From: Methanolinea sp.
GTDB taxonomy: Archaea; Halobacteriota; Methanomicrobia; Methanomicrobiales; Methanospirillaceae
Reading direction: 5' to 3'
DNA: 47,442 bases
NCBI GenBank assembly: GCA_030019395.1
Contig: JASEES010000002.1
Coordinates: 1 to 47,442 of the forward strand
Numbering within the stretch: the stretch's first letter is position 1; every line of letters begins with the position of its first letter. Made by a program: the position numbers and the translations under genes. This document shows positions 1-47,442 of the stretch, piece after piece. The notes under the pieces are model-generated. The model was not told where the DNA came from, did no database searches, and saw only the letters and a list, made by a program, of their open reading frames with translations.

Positions 1-87
1 TTCCGATCTTGGCATTCTTATTAAGTTATTAGTATTATTAATTATATAAAGATTGTGTCGCATTAAAAAATAAAAAACATGCGTAGA

Positions 88-792
88 TTATTTAATTTTT
101 GAATTCAACCACATCTCAACGATTCTTTTCGTCAAACTCTTTGCTTCGTTAATTTTCATCTCTTTATCCGGCTTTTTAAATTTCTGATGTGCGTGACGGG
201 CTTCTGTTTTCACGGCTTCATAGCTTTGAGCGGTCTGTTTTAATAGGTCAATGTCATCATAAAACTCTCCCTTCCTCAAAACGGGAGGAAAGTTATCTTC
301 CTGGACAACCTCGATAATCTTATAGAATCCATTCCACGATTTGAAATCATGATTCATTAAATCGAATACACGCCGGACTCTCTCGTCAGATTCCATTAAT
401 GGAATCCATTTTATCATTTGTTTGCCTGGAACAGATTCTTCAATGGTCCCATCTGCTTTGCAGACTGTTAATCGTGCCCGAACGCTTGATTTTACCGAAA
501 TGGTAGTTTCAAGAAAAATTGCCCTATTACCCCCCTCATCCTTATATTGAATTGCCCCTCGCGTTACGACATCCGATGAATCGAGGATGATTTGTTTCGT
601 CGCATTAATTGCTTTCAACAATTTATCTACAATCTCTTTGACAGCGTTAGAATCTTTACATCCCTCAAAGGATGAAGACTCAAGAATATACCCCTTCCCT
701 TCTCGGATGATCTGGAGATCCGATGAAGTGAATATTTTACTCAAATCCTCCAAATCGTCTTTATCTCCGTGAAGATCAACCTGCCAGTTCAT
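88..792 (-). CDS. Uncharacterised protein coupled to an hsdS remnant
   Basis: I do not recognise this 234-residue protein. It is soluble in appearance: no signal peptide or membrane segment, an acidic N-terminal half, and a lysine-rich C-terminal part (about residues 190-234) that looks helical. Its ATG overlaps the stop codon of the hsdS fragment in an ATGA arrangement, so it was probably translated together with a type I restriction specificity subunit. It is visibly richer in A and T than the genes to its right, which suggests transfer with a restriction-modification cassette. A role accessory to restriction or defence is inference from position only. The ORF is intact over its whole length. 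Confidence 0.6.
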   Translation of the reverse strand: MNWQVDLHGDKDDLEDLSKIFTSSDLQIIREGKGYILESSSFEGCKDSNAVKEIVDKLLKAINATKQIILDSSDVVTRGAIQYKDEGGNRAIFLETTISVKSSVRARLTVCKADGTIEESVPGKQMIKWIPLMESDERVRRVFDLMNHDFKSWNGFYKIIEVVQEDNFPPVLRKGEFYDDIDLLKQTAQSYEAVKTEARHAHQKFKKPDKEMKINEAKSLTKRIVEMWLNSKIK

Positions 793-1019
793 ATCTGTGT
801 CCTCTTACCGATTGTTTCCTTCTTAACCCGTTCCAACAGCACACTTGCCGGTTCATGCTCCTGCCCCTCCTTCCTCGCAAGTTCCGCCTCAGTGGGCACC
901 AGTTCCCCACAAAACGCTTTCGCCAGTATCGCCTGGGTCAACCGGTCCGCCCGCTCTTTTCCTGCAGTCACCTGTTGCTTGATGCGGTTAGCAAAGGCGA
1001 AAAGAGATTCGACTCGGTT
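789..1019 (-). pseudogene. hsdS: C-terminal remnant of type I restriction specificity subunit HsdS
   Basis: The last 76 codons of this frame match the usual C-terminus of HsdS: an R-V-E-S-L-F-A-F-A-N-R-I stretch, then A-D-R-L-T-Q-A-I-L-A-K-A-F, G-E-L-V-P and E-P-A-S-V-L-L-E-R. In intact proteins this is the end of the second conserved coiled-coil that follows the second DNA-recognition domain. Full-length HsdS has about 400-600 residues, so both recognition domains and the start are missing. The frame continues upstream to 1565, but that part is low-complexity and unlike HsdS. No hsdM or hsdR lies in the window. The fragment is most likely non-functional. Confidence 0.8.
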
Positions 1020-1316
1020 TGCACCCGGAAAATGCAAACGACAAGTATGGATATTCTTCCCCGGATCCGGAAATGGGGACACTGTGCCTGAGAGGTACCT
1101 CTTCACGGGCATCTTTGCACCATTTACAGGGAGCGCAGACCACGAATGCAGAACAGGATAGTCTCTCTCCCGGTGCGTGCGATCCTGCACATGGTGCAAA
1201 GGTTGCCGAGAAATATCGGGAAAAGGTTCCGATCGCGAATCCGGACGTGCAGGATAGTTCCCACGTTTGCACCAGCGGGGTGCAAACGTATGCAAACGTG
1301 CAAAAGTGGTGCAAAG
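1016..1316. repeat. Cluster of TGCAAA / TTTGCA motifs
   Basis: At least eight copies of TGCAAA or its complement lie within about 300 bases. They start near 1017, 1033, 1114, 1195, 1267, 1281, 1291, 1299 and 1310, and many are extended to GGTGCAAA or TGCAAACG. In sequence of this composition far fewer than one would be expected by chance. Both orientations occur and spacing is irregular, which argues against CRISPR. They could be operator sites, iterons or a recombination site. No gene here explains them. Confidence 0.7.
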
Positions 1317-1592
1317 ATGAGACAGCCGTTCCGCGTGGATCCGTTCCCGGTAGAACATGTGCACCGGGAAAAAGACGCAGCCTCCCGTATCCGGAGCATC
1401 AGGCCGGAATGTGCGACGGTTCTGCGCGAGGGTAGTGCATGGAATGGTGACGTCCGGGGAAGGCGGAGGGTGGAGGAGAGGACGCTGCCGGGGACCCTGC
1501 CGGCATTTCTTTTCTCCGGCATCCGGTTCGAAACCGGCAAAGGCTGTAAATCTCGTGGGACTCACCTTTTGATATGACGAAACGGGCGATTA
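1020..1592. other. Gene-free stretch between hsdS remnant and mmp8
   Basis: Several open frames cross this interval on both strands, but none shows recognisable protein sequence, a ribosome binding site or normal residue use. They are rich in Arg, Pro, Cys and Ser, as expected of chance frames in GC-rich DNA. The left half holds the TGCAAA cluster. The right half holds a small palindrome, CCGGTT-CGA-AACCGG, at 1523-1537. No RNA gene is recognised. Confidence 0.6.
1263..1289. repeat. Perfect 11-bp inverted repeat within the TGCAAA cluster
   Basis: The arms ACGTTTGCACC (1263-1273) and GGTGCAAACGT (1279-1289) are exact reverse complements around a five-base AGCGG spacer. A further TGCAAACGT follows at 1291-1299. 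The symmetry suits a dimeric DNA-binding protein or a small hairpin. It is not followed by a T-run, so it is not a typical terminator. Confidence 0.75.
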
Positions 1593-2456
1593 TCAGACAA
1601 GCGGCTGAGGTTCGACTCCATGCGTGGCCGGGAGCTGAGCATTGCTGATGACCACCCGGGCAGGTGCCTGGCGGACCTTTTCGAGGATCAGGTCCCTGCC
1701 TGCACGCGTCATCGCAAAGACAGGGATCGAGACCCCCGCCTGGAGCAATGCCCGTGGGCCTGCCACGTTCCTGACGTGGCGGGATGCACATGCGGTAATG
1801 ATATCTGCACTGGTCGCAAGGATGCGAGCTTCCTCTTCCGTTACCCCGGTCGTGTGGACTGCGATGACGAGGGTCCCGGGATATTCCTCCCGTACTGACC
1901 GGGCGTCCCCGGCGGATGCCACGGTGACACCGATACGGGAATAGCCCATCTCCCGGGCCATCCGGACACCCCCGGCCTGGTCGATGGAGGCAGCGGCAGG
2001 GTCACACACGGTTCCCCCTTTTTCCTGGATCCTCCGGATTACCTGTGGAATCGGCGAGGTGCGGACAAGCCCCGACATCCTCCCGCCGATGCCCTGGACG
2101 AGGGACGGTCGCGTGACGATGACAGTTCCTGCGCCGTCACACGCGATGACCACGCAATCGAGGAGGCCGGAAGAGAGCCCGCAGGAGAGGAGCTCCGATG
2201 CGCCGAAACCCACGTAGTCTCCATCGGCCTCGACCGCCCTGTCCGGCGTGCACATCCCGAACGCCCGTATCCTGTACTCCATGTTCTCCCCGATTGCCCC
2301 GGGAGTGATGACCGGGACCGGTTTTCCGAACCGGCGTGCGAGCGGGCATTCGCTGATCAGGGGTTCCCCCACGGAAATGACCTTTCCATTCCGGATCACG
2401 ACCCGGGCTTTCCCGATGGCCTCGATGACGTGCTCGTCACGTGAGGGTTCTGTCAT
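1593..2456 (-). CDS. Methanogenesis marker protein 8 (DUF2099 family)
   Basis: This 287-residue protein matches methanogenesis marker 8, a family found almost only in methanogens and relatives that carry methyl-coenzyme M reductase. Its biochemical function is not established. The N-terminus carries a short beta segment (V-V-I-R-N-G-K-V-I-S-V-G-E-P) followed by C-P-L-A-R-R-F, which the family shares. Cysteines near C-S-G-L-L-D-C-V-V-I-A-C-D and T-A-C-A-S-R-H could be ligands or catalytic, but this is inference. There is no signal peptide. It ends close to the gene-free scar on its downstream side, and its upstream neighbour ends 56 bases before its start. The family assignment is the clearest methanogen signature in the left half of the window. 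Confidence 0.85.
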   Translation of the reverse strand: MTEPSRDEHVIEAIGKARVVIRNGKVISVGEPLISECPLARRFGKPVPVITPGAIGENMEYRIRAFGMCTPDRAVEADGDYVGFGASELLSCGLSSGLLDCVVIACDGAGTVIVTRPSLVQGIGGRMSGLVRTSPIPQVIRRIQEKGGTVCDPAAASIDQAGGVRMAREMGYSRIGVTVASAGDARSVREEYPGTLVIAVHTTGVTEEEARILATSADIITACASRHVRNVAGPRALLQAGVSIPVFAMTRAGRDLILEKVRQAPARVVISNAQLPATHGVEPQPLV

Positions 2457-2512
2457 GTTCTTTGGAATTTTTCCCTTGCGGATGAGATAAGGATGACTGT
2501 AATATCCTGCAA

Positions 2513-3433
2513 TCAGGCATCCTTCTTCAGCCTCAGGGAAACCGCGATTCCTCCTGATACTGCCAGGGAGACAACGACAATGAGGGCAGGAACGGGCGCA
2601 GTCTGCGTCGGAGTGGGACTCGTTGTCCGTTCGGGGGAGGGCGTCGGTATGGTCGTTGCAGTGGTACTGGTCGCGGTCACGGTTGTCGGCGGAGGTGTCG
2701 GTGTCGGGGTAACCTGTGTCATTATCGAGAGTTCGACATTATCGATATAGCCCTCGGAATATGATCCCGGGAGGTAGTCTCCCTTCGTCGTTATTGCCAG
2801 CCGGTCCATGAAGAGCAGTTCCTTTGCCACGGGGACAAAGTAGCCAAAGACGACTTCTCCGGTATCCTTCCGAACGACCTTGATGTCTGCATTGCGGAGT
2901 TCCCTGTTGTATCGCACCGTTACGTGGTACGTGGTATTCTCCCGGAACTCGACCGTGTCGCATCCCGTCAGGCTTCCACAGTAGGAAGCATAGTAACTGG
3001 ATATCTCCCGCAACTGGTTGTTCTGGTCAATGACACGCAACGAGAAAAGTTTCCCGTATTTTCCGTTCTCCAGGGCAGAAAGGATCGTCGTCCCCCGCGT
3101 GAAGTCCATCTCGGAGCTCGTGAGCCCGAACCGGAACGCACTGTTCGGCTGGGATACAAGGACGATCACGTCGTAGTCGAGGGTAAAGGACTGGTCATCG
3201 TACCTGAGGGGTACGTAGGCGTACCCGTTTGTTCCCCCCTCCGTCCTGAAATGGTACATCTCCCGGTCACTGTCCCAGTAATACCGCGAGGGACTGTTCG
3301 TCATCCAGCCCGGGTTCTCTGAAAAGTCTGTTTTGTAAAGGACAACACTCTGGATGTCTGCCCAGGCAGGGACAATGAGCCCTGCCATGCAGATTACCAG
3401 GAAAAGGAACGGAAATGACCTTGACCACTGCAC
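2513..3433 (-). CDS. Secreted, C-terminally anchored jelly-roll-like surface protein
   Basis: A Sec signal peptide is clear at residues 1-25 (hydrophobic core, then A-W-A). Residues 26-235 look like an all-beta, LamG or concanavalin-A-like domain: F-S-E-N-P-G-W-M near the start, a central T-Y-H-V-T-V-R-Y strand, and the closing G-Y-I-D-N-V-E-L-S motif typical of such folds. Then comes a Thr/Pro-rich stalk of about 40 residues, a hydrophobic segment (about 280-300) and a short basic tail. This is the layout of an archaeal cell-surface protein anchored in the membrane. Ligand or partner cannot be told. It is divergent from the TPR gene, and lies beside a cluster of other surface proteins. Confidence 0.6.
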   Translation of the reverse strand: MQWSRSFPFLFLVICMAGLIVPAWADIQSVVLYKTDFSENPGWMTNSPSRYYWDSDREMYHFRTEGGTNGYAYVPLRYDDQSFTLDYDVIVLVSQPNSAFRFGLTSSEMDFTRGTTILSALENGKYGKLFSLRVIDQNNQLREISSYYASYCGSLTGCDTVEFRENTTYHVTVRYNRELRNADIKVVRKDTGEVVFGYFVPVAKELLFMDRLAITTKGDYLPGSYSEGYIDNVELSIMTQVTPTPTPPPTTVTATSTTATTIPTPSPERTTSPTPTQTAPVPALIVVVSLAVSGGIAVSLRLKKDA

Positions 3434-3657
3434 GTCTGTCTCACCTCAGGTTTACTTGGAAACTCGATTACGATCCCCCTCCAGGACAGGAACCGGCAGG
3501 TATCCGGGCAACCGGGGGAATAACATCCGGAAAGGACAACCACTGAAGGGAATTGTTGCTGTGAATGGTAAGTCCCCACCCTCTATATTTTTTACGAATT
3601 GGATGGTTCTTTCCCCCTCCTTGTGCATCCCCGGGGCTCAATCACCAAAGAGAGGGG

Positions 3658-3669
3658 AATATAATTAAT
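3658..3669 (+). promoter_or_regulatory. Candidate TATA box for the TPR gene
   Basis: The AT-rich segment AATATAATTAAT stands out in the 315-base divergent region between the surface protein and the TPR gene. It lies about 80 bases before the ATG at 3749, which would give a leader of roughly 55 bases. A GGGGG tract at 3734-3738 may serve as ribosome binding site. The remainder of the divergent region shows no gene. Confidence 0.45.
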
Positions 3670-3748
3670 TATCTGGGTGACACATCCAGTATGAGGGGTA
3701 GAAATCTCAAGTGTTCCTGAGTGATTCCCATCCGGGGGACTTCTGCTG

Positions 3749-6700
3749 ATGGACGGGGAGATCTATTACAACCGTGGTATCGCGTACCACAAGAAGGGAC
3801 TTTTTGACGAAGCAATCGCCGATTACACCCGGGCCATCGAGATCAATCCTGACGATGCGGAGGCATACCATAACAGGGGTGTGGCAAAAGCAGGCAAGCA
3901 TGACTACCCGGGAGCAATTGAAGATTACAGCGCAGCCATCAGGATAAACCCCCATTTTTCCGAGGCTTTTTACAACCGCGGAGTTGCCTATTCCCTCCTG
4001 AACCGGCCGGAAAATGCAATATCCGATTTCACGAGTGCGGTCAACCTCGACACGGACTTTGTGGAGGCTTACTACAACAGGGGACTTGAGTATGCACGGA
4101 TCGGGGAATATGAACTTGCCATCGCTGACTTTTCGAAGGCAATCTCCCTAAACCCGTCCTACGCGGCGGCCTACAATAACAGGGGAGTTATCTATGCCCG
4201 CAGGGGGATGCACGAGAAGGCCATCGAGGACTATACACGGGCATTCGAACTCGATCCCTCGTTTTCCGAGGCCCTCTTCAACCGCGGAATCGAATTCTCC
4301 CGCCTGGGCCACTTCGAGGACGCGATCGCTGACTATACGAGGGCCCTTGAGATCACGCCGGAAAAAGCAGATATCCTCTACAACCGGGGCCTCGCATACG
4401 GCAAGCTCGGGCAGTCCGAGGCTGCGATTGCAGATTACCTCCAGTGCCTCGAGAAGAACCCCGCCTATGCGGAGGCCCACAACAATCTCGGGGTTGAATA
4501 CAGCCATCTCGGCCTCCTCGAGACTGCCCTTGACCATTATGCAAAGGCAATAGAGATCAACCCCTCGTTCGTGGAGGCCTATAACAACAGGGGGGTGCTC
4601 TTCAACCGCATGGGCAGGTTTGACGAAGCGATAGCTGAGTTTTCACGGGCACTCGAGATAATCTCGGAGGAGACGCAGGCAGAAGCAGTCACCGCGCAAC
4701 CGGAGGCCTCCCTTTCCGGGATGGCGGCAGAGACAGCTCCCGGCCAGGGTGTCCCCGGCGAGGAGGAAAAGGGAGAAACAACCGTTCCCCCGGTGGAAGA
4801 ACTGGTGGAAGACCCTGCAATCCGGCAGCTGACCGATGAGATAAACCGGTCTCCCGATGACCCCGAACTCTACAACCGGAGGGGTGTCGAATACTCAAGG
4901 CTCGGGCAGTCCGAAAAGGCAATCGAGGATTTTACACGCGCCATCGATATCGATCCCGGTTACATCGAGGCATATTTCAACAGGGGCAACGAGTATGACC
5001 GGCTCGGAATGGTGGACGAAGCGATCGCTGATTATACCCACGCCCTGAAGATCAACCCCAAGTTTGCCGAGGCGTGTTTTGCCCGTGGTATCGAGTACCA
5101 GAAAGCCAGCCTCTCTGACAGGGCCATATCCGAGTTTACGAAGGCACTCGAGATCCGGCCTGCATACCCGGATGCGCTCTACCAGAGGGGATGCGAATTT
5201 GCAAAAATAGGCCTCTCCGACATGGCTGTCAGGGACTTTTCGCGGGCACTGGAGATACGGGGCCAGTTTTTCGAGGCCCTCGTCGCACGTGCCGAACAGT
5301 ATTCCCGGAAGGGCCTTTCCGAGCGTGCAACAGAGGACCTGACAGCGGCACTTGCCCTCGAGCCCACCAGTGCCGGGCTGTACGTCCGGAGAGGTATCGA
5401 GCAGTCCCGTTCCGGGAAGATAGAGGAGGCTCTTGCCGATTTTTCGAAGGCAATCGGGATGGAGCCCTCGAACGCGGATGCATACTTCCAGAGAGCCCTG
5501 ATCCTGCAGAAACAGGGTCGCTTCGAGGAGTCTGCAAGCGACATCTCCCGCGTCATCGAGTTACGCCCTGCGGATGCACAGGCATACCTTATCCGCGGGC
5601 GCCAGAATTCCGAACTGGGAAATTCATCCGAGGCAATCGCCGATTTTTCCCGTGCCCTGGAGATCGTCCCGCGGTTGTTCGATGCGTACATCGGGAGGGG
5701 GCAGGAGAGGAGCAGGTGCGGACAGGCAGAAAAGGCAGTAGAGGACTATTCCAATGCAATACGCCTCAATGGCCGCTCCGTTGAAGCGCTCACTGCGAGG
5801 GCGACAGAGTACAGCCGGCTGGGGAGGTACGAGGATGCTGTCGAAGACCTTTCCCGGGCACTTGAACAGGCTCCGGGGGACGTAAGCATCCTCCTTGCTC
5901 GCGGCCTGCTCTACGAACGGCTGGGTATGATCGATGAGGCAATTGCCGATTACTCGAAGGTCATCGAGATCGACCCCGGTCATGAAAAGGCGTACATCAA
6001 CCGCGGCAACCTCCTGGCAGGCAGGGGCCTCTCATCCGAGGCAATTGCCGACTTTTCCCGGGTTATCGAGATCAACCCCGGTAACGCGGTTGCTTTCTAT
6101 AACAGGGGAATCGAGTACGGCGAGAGGGGCATGCTCGACGAGGCTATCAAGGACCTTGGGAAAGCAGTGATGCTCCGCCCTGACCTTGCAGAGGCCTATT
6201 ACAACAGGGGCGTTGCCTACCACAAGAAGGGGATGCTGGAGGAAGCAATAGCCGATTATAACCGGGCCCTCGAGCTGAGCCCTGATAACGAGAAGGCCTA
6301 CAATAACCGTGGGAATGCGCATGCAGCCCTCGGGATGTACGACGAGGCGATAGAGGATTTCTCGCGTGCCATCGAGATCAACCCCGACAACCCGACGGCG
6401 TATTACAACCGGGGGATCGAGTACGGCAAGAAGGGATTGATAGAAAAGGCAATGGAGGATTTTTCACGCGCGATAGCCATCAAGCCTGACCTTGCCGAGG
6501 CCTATTACAACCGTGGTGTTGCCTACCAGAGGGTCGAGAGGTACGAGGAAGCGATCGCCGACTACTCGAGGGCCATCCAGATCTCCCCCGCCAACGAAAA
6601 AGCATACAATAACCGTGGGAATGCGCATGCAGCCCTCGGGATGTACAACGAGGCCATCTCGGACTTCTCGCGTGCCATCGAGATCAACCCCGACAACCCG

Positions 6701-7063
6701 ACGGCGTATTACAACCGGGGGATCGAGTACGGCAAGAAGGGGTTCTTCGATGAAGCCATTGCGGACTTCTCGAAGGCTGTCGGGCTCCGTCCGGACCTCG
6801 CCGAGGCATACTATAACATGGGCAATATCTATTACAACAGGAACATGTGCAGGGAAGCGATTCGGGAATTTGACCGGGCCCTCGGGGTAAAACCCGGTTA
6901 TGCACGGGCATTCCTGAACAAGGCACTCGCGTACGAGAAACTGTCAATGACAGAGGAAGCCATCGCGGCATACGAGGGTTTCCTGAAATTTGCCCGGAAT
7001 GAATCGAAGGAACTCGTCGATTTCGTCTCCCAGAGGCTGCGGGACCTCTCGCTGTCCGTGTGA
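3749..7063 (+). CDS. Giant tetratricopeptide-repeat protein with 30 TPRs
   Basis: The 1104-residue product is almost entirely TPRs of exactly 34 residues with the pattern A-Y-x-N-R-G-x-x-Y-x-x-x-G, E-A-I-x-D-(FY)-(ST)-(RK)-A-(IL)-E-(IL)-x-P. I count nine repeats at residues 4-309, a 63-residue Glu/Pro-rich linker at 310-372, then 21 repeats at 373-1086 and an 18-residue tail. There is no signal peptide or membrane helix, so it is probably cytoplasmic. TPR arrays are protein-protein scaffolds, and the partner is unknown. Two 3-TPR units near the end are almost identical at DNA level, showing recent internal duplication. Its neighbours on both sides encode surface proteins, so a role in envelope or pilus assembly is possible but not shown. 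Confidence 0.9.
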   Translation: MDGEIYYNRGIAYHKKGLFDEAIADYTRAIEINPDDAEAYHNRGVAKAGKHDYPGAIEDYSAAIRINPHFSEAFYNRGVAYSLLNRPENAISDFTSAVNLDTDFVEAYYNRGLEYARIGEYELAIADFSKAISLNPSYAAAYNNRGVIYARRGMHEKAIEDYTRAFELDPSFSEALFNRGIEFSRLGHFEDAIADYTRALEITPEKADILYNRGLAYGKLGQSEAAIADYLQCLEKNPAYAEAHNNLGVEYSHLGLLETALDHYAKAIEINPSFVEAYNNRGVLFNRMGRFDEAIAEFSRALEIISEETQAEAVTAQPEASLSGMAAETAPGQGVPGEEEKGETTVPPVEELVEDPAIRQLTDEINRSPDDPELYNRRGVEYSRLGQSEKAIEDFTRAIDIDPGYIEAYFNRGNEYDRLGMVDEAIADYTHALKINPKFAEACFARGIEYQKASLSDRAISEFTKALEIRPAYPDALYQRGCEFAKIGLSDMAVRDFSRALEIRGQFFEALVARAEQYSRKGLSERATEDLTAALALEPTSAGLYVRRGIEQSRSGKIEEALADFSKAIGMEPSNADAYFQRALILQKQGRFEESASDISRVIELRPADAQAYLIRGRQNSELGNSSEAIADFSRALEIVPRLFDAYIGRGQERSRCGQAEKAVEDYSNAIRLNGRSVEALTARATEYSRLGRYEDAVEDLSRALEQAPGDVSILLARGLLYERLGMIDEAIADYSKVIEIDPGHEKAYINRGNLLAGRGLSSEAIADFSRVIEINPGNAVAFYNRGIEYGERGMLDEAIKDLGKAVMLRPDLAEAYYNRGVAYHKKGMLEEAIADYNRALELSPDNEKAYNNRGNAHAALGMYDEAIEDFSRAIEINPDNPTAYYNRGIEYGKKGLIEKAMEDFSRAIAIKPDLAEAYYNRGVAYQRVERYEEAIADYSRAIQISPANEKAYNNRGNAHAALGMYNEAISDFSRAIEINPDNPTAYYNRGIEYGKKGFFDEAIADFSKAVGLRPDLAEAYYNMGNIYYNRNMCREAIREFDRALGVKPGYARAFLNKALAYEKLSMTEEAIAAYEGFLKFARNESKELVDFVSQRLRDLSLSV
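6301..6741 (+). repeat. 306-base period duplication inside the TPR gene
   Basis: Bases 6301-6435 recur at 6607-6741 with about six mismatches by eye, at an offset of exactly 306 bases (three TPRs of 102 bases). Other TPR codons in the gene differ much more. The near-identity extends to synonymous positions, so it reflects a recent duplication or gene conversion and not protein-level constraint alone. Confidence 0.85.
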
Positions 7064-7228
7064 GGAAGCCGGGCTTCATCCTCCCTGTAGCCTGAAGACA
7101 GGCGTTTTTGAATCCCCTTTTGAACTGTGCCTCTGTTACCTTCCTGCATTCTGAAAGGGAATGAATACTCTCTTTCCGATGTGAGCGAATCGTGAAAAAC
7201 AGAAGTACTCGAAATGATGGAGAGGCAG

Positions 7229-7235
7229 AAAAAAA
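7229..7235 (-). terminator. Oligo-T terminator after the PKD/pilin cluster
   Basis: Seven A residues on the plus strand are read as a T-run on the minus strand, 14 bases past the stop of the last PKD gene. Oligo-T tracts are the usual archaeal termination signal. The convergent TPR gene ends at 7063. Confidence 0.45.
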
Positions 7236-7249
7236 CGGTGGGAGTTTTC

Positions 7250-8764
7250 TTACGATACCGGGACAACGCTGAACCCGCGTGCCCCGCCACGGTATTCGAG
7301 GGCACCCGGGATTATCCGGAGGCTCATCTGCCCGTCTGAATTCTCGCAGAGGTTACTGATGAGAATCTTTTGGTCCGGGGCAGAGAGGATCCTCCCCTCA
7401 TCGACAAAGAGGGTCATTGTCTGGTCACCCGGGGCAATCTCGATCACGAGCGTCGAGGAGAGCCCGGAGTACGAGGGGACATTGATATCGTTCACAATGC
7501 CACTCCGTACCGGGTTTCCGTTCACGAACAGCCGGGCAGCGTCAAATTTCAAACCTGTCAGGCCGTTGGCATTCACATCGATGGTTCCGCTCTCGCTCTT
7601 GTCTATGAATACCTGGACTATGTCCTGCGGGGAGAAGTCGTAACGCGCCCCCCCAATCTTGATCCAGGCGGGCCGTCCCGTGACGGTGAACTGGATGAAC
7701 CCTGTCGAGAGAGTGCCCCTGCGACTTCCGGACAGGAGGACATCCACCTTTTTGGCCGGTGAGACCCTGACCGCACCGCTCTGGATGCGGGTGTCGGACC
7801 CGAACTGGTTACTGACGGTGAGGCTGACGGTATAGTCACCCTCCTTGACATAGGTGTGGACGGGATTCTGCTCGACGGAACCGGAACCATCTCCGAAGTC
7901 CCAGGAGAACGCCGTGGGAACGCCGGTCGAGAGATCGTTGAACTGGACCGTGAGCGGCGCCTCGCCCTCGGAGGGAACAACAGCAAACTGTGCCTTCGGG
8001 AGGATTCCTGCCTTTATGTAGTCTTTCTCGACTTTCTGGCCGGGCCCGAACTGGTTGCGGACGGTCAGGGCAACGGTGTATGTCCCGCTCCTTGCGTATT
8101 CATGCACGGGGTTCTGCTCGGTCGATGTCTCCCCGTCCCCGAAGTTCCACAGCCACGCCGTGGGAGACCCGCCACTCATGTCCATGAACCGGACGATGAG
8201 GGGAACCTGCCCGGTTCTCGGTTCGCCGATGAAACCGGCCTGGGGTGGTGCAGGGCTCACCGGTCCCGGGGGAGATGCCGTTACGACAGGAATGACCTCT
8301 GAAGGTGCCGGTGTCGCTGTAACGGGGACTGTCTCAACGGTCGTGACGGCTATCGTCGGAGGAGTACCGGAGGGTGCCCTGTCACTGAATACAACGATCT
8401 CCCCTTTCGAACCGGAATAGACGACTTCCACGAGGTCAGGCGTGCCCGGCCCGTCATACAGGACGCGCACCGTCTTTCCCTGGGTCCATGGCCAGTCCTG
8501 GGAGTGGAGGAAGGAGATGTAATTCGGGGGAATGGTCTGCCCGTTGATCCGGATGAGTGTCCTGCTGCTCTGGAGAGGGTCTCCCCCGTCATGGTAAATG
8601 TAGACGGTATTTCCCGAACGTTCTATCGTTGCCGTAAACTGGGGTACCACGTCCGGTTGCGGTGGGAAAAAGATGAACACCGCCACGATGACGACGAGGA
8701 TGATGGCGACTGCCGCAACCAGTGCCAGCAGGATATTCTTGGAGATTGCAGATTCCCGATCCAT
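7250..8764 (-). CDS. Membrane-anchored protein with pilin-like core, two PKD domains and novel C-terminal domain
   Basis: Residues 9-33 form one strong hydrophobic helix near the N-terminus. Residues 40-128 resemble the region after the helix in archaeal type IV pilin-like proteins, with the H-D-G-G-D-P-L core at 58-64. A Thr/Pro-rich spacer leads to PKD domains at about 175-252 and 257-336, each with W-x-F-G-D-G and N-P-V-H-x-Y. The last 165 residues (338-504) form the domain also seen in the next two genes. The N-terminus lacks the S-E-x-I-G motif of processed pilins, so it is more likely a simple membrane anchor. The start at 8764 is preceded by a GGTGGA element. It has its own intergenic region and may be transcribed separately from the genes upstream. 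Confidence 0.75.
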   Translation of the reverse strand: MDRESAISKNILLALVAAVAIILVVIVAVFIFFPPQPDVVPQFTATIERSGNTVYIYHDGGDPLQSSRTLIRINGQTIPPNYISFLHSQDWPWTQGKTVRVLYDGPGTPDLVEVVYSGSKGEIVVFSDRAPSGTPPTIAVTTVETVPVTATPAPSEVIPVVTASPPGPVSPAPPQAGFIGEPRTGQVPLIVRFMDMSGGSPTAWLWNFGDGETSTEQNPVHEYARSGTYTVALTVRNQFGPGQKVEKDYIKAGILPKAQFAVVPSEGEAPLTVQFNDLSTGVPTAFSWDFGDGSGSVEQNPVHTYVKEGDYTVSLTVSNQFGSDTRIQSGAVRVSPAKKVDVLLSGSRRGTLSTGFIQFTVTGRPAWIKIGGARYDFSPQDIVQVFIDKSESGTIDVNANGLTGLKFDAARLFVNGNPVRSGIVNDINVPSYSGLSSTLVIEIAPGDQTMTLFVDEGRILSAPDQKILISNLCENSDGQMSLRIIPGALEYRGGARGFSVVPVS

Positions 8765-8839
8765 TCTCTTCCACCCGAAAAACTTTCATGCACCTCTTTT
8801 GGGACATATCCAGGCCCGTGCAGGGCAGGTATATCCGGT

Positions 8840-8848
8840 ATTTAAATG
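8840..8848 (-). promoter_or_regulatory. Candidate TATA box for the last PKD gene
   Basis: Read on the minus strand, ATTTAAATA lies about 76 bases before the ATG at 8764 in a 205-base interval without a gene. It suggests an independent promoter for this gene within the cluster. Nothing else was seen in the interval. Confidence 0.4.
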
Positions 8849-8969
8849 TGATCTCTCCTGTCCCTATATCAAACTATCCCCCAAAAAAGGCATTAATCAC
8901 GCGGTACGGGGGAATCGACATGGTTCCCGGACGGGCAGGGTATGATTGTCAGGAAGTACACGAAAGGCC

Positions 8970-10232
8970 CTATACCGGTCCAAAGGAATATCCTGACACC
9001 GCACCCTGGAAGAATGCCGAATCCGGCCGGAAACAGTCGATGTTCAGGATTCCTGCCGGGTCAGGGCGTGCGGAATTCAGGAGGAGGGGAGAGTCTGCCG
9101 AGGGGAGGTCGACCGGGATCCCCGATTCCAGGAGGCGGACCGTTCCGGGACCCTGCGAAACGACGAGGACGAGGCTCGAGACGAGGTCATCGTATCCCTG
9201 CACGGAGATCTCCCTGACCTCTCCCTGCCCCCGGACTTCACCGTCGATGGAGAGGACGGTGTTTTCAAAGGAGAATCCAAGGATTTTTCCCGAACGGATG
9301 GAGACCTTGCCTTTCCCGCCGGCCGGGAGGGTGAGGCGGACACGTGCACCGGGAGGAAGATCGATGACGGTGCCGCCGATCTTCACCCGGGATCCGCCCT
9401 CCCTGACAGTGAACTCCAAAAACCCGCCTGCAGGCACGCGGGCATCTCTCTGCGCCTCCAGGTAGACGTCGCGGTTCTCTGCAGGCGTGACCGTAATGAA
9501 CCCCTGGCTGATCCTCGTGTGCCCGCCGAACGCGTTCCTGACGGTGAGCCCCACCTGGTACGATCCTGTTTTCGTGTAGGTGTGGACAGGGTTCTGGATG
9601 GTGGATGTCTCCCCGTCACCGAACGTCCACGACCATTCTCCGGGTATCCCGCGGGACGTATCGGTGAACCTGACAGTCAGGGGAACGGGGCCCTCGCGGG
9701 GTTCCGCTGTAAAGGCAGCAACAGGTGCCCCGAGCGTATCGATCGGGATGAGTGTCGGGGCAGGTGTCGGTGTCATGGTGGGAACCAGCGTTGCCGGCGT
9801 TGTGCCCGGTGTGGCGGGGATGGGTGGTGGTGACGGCGTAACCAGAGGAGTCATTGCAGGGATCTCGGCAGAGAAGAGTTCCCGGCTACCCTTCGAAGAA
9901 GCGGACGAGACGATCCTGATGGTCACGGGTGAACCTGACCGCGGCAGGCTGATGGAAACGGTCTTGCCGATCGACCAGGGGCATTCGATGCTGTCTTTTG
10001 GGAAGGGGACTTCCCTGTCGTTGAGGAGAATGGCGACGCTGTCGCAGGGGAGCGGGTCTCCCCCCGTGTGGGTGATGAATGCTTCATTTCCTGAAACGGA
10101 AAGGTTGAACTGGGTGGATACCGCCGGAGAAGGAGCAAGGAAGGTTGAATAGGCGAGTGTCGCGATGATGACAATCCAGAGTGCGACAATCGCGTAGATC
10201 ATCAGCCTTGTTCTTCCGGACGATTCTTTCAT
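8970..10232 (-). CDS. Membrane-anchored protein with pilin-like core, one PKD domain and novel C-terminal domain
   Basis: A hydrophobic helix at residues 10-32 is followed by the H-T-G-G-D-P-L core at 55-61, a Thr/Pro-rich spacer (about 125-165), one PKD domain (169-250, with F-G-D-G-E-T-S and N-P-V-H-T-Y) and the shared C-terminal domain (254-420). It is a shorter paralogue of its downstream neighbour. Like that protein it lacks the S-E-x-I-G processing motif. The start at 10232 follows GGGAG by eight bases, and the gene begins only 21 bases after the upstream gene, so the two are probably cotranscribed. Expected location is the outer face of the cell membrane. Ligand and function are unknown. 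Confidence 0.75.
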
Positions 10233-10253
10233 TTTTTACTCCCGGGACAGGGG

Positions 10254-12080
10254 TCAGGTGAGCTGGTAACCCGTTGCGGCACCACTGTAAAAGACATCGT
10301 TCCGGGTATCAAGGTTCATGACACCCCAGGTATCGGGACGAAGGTTGAATATGCGGATCTCCCGTGAATCAATTCCATAGATAATTGAGACTCCATTGAC
10401 GTTGAGCTGGGTCCATTCTCTTCTGGCCGGAACGATCAGCGTCAATGTGGAGAGGTAGGAATCATACCCGCTGATCCAGATATCTCCGCTTCCTATATCC
10501 TTTGTCCCTTTATCGACACCATTGAGTGTCAACCTGACATTATTGAACCTGAAATTGTTCACCGTCGATGATGTTGCATAGATATTTCCGGTTCCATCAG
10601 ATGTAATCTCAAGTCTCACGTTATCTCCAATATTGAGGTTATAGTAGGTGTTTCCATGCCTGATGTATGAGTATGGCCCCGTAACCCGGAACTGCATGTA
10701 CCCACCCTGTTGCAGGCTTCCGTCTTTATTGGCGACGAGATAGATATTGGTCGTTGGGGGAGCATTCACTGTGATATATCCTGTTTTTATCCGGGTATCC
10801 GATCCTCCCGGGTTAGACACGGTGAGCCTCACCGAATACGTACCAGGGGAGCTATATGTGTGGGTCGGATTCTGAACGGTATAGTCCACAACACCATCGT
10901 TGTTAACATCCCATTGCCATTGTGCCGGGTTTCCTGTGGATGTGTCTGTAAACTGGACGGTGAGCGGTGCATAACCGGAAGTTGGAGCTGCGGTAAAATC
11001 GGCGGTCGGCGGTAAAACCTGCCGGTTGCCAAAATTCACACCTGTTTCGTAGCAGTGAGGTGGGTTGAGTACTATGAAATTGTAATAATCTTCGGTTGCC
11101 GGTTGTGTCCGGATCCATCCGGGTTGAAGGATTTCTTTCACGAGATACTGTTCTGCCGGCTGATACTGGAGACCAGTAACGGTATATGTTCCATCTGCAG
11201 CCGTTATCCCGGATGTGACATAGGTCCAATCATTCCCCGATTTCCTGAAGATCTGGATAGTCCATCCTGCAAGTCCGGGCTCTCCGGGATCACGATTTCC
11301 ATTCCCGTTGAGGTCGTTATATTTTGTCCCCGAAATGAATCCACAGGATGGGGAAGTCATGACGGTTATATATGATGACCACGAGTCACTTTTCCCGCAA
11401 CGGTTCGTTACTGTCAGGGTGACGGTATATGTCCCCGGATTTGTGTAGGTATGGGTTGGGTTCTGCGAGGTGGAGGTTGATCCGTCACCGAAGTTCCATA
11501 GCCACGAGGTGATAGGATCCTGGTAAGTAGAAGTATCTGTAAATGAGACTGTAAGGGGAGCATATCCTGATGTTACATCTTCTTTAAAACTTGCACTGAC
11601 GTCACTGCATATGGGTCCGGGTGGAGGAATATTCACAGGGACGAAATATTCTGTAAGGAGGAGAGCTTCTGCAGAACCCCCCCTGTAGATAAGCTGGACA
11701 TATTCAGGCATCCCCGGGCCTTCATAGGTGACAACGAGAGCCTTTCCCACTGTCCAGGGAGTCTTCGTGATATCCCACGTTGCGCTTTCAGATGTACCAT
11801 CTTCGTTTCTGATGGTAATTTTTGAGTGAGGGACTTCAGGGACGTTATTAACAGAAATAATGGTCTGTTCTTCTTTCAACGCATCTCCACCATTGTGGTA
11901 GAGCAGGATTGTATTACTCGTATTGCTTGCAAGCGCGGAGAGGTGCGGGATCTCTTCCGGGGGTGGATTTGAGAGAAGAACGACTGCCACGATGGCCATT
12001 GCAGTGATGACAAGCCCGACGAGGAGGATTGCCCCAATCAGTTCCGATATACCCGCATTGACCCTCTCGTCTCCAGGCAT
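10254..12080 (-). CDS. Large type IV pilin-like protein with PKD, SdrD-B-like and novel C-terminal domains
   Basis: With the start at 12080 the product has 608 residues. An ATG at 12101 is possible, but the AAAGGAG ribosome binding site lies inside those extra codons and points to 12080. Residues 9-38 carry the archaeal prepilin pattern G-I-S-E-L-I-G followed by a long hydrophobic helix. Next come the H-N-G-G-D-A-L core (62-68), PKD 1 (162-242), an SdrD-B/Cna-B-like domain (247-352, with D-L-N-G-N-G-N-R-D and the G-x-Y motif), PKD 2 (358-440) and the shared C-terminal domain (444-608). This suggests a pilin-processed adhesin or filament-tip protein. That role is inference from the domain order. 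Confidence 0.78.
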   Translation of the reverse strand: MPGDERVNAGISELIGAILLVGLVITAMAIVAVVLLSNPPPEEIPHLSALASNTSNTILLYHNGGDALKEEQTIISVNNVPEVPHSKITIRNEDGTSESATWDITKTPWTVGKALVVTYEGPGMPEYVQLIYRGGSAEALLLTEYFVPVNIPPPGPICSDVSASFKEDVTSGYAPLTVSFTDTSTYQDPITSWLWNFGDGSTSTSQNPTHTYTNPGTYTVTLTVTNRCGKSDSWSSYITVMTSPSCGFISGTKYNDLNGNGNRDPGEPGLAGWTIQIFRKSGNDWTYVTSGITAADGTYTVTGLQYQPAEQYLVKEILQPGWIRTQPATEDYYNFIVLNPPHCYETGVNFGNRQVLPPTADFTAAPTSGYAPLTVQFTDTSTGNPAQWQWDVNNDGVVDYTVQNPTHTYSSPGTYSVRLTVSNPGGSDTRIKTGYITVNAPPTTNIYLVANKDGSLQQGGYMQFRVTGPYSYIRHGNTYYNLNIGDNVRLEITSDGTGNIYATSSTVNNFRFNNVRLTLNGVDKGTKDIGSGDIWISGYDSYLSTLTLIVPARREWTQLNVNGVSIIYGIDSREIRIFNLRPDTWGVMNLDTRNDVFYSGAATGYQLT

Positions 12081-12182
12081 CCCTGCAACTCCTTTATGCA
12101 CTTTTCAGATACTCTATGAATGCCTTTCATATAAATGAACATCGTCCCTGCACCCCGTCTCCGGGGAGGGGAAACCGGACAA

Positions 12183-12581
12183 TCAGGGGAAATACTTCTG
12201 GACGAGCATGGTCTCCCTCCCGTCGTTCCCCCGGGAAACGACCATGACAGTGCGGGGAGATGAAACTGCAGGTAATTCGAGTGCCGTTCCCGGGCGGAAT
12301 GGAGTACTATCCGGAATGGGGACGAATTCCTGGGTCCGATCGGTTCCATCCACGTAGATCCTGTAGGAACCTTCCGGAAGCACATCCCCGCCTGCATGGA
12401 TTATGGTAACGATGCTGTTTTCGTACCCGATAACAAATGAGACAGCAGGTACCTGGGAGACGTTGATATTCGATAGAATTGTGACGCCAAGGATGCTGAT
12501 TGCAAGGCTGATGACTGCGATCAGGAGGAGTACACCGATTAATTCCGAGACCGCTGAATCGCTGGCATTTCCTTCCCTCAT
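12183..12581 (-). CDS. Archaeal type IV pilin-like protein
   Basis: This 132-residue protein has the classic archaeal pilin N-terminus: a short polar leader, then A-V-S-E-L-I-G at 10-16 and a hydrophobic helix to about 37. The soluble part holds the H-A-G-G-D-V-L core at 62-68 that also occurs in three larger neighbours. It has the size of a simple pilin of the family formerly called DUF1628. The signal should be cleaved by an archaeal prepilin peptidase, and the helix would then pack in the filament core or stay in the membrane. Its ATG overlaps the stop of the upstream gene (ATGA), so the two are translationally coupled. Confidence 0.8.
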   Translation of the reverse strand: MREGNASDSAVSELIGVLLLIAVISLAISILGVTILSNINVSQVPAVSFVIGYENSIVTIIHAGGDVLPEGSYRIYVDGTDRTQEFVPIPDSTPFRPGTALELPAVSSPRTVMVVSRGNDGRETMLVQKYFP

Positions 12582-14035
12582 AGGGCAACCGTCTGGAGAT
12601 TTACAGTCAGATTGACGCGGGTATAGTCCAGGAATAATGAATAATGATTATCAGGATCACGAACGGTAAACTGGACCGTGTTTCCGGTTTGGACTGGTGC
12701 AGGTATCCACGCGGGGGGGAAATCTTCGCTCAAAGCTGCCTGCCTGATGCGGGAGAAAGTCTGGTTCCACATCCGTGCGGTTTGCTGATCCTGTGCACTG
12801 ATGATGAAAGTGACATTTCTTGCATTGGGTATCCCCGTGGCAAGTTTTTGTTGATCGATGGTATTCTCCTGGAGCGATGTCAGGGTCGAGACGACCTGAA
12901 CCGGGGATGACCCTCCGATATTGCCCGAACCATCGATGAAAATGTCGACCATCCGGACAGTGGGCAGACCGGTTTTGTTGGTCACACTGATAAGGGGAAT
13001 CACTTTCGATACCATCCCATCGGGCTGCCTGAGGAAGACGCCCCCCATCTGGTAATAGTAATCCTGCTGGATCCAGTAGTTATTGCTGGACCGGAATTCG
13101 AGGGAATCCATAGGGTGTGAGAATTCAATTTCTGCAGAATTGTAGCCAACCTGGACAGGATAGAAGACTTGGATATTTGGAGTACTGAATATGGGTGTTC
13201 TTATTTTCAACGGATAATCCAAAGCCTCTGCAAGACCATATGCATCATCCAGAAGGTCAATGGTGTAGTTCCTGTTATTGATAATTTCAGGAATAATGGT
13301 GAGATTCGAGAAAGTTGCATTATCGTTCTTTACGAGGGTCATGGTCAGGGCAGGACGAGAGACACCTAATCCCTGAACCATTAATGTCCAATTAGGTACT
13401 AGAATTGTGTTTATCCATGATGCAATATTAGGAACGTTAGATGGTAGTTCCAGAGGAGGTAATGCACTTGGCGCCTGAGAGCTTGTACCACTTGAAACAA
13501 TAATTGGCGTGATGTTGAGTGTAATATACCATTGAGGATTGGGGTTATCCGGGTAAATTATTACTCCACCATACTCATCGCGATTTGTTGTCTTTAACTG
13601 GATGTATAAATGATCTGGTTCACGGTATATAGGGTTAATATTTGGTTGCGTATTCCCGGGAAATCCCTGCACAAGTACGTCAGCATTGAGGGTGATGTCC
13701 TCCCCCCTTTCGTTCACCACTATCATCCCGCTCGAGGGATAGGGCTGGAAGACAGGAACGACAATTGCCCCCTGTGTGAGTCCTGTGACTGTTCCAAGAG
13801 TAAACGTATTCGATATGGGCACGTTTTCCTGGCCATTGATCCAGAGCGAATCGATTGTCGTCTTGTATTGCAAAAACTGGTCGTTTACCTGCGCCATGTG
13901 CTTTATCTCAAGTTCCCTCCCCTGGGCCGGGACCACGTAGGTGATATAGAGGGATGCAACTGCTGCGATGATCCCAAGGATCAGGATGAACCCGATGACC
14001 TCGGAGAGGCCCTCGTCGGTGAGCGGGGCAGGCAT
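12578..14035 (-). CDS. Large pilin-like exported protein, first gene of the cluster
   Basis: The N-terminus reads D-E-G-L-S-E-V-I-G-F-I-L-I-L, a prepilin-type signal and helix, followed by about 440 residues of beta-rich, Asn/Thr-rich sequence without a domain I can name. I choose the ATG at 14035 (485 residues). A longer start at 14065 exists, but a TATA box at 14066-14073 would place transcription start after it. N-x-S/T sites are frequent, as in glycosylated archaeal surface proteins. It leads the minus-strand cluster and is coupled to the small pilin by a four-base overlap. Similar large pilin-like proteins accompany pilin operons in other archaea, but the function is unknown. Confidence 0.7.
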   Translation of the reverse strand: MPAPLTDEGLSEVIGFILILGIIAAVASLYITYVVPAQGRELEIKHMAQVNDQFLQYKTTIDSLWINGQENVPISNTFTLGTVTGLTQGAIVVPVFQPYPSSGMIVVNERGEDITLNADVLVQGFPGNTQPNINPIYREPDHLYIQLKTTNRDEYGGVIIYPDNPNPQWYITLNITPIIVSSGTSSQAPSALPPLELPSNVPNIASWINTILVPNWTLMVQGLGVSRPALTMTLVKNDNATFSNLTIIPEIINNRNYTIDLLDDAYGLAEALDYPLKIRTPIFSTPNIQVFYPVQVGYNSAEIEFSHPMDSLEFRSSNNYWIQQDYYYQMGGVFLRQPDGMVSKVIPLISVTNKTGLPTVRMVDIFIDGSGNIGGSSPVQVVSTLTSLQENTIDQQKLATGIPNARNVTFIISAQDQQTARMWNQTFSRIRQAALSEDFPPAWIPAPVQTGNTVQFTVRDPDNHYSLFLDYTRVNLTVNLQTVAL

Positions 14036-14065
14036 GGGAACTATGGAGTATGTGTGCCGGAACAT

Positions 14066-14073
14066 CTTATAAA
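14066..14073 (-). promoter_or_regulatory. TATA box of the pilin/PKD cluster
   Basis: TTTATAAG on the minus strand is a good archaeal TATA box. Transcription would start about 25 bases downstream, near 14043, leaving a leader of a few bases before the ATG at 14035. This position excludes the upstream ATG at 14065. Confidence 0.6.
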
Positions 14074-14177
14074 GATATCAAACCTTTCCCGTGCCGGAAA
14101 GCCTGTTTCAATTCCTGACCCGGTAAAAAAGGGGAGAGAGGAGGATCTCCCGGATTCCGGCTGCAGGCCCGGTCCGC

Positions 14178-15551
14178 TCAATGCCTCGCAAGCCATGTCA
14201 TCGGGGAGTATTTCTGCAGGAAACCGGAGATGAACGGGGCAAACTCCTCGCGGTAGCATTCGATCCCCTTGTGGACGGTATACGACCGTTCCATCGCCTG
14301 CTTCACGTGCTTTCCGAGGGCGACCTGCAGGACTTCCGGGGAGCGGAGCAGGTCGCCGGCCCGGGTATACGCCCGCCGTTTCTCGACGATCAAGAGGCCG
14401 TCCTCGATGAAGGGGCCGGAAAAGAGTTCATTTTCGGAGCATGGCAGGTACTTCGAGGAGAACCGGGATGCATTGACGTGGTTCCAGACCGGGGGACCGG
14501 CATGGCGGACGACGGAAGGGAGTTCCTCGACGAGGAGCTCGAAGAGGAGCATGGAGGTCTCCTCGTGCATCTCGCAGTCAGCCCTGTTCACGGAAAAACC
14601 ATGGCGGTCGAGGAGTCCCCGGATGGCATCGAGACTCTTGCGGAGCTGGGGGACAACGATGTCCTCGATGTAGGGCGGGGTGGGGAGGACGATCGCATAG
14701 AGGAACGTCCCCCGCCGGGAAAGGAGACAGGCCGCCTCGTCAACGGAGAGCACGGGACGGGGAGGGGGAAAGAAGAACGCGCGTCCCGGCTCCCCGATGT
14801 AACCGCGGGCAAGCTCGATGAACTCGCACATCCGGGTCAGGGAGACCGAGGCAGAGACGTTCCGCTTCGGATCGACAGGGTCGACCACCACGAGCGGTTC
14901 GGGAAAGTCCCGGGCCCTGTGACCCGCGGGGTCGATGATGATGCCGGGCCGCCAGCGTGACGCGGCTTCGAGGAGGGGCAGAAAACCGCCGTACGAGAGG
15001 ACGAGGAGCTCGCAGAGGTACCCGGCAAACCCTTCCGTCATCTGGTCGGAGCCGTAAATGCCCCCTGCCTTTGCAAACTGCTTGAGGAGGAGGACATCGT
15101 CGATAAACGGCTGGATCCGCTCCCTTATGTAGACCGTGTGGAAGGGAGTGCGGTCCACGGCGCTCTTGATGGAGCATGCAGACTCCACCCTGTAGCAGGG
15201 GACCAGGTCGACATCGAGCCCGTCGATGCTCGCATTGATGTACGGGTGCTCGGCATATTTCTCGCGGAACCTTTCGGCCTCCGCCGCGGCGATGGCCCGT
15301 GCGAGGGAAAGACCCTGCTCCTCGAGTTCTTCCCGGGAAAGGGACGGGTCGAAAAGGAGGAAAATGTCAAGATCCCGATCGCCGTGGATCCACGTCCCGC
15401 GGGCAACAGACCCGACGACCATCCCTTCCGCACGACCGTCAGCCCGGATACGGTCCAGTATCCTCTGCGCAACCCCGTTGATATGGGAGACTTCTTCCGG
15501 CGTGGGCCTGATGAGCGAGAGTACCTCCTCCTCAAGGGCTGTCTTCTTCAA
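14178..15551 (-). CDS. cca: CCA-adding enzyme (archaeal class I tRNA nucleotidyltransferase)
   Basis: It adds or repairs the 3'-terminal CCA of tRNA from CTP and ATP without a nucleic acid template. The class I nucleotidyltransferase motif is clear: G-S-V-A-R-G-T-W at residues 47-54, then D-R-D-L-D-I-F with the metal-binding aspartates at 60 and 62. A third acidic position fits D-G-L-D-V-D-L. Length (457) is normal for the archaeal enzyme, which carries central and tail domains after the catalytic head. The start overlaps the end of thpR by 20 bases, so the two RNA-processing genes form an operon. An oligo-A stretch at 14125-14130 is a plausible terminator on this strand. Confidence 0.93.
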   Translation of the reverse strand: MKKTALEEEVLSLIRPTPEEVSHINGVAQRILDRIRADGRAEGMVVGSVARGTWIHGDRDLDIFLLFDPSLSREELEEQGLSLARAIAAAEAERFREKYAEHPYINASIDGLDVDLVPCYRVESACSIKSAVDRTPFHTVYIRERIQPFIDDVLLLKQFAKAGGIYGSDQMTEGFAGYLCELLVLSYGGFLPLLEAASRWRPGIIIDPAGHRARDFPEPLVVVDPVDPKRNVSASVSLTRMCEFIELARGYIGEPGRAFFFPPPRPVLSVDEAACLLSRRGTFLYAIVLPTPPYIEDIVVPQLRKSLDAIRGLLDRHGFSVNRADCEMHEETSMLLFELLVEELPSVVRHAGPPVWNHVNASRFSSKYLPCSENELFSGPFIEDGLLIVEKRRAYTRAGDLLRSPEVLQVALGKHVKQAMERSYTVHKGIECYREEFAPFISGFLQKYSPMTWLARH

Positions 15552-16086
15552 GCGGGACCTCCGTGATGTCCTGGTAAACCGGTCCCCGGGGAGTCAGGGT
15601 ACTCTTCTTGAGAACGATCCTGTCGATGACCCCCCAGCCGAAATCGCGGTCCGAGAGCGGGCGGATAATCCCGGGGAGATCGGGGTGAAATTCGCGGACA
15701 CGCGCGACCGTGGCGTGGGGAACAAAGGGCCGGTCGTCCCTTTGGATACCGAGGGGGGAGAGGAGATCTTCAACCCCTGCATGGAGGAGACCGCATTTCC
15801 CCCCATCCTCGACCCGCGCCCAGATGACCCGGGGACGACGGGGGTTGTTCCCGGAGATCCCGCGGACCCTGACCGAAAACGGGGCTGCCCTCATCTTTCC
15901 AAGCGCTTCGGCAACAGCCCGCGTCTTTTCGGGCGGTGTATCACCGATGAACTTGAGGGTGACATGGATGATGGCAGGGTCGACGTGCGTGAGCCGGGCG
16001 CTGCTTTTATTCAGGACAGCCTGGACAGCCCCGAGGGATTCCCTGATATCCCGCGGGAGGTCAACCGCGATGAAGAGCCGGTCCAT
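15532..16086 (-). CDS. thpR: RNA 2',3'-cyclic phosphodiesterase (ThpR/LigT family)
   Basis: It is a 184-residue 2H-phosphoesterase that opens 2',3'-cyclic phosphate ends of RNA and historically was noted for 2'-5' RNA ligase activity. Both signature tetrads are present: H-V-T-L at residues 41-44 and H-A-T-V at 124-127. The N-terminus R-L-F-I-A-V-D-L-P is typical. In archaea the gene is commonly next to cca, as here, which fits a role in processing tRNA ends or splicing products. Confidence 0.92.
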   Translation of the reverse strand: MDRLFIAVDLPRDIRESLGAVQAVLNKSSARLTHVDPAIIHVTLKFIGDTPPEKTRAVAEALGKMRAAPFSVRVRGISGNNPRRPRVIWARVEDGGKCGLLHAGVEDLLSPLGIQRDDRPFVPHATVARVREFHPDLPGIIRPLSDRDFGWGVIDRIVLKKSTLTPRGPVYQDITEVPLEEDSP

Positions 16087-16206
16087 GTATATTCAGCCTT
16101 TCTCCTGTTTTGTGCCGGCAGCGTATCCCATATCAATTTCCCGCGTTAAACAACCTGATCGCAAAAAAATCCCCGTTCCTTCTGGTACAATTGAGGCAGG
16201 ATCAGC

Positions 16207-16258
16207 AAATATTTTTTCCCGAAGAACAATTACTGACATGAAGCTGACAAGCGGGGGA
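16207..16258 (+). promoter_or_regulatory. Promoter and ribosome binding site of nrdH-nrdD
   Basis: AAATATTTTT at 16207-16216 is a candidate TATA box, giving a start near 16240. A GGGGGAC ribosome binding site at 16253-16259 stands five bases before the ATG at 16264. No operator repeat is evident. Confidence 0.45.
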
Positions 16259-16263
16259 CATTC

Positions 16264-16533
16264 ATGCCCGGTTCTCACGATATTATCGTCTATTCACTCG
16301 AATCATGCCCGAATTGCGAGATCCTGAAGGAATTTCTGATAGGGCGGGGTCTCTCTTTCAGCGAGCGGGACCTCTCCACGGCCGAGGCGCTGGCAGACCT
16401 CCGCATCAACGGTGTCTTCGTTCGCGAGGCACCCGTCCTCCGGAACGGGGACCGGTTCCTCGTGTCCGGTGACATGTTCGCCGCATCAGGCCTGCGCACG
16501 GATACAGTTCTCTCCTTCCTCGAGGGGCACTGA
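16264..16533 (+). CDS. Glutaredoxin-like NrdH-type redox protein
   Basis: The 89-residue protein has a thioredoxin fold pattern with the active-site C-P-N-C at residues 15-18 after a beta strand (I-I-V-Y-S-L-E-S). The second half contains the cis-proline region (V-R-E-A-P-V-L) and a short glycine-containing segment as in glutaredoxins. Its stop codon overlaps the ATG of nrdD by one base. In Methanosarcina barkeri a similar glutaredoxin-like protein, reduced by a ferredoxin:disulfide reductase, supplies electrons to class III ribonucleotide reductase. The same job is inferred here from position and motif. Confidence 0.8.
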   Translation: MPGSHDIIVYSLESCPNCEILKEFLIGRGLSFSERDLSTAEALADLRINGVFVREAPVLRNGDRFLVSGDMFAASGLRTDTVLSFLEGH

Positions 16534-18716
16534 TGCCGGGGCGCCACACGAGGCAGTCGACCCTCGACGGCGTTTTTGTCGCCCCGATGCCCCCTGTCCG
16601 GACAACGGACGGGCATATCCTGGAATGGGACCGGGAACGGATCGTCCGCCAGATCGTCGAGGAGACAAAACTCGTCTCCACGTTCTATGGTTACGAGAGC
16701 GCAAGCGAGGAGACCGCCCGGGAGATAGCACGGCTCGTGGAAGAGAGGATCAAGTCGATGAACCTCCAGACCTTGAGCGGGCCGCTCATCAGGGAGATCG
16801 TCAATATCACGCTGCTCGAGAAGGGGATGGTCCAGTACCGGAACGTCTGCACACGCGTGGGGACACCCGTGTACGACGCCCACCAGATAGACGTGGGACG
16901 CGGTTTCGAAGCGAGGGACAACGCAAACCTCCAGGAGAACGCGGAGACCTCGCACAAGAAGAAGGCAGACAAGATCAGCAAGGAACAGTACCTCCTCCAG
17001 CTTCCCCCCCACCTCGCGGACCACCACCTTTCGGGCAACATCCACATCCACGACCTCGAGTACTTCGGGACACGCCCGTTTTGCCAGGACTGGGACCTCC
17101 GCTACTTCTTCTACTACGGCCTGATGCCTGACGGGAACGGCACGAAGGCATCGGTCGCGGGGCCTGCAAAGCGGGCAGAGGTCGCAGTCCTCCACGCTGT
17201 CAAGGCACTCGGGAGTGCACAGACGAACTTTGCAGGGGGCCAGGGATACTACAACTTCCTCACGTTCCTTGCACCGTACTTCGAGGGCATGGCGTACGAC
17301 GAGATCAAGCAGCTCATGCAGATGTTCGTGTACGAGATGACGCAGATGATGGTTGCCCGGGGAGGCCAGCTCGTCTTCTCGTCCGTCCAGCTCAGCCCGG
17401 GAGTCCCCTCCCTCTGGAAGGACAAGCCATGCGTGTACCGCGGGATGGTCTGGGACGGGACGAGGGGACCGCGCAGGACGTACGGGGAGTTCGAGAGGGA
17501 GGTACGTCTCCTCTTCAAGGCATTAATGGAGGTCATGCTCGAGGGGGACGCATGGGGAAAGCCGTTCTCCTTCCCCAAGCCCGAGATCAGCATCGAGCCG
17601 GACTTCATGCAGGAGGACGAGGCATTCAACGATGCGCATCCTGACCTGCCGACCTACCGCGACCTGTACCTCCTCACGTTTGAACTCGCCTCCAAGTTCG
17701 GAACGCCCTACTACGATAACCAGATCCCGGCATACCGGGGTGCCGGGAAGGGCATATCGTGTTACCAGTGCTGTGCCTACCAGTTCTCGGCCATTGCCGA
17801 CCAGGACAGCCAGTTCGAGGACAAGCTCTACTTCCGTGACGGGAAGCACTTCTCCATGGGGTCGTGGCAGGTCGTCTCCCTCAACTGCCCACGGGCGGCA
17901 TACCGGGCAGGGGGAGACAACGAGAAGCTCTTTGCCGAGCTCCGGGCACTGATGGACGTCTGCGTGGAGGTCTTCAGGATCAAGAGGCGGTGGCTTGAGA
18001 CCATCCGGGCACAGGGCAGGATGCCGTTTGCCATGCAGCGCCCGAGGGATCCGCACACGGGTGAGCGGGGAGCCGTTGCCGTGGATCTCGACGGCCTCGT
18101 GTACACGATTGGCGTGGTCGGTGTCAACGAGATGGTGCAGCACCACACCGGTGCGCAGATGCACGAGTCACGCGAGGCATTCTCGCTTGCTGTCCTTGCA
18201 ATGACAAAGATGGAATTCTATGCAAAGGAGCTCTCGGAACGCCACAAAATGACGATTGCCCTTGCCCGTACCCCTGCAGAGACCACGGGCCAGCGGTTTG
18301 CAGTCGCAGACCTCCTCAACAGCGAGTTCAGGGACCACGCAAAGAGGGTGATCAAGGGTGACCTGGAGAAAGCACAGAGGGACCTTGGAAAGACCCGCGA
18401 TCTCCCCATTTACTACACGAACGGGACCCACGTGGCCCCCGGTGCAAACATCACGATGGCCGAGAGGATCGCAATCGAGCACGTCTTCTTCCCGATCGTG
18501 GACGGGGGGAATATCTTCCACATCTGGCTCGGTGAATCCCGCCCTGACCCGCGGGGGCTCATGGAGATGGCCCTCAACCTCTGCCGGACAACCCAGATTG
18601 GGTACTTTGCGTTCACGCGTGACCTCACGGTCTCGCTCCACCAGTTCCGCGAGCATGAAGGGGAGCGTGGCCGGATATCCGGGTGGGTCGCGACCGGCCC
18701 CGGTGTCAGGGCATAG
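16533..18716 (+). CDS. nrdD: Anaerobic (class III) ribonucleoside-triphosphate reductase
   Basis: It reduces NTPs to dNTPs by a glycyl-radical mechanism. An ATP-cone lies at about residues 20-110 (T-T-D-G-H-I-L-E-W-D). The catalytic barrel follows, with H-I-H-D-L-E-Y near 172 and a cysteine cluster I-S-C-Y-Q-C-C (C410, C413, C414) where the thiyl-radical cysteine belongs. The C-terminus ends with G-R-I-S-G-W, in which Gly717 is the likely radical site. The paired C-x-x-C zinc ligands usually found just before the radical loop are absent. The reductant is probably the NrdH-like product upstream. The activating radical-SAM enzyme NrdG is not in the window. Length (727) is normal. Confidence 0.93.
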   Translation: MPGRHTRQSTLDGVFVAPMPPVRTTDGHILEWDRERIVRQIVEETKLVSTFYGYESASEETAREIARLVEERIKSMNLQTLSGPLIREIVNITLLEKGMVQYRNVCTRVGTPVYDAHQIDVGRGFEARDNANLQENAETSHKKKADKISKEQYLLQLPPHLADHHLSGNIHIHDLEYFGTRPFCQDWDLRYFFYYGLMPDGNGTKASVAGPAKRAEVAVLHAVKALGSAQTNFAGGQGYYNFLTFLAPYFEGMAYDEIKQLMQMFVYEMTQMMVARGGQLVFSSVQLSPGVPSLWKDKPCVYRGMVWDGTRGPRRTYGEFEREVRLLFKALMEVMLEGDAWGKPFSFPKPEISIEPDFMQEDEAFNDAHPDLPTYRDLYLLTFELASKFGTPYYDNQIPAYRGAGKGISCYQCCAYQFSAIADQDSQFEDKLYFRDGKHFSMGSWQVVSLNCPRAAYRAGGDNEKLFAELRALMDVCVEVFRIKRRWLETIRAQGRMPFAMQRPRDPHTGERGAVAVDLDGLVYTIGVVGVNEMVQHHTGAQMHESREAFSLAVLAMTKMEFYAKELSERHKMTIALARTPAETTGQRFAVADLLNSEFRDHAKRVIKGDLEKAQRDLGKTRDLPIYYTNGTHVAPGANITMAERIAIEHVFFPIVDGGNIFHIWLGESRPDPRGLMEMALNLCRTTQIGYFAFTRDLTVSLHQFREHEGERGRISGWVATGPGVRA

Positions 18717-18751
18717 GGCCCTGCCGGGTCCTCCCTGCCGGGGACTCCACG

Positions 18752-18775
18752 GACTCCTTTTTTGGAAAAAACCGC
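18752..18775. terminator. Bidirectional oligo-T / oligo-A terminator
   Basis: Six T at 18758-18763 and six A at 18766-18771 lie between the convergent ends of nrdD and the cysteine hydrolase gene. Each strand therefore reads a T-run shortly after its stop codon. Confidence 0.5.
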
Positions 18776-18783
18776 GCCTGGTA

Positions 18784-19371
18784 TCACGGGTCGATCGGGA
18801 CGGGTGTATCGAGGATCCGGGGCACTTCCGCGGCCCTGATGATCCGTGTCCCGATGTTTTCCATGTCACGGACGTTTGCGGCATGGACCTCCGCGCTCTG
18901 GGCAGCAACCGCATCGGTGACGAGGAAGACCTCGTAGTTGCAGGCCGCCGCATCAAAGACGGTTGTCCGGACGCAGTTGGGGGTCTGGATCCCGGTCACG
19001 AAGAGGCGCGTCACCCCGAGGGATCGGAGCAGGAGGTCGAGATCCGTCCCGGTGAACGCGCTCATCCGGGTCTTCTCGATGGTATATTCGCCGGGTGCGG
19101 GTGAGAGTTCGTCGATGACCGCCGCCCCCCACGAACCCCTGACAGCGAATGCCCGCCTGCGGAAGAGTTCCCTGCGGAAGACCTCGACGTCGGACCCGTC
19201 ACTCCGGTGGACCCGCAGGACATGGATCACGGGGAGGTGGCGCTCCCGGAAGGCATCGAGGACCTCCCGGATGCGGGGGATGATCTCCCCGGCACCGGCC
19301 ACGCGGAGTGGCGATCCTTCTCTCACGAAATCGTTCTGCATGTCGATGATCAGGAGTGCGGAAAGACCCAT
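18784..19371 (-). CDS. Isochorismatase/nicotinamidase-family cysteine hydrolase
   Basis: The 195-residue protein starts with A-L-L-I-I-D-M-Q-N-D-F, the family signature. The predicted catalytic triad is Asp10, Lys100 (I-E-K-T-R-M-S-A-F) and Cys133 (G-I-Q-T-P-N-C-V-R). A cis-peptide and substrate loop fit the T-G-I-Q-T segment. Members hydrolyse amides or enol ethers, including nicotinamide, isochorismate and small carbamoyl compounds. Substrate cannot be assigned. The sequence lacks the clear metal-site pattern (D-x-H-x-x-x-x-H) of nicotinamidases, so I do not call it PncA. The frame extends upstream to 19596, but the family N-terminus begins at 19371. Confidence 0.85.
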   Translation of the reverse strand: MGLSALLIIDMQNDFVREGSPLRVAGAGEIIPRIREVLDAFRERHLPVIHVLRVHRSDGSDVEVFRRELFRRRAFAVRGSWGAAVIDELSPAPGEYTIEKTRMSAFTGTDLDLLLRSLGVTRLFVTGIQTPNCVRTTVFDAAACNYEVFLVTDAVAAQSAEVHAANVRDMENIGTRIIRAAEVPRILDTPVPIDP

Positions 19372-19445
19372 GGATCTCACGTACCTGTGATATACCTGCC
19401 GGTTCAAAATACTGGTAGATCTCATAAAGACCGGGAGAACAAAAG

Positions 19446-20249
19446 ATGGAACCGCTCGTTGCTGCTGCAGTCCTCGTCGGGACAGGGGGAACGGCCGGTT
19501 TTGCATCCGGTCTCTTCGGGATTGGCGGGGGCTTTCTGATGACTCCTGTCCTCTACTGGCTCTTTTCAACGGGGGGAATCGGCGACACGGAAGCAACCCG
19601 CCTCGCCTTCGGGACGTCTCTTGCAGTCATCATTCCGACGATGGTCAGCGGCACTGCAGGTCATCACAGGAGAGAGGCAGTCGACTGGAAAGCAGCAGTC
19701 CCCCTTGCGGCAGGCGCCGTTTTGGGAGGTCTTTTCGGGGGAACGGTCGCATCTTACCTTCCCGGAACCACGTTGCGGACCATCTTTGCGGTTCTCGTCA
19801 TTACGATGGCAATCAGGATGGCCTGGTCCAGCCAGTCATCCCCGGAAAACCGGAAGAACGGTTCAGGACCAGCATTTGGGGTACTCGGGTTCTTCATCGG
19901 GACAGTATCGGGCCTTGCCGGCATCGGCGGCGGTGTCCTGCTCGTCCCGCTGCTCGTCATCCTCTTCGGTTTCCCGGTGCACAGTGCCATCGGGACGTCA
20001 TCGGCATGCCTCGTCTTCTCCTCGGGTGCAGCGGTGATAGCGTACATTATCCATGGGCTGTCTGCACCCGGCCTGCCGCCCCTGTCCCTGGGTTACGTGT
20101 ACCTCCCCGCGTGGGCCGCGCTCGTCGTGACAACGGTGCCCCTGTCCCGGATCGGCGTCCGCTTCTCCCACACGTGCACCCCCGGGTTCCTCCAGGGACT
20201 GCTTGCCGTCCTCATGGTTGCCATCGGCCTGTCCATGCTGGTGGCGTGA
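19446..20249 (+). CDS. TauE/SafE-family membrane transporter
   Basis: This 267-residue, very hydrophobic protein has about eight transmembrane segments in two homologous halves. Each half begins with the family motif: G-L-F-G-I-G-G-G-F-L near residue 24 and G-L-A-G-I-G-G-G-V-L near 155. Family members export sulfite, sulfoacetate or related sulfur and organic anions, or take them up. The substrate is unknown here. The ATG is preceded by GGGAG at a good distance. It is divergent from the cysteine hydrolase with a 74-base promoter region between them. Confidence 0.85.
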   Translation: MEPLVAAAVLVGTGGTAGFASGLFGIGGGFLMTPVLYWLFSTGGIGDTEATRLAFGTSLAVIIPTMVSGTAGHHRREAVDWKAAVPLAAGAVLGGLFGGTVASYLPGTTLRTIFAVLVITMAIRMAWSSQSSPENRKNGSGPAFGVLGFFIGTVSGLAGIGGGVLLVPLLVILFGFPVHSAIGTSSACLVFSSGAAVIAYIIHGLSAPGLPPLSLGYVYLPAWAALVVTTVPLSRIGVRFSHTCTPGFLQGLLAVLMVAIGLSMLVA

Positions 20250-20400
20250 CCAGGATCTCTTCAGGCATGCAAAAGAACGGTGAAAATCACGTGATTCTCA
20301 TCGGGACAGACGTCTGCCGGATGAAAAAAGGCGGAGCCGTTTCAAAGCCTGAAAAAAAGAGAAGAGAGCCGCCCGGGAGTGCAGGGACCACTCATCCGTC

Positions 20401-20838
20401 CTATCCCGATTCTGCCGGTGTACTCCGGGGAGGGACCTTCTTCTTCTTGAGGATGATATCGAGAACACCGTGCCTTACCTGGTAGAAGCTGTGGATGACA
20501 TCGATCCGGCAGGAGACCGGGACGGGGATGCGCCTCTCGTTGACGACGATATGGAGCGATTCTGCCGTGATGTCGGCATAGGGAGCAGTGTGGAGGGTGG
20601 AGGGAAGCCTTGCCGTGACAAACAGCATGTCGGGGGAGTCGATGATCTCGATCGGGATATCATTCTCCTCGCTCCGGGAATTCGGGTTCCTCGTGAAGTG
20701 AGGCGACCCGCCGTTCGTGATAATCGTGCAGCCGATGATACGGGCGTTCTCTTCCTGGGGCAGGTTCCGCAGGAGTTCCTCTACCATCCTGGCGATTTTC
20801 TTAAGCATTTCGTCGTACGGGTTTTCAGAATCCGGCAT
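20401..20838 (-). CDS. Divergent Hsp20-like domain protein
   Basis: The product (145 residues from the ATG at 20838) has a short acidic N-terminal helix (Y-D-E-M-L-K-K-I-A-R-M) and a beta-rich C-terminal half that resembles an alpha-crystallin domain: I-E-I-I-D-S-P-D-M-L-F-V-T-A-R-L-P, L-H-I-V-V-N and D-V-I-H-S-F-Y-Q-V-R-H-G-V-L-D-I-I-L-K-K. It lacks the usual I-x-I tail. Its start lies 14 bases inside the end of the ArsR-type regulator gene, so both are cotranscribed and coupled. It may be a chaperone-like or regulatory partner of that protein. An upstream frame extension to 20877 is unlikely. Confidence 0.65.
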   Translation of the reverse strand: MPDSENPYDEMLKKIARMVEELLRNLPQEENARIIGCTIITNGGSPHFTRNPNSRSEENDIPIEIIDSPDMLFVTARLPSTLHTAPYADITAESLHIVVNERRIPVPVSCRIDVIHSFYQVRHGVLDIILKKKKVPPRSTPAESG

Positions 20839-21445
20839 GGGTATCACGCAGGCGGAATGTCTCACCGGCCTGTTCAATCATATGTTTCTTCCTGAGTATC
20901 TCAAGGTTATCGGATACGGCATCCCGCGGTGCTTCTGTCAACTCGCATAGGTCGTCCAGGGTCAGGTCACAGTGGGCCAGGCTGATGAGTATGTCTGTCT
21001 GGAGGGGGTTGTCAAGAGCAGCTTGTGCAAGGTTCGTTATATCCCTGATTTGCCCGTCGATTGCCTGTTCGGTATTTTTCAGCTTTTCTGCGAGTTCCTC
21101 GCGCAATTCGATCATCCTGCGCAGCTGGAAGAGGGCTGACCGGAGCCTGTTTGATTCGTCCCTTGTTGCGGTTTGGAGTTGTTCACGCTTGAGAAGCCGG
21201 ATCATCACGTCAATGTCATTGGCCAGGTAGTAGTACTTGCGGCGCCTCTCGTCCATCCGGAACGAGAGGATCTCCTCCCTTTCCATGATCTGGAGATGCT
21301 CGATAACGGCTTTCGGAGAGAGCATCAGCCTGTCGGATATCTCCGTGACAAAACAGGGCTTCTGTCGTAAGAGATCGATGATCCTTCTCCGGTTGCGATT
21401 ACCGAGAATATCAAGGATTCTGGCGATCTCGACCTGGTCAAGCAT
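20825..21445 (-). CDS. ArsR-type winged-helix transcriptional regulator
   Basis: Residues 1-75 form a winged helix: I-L-D-I-L-G-N-R-N-R-R-R-I-I-D-L-L, a recognition-helix region L-S-P-K-A-V-I-E-H-L-Q-I-M, and a wing with R-R-K-Y-Y-Y. A long charged helix follows (about 85-135, probably a coiled-coil dimerisation region). The tail (145-200) looks like a second, degenerate helix-turn-helix (L-D-D-L-C-E-L, V-S-D-N-L-E-I-L-R-K). No metal-binding C-x-C motif of classic ArsR is present, so it probably does not sense metals. A palindromic element at its own start suggests autoregulation, and the coupled Hsp20-like gene suggests a stress or protein-state signal. Confidence 0.82.
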   Translation of the reverse strand: MLDQVEIARILDILGNRNRRRIIDLLRQKPCFVTEISDRLMLSPKAVIEHLQIMEREEILSFRMDERRRKYYYLANDIDVMIRLLKREQLQTATRDESNRLRSALFQLRRMIELREELAEKLKNTEQAIDGQIRDITNLAQAALDNPLQTDILISLAHCDLTLDDLCELTEAPRDAVSDNLEILRKKHMIEQAGETFRLRDTHAGF

Positions 21446-21454
21446 CAGTTACTT

Positions 21455-21481
21455 TATGTTAGTAATACTCATAAATAAAAT
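21455..21481 (-). promoter_or_regulatory. Promoter with possible operator for the ArsR-type regulator
   Basis: On the minus strand ATTTTATTTAT (21471-21481) is the likely TATA box. Transcription would start within a few bases of the ATG at 21445. Between them lies AGTA-A-TACT (21461-21469) flanked by TATG and CATA, a small imperfect palindrome overlapping the start site, where a repressor would be expected. Confidence 0.4.
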
Positions 21482-21659
21482 GTATCGTCGTTTCATGGAG
21501 GTCGGAAAAGCATCAGGGGGGGGCTCCCTGATATTTGTGGCGGGGGAAATTCCTTAATTCAACCATCAAAAAGGAAGGTGGACAGGTACAGCAGGATGGG
21601 GGTGCCCGGTCAATCGAATATAAAAATTTTTCACACATACCGGGAAAACACTCTATCCG

Positions 21660-21980
21660 GTGCAGAAAGCCTACCAGATCATGATTGGAGCCCTTTTTGC
21701 CTTGCTGGGCGGGCTTCTTATGCTTGACGTCCTCCTCACGACGATTATCCTTCGTCTTGGCGGGTTCGAGATGAACCCTGTCATGGCATGGATTGTCCAG
21801 AACCCCTGCCTCCACCTCGGAGTAAAGTGCGCCTTTGCCGGCTTCATCATCTACGTGGCCGGGCGTGCGGAAGAAATGAAGGAATATTCCGGGGCCATCA
21901 TACTCATGGCTGTCTGTGCGTTCTTCATGGTGGTCTTTGTTCACAATCTCGCAATCTTCATGGGAATCTTCTTTTCCTGA
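21660..21980 (+). CDS. Small DUF5658-like membrane protein
   Basis: The 106-residue product has three to four hydrophobic segments (about 6-30, 55-68, 80-104) and the pattern D-V-L-L-T-T-I-I-L-R-L-G-G-F-E-M-N-P-V-M-A, which resembles the D-x-x-x-T, E-x-N-P core of DUF5658 proteins. Function is unknown. I place the start at the GTG at 21660, just after the expected transcription start from a TATA-like AATATAAAAAT at 21618-21628. An ATG at 21681 is an alternative. Neither has a clear ribosome binding site. Confidence 0.6.
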   Translation: MQKAYQIMIGALFALLGGLLMLDVLLTTIILRLGGFEMNPVMAWIVQNPCLHLGVKCAFAGFIIYVAGRAEEMKEYSGAIILMAVCAFFMVVFVHNLAIFMGIFFS

Positions 21981-22069
21981 AAGGGTCCCGGATTACGCGA
22001 CAGCCGGCGAGTGGGGTTGAACAGGGGCATTATCTCCCGTTTAACGCCCCAGAAACCGGCAGCAGGGTG

Positions 22070-22078
22070 AAAAAAAAG
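22070..22078 (-). terminator. Oligo-T terminator after guaB
   Basis: Nine A on the plus strand give a nine-base T-run on the minus strand a few bases past the guaB stop codon. Confidence 0.5.
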
Positions 22079-22081
22079 GTA

Positions 22082-23548
22082 TTAATCGGTGAGGCGGTAA
22101 TTCGGGGCCTCGTCCGTGATCATGATATTGTGGGGGTGACTCTCGGTGTGCCCTGCGGCAGTTATCCTGACGAACCTTGTCTTTTCGTGCATGTCACTGA
22201 TCGTATGGGACCCGGTGTACCCCATCGCGGCCTTCAGCCCGCCGACAAGCTGGTAGACGACCTCGGATACGCTCCCGACGTAAGGGGTCACTCCCTCCAC
22301 GCCTTCGGGCACGAACTTGGTCTTTCCTATCTCCTTTTTCTGGAAGTACCTGTCGCTGGAGACGCCCCCGCTCATCACGCCGAGGGACCCCATTCCCCTG
22401 TACTGCTTGTACCGCCGTCCCTTCATCGTGATGATGCGGCCCGGGGACTCGTCGGTCCCGGCAAAGAGGCTCCCAATCATAACGGAATCGGCACCCGCCG
22501 CAATTGCCTTTGCAACATCGCCGCTGAACCTGATGCCACCGTCCGCAATCAGCGGGACCCCTGTCTCCCGGATGACATCCGCCACGCTCGCGATCGCTGT
22601 CACCTGGGGTATGCCCACGCCTGCAACGATCCGGGTGGTGCATATGGACCCGGGCCCGATGCCGACCTTGAGGCCGTCGACCGTGTCCACGAGATCTTCT
22701 GCTGCAGCTGCCGTCGCGATGTTTCCTGCAATCACGTCAGCCTTCACGCTCCCCTTGATGTCCCGGATGGACTTCACGACGTTCTGGTTGTGCCCGTGGG
22801 CACAGTCGACAACGAGTGCATCTGCACCGCACTCGTCGAGCCGCACGGCTCTTTCGAAGTCGAACGGACCGACTGCTGCTGCCACGCGGAGCCGCTTCTG
22901 CGAATCCCTGGTGGCATTGGGATACTGCCTCTTCTCGAGGACATCCTGCATCGTGATGATGCCAATCAGGTGACCCTCGGAATCGACAACGGGCAGGCGC
23001 TCGACCTTGTTGGTATACATGGTCTCGAGTGCCTGTTCCATGGAAATGTTCTCCCGGGCAGTGATCGGATCCCTTGTCATGATTGCCCGGACACTCTCGT
23101 TTCCCCGCCGCGTGGCGATCGCCCGCACGTCTCTCCGGCTGACGATACCCACGATCTTTCCCGCCTCGACGACCGGGACACCGCCTATCCCGTGCTCGAC
23201 CATGAGGCGCTCGACCTCGGCAACACTCGTCTCCGGGTCCACCGAGAGTACTTTCCTCTCGATGAGCTGCTCTGACTCCTTCACCCGCCGGACCTCTGCG
23301 ACCTCCTGTTCTGCGGACATGTTCCTGTGGATGACACCGATTCCCCCTTCCCGGGCAAGCGCAATGGCCATGGCCGACTCCGTGACCGTGTCCATCGCTG
23401 CGCTGACGAGGGGGATGTTCATCGGGATGTTCCGCGAGAACCGCGTCCTGATATCTGCCTCGTTTGGCTCAACGAGCGATGATGCGGGAACGAGAAGGAC
23501 ATCATCGAATGTTAGTGCGAGGGGAGCATTCAGTTTCTCGGAAAACAT
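22082..23548 (-). CDS. guaB: Inosine-5'-monophosphate dehydrogenase
   Basis: It oxidises IMP to XMP with NAD, the committed step to GMP. The (beta/alpha)8 barrel is interrupted by two CBS domains at about residues 95-205 (I-G-G-V-P-V-V and V-E-R-L-P-V-V). The catalytic loop G-P-G-S-I-C-T-T has the nucleophile Cys303, and the flap carries S-D-R-Y-F-Q. Length (488) is standard. It begins three bases after the stop of mfnB, so the two are cotranscribed although they belong to different pathways. CBS domains usually bind adenine nucleotides and adjust activity to the purine balance. Confidence 0.95.
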   Translation of the reverse strand: MFSEKLNAPLALTFDDVLLVPASSLVEPNEADIRTRFSRNIPMNIPLVSAAMDTVTESAMAIALAREGGIGVIHRNMSAEQEVAEVRRVKESEQLIERKVLSVDPETSVAEVERLMVEHGIGGVPVVEAGKIVGIVSRRDVRAIATRRGNESVRAIMTRDPITARENISMEQALETMYTNKVERLPVVDSEGHLIGIITMQDVLEKRQYPNATRDSQKRLRVAAAVGPFDFERAVRLDECGADALVVDCAHGHNQNVVKSIRDIKGSVKADVIAGNIATAAAAEDLVDTVDGLKVGIGPGSICTTRIVAGVGIPQVTAIASVADVIRETGVPLIADGGIRFSGDVAKAIAAGADSVMIGSLFAGTDESPGRIITMKGRRYKQYRGMGSLGVMSGGVSSDRYFQKKEIGKTKFVPEGVEGVTPYVGSVSEVVYQLVGGLKAAMGYTGSHTISDMHEKTRFVRITAAGHTESHPHNIMITDEAPNYRLTD

Positions 23549-23551
23549 GGT

Positions 23552-24238
23552 TCAATGCACCATCCGGGCCAGTTTTTCCACGAGTTCCTCCCTGATTCCG
23601 GAATCACGGTCGCCCCCGCAGACCAGCCCGCGGACGCCGATGATGTCCGGGGAGATCTTCCTGATGACGGGGAGATCATCGAACGTGAGCGATCCTGCAA
23701 TGGCCGTCCCGATACCATTGTCCCTGTTTAATTTGCAGAAATCACGCAGTTCCTGCTCGCTCATGAACTCGAGGGTGCTCCTCCCGTCCTTTATCCCGGT
23801 ATCCACCATGGCCACGTCGGCGCCGGCCCGTGCAGCCAGCGGTGCCATATCAGAGGGTGAGATGGAACCAAGCCGTGCCCAGTCCGAATAACTGGCAATC
23901 ACGACCTTTTTCTCCGGGAATTCGTCCTTGACGGCCCGGACAACGGCCCTGATGAGCTCTTCTGCCCGGGAAGCACCGTCGAACATGAGCCCGACCTTGA
24001 TGTAATCAGCACCGGCACAGGCTGCCCCGTACGCTGCAAGGGCAGCTCCGCCCGGACGGAAATCAAAGTCCCCTATGGCTGCACTCACCGGTTTTGGAGA
24101 GAGTTTCCTGATGCTCCGGATAACCCAGGGAAAATTCGCACCCAGTGACCCCTCGGAGGGTTTCTTCACGTCGATGATATCAGCGGCAAGAGACCGTTTT
24201 GCTTCCTCGATGTCCCTCGGGCTGACCAATAATTGCAT
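23552..24238 (-). CDS. mfnB: (5-Formylfuran-3-yl)methyl phosphate synthase
   Basis: MfnB joins two glyceraldehyde-3-phosphate molecules to form the furan precursor of methanofuran, the C1 carrier at the first step of methanogenesis from CO2. The 228-residue sequence shows the family hallmarks: L-L-V-S-P at the N-terminus, D-V-K-K-P-S-E-G-S-L-G-A-N-F-P-W with Lys25 at the Schiff-base position, and Y-I-K-V-G-L with Lys81 as second active-site lysine. It forms a short operon with guaB. A 43-base interval separates it from the divergent HisA/HisF-like gene. Confidence 0.93.
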   Translation of the reverse strand: MQLLVSPRDIEEAKRSLAADIIDVKKPSEGSLGANFPWVIRSIRKLSPKPVSAAIGDFDFRPGGAALAAYGAACAGADYIKVGLMFDGASRAEELIRAVVRAVKDEFPEKKVVIASYSDWARLGSISPSDMAPLAARAGADVAMVDTGIKDGRSTLEFMSEQELRDFCKLNRDNGIGTAIAGSLTFDDLPVIRKISPDIIGVRGLVCGGDRDSGIREELVEKLARMVH

Positions 24239-24281
24239 AGGATTTAATGATCCTGCTATCTAATAGTGATTACGCTCTCGC

Positions 24282-24953
24282 ATGGATTTGATTCTGGCAA
24301 TGGACTTAAAAGGCGGATTTGTGGTGCACGGGTCTTCCGGGAACCGCCGGACATACATGCCCCTGACATGGGGACTTTCCCCGACGGCCGAGCCTGCAGG
24401 GTATGTCAGGGCTGTTTCGCCCAGGGCCATCTACGTTGCTGACCTCGACAGGATCATGCGGACAGGCGACAACACCGCGGAGGTTCTCTCGTGCAGCAGG
24501 GAGGTCTCGCGGTGCCTGCTCGACCGCGGTGCCGCCGGCCCGTCTGATTTTCTCCACCACCCCCGTATTACGGACATTGCCTCGACCGAATCGTCAGAAG
24601 TGGATTTTGCCCTTTACCCCGGGGGTCTCCTCTCGGTCGATATCCGGGACGGGAAAGTCATTTCGTCCGGTCAGGATCCGCTGGATGTCCTCTCCCGGGC
24701 AGAGTCATGGAATTTTTCAGGGGCGATCGTTCTGGACGTCGGTGCTGTCGGGACGGGAAAAGGCCCGGATCTCCCCCTTCTTGAGAGATTGCGCGGGGCG
24801 TATGGCAGGGAACTGCTCTGCGGCGGTGGAATTTCGGGCGAGGAAGACCTCGATGCCCTCGCAGCACTCGGCTACGACGGCGCAATCGTTTCAACCGCTC
24901 TCCACAGGGGCAGAATCCCGCCCGATGCCGTGAGGAGGGGCACATGGTCCTGA
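24282..24953 (+). CDS. HisA/HisF-related barrel protein of unknown substrate
   Basis: This 223-residue protein keeps the HisA/HisF fold signals: A-M-D-L-K-G-G at the first strand with Asp8, V-L-D-V-G-A-V-G-T-G-K-G with Asp152 in the place of the second catalytic aspartate, and the phosphate-binding L-L-C-G-G-G-I-S near 178-185. It differs from true HisA and HisF elsewhere and belongs to a methanogen-type HisA/HisF-related family. True histidine biosynthesis genes are absent nearby. It stands head to head with mfnB and overlaps tmk by ten bases. A role on a sugar-phosphate-like substrate, possibly in cofactor synthesis, is inference from fold and position. Confidence 0.75.
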   Translation: MDLILAMDLKGGFVVHGSSGNRRTYMPLTWGLSPTAEPAGYVRAVSPRAIYVADLDRIMRTGDNTAEVLSCSREVSRCLLDRGAAGPSDFLHHPRITDIASTESSEVDFALYPGGLLSVDIRDGKVISSGQDPLDVLSRAESWNFSGAIVLDVGAVGTGKGPDLPLLERLRGAYGRELLCGGGISGEEDLDALAALGYDGAIVSTALHRGRIPPDAVRRGTWS

Positions 24954-25567
24954 TCACCCTCGAGGGGATCGATGGCACTGGCAAGAGCACGCTTCTTTCA
25001 GCCCTTGAGGACTCGCTCTCCGATCTCTCCCCCGTGTTCACGCGGGAACCCGGAGCCACCTGGATCGGCGGGCAGGTGAGGAGGGCAATTGCCGAAAGGG
25101 CAGACCCGTTGACTGAGGCTCTCCTCTTTGCCGCGGACCATGCAAGCCATCTCTCATCGATCGTCCGTCCTGCACTTGCGGAGGGGCGGCTGGTTATCTC
25201 CGACCGGTACACCGACAGCCGCTATGCGTACCAGTCGGCCACGCTCGAGGGCATCATCCCCGACCCCCTGGGATGGTTGCGGGCGGTCCACGACGGATGG
25301 ACGATCCCGCCGGACCGCACCGTCCTCCTCGTCCTCCCGGTTGCAGAAGCCCTCAGGCGCAAGGCGGGGGCTGCAGTTCCCGAGCACTTCGAGGAAGCCA
25401 CCCTGCTCGAACGCGTCCAGAAGAATTACCTCCGGTTCGCGGAAGAGGAACCGTCACGGTTCCTCATTGTCGATGCGGGTCGTCCGGCACACGAGGTGCA
25501 CTCCCTGGTCGCGGCAGCGATCAGGGACTGGCATGGATCGTTGCGATCACGTCGCCAACGACCCTGA
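24944..25567 (+). CDS. tmk: Thymidylate kinase
   Basis: It phosphorylates dTMP to dTDP. The P-loop reads [10 protein letters not shown] (residues 7-16), followed by the T-R-E-P-G motif that contacts dTMP and the [11 protein letters not shown] sequence. The ATG overlaps the end of the HisA/HisF-like gene and is preceded by GAGGAGGGG. Its last 47 bases overlap the end of valS on the other strand. The C-terminal R-S-R-R-Q-R-P is therefore encoded in the shared region. Confidence 0.93.
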
Positions 25568-28115
25568 CATCGACCTTCTCTCCCCCGAGCCGGTACGTGA
25601 ACTGGACGGAAAACGAGTCTTTGGGAACAGGGATCTCCTTCCCGCCGATGTCGATCTTTTCGGGAGGGTTCAGGAGGAGATCCTGCGGCAGTGCCCTCAC
25701 CGCTTTCATGAAAGCACCCGCATCCTTCCGGAGTGCCGGGCCTATCACCGCCATGTTGAACTGGACGTCTCCCGGGACCTTTTCGAGGCGGGGAGGTTCC
25801 GTGTGCCATTCGACCGGTGCGTTCAGGGTCCGGGAGGCATCGTTGGAATCGTCTGAAAAAGGCGCCGAGAATATGGCGACACGTCCCATGGGGGCATTCA
25901 GGGCAAGACCCTGTTCGTGCTTGTAGCGCCGGAGCTCGGCAACGACGTTGACGAGGATGTCACCTTTCCTGCGGGCATCAGGGTCGCGGGGGAGGAGACC
26001 GGGCCATTCCTGTGCGTGCACGCTGCCCCTTCCGAGGTACGAGTAGCACTCCTCCGCAAAGAACGGCGTGAAGGGGGCCATCAGCCTGCAGAGTGTATCA
26101 ATGGCAGTCTCGAGGACCCGGCATGCACCGTCCCGGGAGGGGTCATCCGCGTATAGCCTGCCCTTGACGAGCTCGATGTAGTGGTCTGCAAGCACGTCCC
26201 AGGCAAATTCCCGTATGAGCTTGAGGGCACGATCGAACTGGTATGCATCCATTGCGGCCGTAACCTCTTCAACGGTCCCGGCCAGGCAGTCGAGGAGCCA
26301 GCGATCCGCGAGGGCAACGGGCGGGGCGTCCCGCGAGTAGGGCCTGCGCCGGAGCTGGAGGTGGACGAACCGGGCAATGTTCCACAGTTTCGTCTGGAAC
26401 CGGGAGGCAGCAATGACATCGTTCCAGTTGAACATGATGTCGGAACCCGTTGCCGCTCCCGATGCTGCCCACTGGCGGAGTGCATCGGCACCGTGCTTCT
26501 CGACGATCTCCTCGGGCGTGATCACGTTGCCGCGGCTCTTGCTCATCTTGTACCCGTCTTCCCCGAGCACCATCCCGTTGATGAGTATCGTGTCCCACGG
26601 GCGTTTCCCCGTGAGTGCAACGGAGCGGAGTATCGTGTAGAATGCCCATGTCCGGATGATATCGTGCCCCTGGGGTCGCAGTTCCGCCGGGAAGAGGGGA
26701 GAGACGTCCTTTCCGTTCCATCCCGTGACGTTCAGGACGGAAATGGACGAGTCCATCCATGTGTCGAGGACATCCTCCTCCCCGGAAAAGTCCGTTGACC
26801 CGCAGCGCGGGCACGGCCGGGACGGCTTGTCGACCGTTGGGTCGACGGGCAGCTGGTCTTCATCCGGGACGATCATCTCCCCGCACGCGTTGCAGAACCA
26901 GACCGGGATAGGGGTTGCAAAAATGCGCTGGCGCGAGATGCACCAGTCCCATTCCATCTGACTGACCCAGTTCTCCATGCGCAGGAGCATGTGTTCCGGG
27001 ACCCACCTGATCTCACGGGCGGCCTTCATGATGGCTTCGGGATCGATTTTTACGAACCACTGCCGTTCGCTCATGATCTCGATCGGCGTCTTGCACCGCC
27101 AGCACGCCCCCACCCTCTGTTCGAGGGGTTCCTGCCGGGTCAGGATCTGCTGTTTTTTCATGTCCTCGAGGATGGCCTTCCGGCACTCCCCTGACTTCAT
27201 CCCGGCGTACTTCCCGGCGATTGCAGTCATCCTCCCCTGCCTGTCGATGGCTTTCCGGAGGTCGAGGTTGTGCTGTTTCCACCAGTGCACATCCTGCTTG
27301 TCACCGAACGTGCAGATCATGACGGCTCCCGATCCGAAATCGGGGTCAACGGCAGGGTCCGCGATCAGCGGGACGCTGTGACCGAACAGGGGCACGGTCA
27401 GGTGTCTGCCTGCCATGTCCCGGTACCGGTCGTCTTCGGGGTGCACCGCGACTGCAACGCAGGCAGCGAGCAGTTCAGGCCGCGTGGTCGCTATCTCCAG
27501 CCCGTCGAAGTCAAAATAGTTAAGGGTTGTCTCCCTCGGCTCGTATGCCACTTCGGCAAATGCAATCGCGGTCTCGCACCGGGTGCAGAAATTGACGGGG
27601 TGCTCGCTCTGGTAAATGTACCCGGCGGCGAGCATGCGGAGGAAAGAGAGCTGGGTCTTTTTGTAATACTCCGGAAGCATCGTGATGTACTCGTGGCTCC
27701 AGTCGACAGAGAACCCCATCCGCCGGAGCGTGCGCCGCATCTTCTCGATGTTGGAGAGGGTGAGTTCCCGGCACATCCTGCGGAACTCTTCCCGGGGTAC
27801 ATCGTTCTTCGTGATGCCGTGGATCTCCTCGACCTTGACCTCGGTGGGCAGGCCATGGCAGTCCCATCCCTGCGGGAACATCACGTTGTCCCCCTTCATC
27901 CTGCGGTACCGTGCGATGAAATCGATGTAGCACCAGTTGAAGGCATTGCCAATGTGGAATGTGCCTGTCGGGTACGGGGGTGGCGTATCGATGATGAACT
28001 TCGGGCGGTTGGATGCCGGGTCAAAATAGTTGTTCTCATCGCGCCAGGCGCTCTGCCAGCGCCTTTCCACCTCGGAAAACTCGTAATTCTTGGGGAGATC
28101 CAGAGACGGCGACAT
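25521..28115 (-). CDS. valS: Valyl-tRNA synthetase
   Basis: It is an 864-residue class I synthetase. The HIGH motif appears as F-H-I-G-N in [11 protein letters not shown], and the KMSKS motif as Y-K-M-S-K-S-R-G-N. Two zinc-finger-like sites occur in the insert regions (C-W-R-C-K-T, C-N-A-C-G with C-P-R-C-G). The editing domain lies between them and the anticodon-binding helices are in the last third. Length and layout fit archaeal ValRS. I choose the ATG at 28115. A TTG at 28121 is in frame, but a TATA-like AGGTATATCT at 28141-28150 would start transcription about at 28118, making the ATG nearly leaderless. Confidence 0.95.
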
Positions 28116-28140
28116 TCTCAAGGTAATGGAACTTTTTAGC

Positions 28141-28150
28141 AGATATACCT
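28141..28150 (-). promoter_or_regulatory. Candidate TATA box of valS
   Basis: AGGTATATCT on the minus strand is placed so that transcription begins at or just before the ATG at 28115. No ribosome binding site is visible, which agrees with leaderless translation. Confidence 0.4.
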
Positions 28151-28282
28151 AATCTACTCAAAATTCCTGCATGGCACGGCGCAATCGGGATAAACCGGGC
28201 AGATAAACGGGAAAAACGGGATGCTTTTTCCAAAACCCGTTCCGGGCAAAACTCTTATCTTCGGGATGCAAACGGAAATGGG

Positions 28283-29491
28283 ATGCTGAACCAGATGGGA
28301 GAGAGGCTCGCCACCGTGCTCGTCCTCTCCTTCGTCCTCATTGCACCCTTCATCCAGCCCCCGTGGATACTTGCCGTCATCGTCCTTCTCTCCTCCCTCG
28401 TGATGTACCTCATCCAGCGGACGAGGCTGCTTGCGATCGCCCTTGTTCCCATCGCCATCCTGTTCGGGCTCTCCATTCTCCCCCTTTTTGTCTTTTCCTG
28501 CACTCTTGCCATCCTCGTCACGGGGGAGGTCATATTCCACGACGCCAAAGACCGGATGCTCTCCTCCATCCTCCAGATCGTCTCCGGGTTTTTTGCCTGC
28601 GTCCTCATCATGTTCTACTTCAATACATGGGCCCCGCTCGTCGTCATATTCGGGATAGTGGTCGCCGTTCTCCTCAAGGCTATCCTCCGCAGGAGAGAGG
28701 ACGCCCTCATGATCGAGGCACTCGGGGTGGCCATGACGATGTTCCTCATCGACGAGCTCAATTACAGCGTTGATCTGGCCCTCATCGCGTTCGCCGTCAT
28801 CATTGCTTTCAGTTTCGGGTTTTTTTCCTACCGGACACGCACCGCAGACGTGAGCGGGCTTTTTTCGGGTGCGCTGATCGGTATCATCCTCATCGTCTTT
28901 GCAGACATCCGGTGGTTCATCGTCATGCTCGCTTTCTTCATCCTCGGGTCAGCCAGCACGCGGTACAGGTATGATTACAAGCAGCAGATGGGAATCGAGC
29001 AGGGACGGGGCGGTGCGAGGGGGTATCTCAATGTCTTTGCCAACGGGAGCGTCTCGGCAGCGTCTGCCGTCCTCTGGGGAGTGAGCGGCTCGCCGGTTTT
29101 CCTCGCCCTCTTTGTCGGGAGCGTTGCGACTGCTGCTTCTGACACGGTTGCAAGCGAGCTGGGCGTGACGGGAGGGGATCCATACCTCATCACGACGTTC
29201 GAGAAGGTCAGGCCGGGGACCAACGGGGGCGTGTCTGTCCGGGGGGAAGCGGTGGCCATGGGAAGTGCCCTTGCAATCTCGCTCCTCGCATGGATCCTCG
29301 GGATCGTCGACCTCCCGGTCGCAGTGGCATGTGCGCTGGGCGGGTTCATCGGGACGAATATCGACAGCCTTGTCGGGGCACTGATGGAAAACCCCGGGCT
29401 GATCGGCAATGCGGGAACGAACTTCATCGCGACCCTGGGCGGGGGGGTCATGTCGGTCGCAATCATGATACTCTTCCGGGGTGCCATGTGA
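28283..29491 (+). CDS. DUF92-family polytopic membrane protein
   Basis: The 402-residue protein carries about ten or more hydrophobic segments. The C-terminal half (about 185-395) matches the DUF92 family: T-A-D-V-S-G-L-F-S-G-A, A-A-S-D-T-V-A-S-E-L-G, T-N-G-G-V-S-V-R-G and the final G-G-F-I-G-T-N-I-D-S-L-V-G-A motif. Plant and cyanobacterial relatives include phytyl-phosphate kinase VTE6, so a kinase acting on isoprenoid phosphates is a reasonable guess. In archaea the target could be a geranylgeranyl lipid precursor. That is inference. A zinc protein gene follows after 24 bases, probably in the same operon. Confidence 0.8.
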   Translation: MLNQMGERLATVLVLSFVLIAPFIQPPWILAVIVLLSSLVMYLIQRTRLLAIALVPIAILFGLSILPLFVFSCTLAILVTGEVIFHDAKDRMLSSILQIVSGFFACVLIMFYFNTWAPLVVIFGIVVAVLLKAILRRREDALMIEALGVAMTMFLIDELNYSVDLALIAFAVIIAFSFGFFSYRTRTADVSGLFSGALIGIILIVFADIRWFIVMLAFFILGSASTRYRYDYKQQMGIEQGRGGARGYLNVFANGSVSAASAVLWGVSGSPVFLALFVGSVATAASDTVASELGVTGGDPYLITTFEKVRPGTNGGVSVRGEAVAMGSALAISLLAWILGIVDLPVAVACALGGFIGTNIDSLVGALMENPGLIGNAGTNFIATLGGGVMSVAIMILFRGAM

Positions 29492-29515
29492 AGCAGGGGT
29501 TATGAGGGGAGAGAC

Positions 29516-30103
29516 ATGCAGAGGGAAGGAGACGAGGAATATTTCTGCCCGGTCTGTTCTGCCCGGACTGACCACGAGCTTGTTGCACGGGGACGAAACC
29601 CCGTGGGCAGGTGCCTCGAATGCGGCGATGTCCATCCCGTCGTTGTCGGGGAAAGGCAGAAAACGGTGAATGTCAGGGCAATCGTGAGCGATGGGCCCTC
29701 ATCCCGGATTTGCACGGTAGAGATGGACGATGCCGAGGTTTGCCGGACGGGGGACACGTTTGTTGCCGCGTGCGGGGACGAGTATACCGGGGTGGAGGTC
29801 ACGTCCATCGAGTCGAAAGGAGTGCGTGTAAAGAAGGCAATCGCGGGGGAAATCTCGACTCTGTGGACGAGGAAGGTCGAAGAAGTCGCGTTACGGGTTG
29901 CAATTCACTCCGGAGGAATCACGACGTCATTCCATGTCATGGTACCGGGGGAAGAGCTGTTCTGTGTCGGGGAGGTGTATACAATCGGAAAAAGGAGGTT
30001 CCGAATCTCCCGGATCAAGATCCGCGACGGGGGCATGCTCAGGAAACCGGGGCAGAAGGCAGAAGCCAAAAGGATCAGGCGGGTCTTCGGGTACCCCGGC
30101 TGA
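29516..30103 (+). CDS. HVO_0476-family zinc finger protein
   Basis: The 195-residue protein begins with a zinc ribbon: F-C-P-V-C at residues 10-14 and C-L-E-C-G at about 34-38. The rest is beta-rich with G-E-E-L-F-C-V-G-E-V-Y-T-I-G-K-R-R-F and a basic C-terminal segment. The family is broadly conserved in euryarchaea but its function is not established. An RNA- or translation-linked role is only a guess from the ribbon and the basic tail. The ATG follows a GGGGAG site. Its last 29 bases overlap the end of the convergent thioredoxin-like gene. Confidence 0.75.
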   Translation: MQREGDEEYFCPVCSARTDHELVARGRNPVGRCLECGDVHPVVVGERQKTVNVRAIVSDGPSSRICTVEMDDAEVCRTGDTFVAACGDEYTGVEVTSIESKGVRVKKAIAGEISTLWTRKVEEVALRVAIHSGGITTSFHVMVPGEELFCVGEVYTIGKRRFRISRIKIRDGGMLRKPGQKAEAKRIRRVFGYPG

Positions 30104-30359
30104 TACCGCGGATGGCTTCCTCGAGTTGTTCCCTGTGGACGAGCCCCTCGAACCTCGCCCCTTCGGTTGCGTCATCCCGCTCGATGACGATCGTCGGTGT
30201 CACGGAGAGCCGGTATTTCGCGATATAAGACCTTTCCCTGGCAGGGTTGATCCGTTCTGCACGGATGCCGAGGGCTGATTCGACTTCTGCGAGGATTGGC
30301 TCCTGCTCGTGGCAGGCCATGCACCCATCCTGGAAAAAATAGAGAACGCGGATTGCCAT
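30075..30359 (-). CDS. Thioredoxin-like protein with C-M-A-C active site
   Basis: This 94-residue protein has a thioredoxin fold pattern: strand I-R-V-L-Y-F-F, then C-M-A-C at residues 13-16 at the helix start, the cis-proline stretch V-T-P-T-I-V-I near 53-59 and the final E-Q-L-E-E-A-I helix. It would act as a cytoplasmic disulfide reductase or redox carrier. The C-M-A-C pair is unlike thioredoxin C-G-P-C or glutaredoxin C-P-x-C, so the partner is unclear. A TATA-like TTTTTATAG sits about 25 bases before the ATG, consistent with a leaderless message. Confidence 0.75.
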   Translation of the reverse strand: MAIRVLYFFQDGCMACHEQEPILAEVESALGIRAERINPARERSYIAKYRLSVTPTIVIERDDATEGARFEGLVHREQLEEAIRGISRGTRRPA

Positions 30360-30399
30360 GAAGGTAAAAAAGAATGGTATCTATAAAAATTCTCTGCTT

Positions 30400-31098
30400 T
30401 CAGACCTTCGTCAGTTCCCTGATGGAGACTTCAGCCGTGGGATAGGCAAAATTGACCCTGACCCCGTCCGCGGTTTTTGACGTTACGTACCCTGTCCTGA
30501 TAACGATGGAGGGGGTCTCGTTGGTCCCGGCCGTAACGCCCGGTTCCTCGGCAAAACCGAGGATGACCTGGTCACCGGGAACGACAGCCGTGAAGTTACC
30601 TCCAATCCCCTCGAACTGTTCGACGCTCATCTCGCGTTCCAGTCCCCCAAGGGACGGAATGGCAATCTTTTTTGTCTCCCCCTGCTTCATCCCGGCAATC
30701 CCCTGCACGATTGCATTGTATTCCGCAGAGAAGAGTGCATACCGCGACTCGCCGTACATGTAATTGAAAACCGGGACAGGCACTATCTCCTTCGAGCTCG
30801 TCTGGCCCACGTACATCGAGAACGGTCCGCACAGCCAGACAGTATTTCCTGCTTCGTATGTCTGGTTGAATTTTTTCAGGTCACTGGTCAGGACGGGCCG
30901 GCCCTGGTCGTCGTACAGCGTGAGAGCGACCGTCGCATGGTCGCCGGCAGCAGCAGGATTGAGAGTGATGAGCCAGCTCATCCCGAGTGAACTCACCACC
31001 ATGATGACCGCAAAACACACCCCGATGACGATGATGCCTATCTTCTGGAGGTTCCACCCGGACCCTGCCTTCTTCTCCTTTCCCTTTGGTTTTTTCAT
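30400..31098 (-). CDS. Membrane-anchored FKBP-like peptidyl-prolyl isomerase
   Basis: After a lysine-rich N-terminus, residues 17-42 form one hydrophobic anchor. The outside part starts like an archaeal FKBP (D-H-A-T-V-A-L-T-L-Y-D-D-Q-G-R-P-V) and contains the family core I-V-Q-G-I-A-G-M-K-Q-G-E-T-K-K-I-A-I-P, followed by an inserted segment as in long archaeal FKBPs. Several substrate-pocket aromatic positions cannot be verified, so enzyme activity is uncertain. It may help fold exported proteins, which would suit a species with many PKD and pilin-like proteins. Length is 232 residues. Confidence 0.72.
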   Translation of the reverse strand: MKKPKGKEKKAGSGWNLQKIGIIVIGVCFAVIMVVSSLGMSWLITLNPAAAGDHATVALTLYDDQGRPVLTSDLKKFNQTYEAGNTVWLCGPFSMYVGQTSSKEIVPVPVFNYMYGESRYALFSAEYNAIVQGIAGMKQGETKKIAIPSLGGLEREMSVEQFEGIGGNFTAVVPGDQVILGFAEEPGVTAGTNETPSIVIRTGYVTSKTADGVRVNFAYPTAEVSIRELTKV

Positions 31099-31228
31099 TC
31101 ATTCTTGATTGGTTCAGGTTAAAATAAACATTTCATGATGGTGCGCCGGGAAGAGACCCCCGGTGTGCCTCTCTCCATCCCCCCGGGAAGTAAGTCGCAC
31201 GGAGCGGCTGTAAGGGGGATAAGTAAAA

Positions 31229-31299
31229 TTTATATACTATGAATATTAACATAAGGTTAGTCAGCGGCAAACCGACGCTGAAGAATGAGACAGGAGGTG
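31229..31299 (+). promoter_or_regulatory. Promoter and strong ribosome binding site of hsp20
   Basis: TTTATATA at 31229-31236 is a strong TATA box, giving transcription start near 31257 and a leader of about 45 bases. AGGAGGTG at 31292-31299 is an excellent ribosome binding site five bases before the ATG at 31305. The in-frame ATG at 31239 lies upstream of the expected transcript. Confidence 0.65.
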
Positions 31300-31304
31300 T
31301 TCAT

Positions 31305-31775
31305 ATGGTATTCCGAAGGAGATACCCGTTTAGCTGGATGATGAGGGACTTTGAGGACATGCTTACAGAGATGGAGAACCGGTTCTGGGGCACAGGGGGC
31401 CGGTTCCTGCCGGCCGCCGGTGTCGCGGACCGGTTCCTCCCTGCGATACGGGGTGAATTCAGGGTAGACGTCCGGGAGCACGACGACGAGATCATGGTGG
31501 TTGCCGACCTCCCCGGTGTGGACAAGGAGGATATCTCGATCTCTCTCCTGAACCCGAACACCCTCGAGATTGCCTGCGAGAGGCGTTCGGACAAGGAAGA
31601 GAAGGACGAGGGATACTACGTCCGGGAGAGGATGTACGGGTCGATGTCCCGCACCGTCGCGCTCCCCCACGATGTCACGGAGAAAGGGGCATCCGCAACG
31701 TTCAAGAACGGCGTCCTTGAGATCCGCCTGAAGAAGTCGAAGGAGGAGAGGGGAAGCCGGATCAAGATAGAGTGA
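31305..31775 (+). CDS. hsp20: Hsp20/alpha-crystallin small heat-shock protein
   Basis: The 156-residue product has a short aromatic N-terminal arm (F-R-R-R-Y-P-F-S-W-M-M) and a complete alpha-crystallin domain at about 50-145: R-V-D-V-R-E-H-D-D-E-I-M-V-V-A-D-L-P-G-V, then Y-Y-V-R-E-R-M-Y-G-S-M-S-R-T-V-A-L-P, and the conserved F-K-N-G-V-L-E-I-R-L-K-K. The C-terminal R-I-K-I-E supplies the I-x-I/V-type tail used in oligomer assembly. It is an ATP-independent holdase. The leader and strong ribosome binding site suit stress-induced, high-level expression. No operator palindrome is seen. Confidence 0.93.
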   Translation: MVFRRRYPFSWMMRDFEDMLTEMENRFWGTGGRFLPAAGVADRFLPAIRGEFRVDVREHDDEIMVVADLPGVDKEDISISLLNPNTLEIACERRSDKEEKDEGYYVRERMYGSMSRTVALPHDVTEKGASATFKNGVLEIRLKKSKEERGSRIKIE

Positions 31776-31785
31776 CGGATACTCC

Positions 31786-31807
31786 TTTTTTTCCTGTTCA
31801 CTTTTTT
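31786..31807 (+). terminator. Double oligo-T terminator after hsp20
   Basis: Runs of seven T (31786-31792) and six T (31802-31807) follow the hsp20 stop codon within 35 bases. Tandem T-tracts are a typical archaeal termination signal. Confidence 0.5.
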
Positions 31808-31847
31808 CCCGATGGTTTTTAGTTACTCCAGCCTGAAATGAGATGGG

Positions 31848-32633
31848 ATGGATAAGAAAAAGGTCCGGGACTACATGACCTACGACGTTATCACCGTCAG
31901 TGCAGACGGGACCGTTCAGGAGGTCATGGACAAGATCAGAAAGACCGGGCATGACGGGTTTCCCGTCGTGGACGGAAAAGAGGTCGTGGGGTACGTGGCC
32001 GCACGGGACCTCCTTTTCAAGCTCCCTGATACCCCGGTCAGGGATGTCATGTCAGACAAGCTGATTGTGGCGGACCCGGACATGAGCATCAACGATGCGG
32101 CGAGGGTCATATTCCGGTCAGGCATCCAGAAACTCCCCGTCGTGGACGAGCACAACCACCTGCTCGGCATCATCTCGAACACCGACGTGATCAGGTCACA
32201 GATCGAGCATGTCTCTCCTGAAAAGGTCTTCAATTTCATCTCGACCCTGCGGACACTCCATGGCATCAACCCCGAGCTCAGGAGGGAGGTCGTGCCGATC
32301 GACAAGCTTGTTCCAACCCAGTCACGGATATACGAGGACGAACTGGAGGGCAGGATATACGAGATCAGGAAAGGCCTAGCCGAGCCCCTCATCGTTGTCA
32401 GGAAACCGGGCCGGCTCATCCTCGTGGACGGTCACCACCGTGCGATTGCTGCCCGGAAACTGGGGATAAAGGCCCTCGATGCCTATGTCATCGAGGTGAA
32501 CGAGGACATCGAGCTCGGGATGGAAAGGACGGCAAAGGCCATGAACCTCCGTTCCCTCGACGACATCCAGATCCTCGATTACGCACGCCACCCGCTGGTC
32601 GCGATCACGCATCGCCTCGGCCGCAGGGGCTAG
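31848..32633 (+). CDS. CBS-domain and ParB-like nuclease fusion protein
   Basis: Residues 1-120 hold two CBS motifs (V-R-D-Y-M-T-Y-D-V-I-T-V, G-H-D-G-F-P-V-V-D and V-R-D-V-M-S-D, I-Q-K-L-P-V-V-D). Residues 140-220 resemble the ParB/sulfiredoxin fold: V-V-P-I-D-K-L-V-P-T-Q-S-R, G-L-A-E-P-L-I-V-V and L-V-D-G-H-H-R-A-I-A-A-R. The G-H-H-R element corresponds to the ParB box that binds CTP in true ParB. No DNA-binding helix-turn-helix is present, so it is not a partition protein. A nucleotide-sensing regulatory role is likely but unproven. Its stop codon shares the palindrome CTAG with the stop of the convergent gene. Confidence 0.8.
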   Translation: MDKKKVRDYMTYDVITVSADGTVQEVMDKIRKTGHDGFPVVDGKEVVGYVAARDLLFKLPDTPVRDVMSDKLIVADPDMSINDAARVIFRSGIQKLPVVDEHNHLLGIISNTDVIRSQIEHVSPEKVFNFISTLRTLHGINPELRREVVPIDKLVPTQSRIYEDELEGRIYEIRKGLAEPLIVVRKPGRLILVDGHHRAIAARKLGIKALDAYVIEVNEDIELGMERTAKAMNLRSLDDIQILDYARHPLVAITHRLGRRG

Positions 32634-33808
32634 GACCCGTCGCACCGGACCTCGTATTCTTCGTTGAGCAGGTGTTCCCGGATCACTGCACCGGCCGGCA
32701 CGGTGACCTCGGGCCAGACCCGTGTCCGCGAGTGGACGACAACCCCCTTCTCCATGGTCACCCGCGGGCCGATGACCGTATCGTTCTCGAGGCTGCAGTC
32801 ATCTCCGATGACCGAGTCGTTATCGATGATGCTCCCTGATACCGTCGAATTCTTCCCGACTGTCACCCTGTCGTAAATGGACGACGAGAATACCTTTGCA
32901 TGGCTCCTGATGCGGCAGTTCCCGCCGATGCACGTGTAAGGCCCGATAAGGACATGGTCCTCGATTTCAGTCCCTGCCCCGATGGATACGGGCCCGATGA
33001 CCCGGGAGCCGTTCCCCATCGTGAATGAACTGCCAATCTGGACCGGTCCCTGGATCTGGCCGGCCTTCATCGTGAGATCGCCGCTGATACTCGTGAAGGG
33101 AATCTCCTGGAGTTTCCACTTCTCCGCCTGGCGCAGGGATGCGGGATTCCCGACATCGGTCCAGTTGCCACGGGCAAGGTAGGCCCGGAGCGTGTGTCCC
33201 CCCTCCATCAGGCGGGGAAAGAGGTCACGTGCGAAATCGAACTTCGTTCCCGGTGGAATCTCGTCAAAGATGGCAGGTGTGCAGACGTATATCCCGGTGC
33301 TGGCAAGGTTTGAGAAGATCTCGCCGGGTGAGGGCTTTTCCTTGAACCTGCGGATCCGGAAGTCGGCATCGATCTCGGCGATCCCGTAATCACCCGGCTC
33401 ATCGATGCTGATCAGCCCGATGGACACGGGTGAGCGGTGCCGGGCGTGTTCGCGGTAAAAATCGAGGAGGTTGAGGTCGGTGACGTGGTCTCCCCCGACA
33501 ACGAGGAAGTTGCCGTCCTCGAGGTGCCGCTGGGCATTCTTGACGCTGCCGGCCGTCCCGAGTTTCGTCTTCTCGCGCACGTATGTGATATCCACACCAA
33601 AAAGGGAGCCGTCCCCGAGTGCGTTCTCGATGGCAGAACCCATGTAACCGAGGGTGATCACCACCTCGCGGAACCCGAGGTTGGAGAGGTGGGAGACGAG
33701 GTGCTGGATCGAGGGGCGGCCGACGATCGGTATACACGGTTTGGGTCGTTCGAAGGTGAGTGGCCGGAGCCGCGTACCCTCACCGCCGCACATAATGCAC
33801 ACCTTCAT
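32630..33808 (-). CDS. Sugar-1-phosphate nucleotidyltransferase with left-handed beta-helix
   Basis: The N-terminal 230 residues are a nucleotidyltransferase: C-G-G-E-G-T-R-L-R-P-L-T at 8-19, R-P-K-P-C-I-P-I, L-G-T-A-G-S-V-K and G-D-H as metal-binding site. Residues 250-385 are hexapeptide repeats (I-G-P-V-S-I-G-A-G-T, I-G-P-Y-T-C-I-G-G-N-C) forming a left-handed beta-helix. It resembles GMPPB-type mannose-1-phosphate guanylyltransferases or archaeal UTP/dTTP-sugar enzymes, which feed surface glycan synthesis. The exact sugar and nucleotide cannot be told. The frame extends upstream to 33919, but the family start is the ATG at 33808. Confidence 0.85.
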   Translation of the reverse strand: MKVCIMCGGEGTRLRPLTFERPKPCIPIVGRPSIQHLVSHLSNLGFREVVITLGYMGSAIENALGDGSLFGVDITYVREKTKLGTAGSVKNAQRHLEDGNFLVVGGDHVTDLNLLDFYREHARHRSPVSIGLISIDEPGDYGIAEIDADFRIRRFKEKPSPGEIFSNLASTGIYVCTPAIFDEIPPGTKFDFARDLFPRLMEGGHTLRAYLARGNWTDVGNPASLRQAEKWKLQEIPFTSISGDLTMKAGQIQGPVQIGSSFTMGNGSRVIGPVSIGAGTEIEDHVLIGPYTCIGGNCRIRSHAKVFSSSIYDRVTVGKNSTVSGSIIDNDSVIGDDCSLENDTVIGPRVTMEKGVVVHSRTRVWPEVTVPAGAVIREHLLNEEYEVRCDGS

Positions 33809-33927
33809 GAAGAGAGTGTACCACTCCCTGACGCATAAAGCATCCGAGGCGCATTCCTGCACCCTTTCTTGCCGGGAAGCGGTATTGAAATCTTTTTCTC
33901 GTCGCGTCTCCACATTCATGTGGTATT

Positions 33928-34782
33928 GTGTTTTCGGAAAGTGATCGGGACACCCGGAGGAAGGAACTCGGGCTGGTTCTCTTCATCCTCGTCCCCGTGC
34001 TGTCGTTCGGCGGACTGGTGCTGGGAATAGCCCTCGTGAATGCAGGTATCATTTCCGATGCCGCAGACTTTTACTGGGGGAGCGTGGCTGCTTCCCTCGT
34101 GCTCGCGTTCCTTGCACTGATCAAGCCAAGGAAGGACATCGTCTCCCTCTGTGCCCCCATGTTCGCCCTCTTTGTCTTCATCGTGCCCCTGGAGACAAAA
34201 CCATCCCTGCTCCTGCAGGGACTGTATGCCGCAAGCATCACCGCCCTTGCGGTGAGGCTTCACCTCCGCTTCAGCACTCCCAAAATCTCCGAGAAGGAGG
34301 AAAAATCAATGGAAAAGTACCTCTATGACTATATCCACCGGATCACGCCGTTCTTTTCAAAAGTTTCCCGGGACTGTGCCCACGACATCGCGTCCACTGT
34401 CCTGTCGTTCAAGTTCGGGCTCTATGCAAAGGCCGGCACGGATGCAGGCCGGGCTCTCTCCCGCCTGGGGGAGATGGAGAACAGGGCTGTCCTCGAAAGA
34501 GCCTTGAAAATTGTAAAGGAAAGGGCGGAGGCTCTTGACCAGTCGTTGCCGGGCGGGTTCTCGGCAGTATCCTTCGAAAAGGAGGATATCCCGTTCCTTG
34601 CCCTCAACATACCCCCGGAGCAGGTGGAGGACCGGAATGTCTACACGCTCGACAATGCCCTCCTCCTGCTCTATGCTGTTGCCTATCTCCAGTCTCCCGA
34701 CGACGGGCAGTCACTGGACGAGCACCAGAACTTCGTCATCCAGATACTGGAAGACTACAGGAACCTCATCAGCCAGAAATAA
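33928..34782 (+). CDS. Uncharacterised four-helix membrane protein with helical cytoplasmic tail
   Basis: I do not recognise this 284-residue protein. Four hydrophobic segments occur at about 14-37, 45-63, 70-88 and 93-110. From 115 on, the protein is soluble and mostly helical, with charged segments such as S-E-K-E-E-K-S-M-E-K-Y-L and K-I-V-K-E-R-A-E-A-L-D. The start is a GTG. The gene is divergent from the sugar nucleotidyltransferase with 119 bases between them, and nothing in the sequence indicates a shared function. Confidence 0.65.
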   Translation: MFSESDRDTRRKELGLVLFILVPVLSFGGLVLGIALVNAGIISDAADFYWGSVAASLVLAFLALIKPRKDIVSLCAPMFALFVFIVPLETKPSLLLQGLYAASITALAVRLHLRFSTPKISEKEEKSMEKYLYDYIHRITPFFSKVSRDCAHDIASTVLSFKFGLYAKAGTDAGRALSRLGEMENRAVLERALKIVKERAEALDQSLPGGFSAVSFEKEDIPFLALNIPPEQVEDRNVYTLDNALLLLYAVAYLQSPDDGQSLDEHQNFVIQILEDYRNLISQK

Positions 34783-34859
34783 GGAAAAGGAGAGTTAGGG
34801 GATACCCTGCCGGGGATCAAAATCCCCCCTGCCCTGACCATTCCCCGCTTTTTCTGCCC

Positions 34860-35180
34860 CTAGAGGCTGTCCATGCTGATACCGCGGAAGTCCTGGGCGA
34901 TTTCACCGATCTCCTTTGCACCAAACGCAGTCTGGACGGCAGTGATATCGAGCTGGGCGGCAACGTCGCACATGTAATCCAGGATGTCCACAGAGAGTTC
35001 CTTGTGCATCTTGCTCTTGCGCAGCTGGTCAATCAGGAATGCAAGTTTTTCCGGCGGCTCCATCCGTATCTTCGCCAGGCTGACGACGCACATGAAGATC
35101 CGGGTCAGGTTCCTGTCGGTGCCTGTGATGGTATCAAAGAAATTCTTCAGGATCTGTGCCTGGTATATCTCGCCACCCAT
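34860..35180 (-). CDS. Uncharacterised small helical protein
   Basis: The 106-residue product is not recognised. It looks fully alpha-helical, with segments such as K-N-F-F-D-T-I-T-G and L-T-R-I-F-M-C-V-V-S-L-A-K, and has no signal or membrane segment. The ATG at 35180 is chosen because a TATA box at 35207-35214 predicts transcription starting within two or three bases of it. The longer frame to 35225 would begin upstream of that TATA box. It stands alone between genes on the same strand and the opposite strand. Confidence 0.65.
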   Translation of the reverse strand: MGGEIYQAQILKNFFDTITGTDRNLTRIFMCVVSLAKIRMEPPEKLAFLIDQLRKSKMHKELSVDILDYMCDVAAQLDITAVQTAFGAKEIGEIAQDFRGISMDSL

Positions 35181-35206
35181 TGCTGTACAGCGGTTACTGT
35201 TCCAAC

Positions 35207-35214
35207 TATATAAA
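35207..35214 (-). promoter_or_regulatory. TATA box of a leaderless message
   Basis: TTTATATA on the minus strand stands about 27 bases before the ATG at 35180. That is the normal TATA-to-start distance in archaea, so the message should begin at or next to the start codon. No ribosome binding site is visible. Confidence 0.6.
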
Positions 35215-35263
35215 CCTATTTGCACCAGAGCCCCGATCCACCGTCTTTTTTCGGAAAAAAAGG

Positions 35264-36433
35264 TTATTTGGCTGTACTTACGATGCGGATGATGTCACCA
35301 TCCTTCATCTGGTACGTGTCCTTGACCCGCATGTTTGTCCGGGCATCCACCGCGTACAGGAAACCCTTGCCGATGTCCGTATGGACCTGGTAGGCAAGGT
35401 CCCGCGGGGTCGACCCTTCCCGCATCAGGAATGCATCGGGAAGGACCCTTCCCTTCGAGTCAGAGAACCTGTGCTCGTCCTCGACGGGATAGACAACGAT
35501 CATGTGCAGGAGATCCCTGATCGCCCAGTTGATTGCCTGCTGGACACCCGTTCCCCCGAACTTTTCCATGACCTGAGCGATCGTCCGGAGCCCTGCCTTC
35601 TGTGCCGGGGAGAGTGCATCGTCACGGACAACCGAGAAAGCCGGGTCGCCGGGGTGGTACCGGATGAGACCTGCGGCCACTGCGTTCCGGAGGGCAAGTT
35701 CCCCTGCAGCGGTTGCAAAGAGAAGACCCGCTGCCCTGAGCCTTTCGACGAGACCGTCCGGAGCAAGGTCAACGCGGTTCCCGACGTCCAGCGTGGGCTT
35801 GCTGATCCGGACAATCTCTTCGCAGAACCGGACGAGCGCTGCCTGGTCCGCGTGTACAAGGTCGATTCCCGCGGATCTTTCCGCGTCCATGACATCCTCG
35901 GGGGCAACTTTGAGACCCGTGAAGATATCCGCTATGCCCCTGTGGACGGAATAGGTCTTTGACTGTGCCTGGCGCTGGATCTTCTGCCAGTGCTTGTCCA
36001 GTATCCCGAATATCCACATCGTCATCTCTCTCCTGACGAACTCGACATCCTGGAGGGGATCGTGGCTCCCTGCCTCCACAGGGTTCCCCTCGGAGTCCGA
36101 GGATCCGCTCGCGTCCACGATGTGGATGATGGCGTCTGCCTGCCGGAGGTTGTCGAGGAACTGGTTCCCGAGGCCCTTGCCCTTGTGGGCGTCAGGGACG
36201 AGCCCTGCCACGTCGATGAGGTTGACCGGGACGTAACGGATACCGTCCGTGCAGTGACCGCAGGTGAGCCCCAGGCCCCGGCAGGGACAGTCAGTCCTGT
36301 AATAGGCCACGCCGAAGTTGGCATCGATTGTGGTGAAAGGGTACCCTGCGATCTCTGCAGGGGCCATCGTTGCCGCCCGGAAGAACGTGGACTTCCCGCA
36401 GTTGGGCTTTCCGGCAAGAGCAAGCGTGATCAT
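35264..36433 (-). CDS. YchF/Obg-type GTP-binding protein
   Basis: The 389-residue protein has the Obg-family G domain: P-loop G-K-P-N-C-G-K-S-T (residues 8-16), switch II D-V-A-G-L-V-P-D-A-H-K-G-K-G-L-G-N-Q-F-L-D and a helical insertion. A C-P-C-x6-C-G-H-C cluster near residues 50-60 is typical of the archaeal form and may bind metal. The last 80 residues are a TGS domain. YchF proteins bind ribosomes and prefer ATP in some species. The start is 43 bases from the divergent pyruvate-kinase-like gene. The ATG has no clear ribosome binding site. Confidence 0.9.
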   Translation of the reverse strand: MITLALAGKPNCGKSTFFRAATMAPAEIAGYPFTTIDANFGVAYYRTDCPCRGLGLTCGHCTDGIRYVPVNLIDVAGLVPDAHKGKGLGNQFLDNLRQADAIIHIVDASGSSDSEGNPVEAGSHDPLQDVEFVRREMTMWIFGILDKHWQKIQRQAQSKTYSVHRGIADIFTGLKVAPEDVMDAERSAGIDLVHADQAALVRFCEEIVRISKPTLDVGNRVDLAPDGLVERLRAAGLLFATAAGELALRNAVAAGLIRYHPGDPAFSVVRDDALSPAQKAGLRTIAQVMEKFGGTGVQQAINWAIRDLLHMIVVYPVEDEHRFSDSKGRVLPDAFLMREGSTPRDLAYQVHTDIGKGFLYAVDARTNMRVKDTYQMKDGDIIRIVSTAK

Positions 36434-36476
36434 AGCAATTCCCTTTACCTTTTACCACCTAAAACATTAGTGCCTT

Positions 36477-37067
36477 ATGTCATACACGAAAAAGTCCGTT
36501 TACTACTTCGATGCTCCCGGCCCCCAGAATACATGGGACTGTGCAGAAATCGCCCTCGAAAGGGCGAGGGAACTCTCCATCAGGAAGGTCATCGTTGCAA
36601 GCACGTCGGGAAAGACGGCAGAGGAGTTTTTCCGTGTCCTTGAGGGGACAGGGATCAGGCTGATCGTTGTCACCCATGTCGTCGGGTTCTCGAAACCGGG
36701 AGAATGGGAGTTTTCCCGCGAAACAGCCGCGAAACTGGAGAAGGCCGGTGTGACCATCGTCACCGGGACCCACGTCCTCTCCGGGCTCGAGCGGGCATTC
36801 TCCCGGTCTGCAAAGGTCGGGGGCGGGTCCCGGACCGAGGCCGTTGCAGAAGCGTTCCGCAGGGTCATCGCCGTGGGGCTGAAGGTTGCCGTGGAATGCA
36901 CTCTCATTGCGGCAGACCAGGGCGTTGTCTCGCCGGACGAGGAAGTGATCGCGGTCGGGGGGACGGCAAGCGGCGCTGATACAGTCTGCGTCATCAGGCC
37001 TGCCCACACCGCCTCGTTCTTCGACCTGCAGGTCAGGGAGATCGTGGCGATGCCACGGGAACGGTGA
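36477..37067 (+). CDS. Pyruvate kinase C-terminal (alpha/beta) domain protein
   Basis: This stand-alone 196-residue protein corresponds to the C-terminal alpha/beta domain of pyruvate kinase and lacks the catalytic barrel. It has T-A-E-E-F-F-R-V-L, I-V-V-T-H-V-V-G-F and V-I-A-V-G-G-T-A-S-G-A-D-T-V, where the isolated domain could bind a small effector. Similar stand-alone proteins occur throughout methanogens with unknown function. Position five bases before the next gene suggests cotranscription with a membrane protein. Confidence 0.78.
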   Translation: MSYTKKSVYYFDAPGPQNTWDCAEIALERARELSIRKVIVASTSGKTAEEFFRVLEGTGIRLIVVTHVVGFSKPGEWEFSRETAAKLEKAGVTIVTGTHVLSGLERAFSRSAKVGGGSRTEAVAEAFRRVIAVGLKVAVECTLIAADQGVVSPDEEVIAVGGTASGADTVCVIRPAHTASFFDLQVREIVAMPRER

Positions 37068-37071
37068 AGGG

Positions 37072-37914
37072 ATGGTTACTGCTGCGCTGGCAGATGCAGT
37101 ATCGACTATCCTCGGAAAGCCCGTGCTCTGGGTTCCCGGCCTTGTCGTGGGCTGTCTTGCCGCAATGGACATCGTCCTGCAGTACTATTTCGGGACTTTT
37201 TTCCTGACGAGACTGTGGGTCATCGAGGCACTGGCAGTCCCGTTCCTCGTTGCCGGGGCATATTCAGAAATCCGGAACACCGGGGAGGAGCCACAGACGT
37301 TCTGGAGCGGGGGCATCCGGTACTACTTCAGGATCCTCGTCCCGTTGCTGGTCATCGCCTTTTCGATACTTGCAACGATCGTGCTCCTTGCCATACCCCT
37401 CTCGTTTCTTGGGAACTCCACCCTCGTCCTCCCTTACATCATCCTTGGAAGTGCGGTCCCGATCGCTTTCTTCACGTTCTTCTTCGACTGTGCCGCGGTC
37501 TTCGAGGACTGCCGTGTCTTCGAGAGCATCAGGAGGAGCGTGGAAATCGTCCTGAACCGCCCGGGCCAGGTCATCGTGTTCTTCCTCGTTGCAGCAGGGA
37601 TCGTCATCCTCGTCTCCCTGCCCCTGATGGTCATCTGGACAGGCCTCCTCTACGAGAACCTCGTTCCTCTTGCATCGATGGACCAGGGGGAACTGCAGGC
37701 ACTGACCATGGAGACTCTCAACGGGATGCTCGGCCCCGGCGGAATCGGACTTACCGCGCTTTTTTCATGCATCTGGTTCACCCTTGCCGGAAACATCCTC
37801 CTCACGTTCAAGGCCGTCTTCTACCGGCACATACTCGGGCAGGTCCCGCAGGCAGGCACAACCGTGCCGCTCCGGGGAGAGTACGATGAGAAGGGAAGGT
37901 GGTACAAGTACTGA
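37072..37914 (+). CDS. Polytopic membrane protein (DUF7847-like)
   Basis: The 280-residue protein has about six hydrophobic segments (20-38, 45-65, 90-112, 118-140, 165-190, 215-245). The motif F-E-S-I-R-R-S-V-E-I-V-L-N-R-P-G in a cytoplasmic loop is typical of DUF7847/DUF4013-like archaeal membrane proteins. No catalytic or transport signature is seen and the function is unknown. The ATG follows GAAGG closely after the upstream stop. A run of six T at 37931-37936 may end the transcript. Confidence 0.65.
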   Translation: MVTAALADAVSTILGKPVLWVPGLVVGCLAAMDIVLQYYFGTFFLTRLWVIEALAVPFLVAGAYSEIRNTGEEPQTFWSGGIRYYFRILVPLLVIAFSILATIVLLAIPLSFLGNSTLVLPYIILGSAVPIAFFTFFFDCAAVFEDCRVFESIRRSVEIVLNRPGQVIVFFLVAAGIVILVSLPLMVIWTGLLYENLVPLASMDQGELQALTMETLNGMLGPGGIGLTALFSCIWFTLAGNILLTFKAVFYRHILGQVPQAGTTVPLRGEYDEKGRWYKY

Positions 37915-37982
37915 ACGGAAAAACCGTTCCTTTTTTCCCGGACCGCAACTTTTCTGGTATTCCGGGACCCATCACTCCAACC

Positions 37983-38414
37983 ATGCCCGGCGTTGCACGT
38001 GTCACCATCCGGTGCAAGGGCCACCCGTTCGTCACGGCGCTCCACCCGACCACCCTCGAGATAACGAGGGATACAGAGCTTACCCCGAGGGGTGACTGCA
38101 TCATCGGGATTGCAGCGGACATGGCGGCACGTGACCTTCCCCGGGAGGTCAGGGAACTCCTCTGCCGCGATGATGCCGTTGTCACGGCAGGATTCTGCTG
38201 CGAGGGGCAGGTCGTCACTGTCCGGGGGCGGGGAAGCAGCAGGATGACTCTCTCCCACCCGGATGACATGGTCTTCCGCAGGAGCGGTTTTGTCTGCGAC
38301 AGGACGGTTGCGATATGTGCCGACGGTGCAGCCCGGACATTTCCCCGCGATTTCGTGGCACAAGTAGCAGCAGGGAAACCGGTCATCGTGACTTTTGAGG
38401 TCAGCGTTCCCTGA
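37983..38414 (+). CDS. DUF371-family protein
   Basis: The 143-residue product matches DUF371, a small archaeal family: H-P-T-T-L-E-I-T-R-D, L-T-x-R-G-D-C-I-I-G-I, and H-P-D-D-M-V-F-R-R-S-G-F-V-C-D-R-T-V. It is compact, beta-rich and has no signal. The function is unknown. The start at 37983 is chosen because it begins the family-like region (A-R-V-T-I-R-C-K-G-H). The longer frame from 37899 would overlap the previous gene with unlikely sequence. Confidence 0.8.
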   Translation: MPGVARVTIRCKGHPFVTALHPTTLEITRDTELTPRGDCIIGIAADMAARDLPREVRELLCRDDAVVTAGFCCEGQVVTVRGRGSSRMTLSHPDDMVFRRSGFVCDRTVAICADGAARTFPRDFVAQVAAGKPVIVTFEVSVP

Positions 38415-38428
38415 CCGGAAAGGGGGTT

Positions 38429-38611
38429 TTAATCCCGCCCGAGCATCGTTATCTTCATCTCGGCACCGGCAAGGATCTCTTCTGCCTGCCGGATCAGGAC
38501 GGCGCCCCTTTCGTAGAGCGCGATTGCTTCGTCGAGGCCGGTCTGGTTGTCCTCGATTTTCTGGAGAATCTCCTTGATCTCCTTCATCAGGTCTTCAAAC
38601 GTCTGTGTCAT
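38429..38611 (-). CDS. xseB: Exodeoxyribonuclease VII small subunit
   Basis: The 60-residue protein has the XseB pattern: F-E-D-L-M-K-E-I-K-E-I-L-Q-K-I-E near the start and L-D-E-A-I-A-L-Y-E-R-G in the middle. It is the helical partner that binds the long coiled-coil of XseA. Its ATG at 38611 lies inside the end of xseA (17-base overlap), so it is cotranscribed and coupled. The subunit pair degrades single-stranded DNA into oligonucleotides without metal. Confidence 0.9.
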   Translation of the reverse strand: MTQTFEDLMKEIKEILQKIEDNQTGLDEAIALYERGAVLIRQAEEILAGAEMKITMLGRD

Positions 38612-39821
38612 GGTACACTTCCTCCACACGTGCTTCTGCGGAACCGTCCGCCACCCGTATCGAAATCCGGTCCCCCGGTGACATTTCCCGGATGGAACGG
38701 ACGACCTTCTTCTCCCGCGTGATGATGCAGTAACCCCTCGAAAGCAGGTTCACCGGGTTGCCGGCCGCAAGGAGGCGGGAATATCCCGCGAGGCGTTCCT
38801 TTTCCCGGGCGATCCGGGACTCCATCTCCCGCACCATCCTGCTTTCGAGGACCGAGAGGTCTTCCCTCCGGACAGTCAGGCGCTGTCCCATCCGGCGGGC
38901 CGAGAGCCTCTCCCGGAAGTCGGCAAGATCGGCTGATGCCCTGTCGAGTTTTGCGAGCAGGCGCCCGGCAAGCAGCTTGCGTATCCCGCCCAGTTCCTCG
39001 AGGATCTTCACCCTTTCGGGAACGACGAGCTCTGCCGCTGCTGAGGGGGTCGGTGCCCTGACATCAGCGGCATGGTCGGCGAGCGTGACATCCACCTCGT
39101 GCCCGATGGCGCTGACCACCGGGACGGGAGAGGAAGCAACAGCCCTCACGACGTCAGGGTGGTTGAAGGGGAAGAGGTCTTCGAAGCTGCCACCGCCCCG
39201 GGCGATGATGATGACTTCGACGAGTCCTGCAAGTCGCCCGATCGCCCGCGATATCTCGATGTGGGCAAGGTCTCCCTGCACGGCAGTCGGCGAGACGACG
39301 AGTTCCACGGGGCACCTGCGCGAGATAACGTTCCGGATGTCCTGGAGAACGGCACCCGTCTCCGACGTGACAACCCCGACCCGGGCCGGGAAAGGCGGCA
39401 GCGTCCGCTTCCGCGCGATATCAAAGCATCCCTCTGCGGAGAGCTGCGCTTTCCACTGTTCAATGAGGAGGTATTTCTCGCCCCGGCCGGCAGGGCGGAT
39501 GTCCCGGACATAGAACTGGTACCGCCCCCCGGGGGAGTAGTGGCCGACCGAGCCGAACGCGATGACATCCATCCCGTCGGCGAGCTCACACGCGAGCCGT
39601 GCTGCATCCGTCCTCCAGATGACGCAGGAAATGAGTGCGTTCCTCTCACCCGCCTTCTCCCCGAGAGAGAAGTAACGGTGACCAGAGGTGTGGTTCTTGT
39701 AATTGGTGACCTCTCCCCTGATCCAGATATCATGGAGACGGACGTCATCCAGGAGTGACCCTATGAGGGAGGAGACCTCCGAGACGGAGAAGATTCCCGG
39801 CGGGTGCCCGGGAGAGTCCAT
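38595..39821 (-). CDS. xseA: Exodeoxyribonuclease VII large subunit
   Basis: An OB-fold lies at about residues 10-100 (S-V-S-E-V-S-S-L-I, I-W-I-R-G-E-V-T-N-Y). The catalytic region holds V-V-T-S-E-T-G-A-V-L-Q-D-I, the R-G-G-G-S-F-E-D-L-F-P-F-N motif and G-H-E-V-D-V-T-L-A-D, all diagnostic. A long coiled-coil and a small C-terminal domain follow. I use the ATG at 39821 (408 residues). An ATG at 39848 and a GTG at 39854 are also in frame. The enzyme is mainly bacterial, and a copy in an archaeon suggests transfer, though it occurs in several methanogens. Confidence 0.92.
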   Translation of the reverse strand: MDSPGHPPGIFSVSEVSSLIGSLLDDVRLHDIWIRGEVTNYKNHTSGHRYFSLGEKAGERNALISCVIWRTDAARLACELADGMDVIAFGSVGHYSPGGRYQFYVRDIRPAGRGEKYLLIEQWKAQLSAEGCFDIARKRTLPPFPARVGVVTSETGAVLQDIRNVISRRCPVELVVSPTAVQGDLAHIEISRAIGRLAGLVEVIIIARGGGSFEDLFPFNHPDVVRAVASSPVPVVSAIGHEVDVTLADHAADVRAPTPSAAAELVVPERVKILEELGGIRKLLAGRLLAKLDRASADLADFRERLSARRMGQRLTVRREDLSVLESRMVREMESRIAREKERLAGYSRLLAAGNPVNLLSRGYCIITREKKVVRSIREMSPGDRISIRVADGSAEARVEEVYHDTDV

Positions 39822-39887
39822 GCCGCAGCCAGGGGAATTCCGGGTCATCAACACTTAATTATGGGCAGGTTGTTATGAAATAGGATC

Positions 39888-40724
39888 ATGGTCGTTTTTG
39901 CAGTCTCCACCATGTTTTTTCACGAATACACGATCGGGGAGATCATGTCCGCCGTTGGCGCGGCCGGGCTCGATTCTGTCGAATTCTGGGTGGAGACACC
40001 GGCTTTCTGGCTTGCAGGCCAGCCAGGGGACGAGATCAAAAAAGCCAGGGATGTGTACCCGGTCATGGAAAGGGCAACCCTGCACGCACCTATCCTCGAC
40101 TTAAACCCGACCTCCGTGAACCCCGTCATCGCCGAGGTGTCCGTCCGGTTCGTCTGCGATTCTGTCAGGCTCGCGGCAGGAACAGGTTTTCCGCTGGTCA
40201 CTGTCCACCCCGGCAGGAGGACTGCAAAGAGACCCCCGGGACCCGCGGATTGTGCGAAGTTCGAGCGGTACATCCGTGCACTGGAGGAGGTGTCGCGGGA
40301 GTCGGGAGTGAAAGTTGCCATGGAAAACATGGAAAACCGCATCAATGCACTGGTGAGCACCCCGGAAGGCATGCGGGACCTCCTCGACCGCGAGGAATGG
40401 CTCTCCTTCACGCTCGACCTTTCCCACGCAATGGCTGACGGACCCGGCGTGGCATCCCGCTACATCGACCTTTGCGGTGACCGGCTCGTCAACGTCCACG
40501 TGAGTGCAGGCCGGGAGGGAAGGATGCATCTCCCCCCGTCGGGCGACCCCGGGGTGTCGGGCGTCCTGGACCGCCTTTCCCGGTCGGCGTACCGGGGGCA
40601 CCTCACGCTCGAGATCGAGGACCTTGCCCTGCCCCGGCCGCTCTCGTACCGGCAGAAGATAGCCCTCCTCTCGCACGAATCAGGATTCATGAAAGGCTTC
40701 TTCGGCGAATCGACGAATTTATAA
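39888..40724 (+). CDS. Sugar phosphate isomerase/epimerase-family (AP endonuclease 2-like) protein
   Basis: The 278-residue TIM barrel shows V-E-F-W at the end of an early strand, V-T-V-H-P-G-R in the middle, A-M-E-N-M-E-N and F-T-L-D-L-S-H-A, then N-V-H-V-S-A-G-R-E-G, and L-T-L-E-I-E-D near the end. These His, Glu and Asp residues fit the metal site of the xylose isomerase-like superfamily. Substrate could be a sugar, a cyclitol or an abasic DNA site, and I cannot choose. The stop codon is embedded in a TATA-like TTTATAAAA that may serve the next gene. Confidence 0.75.
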   Translation: MVVFAVSTMFFHEYTIGEIMSAVGAAGLDSVEFWVETPAFWLAGQPGDEIKKARDVYPVMERATLHAPILDLNPTSVNPVIAEVSVRFVCDSVRLAAGTGFPLVTVHPGRRTAKRPPGPADCAKFERYIRALEEVSRESGVKVAMENMENRINALVSTPEGMRDLLDREEWLSFTLDLSHAMADGPGVASRYIDLCGDRLVNVHVSAGREGRMHLPPSGDPGVSGVLDRLSRSAYRGHLTLEIEDLALPRPLSYRQKIALLSHESGFMKGFFGESTNL

Positions 40725-40791
40725 AATGTCAGTGCGATAGATAGAGTGTCACTGGGCACATGAAAATGATGAGAGGAGCCGTTCAGTCGGC

Positions 40792-42081
40792 GTGGACCTG
40801 ATGATCGAGGACTTTTTATTCCTTTTGCTGTTCATCATATGCCTCGTGTTGTCTGCTTTTTTTTCTGCATCAGAAGTGGCCTTAATCTCCGTCACACGTG
40901 CCAAGGTACGGACTCTTGTCAATGAGAAAAGGCCCGGGGCCGATGTCCTTGCACGCCTCAAGGAAGATCCCAACAGGTTCCTGATCACCATCCTGATAGG
41001 CAACAACATCGTCAACGTTGCTGCCGCATCGATTGCAACCGCGGTGACGATCAGCATCTTCGGCAATATCGGTGTCGGGATCGCAACCGGTGCAGTGGTC
41101 ATCCTCCTCCTTGTTTTCGGGGAGATCAGCCCGAAGATGTATGCCGCAAAGAACGCGGAAAAATATGCCCTTGCCGTTGCCCGACCGATATATCTCCTCT
41201 CCATCGTCTTCTCGCCGCTGGTATGGGTCATAGGAAGGGTGAAAAGGAAGGACTCCGGGGAGGAGGGGGCAGCAGAGCCCTCCGTTACGGAGGAAGAGAT
41301 AAAGGAATGGATAGAGGTGGGCAAGGAGGAAGGAGCAATCGAGCAGGAGGAACGCGAGATGCTCTACTCCGTGCTCGAGTTCGGTGACACGACGGCGCGG
41401 GAGATCATGACCCCCCGCGTGGACGTGGCTCTCATCGATGACGAGAGCACCCTCGAGGAAGCACTCCACCTCTTCAACGAGACCGGGTTTTCCCGTATTC
41501 CTGTCTACCACGAGAACATGGACAACATCATCGGGGTCCTCAACGTCAAGGACGTCTTTTCGAGCATGCTCTCAGGAAAGAAGAACGTCAGCATCCGGGA
41601 CCTGATGTACGACCCCTTCTTCGTGCCGGAGAGCAAGAAGATCGACGAGGTACTCCGCGAACTGCAGCTCCGGAAGGTCCAGATGGCGATCGTGCTCGAC
41701 GAATACAGCAGTTTCGTCGGGATCGTGACCGTCGAAGACATCCTCGAGGAACTCGTGGGCGACATCCTCGACGAGTTCGACAGGGAAGAACCCCAGATCC
41801 AGAAGATAGGGGAGGGGGTTTACCTCGTTGACGCAAAGGTCTGGGTTGAAGAACTCAACGATGAACTCGATCTCTCCCTTCCCGTCTCGGAATCGTACGA
41901 GAGCATCGGGGGGCTGGTCATCGAGCGGCTCGGGCACATCCCCCATCCGGGCGAGAGCGTATACATCAGGGAATGCCACGTAACCCTGGTGGTGACCCAG
42001 ATGCTGTCCAGGCGGGTCGTGAAGGTCAAGATCATCGTGCACCCCCCGGGAGATGAAAAGGGCGGGGAGAAAGGAGAATGA
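40792..42081 (+). CDS. CNNM/CorC-family transporter (DUF21 with CBS pair)
   Basis: A DUF21 transmembrane region with three to four helices spans residues 1-140 (F-F-S-A-S-E-V-A-L-I, I-G-N-N-I-V-N-V-A, F-G-E-I-S-P-K). Two CBS domains follow at about 200-320 (I-M-T-P-R-V-D-V, I-L-E-E-L-V-G-D-I-L-D-E). A CorC/HlyC domain ends the protein (residues 335-415). CNNM proteins move Mg2+ or Na+ in response to ATP bound by the CBS pair. The start is a GTG at 40792, and an ATG at 40801 is an alternative. The stop codon overlaps the ATG of purN by four bases. Confidence 0.88.
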   Translation: MDLMIEDFLFLLLFIICLVLSAFFSASEVALISVTRAKVRTLVNEKRPGADVLARLKEDPNRFLITILIGNNIVNVAAASIATAVTISIFGNIGVGIATGAVVILLLVFGEISPKMYAAKNAEKYALAVARPIYLLSIVFSPLVWVIGRVKRKDSGEEGAAEPSVTEEEIKEWIEVGKEEGAIEQEEREMLYSVLEFGDTTAREIMTPRVDVALIDDESTLEEALHLFNETGFSRIPVYHENMDNIIGVLNVKDVFSSMLSGKKNVSIRDLMYDPFFVPESKKIDEVLRELQLRKVQMAIVLDEYSSFVGIVTVEDILEELVGDILDEFDREEPQIQKIGEGVYLVDAKVWVEELNDELDLSLPVSESYESIGGLVIERLGHIPHPGESVYIRECHVTLVVTQMLSRRVVKVKIIVHPPGDEKGGEKGE

Positions 42082-42704
42082 AACGTATTGCAGTCCTTGC
42101 ATCCGGAAGGGGATCAAACTTCCAGGCCGTGATCGATGCTATCAGGCAGGGCTCCATCCCGGCCGAGTGCGTCGGCCTCGTGTCCGATAACCCCGGAGCG
42201 TATGCCATCACGCGTGCGAGGAGTGCCGGTATCCCCGTCTTCATTGTGGATTATTCCCGGTATTCCACGAAGGACGAGTACGAGGCAGACCTGCTCCGGG
42301 TCATGAAGTCCCTGCATGCGGACCTGTTCGTCCTTGCCGGGTACATGCGCATCCTCGGTGCAGGTATCGTCAGGGAATTTCCGGGAAAGCTCATCAACAT
42401 CCACCCCGCTCTCCTCCCGAGTTTTGCAGGGCTGCATGCCCAGCGCCAGGCCATCGAATACGGTGTCAGGGTCTCGGGGTGCACGGTTCACTTCGTTGAC
42501 GAGGGTGTGGATACAGGCCCCATTATCGTCCAGTCCTGCGTGCCGGTGCTCCCCGGCGACGACGAGGAGAGCCTGTCCGAGCGGATCCTCAAAGAAGAGC
42601 ACCGTTGCCTCCCCCGTGCAATCCGTGCATTCTGCGAAGACCGCATCAGGGTCAGTGGTCGCAGGGTTTCCATCGTCGGCGAGGATTCTGCCCCGCCTGC
42701 ATAA
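42078..42704 (+). CDS. purN: Phosphoribosylglycinamide formyltransferase
   Basis: PurN transfers a formyl group from 10-formyl-tetrahydrofolate or a pterin analogue to GAR in purine synthesis. The sequence has A-S-G-R-G-S-N-F-Q-A (residues 8-17) for phosphate binding and the catalytic trio Asn107 and His109 (I-N-I-H-P-A-L-L-P) with Asp145 (D-E-G-V-D-T-G). Length (208) is normal. It is coupled to the transporter gene by an ATGA overlap. Many archaea use PurN or the formate-dependent PurT, and the latter is not seen here. Confidence 0.93.
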   Translation: MKRIAVLASGRGSNFQAVIDAIRQGSIPAECVGLVSDNPGAYAITRARSAGIPVFIVDYSRYSTKDEYEADLLRVMKSLHADLFVLAGYMRILGAGIVREFPGKLINIHPALLPSFAGLHAQRQAIEYGVRVSGCTVHFVDEGVDTGPIIVQSCVPVLPGDDEESLSERILKEEHRCLPRAIRAFCEDRIRVSGRRVSIVGEDSAPPA

Positions 42705-42753
42705 AGGTATATCTCGTCCCGGCACCAGAGTGATAATTCTCTCTTCCATTTCC

Positions 42754-43068
42754 ATGAGCAGGAGAACAGCACACCCCGAGGCACGGCGCATCGCCCGCGA
42801 AAGGATAGCCATCCTCTTTGAACAGGCGAGGAAGGCATTTCCCCTCGATCCGGCCCTTGCAGACAGGTATGTCTCGCTGGCCCGAAAGATATCAATGAAA
42901 CACCGCGTCCGGCTCGACAGGGAGTTCCGAAGGCAGTTCTGCCACCACTGCCACCGGTTCCTCGCCCCCGGGGCCAACGCGAGAGTCAGGATATACCGCG
43001 GCAGGGTTACAGTCACGTGCCTTGCATGCCACCGGCAGATGAGGTACCCCCTCCGGAGGAGATCCTGA
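42754..43068 (+). CDS. rnp4: Ribonuclease P protein component 4
   Basis: This 104-residue homologue of eukaryotic Rpr2 is a protein subunit of archaeal RNase P, which trims tRNA 5' ends. It has the helical N-terminus (A-R-E-R-I-A-I-L-F-E-Q-A), the conserved Y-V-S-L-A-R-K-I-S-M-K-H-R segment and a zinc ribbon with C-x-x-C pairs F-C-H-H-C and T-C-L-A-C-H. The start at 42754 follows from family length. A longer frame runs back into purN and is not credible. The next gene begins on the base after its stop. Confidence 0.92.
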   Translation: MSRRTAHPEARRIARERIAILFEQARKAFPLDPALADRYVSLARKISMKHRVRLDREFRRQFCHHCHRFLAPGANARVRIYRGRVTVTCLACHRQMRYPLRRRS

Positions 43069-43305
43069 ATGGAGGGCAGTGACGCGATGCAGGATCTCAA
43101 GGCAACGGTCTGGATTGGAAAGCAGGGTCTTTCGGAATCGGTGATCAGCGAGGTCATCCTCCAGCTCGAAAGGAGGCACAGGGTCAAGGTGAAGTGGTTG
43201 CGCAACGCGGACTTTGACCCCCAGAGCCTCGCGAGGAGTACCCGTGCCCGGCTGGTGATGGTACGAGGCAGGACTGCAGTGCTCGAGGAACACAAAAAGG
43301 GATAG
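43069..43305 (+). CDS. YhbY/CRM-family RNA-binding protein
   Basis: The 78-residue protein is a single CRM domain: V-W-I-G-K-Q-G-L-S-E-S-V-I-S-E-V at 15-30, K-V-K-W-L-R in the middle and L-V-M-V-R-G-R-T-A-V near the end. The G-K-Q-G-L loop replaces the G-x-x-G RNA-binding loop. Bacterial YhbY binds the pre-50S subunit. Directly abutting rnp4 (stop codon then ATG) supports an RNA-processing or ribosome-assembly role. Confidence 0.85.
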   Translation: MEGSDAMQDLKATVWIGKQGLSESVISEVILQLERRHRVKVKWLRNADFDPQSLARSTRARLVMVRGRTAVLEEHKKG

Positions 43306-43353
43306 AATCCGGGATATTTCCGGCAGTCGCCACGAATAGGGCTCCATGCTCGA

Positions 43354-43417
43354 AATATATAAAAGTGCAGCACACAAAATAGTAAAGACTGTTCATTCCA
43401 ATCGGTGACAGTGAGGT
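43354..43417 (+). promoter_or_regulatory. Promoter of the rps19e translation operon
   Basis: AATATATAAAA at 43354-43364 is the strongest TATA box in the right half of the window. Transcription would start near 43387 and GTGAGGT at 43411-43417 would be the ribosome binding site ten bases before the ATG. It is likely to drive the nine-gene operon to ftsY. Confidence 0.65.
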
Positions 43418-43427
43418 TATACCAGGT

Positions 43428-43865
43428 ATGACAACCGTCTATGACGTTCCGGCAGACAGGTTCATCCGCACCCTGGCCGAGGAACTGAAGAAAAAACCGG
43501 AGATGAAGCCTCCTGACTGGGCAGCATTTGCCAAGACAGGAGTGCACAAGGAGATGCCTCCCCATGACCCCGAGTGGTGGTTCGTCAGGACAGCATCCAT
43601 CCTCCGGCGGGTCTACATCGAGGGACCCATCGGGGTACAGCGACTCCGCACGATTTACGGAGGCAAGAAAGACCGGGGATCCCGGCCGAAACAGTTCAGG
43701 AAGGGAAGCGGGTCCATCCTGCGCAAGGCCCTCCAGCAGCTCGAGACAGCCGGGTTGATCCAGAAGGAGAAGACCGGGAGAAAGGTAAGCCCCGGTGGTA
43801 TATCGTTCATGGACAACCTGGCTGACAAGATAGTCAGGGAAGAAAAGGCACAGGCCACGCAGTGA
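43428..43865 (+). CDS. rps19e: 30S ribosomal protein S19e
   Basis: The 145-residue protein has the S19e family sequence: V-Y-D-V-P-A-D-R-F-I at the start, K-P-P-D-W-A-A-F-A-K-T-G, D-P-E-W-W-F-V-R-T-A-S-I-L-R-R-V-Y, G-P-I-G-V-Q-R-L, and L-Q-Q-L-E-T-A-G-L-I near the end. It is a basic, helical protein of the small subunit found only in archaea and eukaryotes. It heads the operon. Confidence 0.96.
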   Translation: MTTVYDVPADRFIRTLAEELKKKPEMKPPDWAAFAKTGVHKEMPPHDPEWWFVRTASILRRVYIEGPIGVQRLRTIYGGKKDRGSRPKQFRKGSGSILRKALQQLETAGLIQKEKTGRKVSPGGISFMDNLADKIVREEKAQATQ

Positions 43866-43875
43866 GGAATGACCC

Positions 43876-44217
43876 ATGGGAGACGACGAGCTTGCGGAAC
43901 TCCGGCGCAGGAGAATGGCCCAGTTACAGCAGCAGGCATACGACCAGCAGCTGCTGCAGGAAGAGGCCGAGAGGCAGAGGCAGATCGAGTCGCAGATCCA
44001 TGCCGTCCTTCTCCGGATTCTCGAGCCCGAGGCACGTGAACGCCTCAATACCATCAAGCTCACGCGCCCTGATTTTGCACGGGCAGTGGAGCAGCAGCTC
44101 GTCCTCCTGGCAAACAGCGGTCGTCTCACGCAGAAGATCACTGACGAACAGTTGAAGTCCCTGCTGCAGCAGTTACTGCCTGCAAAAAAGGATTTCAGGA
44201 TTACCAGGAAAGGATGA
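43876..44217 (+). CDS. PDCD5-family DNA-binding protein
   Basis: The 113-residue protein matches the archaeal PDCD5 family: E-L-A-E-L-R-R-R-R-M-A-Q-L-Q-Q-Q-A near the start, the central helical core (I-L-E-P-E-A-R-E-R-L-N-T-I-K-L-T-R-P) and a C-terminal lysine-rich end. It forms a three-helix bundle and binds nucleic acid weakly. The gene follows rps19e in many archaea. Its stop overlaps the next ATG by four bases. Confidence 0.9.
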   Translation: MGDDELAELRRRRMAQLQQQAYDQQLLQEEAERQRQIESQIHAVLLRILEPEARERLNTIKLTRPDFARAVEQQLVLLANSGRLTQKITDEQLKSLLQQLLPAKKDFRITRKG

Positions 44218-44810
44218 AGGCCGGAGTCCTCTTCAGCGGGGGGAAGGACAGTTCCCTGGCAGCAATCCTCCTCTCCCGGGATTATACCGTGGAGCTGAAC
44301 ACGTACGTGTTCGGGGAGAACAGGGACCTTTCCGCCGTGGAGAGGGCGGCAGAAGCACTCGGGTTACCCTGGAAAGTCAGGGTCTTTCCCCCGGGCCTGC
44401 TGTCAGCAGCGGTCGATTCCATCCTGGAGAGGGGATATCCCGCAGAGGCAATCACCATGGTCCATAAAGCCGCACTCCACGACCTTGCATCGCATTACAG
44501 GGTTGTTGCAGACGGCACGCGGTTCGATGACCGTGTTCCCATGCTTTCCAGGGACGAGGCACGGTCCCTCCAGGACACCCATGGTTGTTCCTACGTCCGG
44601 CCTCTTCTCGGGTATCCCCGCCGGGAAGTCGATCGCCTGGCAGGCCGTTACCTCAGAGTAATCCTTGGGGAGACGGGCACACTGGAGAATGGTGACTACG
44701 AGGTGGAACTGCGCGAGGCTGTCCGTGCCAGGGGTGAGGATGCCACCCGCTTTTTCCCCATGTTCCATGAGCAGTCACTGGTCATCGGTCCGGCAGATAC
44801 GAGAGGATGA
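44214..44810 (+). CDS. PP-loop ATP-binding protein (DUF7411-like)
   Basis: The N-terminus carries a PP-loop: L-F-S-G-G-K-D-S-S-L-A-A at residues 6-17, the pyrophosphate site of N-type ATP pyrophosphatases that adenylate a substrate. Further family segments are V-A-D-G-T-R-F-D-D-R-V-P and V-R-P-L-L-G-Y. No thiouridylase cysteine pair is obvious. The gene sits in the same place in the ribosomal operon of many archaea, which points to tRNA or ribosome modification, but the substrate is unknown. Confidence 0.8.
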   Translation: MKAGVLFSGGKDSSLAAILLSRDYTVELNTYVFGENRDLSAVERAAEALGLPWKVRVFPPGLLSAAVDSILERGYPAEAITMVHKAALHDLASHYRVVADGTRFDDRVPMLSRDEARSLQDTHGCSYVRPLLGYPRREVDRLAGRYLRVILGETGTLENGDYEVELREAVRARGEDATRFFPMFHEQSLVIGPADTRG

Positions 44811-44822
44811 GGTGAAATTTCC

Positions 44823-44975
44823 ATGAGCAGATCAACGAAAGGTTACAAGGTACGCCTCGCGAAGGCGTGCGAGCAGAATCGCAGGGTTCCTGCATGGGTG
44901 ATGGCCCGGACGAAACGCCAGGTCACAACGCACCCCCGCAGGCGGAACTGGAGACGGAGCACGTTGAAGGTGTGA
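44823..44975 (+). CDS. rpl39e: 50S ribosomal protein L39e
   Basis: This small gene encodes 50 residues of highly basic sequence: [14 protein letters not shown] at the start, then [12 protein letters not shown] and the [11 protein letters not shown] end, all hallmarks of L39e. It lies near the exit of the ribosomal tunnel in archaea and eukaryotes. The ATG at 44823 follows a GATGAGGTG element closely. L31e follows seven bases later. Confidence 0.95.
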
Positions 44976-44982
44976 GGTCACC

Positions 44983-45246
44983 ATGGCAGAGAAGGTCCAG
45001 GAACAGATCTACGTGATCCCCCTGCGCGAAGCGAAGAGGGCACCGCGGTGGAAGAGGAGCAACACCGCCATCAAGGATATCAGGAAGTTCCTTGCGCGGC
45101 ACATGAAGAGCAGCGACGTCAAACTCGACCGGACCATCAACGAGCGTGTCTGGGACCGGGGTTCCGAAAAGCCCCCCTCCCGGATCCGGGTAAGGGCCAT
45201 GAAGTTCGACGATGGCCAGGTCCAGGCCGAGCTCGCAGAGGAGTGA
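44983..45246 (+). CDS. rpl31e: 50S ribosomal protein L31e
   Basis: The 87-residue product has the family features [17 protein letters not shown] and [14 protein letters not shown], plus N-E-R-V-W-D-R-G and [10 protein letters not shown]31e sits beside the tunnel exit. Its ATG is preceded by a GTGTGAGGTC that overlaps the end of rpl39e, and eif6 starts two bases after its stop codon. Confidence 0.96.
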
Positions 45247-45247
45247 G

Positions 45248-45910
45248 ATGGAAAGGACGATCTCGTTTGGGGGAATCCCCCACATAGGGGTCTTCTCCCG
45301 TGTCCTGGACGACGTCGCGGTAATCTCCCCCTCGGCTCCCGCGGAGTTCGGGGAAGCACTCAGGGAGCTGCTGGGAGTCGAGATTATCCCGACAACGGTC
45401 CAGGGAAGCGAGATCATCGGTTCCCTGCTCACGGGCAACGCGAGGGGTTTTGTCGTGAGCGGGATGGCAACAGACGAGGAAATCTCCATCCTTCGGGAAT
45501 ACCGGGAGGTATACCTGCTCGAACACACGATGAACGCGGCAGGCAACGTCATCCTCGCCAATGACTCGTTTGCGGCAGTCCACCCGGACATGCCCGCGGA
45601 GATGGCAGGCGAGATCGGGGATTTCCTCGGCGTGAAGGTTGTGCCCCTCACGCTGGGGGGCGTCAAGACCGTCGGCATGGCCGGTGTGGCCACCAACAAG
45701 GGGGTCCTCGTCCATCCCCGGTGCACGAGGGCCGAGATACAGAGGGTGGAGGAGGTCTCCGGGCTTCCTGTCGGCACGGGGTCAGTGAACGGGGGTACCG
45801 GTCTCGTCGGGACAGGGCTCCTCGTCAATTCGAAGGGATACGTCGCCGGACTCGAGACAACCGGCTTTGAGCTGGGACGAATAGAGGATGTTTTTGGTTT
45901 TCTGGAGTGA
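45248..45910 (+). CDS. eif6: Translation initiation factor aIF6
   Basis: aIF6 binds the large ribosomal subunit and prevents joining with the small subunit. The 220-residue protein shows five-fold pseudo-symmetric repeats: [47 protein letters not shown] and V-N-S-K-G-Y-V-A-G. The start at 45248 begins the family sequence. A longer frame from 45212 would extend into rpl31e and is not needed. Confidence 0.96.
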
Positions 45911-45916
45911 GAGGAA

Positions 45917-46108
45917 ATGGCAGAACAGAAGTACGAGGTAAAAGGCGATTTCAGGATGGGCGGCGAGGTGCGCCCGTTCTCGAAGATCATCGAGGCACCG
46001 AGTGAAATGCAGGCAAAGGAACGCACGTTCACTCTGTTTGGAAGCAAGCACCGTGTAAAAAGAAGGTATATCACTATCCACTCCGTTACCCTGCTCAAAG
46101 GTGAGTAG
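45917..46108 (+). CDS. rpl18a: 50S ribosomal protein L18Ae (LX)
   Basis: The 63-residue product is archaeal L18Ae/LX: Y-E-V-K-G-D-F-R-M-G at the start, F-S-K-I-I-E-A-P-S-E near 21-30 and the basic F-G-S-K-H-R-V-K-R-R-Y-I end. It is shorter than the eukaryotic L18a, as usual in archaea. The GAGAGGAA before the ATG is a ribosome binding site. Its stop lies within the likely start region of pfdA. Confidence 0.93.
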   Translation: MAEQKYEVKGDFRMGGEVRPFSKIIEAPSEMQAKERTFTLFGSKHRVKRRYITIHSVTLLKGE

Positions 46109-46571
46109 CGTGGACGCAATCGACCCAAGGGAACTCCAGTCCCTGCAGATATACCTCAACGAATACAGGCAGCAGGCAGAGGTATTCTCCCAGCAGCTCG
46201 CGCTCCTCGAGGAAGGGAGGGTTGAAGCGATGTCTGCAATAGAGGCTGTGAAGGGAATTGCGGAATCTCCCGACAGCACAGTCCTCCTCCAGATGGGAGC
46301 AGGGATCAGTGTCCGTGCCCGGGTCGAGAATCCCGGTCGCGTCCTCGTCAGCATCGGTTCAGAGGTTGTCGTGGAACGTTCGACGGAAGAAGCGGTCGAA
46401 TACCTCAAAGACCGCATCACCGAGATGGAAGCCTCGGCAAAGAAGGTGATGGAGACCCTCGAGCAGATACGCGCGCAGATGAACGAGATAGGCCGCCGGC
46501 TCGAAGCAGGGTATCACCAGTACCAGGCGCAGCAGGCACGGGCTGCACAGGGCGGGGAACCCGGCGGCTGA
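46101..46571 (+). CDS. pfdA: Prefoldin alpha subunit
   Basis: Prefoldin captures unfolded proteins and passes them to the thermosome. The 156-residue sequence has the two coiled-coil helices (residues 11-50 and 95-140) linked by a beta-hairpin region (S-V-R-A-R-V, V-L-V-S-I-G-S-E-V-V-V-E). The tail is rich in Gln, Ala and Gly. The start is the GTG at 46101, overlapping rpl18a by eight bases, or the GTG at 46110. Confidence 0.92.
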   Translation: MSSVDAIDPRELQSLQIYLNEYRQQAEVFSQQLALLEEGRVEAMSAIEAVKGIAESPDSTVLLQMGAGISVRARVENPGRVLVSIGSEVVVERSTEEAVEYLKDRITEMEASAKKVMETLEQIRAQMNEIGRRLEAGYHQYQAQQARAAQGGEPGG

Positions 46572-46588
46572 AAGGGTCGTGGTGAACG

Positions 46589-47442
46589 ATGTTTGAGGGG
46601 CTCCGGTCCAGGCTCCAGAAGATTACAGGGTCCCTGGAAGACAGGATCGAGCAGACCATCCCTGCAGAACCTTCTGTGGAAAAAACCGGGGTCCCGGGTG
46701 GTGCGGCACCTGCGGAGGCGGCAGAAAAGGATCCTTCCCTCCTCTCGCGGGTAAAAGTCCTCATTACAGACAGGGAATTTTTTATCTCGGAGAAAGATGT
46801 CGAGGAACCCCTCTTCGAACTGCAGATGGTCCTTCTCGAGAACGATGTCGCCCTCCCGGTGGCCGATGAAATCATCCGGAGGGTCAGGGAGGACCTGACT
46901 GGGAAACGGAGAAAGATTGGGGAACCCCTCCACGAAATCGTTACTGCAGCGCTCCGAAACGCGCTGATGAGCGTTCTTGGGGATGGTTTTGACCTCGTCT
47001 CGTATATCAGGAACCACGAGCGCCCCGTCAGGATCCTTTTTACCGGTGTGAACGGGACGGGTAAGACCACCACCGTTGCCAAGGTTGCAGCCTACCTGAA
47101 AAAGCAGGGTTTCTCGGTTGTCATCGGTGCGGGGGACACGTTCCGGGCAGGTGCACTCGAGCAGATCGATGTCCATGCCGATCGCCTCGGCATCAAGGTC
47201 ATCCAGCACCAGCAGGGAGCGGATCCCTCTGCAGTTCTCTTTGACGCCGTCAGTTACGCGAAAGCACACAGGATCGACGCGGTCCTTGCCGATACGGCCG
47301 GGAGGTTCCACAACCGGGCAAACCTGATGAACCAGCTCGAAAAGATACGCAGGGTGATGAACCCTGACCTCATCGTGTACGTGGACGAGGCGGTGGCAGG
47401 AAACGATGCCGTCATCAGGGCGCACGAGTTCGACAGGACAGT
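46589..47442 (+). CDS. ftsY: Signal recognition particle receptor FtsY (cut by the window end)
   Basis: Only the first 284 codons are present. The N domain spans about residues 50-140. The G domain starts with G1 G-V-N-G-T-G-K-T-T-T, followed by D-T-F-R-A-G-A-L-E-Q and the G3 D-T-A-G-R motif. The frame is still open at the last base. FtsY docks SRP-bound ribosomes at the membrane. It follows pfdA by 17 bases, and SRP54 is expected next beyond the window. Confidence 0.95.
   Translation, partial: MFEGLRSRLQKITGSLEDRIEQTIPAEPSVEKTGVPGGAAPAEAAEKDPSLLSRVKVLITDREFFISEKDVEEPLFELQMVLLENDVALPVADEIIRRVREDLTGKRRKIGEPLHEIVTAALRNALMSVLGDGFDLVSYIRNHERPVRILFTGVNGTGKTTTVAKVAAYLKKQGFSVVIGAGDTFRAGALEQIDVHADRLGIKVIQHQQGADPSAVLFDAVSYAKAHRIDAVLADTAGRFHNRANLMNQLEKIRRVMNPDLIVYVDEAVAGNDAVIRAHEFDRT

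What the first reader, a model, noticed from the sequence alone, without database searches (positions are those of the whole stretch)
1016..1316. Dense cluster of TGCAAA motifs in both orientations
Eight or more copies within 300 bases, far above chance in this GC-rich DNA, in a place without a gene. The extended forms GGTGCAAA and TGCAAACG recur. It could bind a regulator, act as an iteron array or be part of a mobile element.
Basis: seen in the sequence. Interest (0 to 1): 0.6.

Follow-up and report, generated by a model that had tools for sequence, protein, structure and literature searches.

The report
Fossil replication-origin array of archaeal element
The cluster of short repeats is a broken remnant of a mobile element in a methane-producing archaeon, and its intact relatives suggest that such elements keep their replication start site inside the gene for their own replication enzyme, with a fixed spacing but a repeat "password" that changes from element to element.

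Summary
In detail: nine TGCAAA copies lie in 1018-1315, against 0.2 expected from the rest of the window. The stretch is 75% identical to C45:3963-4305 of the same genome, inside the 3' part of an intact 939-aa gene. That gene encodes an AEP primase, an MCM-like helicase, a winged helix, a disordered linker and Cys pairs. The window holds only the linker, frameshifted and abutting an HsdS tail, probably left by an element at a tRNA-Leu.

Homologues across Methanomicrobiales carry their own repeat in the same linker DNA: TGCTGAAA, TGCGGAAGT, TGCTGTAAA, TGCAGGCAA, GGTGCAAA and others, in all reading frames and on both strands. In 48 of 77 linkers they exceed synonymous shuffles. In 22 of 43, positions and orientations follow one dyad-symmetric plan although the motif differs. 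Most genes of the genus also have an AT-rich island there. Best reading: a replication origin inside the initiator gene, as in lambda O. Binding and origin activity are inferred. The elements resemble arCOG07809 elements (PMC4158269); I found no description of their origin.

The parts
1012..1352 (+). Relic of the 3' linker part of a primase/MCM-like helicase gene (aa ~771-876 of the C45 protein), frameshifted near 1276 and cut off at both ends
   Evidence: 75% DNA identity to G000:C45:3963-4305; 47% aa identity over aa 771-876, E 2e-13; frame change seen in translations
1018..1023 (-). iteron-like site (GGTGCAAAC); last minus site of the left cluster, the outer ones are lost
   Evidence: layout compared
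1033..1038 (+). iteron-like site (ATGCAAACG), plus site of the left cluster
1114..1119 (-). central site 1 (TGGTGCAAA), 81 bp from the previous
1195..1200 (+). central site 2 (TGGTGCAAA), 81 bp from the previous
1266..1271 (-). right-cluster minus site (TGGTGCAAACG), 71 bp from the previous
1281..1315 (+). right cluster of four plus sites at 1281, 1291, 1299, 1310 (8-11 bp apart)
792..1016 (-). C-terminal fragment of a type I restriction specificity subunit (HsdS), abutting the relic
   Evidence: EcoKI HsdS 2y7c E 6e-8; PADLOC Specificity_I E 3e-15
1593..2456 (-). DUF2099 gene, the chromosomal flank; in G010 the relic sits between this gene and tRNA-Leu(GAG), in G011 the site is empty
   Evidence: PF09872 E 1e-104

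Best explanation
The cluster is the remnant of an in-gene replication origin of an integrated archaeal element. In intact elements one gene encodes an AEP primase, an MCM-like AAA+ helicase, a winged helix, a long disordered linker and C-terminal Cys pairs. The DNA of the linker carries about 6-14 copies of an 8-9 bp site, in the commonest form in a dyad-symmetric plan: up to four minus sites about one helical turn apart plus one plus site, ~87 bp (usually with an AT-rich island), a minus site, ~78 bp, a plus site, ~75 bp, then a minus site and a cluster of plus sites. Proposed mechanism: the protein binds these sites through its winged helix, wraps the DNA, melts the AT-rich gap, loads its own helicase and makes primers. 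Elements differ in site sequence, so each initiator would act mainly on its own class of origin. In the window the element has decayed and left a frameshifted piece with nine sites. Shown: relic status, shared sequence, DNA-level repeats, conserved layout. Inferred: binding by the protein, origin activity, origin-specific pairing.
For: Same-genome copy inside an intact ORF. Homologues with own repeats at the same place. Repeats exceed synonymous shuffles in 48/77 linkers at p<=0.01, in all frames and on both strands. Layout quadruple in 22/43 linkers against 0.12 expected for random placement (sites tabulated); further weak linkers (L016, L018, L077, L082) show it when one mismatch is allowed. 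AT-rich island (45-bp AT 0.80-0.87, gene mean 0.32-0.40) in 11/16 genes of the genus. Linker aa 753-883 predicted disordered, winged-helix recognition helix 680-688. N-terminal AEP fold, MCM-like AAA+ (Z 21). Helicase part 23-24% identical to a putative plasmid Rep. Integrase in 20 loci, Orc1 in 16. Site bases 95% conserved against 70% between them. Precedent: lambda ori inside O, iterons plus AT-rich DNA (PMC4488673; PMC7466680); repABC oriV inside repC (PMC3155836).
Against: No binding or replication data. 23 of 77 linkers show no octamer array at p<=0.05, including most of the closest relatives of the C45 protein (L043, L044, L047, L048). The C45 gene has no strong AT-rich island (45-bp maximum 0.56). 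The spacing limits were set after seeing the data, and related genes are not independent. Several Methanoculleus arrays have other spacings. No circular contig was found.
Confidence: 0.72

Rival explanations
1. The array is a binding platform for the element-linked Orc1/Cdc6 protein rather than for the primase-helicase: an ORB-like origin that happens to sit in the neighbouring gene.
For: Orc1/Cdc6 genes lie within 6 kb in 16 loci, including C45:1078-2202. Archaeal Orc1 sites commonly flank AT-rich DNA in inverted orientation (own knowledge).
Against: Many loci with strong arrays show no Orc1 within the fetched flanks and instead carry an integrase and an Hjc-like nuclease. The 3' end of the motif varies together with residue 680 of the primase-helicase winged helix, though relatedness confounds this.
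Confidence: 0.12
2. The array is a partition/centromere, incompatibility or autoregulatory site of the element rather than its origin.
For: Clustered sites at helical spacing are also typical of centromere-like and operator DNA (own knowledge); location alone does not decide.
Against: AT-rich island in a fixed gap, location in an initiator-type gene and dyad symmetry fit an origin better; no Par-like gene stood out among conserved neighbours.
Confidence: 0.1
3. The repeats are by-products of repeated peptides or codon bias in a low-complexity linker.
For: The linker is low-complexity and predicted disordered; one gene (L063) has a tandem CATCATCC run in one frame only.
Against: Copies occur in all three frames and both orientations, and exceed synonymous shuffles in 48/77 linkers; the layout persists while the motif changes.
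Confidence: 0.03
4. The window array is an active chromosomal site (regulator operator or chromosomal origin) unrelated to mobile elements.
For: Intergenic position; sites better conserved than their surroundings in two species (95% against 70%).
Against: The flanks translate as the linker of the mobile-element gene; the site is empty in G011; the main Orc1 gene is on another contig (C1).
Confidence: 0.03

Closest known systems
Lambdoid phage origin inside the O gene
   Same: Iterons plus an AT-rich stretch lie in the coding sequence of the initiator, as described in PMC4488673 and PMC7466680.
   Different: Lambda has four 19-bp iterons on one side of the AT-rich DNA; here short sites lie in a dyad-symmetric ~330-bp plan. 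The proteins show no match; lambda O is not a primase or helicase.
arCOG07809 / Mpal_2033 integrated elements (PMC4158269)
   Same: Primase, helicase, HTH and Zn-finger domains in one protein, integrases, an HJR nuclease nearby, small integrated elements of archaea. The present family is probably this one.
   Different: That paper names the helicase Superfamily I; here the fold is MCM-like AAA+. A search of its text for iteron or origin of replication gave nothing.
repABC plasmid oriV inside repC
   Same: Origin with AT-rich DNA within the initiator gene (PMC3155836).
   Different: No iterons were found in repC by its authors; unrelated hosts; the proteins were not compared here.
PrimPol-PV1 primases of mobile elements (PMC5862659)
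   Same: AEP domain followed by diverse helicases and a WH domain proposed to recognise the origin.
   Different: That work describes proteins, not in-gene arrays; assignment to one of its families by motif IV was not tested here.
Phage P4 alpha protein and its GGTGAACA-type iterons
   Same: From memory only: one protein with primase, helicase and origin-binding activity, and octamer iterons in both orientations.
   Different: From memory: P4 iterons lie outside the alpha gene, in ori1 and crr; not compared here.

Membership tests
arCOG07809 / Mpal_2033-type integrated elements | AEP prim-pol domain at the N-terminus | tested here: met
   Model of aa 1-335 (pLDDT 85) matches RepB' 3h20 E 2e-5 and CRISPR-associated Prim-Pol, probability 1.00; TM-scores modest (0.38-0.57)
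arCOG07809 / Mpal_2033-type integrated elements | Helicase, HTH and Zn-finger domains in the same protein | tested here: met
   MCM-like AAA+ Z 21.4 over 272 residues; helix-turn-helix with wing at 669-732 in the model; conserved CxxC pairs at 901/904 and 921/924. The paper calls the helicase Superfamily I
arCOG07809 / Mpal_2033-type integrated elements | Integrase and integration site in some members | tested here: met
   Phage_integrase E 3e-25 next to tRNA-Leu in L080; integrases in 20 loci
arCOG07809 / Mpal_2033-type integrated elements | Sequence membership in arCOG07809 | not tested
   No arCOG library or named Mpal_2033 sequence was used
Origin inside the initiator gene (lambda-O-like organisation) | Repeated sites in the coding sequence of the replication gene | tested here: met
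Origin inside the initiator gene (lambda-O-like organisation) | AT-rich stretch beside the repeats | tested here: met
   11 of 16 genes in the genus have a 45-bp AT maximum of 0.80-0.87; not so in the C45 gene (0.56)
Origin inside the initiator gene (lambda-O-like organisation) | Initiator binds the repeats and replication starts there | not testable with these tools
   Needs EMSA/footprint and origin mapping
Lambdoid O protein family | Sequence match to phage O initiators | tested here: not met
   No PHROGs family matched the 939-aa protein at E<=0.1
Archaeal ORB origin bound by Orc1/Cdc6 | Sites recognised by a neighbouring Orc1 | tested here: inconclusive
   Orc1 present near 16 loci but not seen near many other arrays; binding untested

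The most novel reading that the evidence does not exclude
The relic array in the window, and its counterpart in a sister species, has been kept by selection after the gene died: an origin decoy on the chromosome that titrates the initiator of related elements (the intact C45 gene in the same genome uses the same GGTGCAAA sites) and so protects the host, as plasmid-borne ectopic lambda origins do in the laboratory (PMC4488673).
Probability: 0.1. Interest if true: 0.75.

Novelty: new variant of a known kind. Interest (0 to 1): 0.55.

Why it matters
If right, it gives a predicted origin for a widespread element family of methanogens whose replication start has not been described in the papers I could search. 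It also offers a natural series of more than ten initiator/site pairs in which the geometry stays fixed and the recognition sequence changes, which makes the evolution of origin specificity directly testable. A self-contained gene with initiator, helicase, primase and origin could also serve as a basis for vectors in these methanogens.

Tried and rejected
Transposon or MITE: only two other DNA matches in 13 genomes of the genus, one within a coding gene, so not a dispersed repeat. Peptide-repeat artefact: rejected by frames, strands and synonymous shuffles. Shared deletion proving that both relics died in a common ancestor: suspected from the alignment, dropped because the two relics align differently at that place. 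Motif exclusion between elements of one genome as proof of incompatibility: not claimed, some genomes hold two elements with the same motif. Specificity residues: the mutual-information scan is confounded by linker columns that encode the sites; outside the linker the helix at 665-695 is enriched only weakly (hypergeometric p 0.03-0.15). Terminal overlaps that would show circular contigs: none. Array in the distant Methanothermobacter plasmid pMTBMA4: no comparable octamer cluster in its rep gene. Virus collections: one distant match in viral contigs, and only primase-domain matches in two phage records. An att duplication around the G010 relic was sought and not seen.

Full report
1. Observation. 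TGCAAA occurs nine times in 1018-1315, six on the plus and three on the minus strand. From the rest of the window 0.2 copies would be expected, P about 1e-12, and no other 300-bp stretch has more than three. GGTGCAAA is found 103 times in the 1.8-Mb genome, but among the listed places the only dense clusters are this one and C45:4000-4318.

2. What it descends from. A DNA search of the own genome returned one strong second match, C45:3963-4305, at 75% identity over 340 bp. There the sequence lies inside an open reading frame of 939 aa (L009:3795-6614, minus strand). Translated search gives the window stretch as aa 771-876 of that protein at 47% identity, E 2e-13. In the window the reading frame changes near 1276 and the rest of the gene is missing. 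To the left it abuts the C-terminal 75 aa of an HsdS specificity subunit. A sister genome, G010, has a similar relic next to the same DUF2099 gene and with tRNA-Leu(GAG) on the other side. Genome G011 has tRNA-Leu(GAG) directly beside the DUF2099 gene and no TGCAAA cluster, i.e. an empty site. No tRNA is found in the window, which starts at the contig end, so the insertion point in this genome is inferred.

3. The gene. Eleven of 13 genomes of the genus hold matches, with 16 full-length genes of 915-1078 codons. In named genomes 252 relatives were counted and 80 fetched; those I read carry names of Methanomicrobiales such as Methanoculleus, Methanolinea, Methanoregula, Methanogenium, Methanofollis and Methanospirillum, or unnamed Euryarchaeota. 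The N-terminal domain has the AEP primase fold (model, matches RepB' and Prim-Pol domains). The centre is an MCM-like AAA+ domain (Z 21.4, rmsd 3.5 A over 272 residues). A winged helix follows (helices 669-676 and 680-688, strands to 732), then residues 753-883 with pLDDT below 50 (mostly 24-42), then conserved CxxC pairs. Sequence libraries know almost nothing of this protein. Its helicase part is 23-24% identical to a putative Rep of Methanothermobacter-type plasmids. Neighbours include tyrosine integrases, Orc1/Cdc6, Hjc-like and other nucleases, so these are integrated mobile elements. The description of arCOG07809 elements (PMC4158269) fits them, although I did not test arCOG membership by sequence.

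4. The array in intact relatives. Most genes carry their own repeated octamer in the DNA of the disordered linker. Copies lie in all three frames and on both strands. Compared with 300 synonymous shuffles of the same linker, 48 of 77 are at p<=0.01, and 53 of 77 exceed every window of equal length in the rest of the same gene. The motifs are variants of a pattern like TGNTGNAAR: TGCTGAAA, TGCTGTAAA, TGCTGCAA, TGTTGCAAA, TGCTGTCA, TGCAGGCAA, TGCGGAAGT, TGCTGAAGG, TCCTGCAAC, GGTGCAAA.

5. The layout. Although the motif changes, the positions hardly do: up to four minus sites 8-11 bp apart, one plus site, about 87 bp, a minus site, about 78 bp, a plus site, about 75 bp, a minus site, then plus sites 10-21 bp apart. 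Read from the other strand this order is the same, so it is dyad-symmetric. The quadruple with these gaps is found in 22 of 43 linkers; random placement predicts 0.12. The limits were chosen after looking, and genes share ancestry, so the figure measures persistence of the plan through motif change rather than independent origins. The window relic keeps this plan (gaps 81, 81, 71; C45 has 86, 79, 73) without the outermost left sites, which would lie beyond the HsdS junction.

6. AT-rich island. In 11 of 16 genes of the genus a 45-bp stretch of 80-87% AT lies in or near the ~87-bp gap, in genes that average 32-40% AT. The C45 gene, closest to the window, lacks it (maximum 56%).

7. Conservation of sites. 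Among window relic, G010 relic and C45 gene, bases in sites defined by the third sequence agree in 95%, other bases in 70% (Fisher p 1e-5 for window against G010). Fourfold sites of the neighbouring DUF2099 gene agree in 77%. The relics may have been active until recently, so this does not prove that the relic array still has a function.

8. Specificity. Outside the linker, residues of the winged-helix recognition helix are among those that vary with the motif: position 680 is Asn or Ser in ten genes whose sites end in AG, GG, GA, GT or AC at positions 8-9, and mostly Tyr in the others. Relatedness confounds this and the enrichment of the helix as a whole is weak (p 0.03-0.15), so it is a lead.

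9. Mechanism. I infer that the protein binds its sites through the winged helix, forms a wrapped complex across the dyad, melts the AT-rich gap, and loads its own helicase and primase. Origins inside initiator genes are known in lambdoid phages (PMC4488673, PMC7466680) and repABC plasmids (PMC3155836), so the arrangement is a known kind; the primase-MCM initiator, the dyad plan and its persistence through motif change are what I did not find described. Paper searches covered only open-access full texts.

10. Verdict. The window feature is an ordinary fossil in itself. Its relatives reveal a probable in-gene origin family worth testing.

Noticed in passing
L069 and L070 (Methanoculleus), linker: The right half of the array is repeated in tandem with a 153-bp (51-codon) period, three more times in L069 and two in L070, so the origin block seems to expand in frame.
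   Followed up: no
L054, L057, L059, L062, L081, L095, L096, L100, L103, L106, L112: A conserved ~180-220 aa protein starting MADFVQ.. occurs near the primase-helicase gene; members scanned had no match in Pfam or PHROGs; possible element-encoded structural or secreted protein.
   Followed up: partly
gap between left cluster and central sites, e.g. L024, L035, L100, L113, L121: Short palindromes such as GTACATATATATGTAC or CACACATGTGTG lie in the AT-rich gap of several arrays.
   Followed up: no
window 88-792 (-): 234-aa ORF without a family match, between the contig end and the HsdS fragment.
   Followed up: no
window 3749-7063 (+): 1104-aa ORF made of many tetratricopeptide-like repeats.
   Followed up: no
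whole window: TGCAAA is more than twice as frequent as dinucleotide shuffles predict even outside the cluster (31 against 12.7).
   Followed up: no
G000: C45, C3, C29: Three intact primase-helicase genes in one genome carry three different site motifs: GGTGCAAA, TGCGGAAGT and TGCTGAAG.
   Followed up: partly
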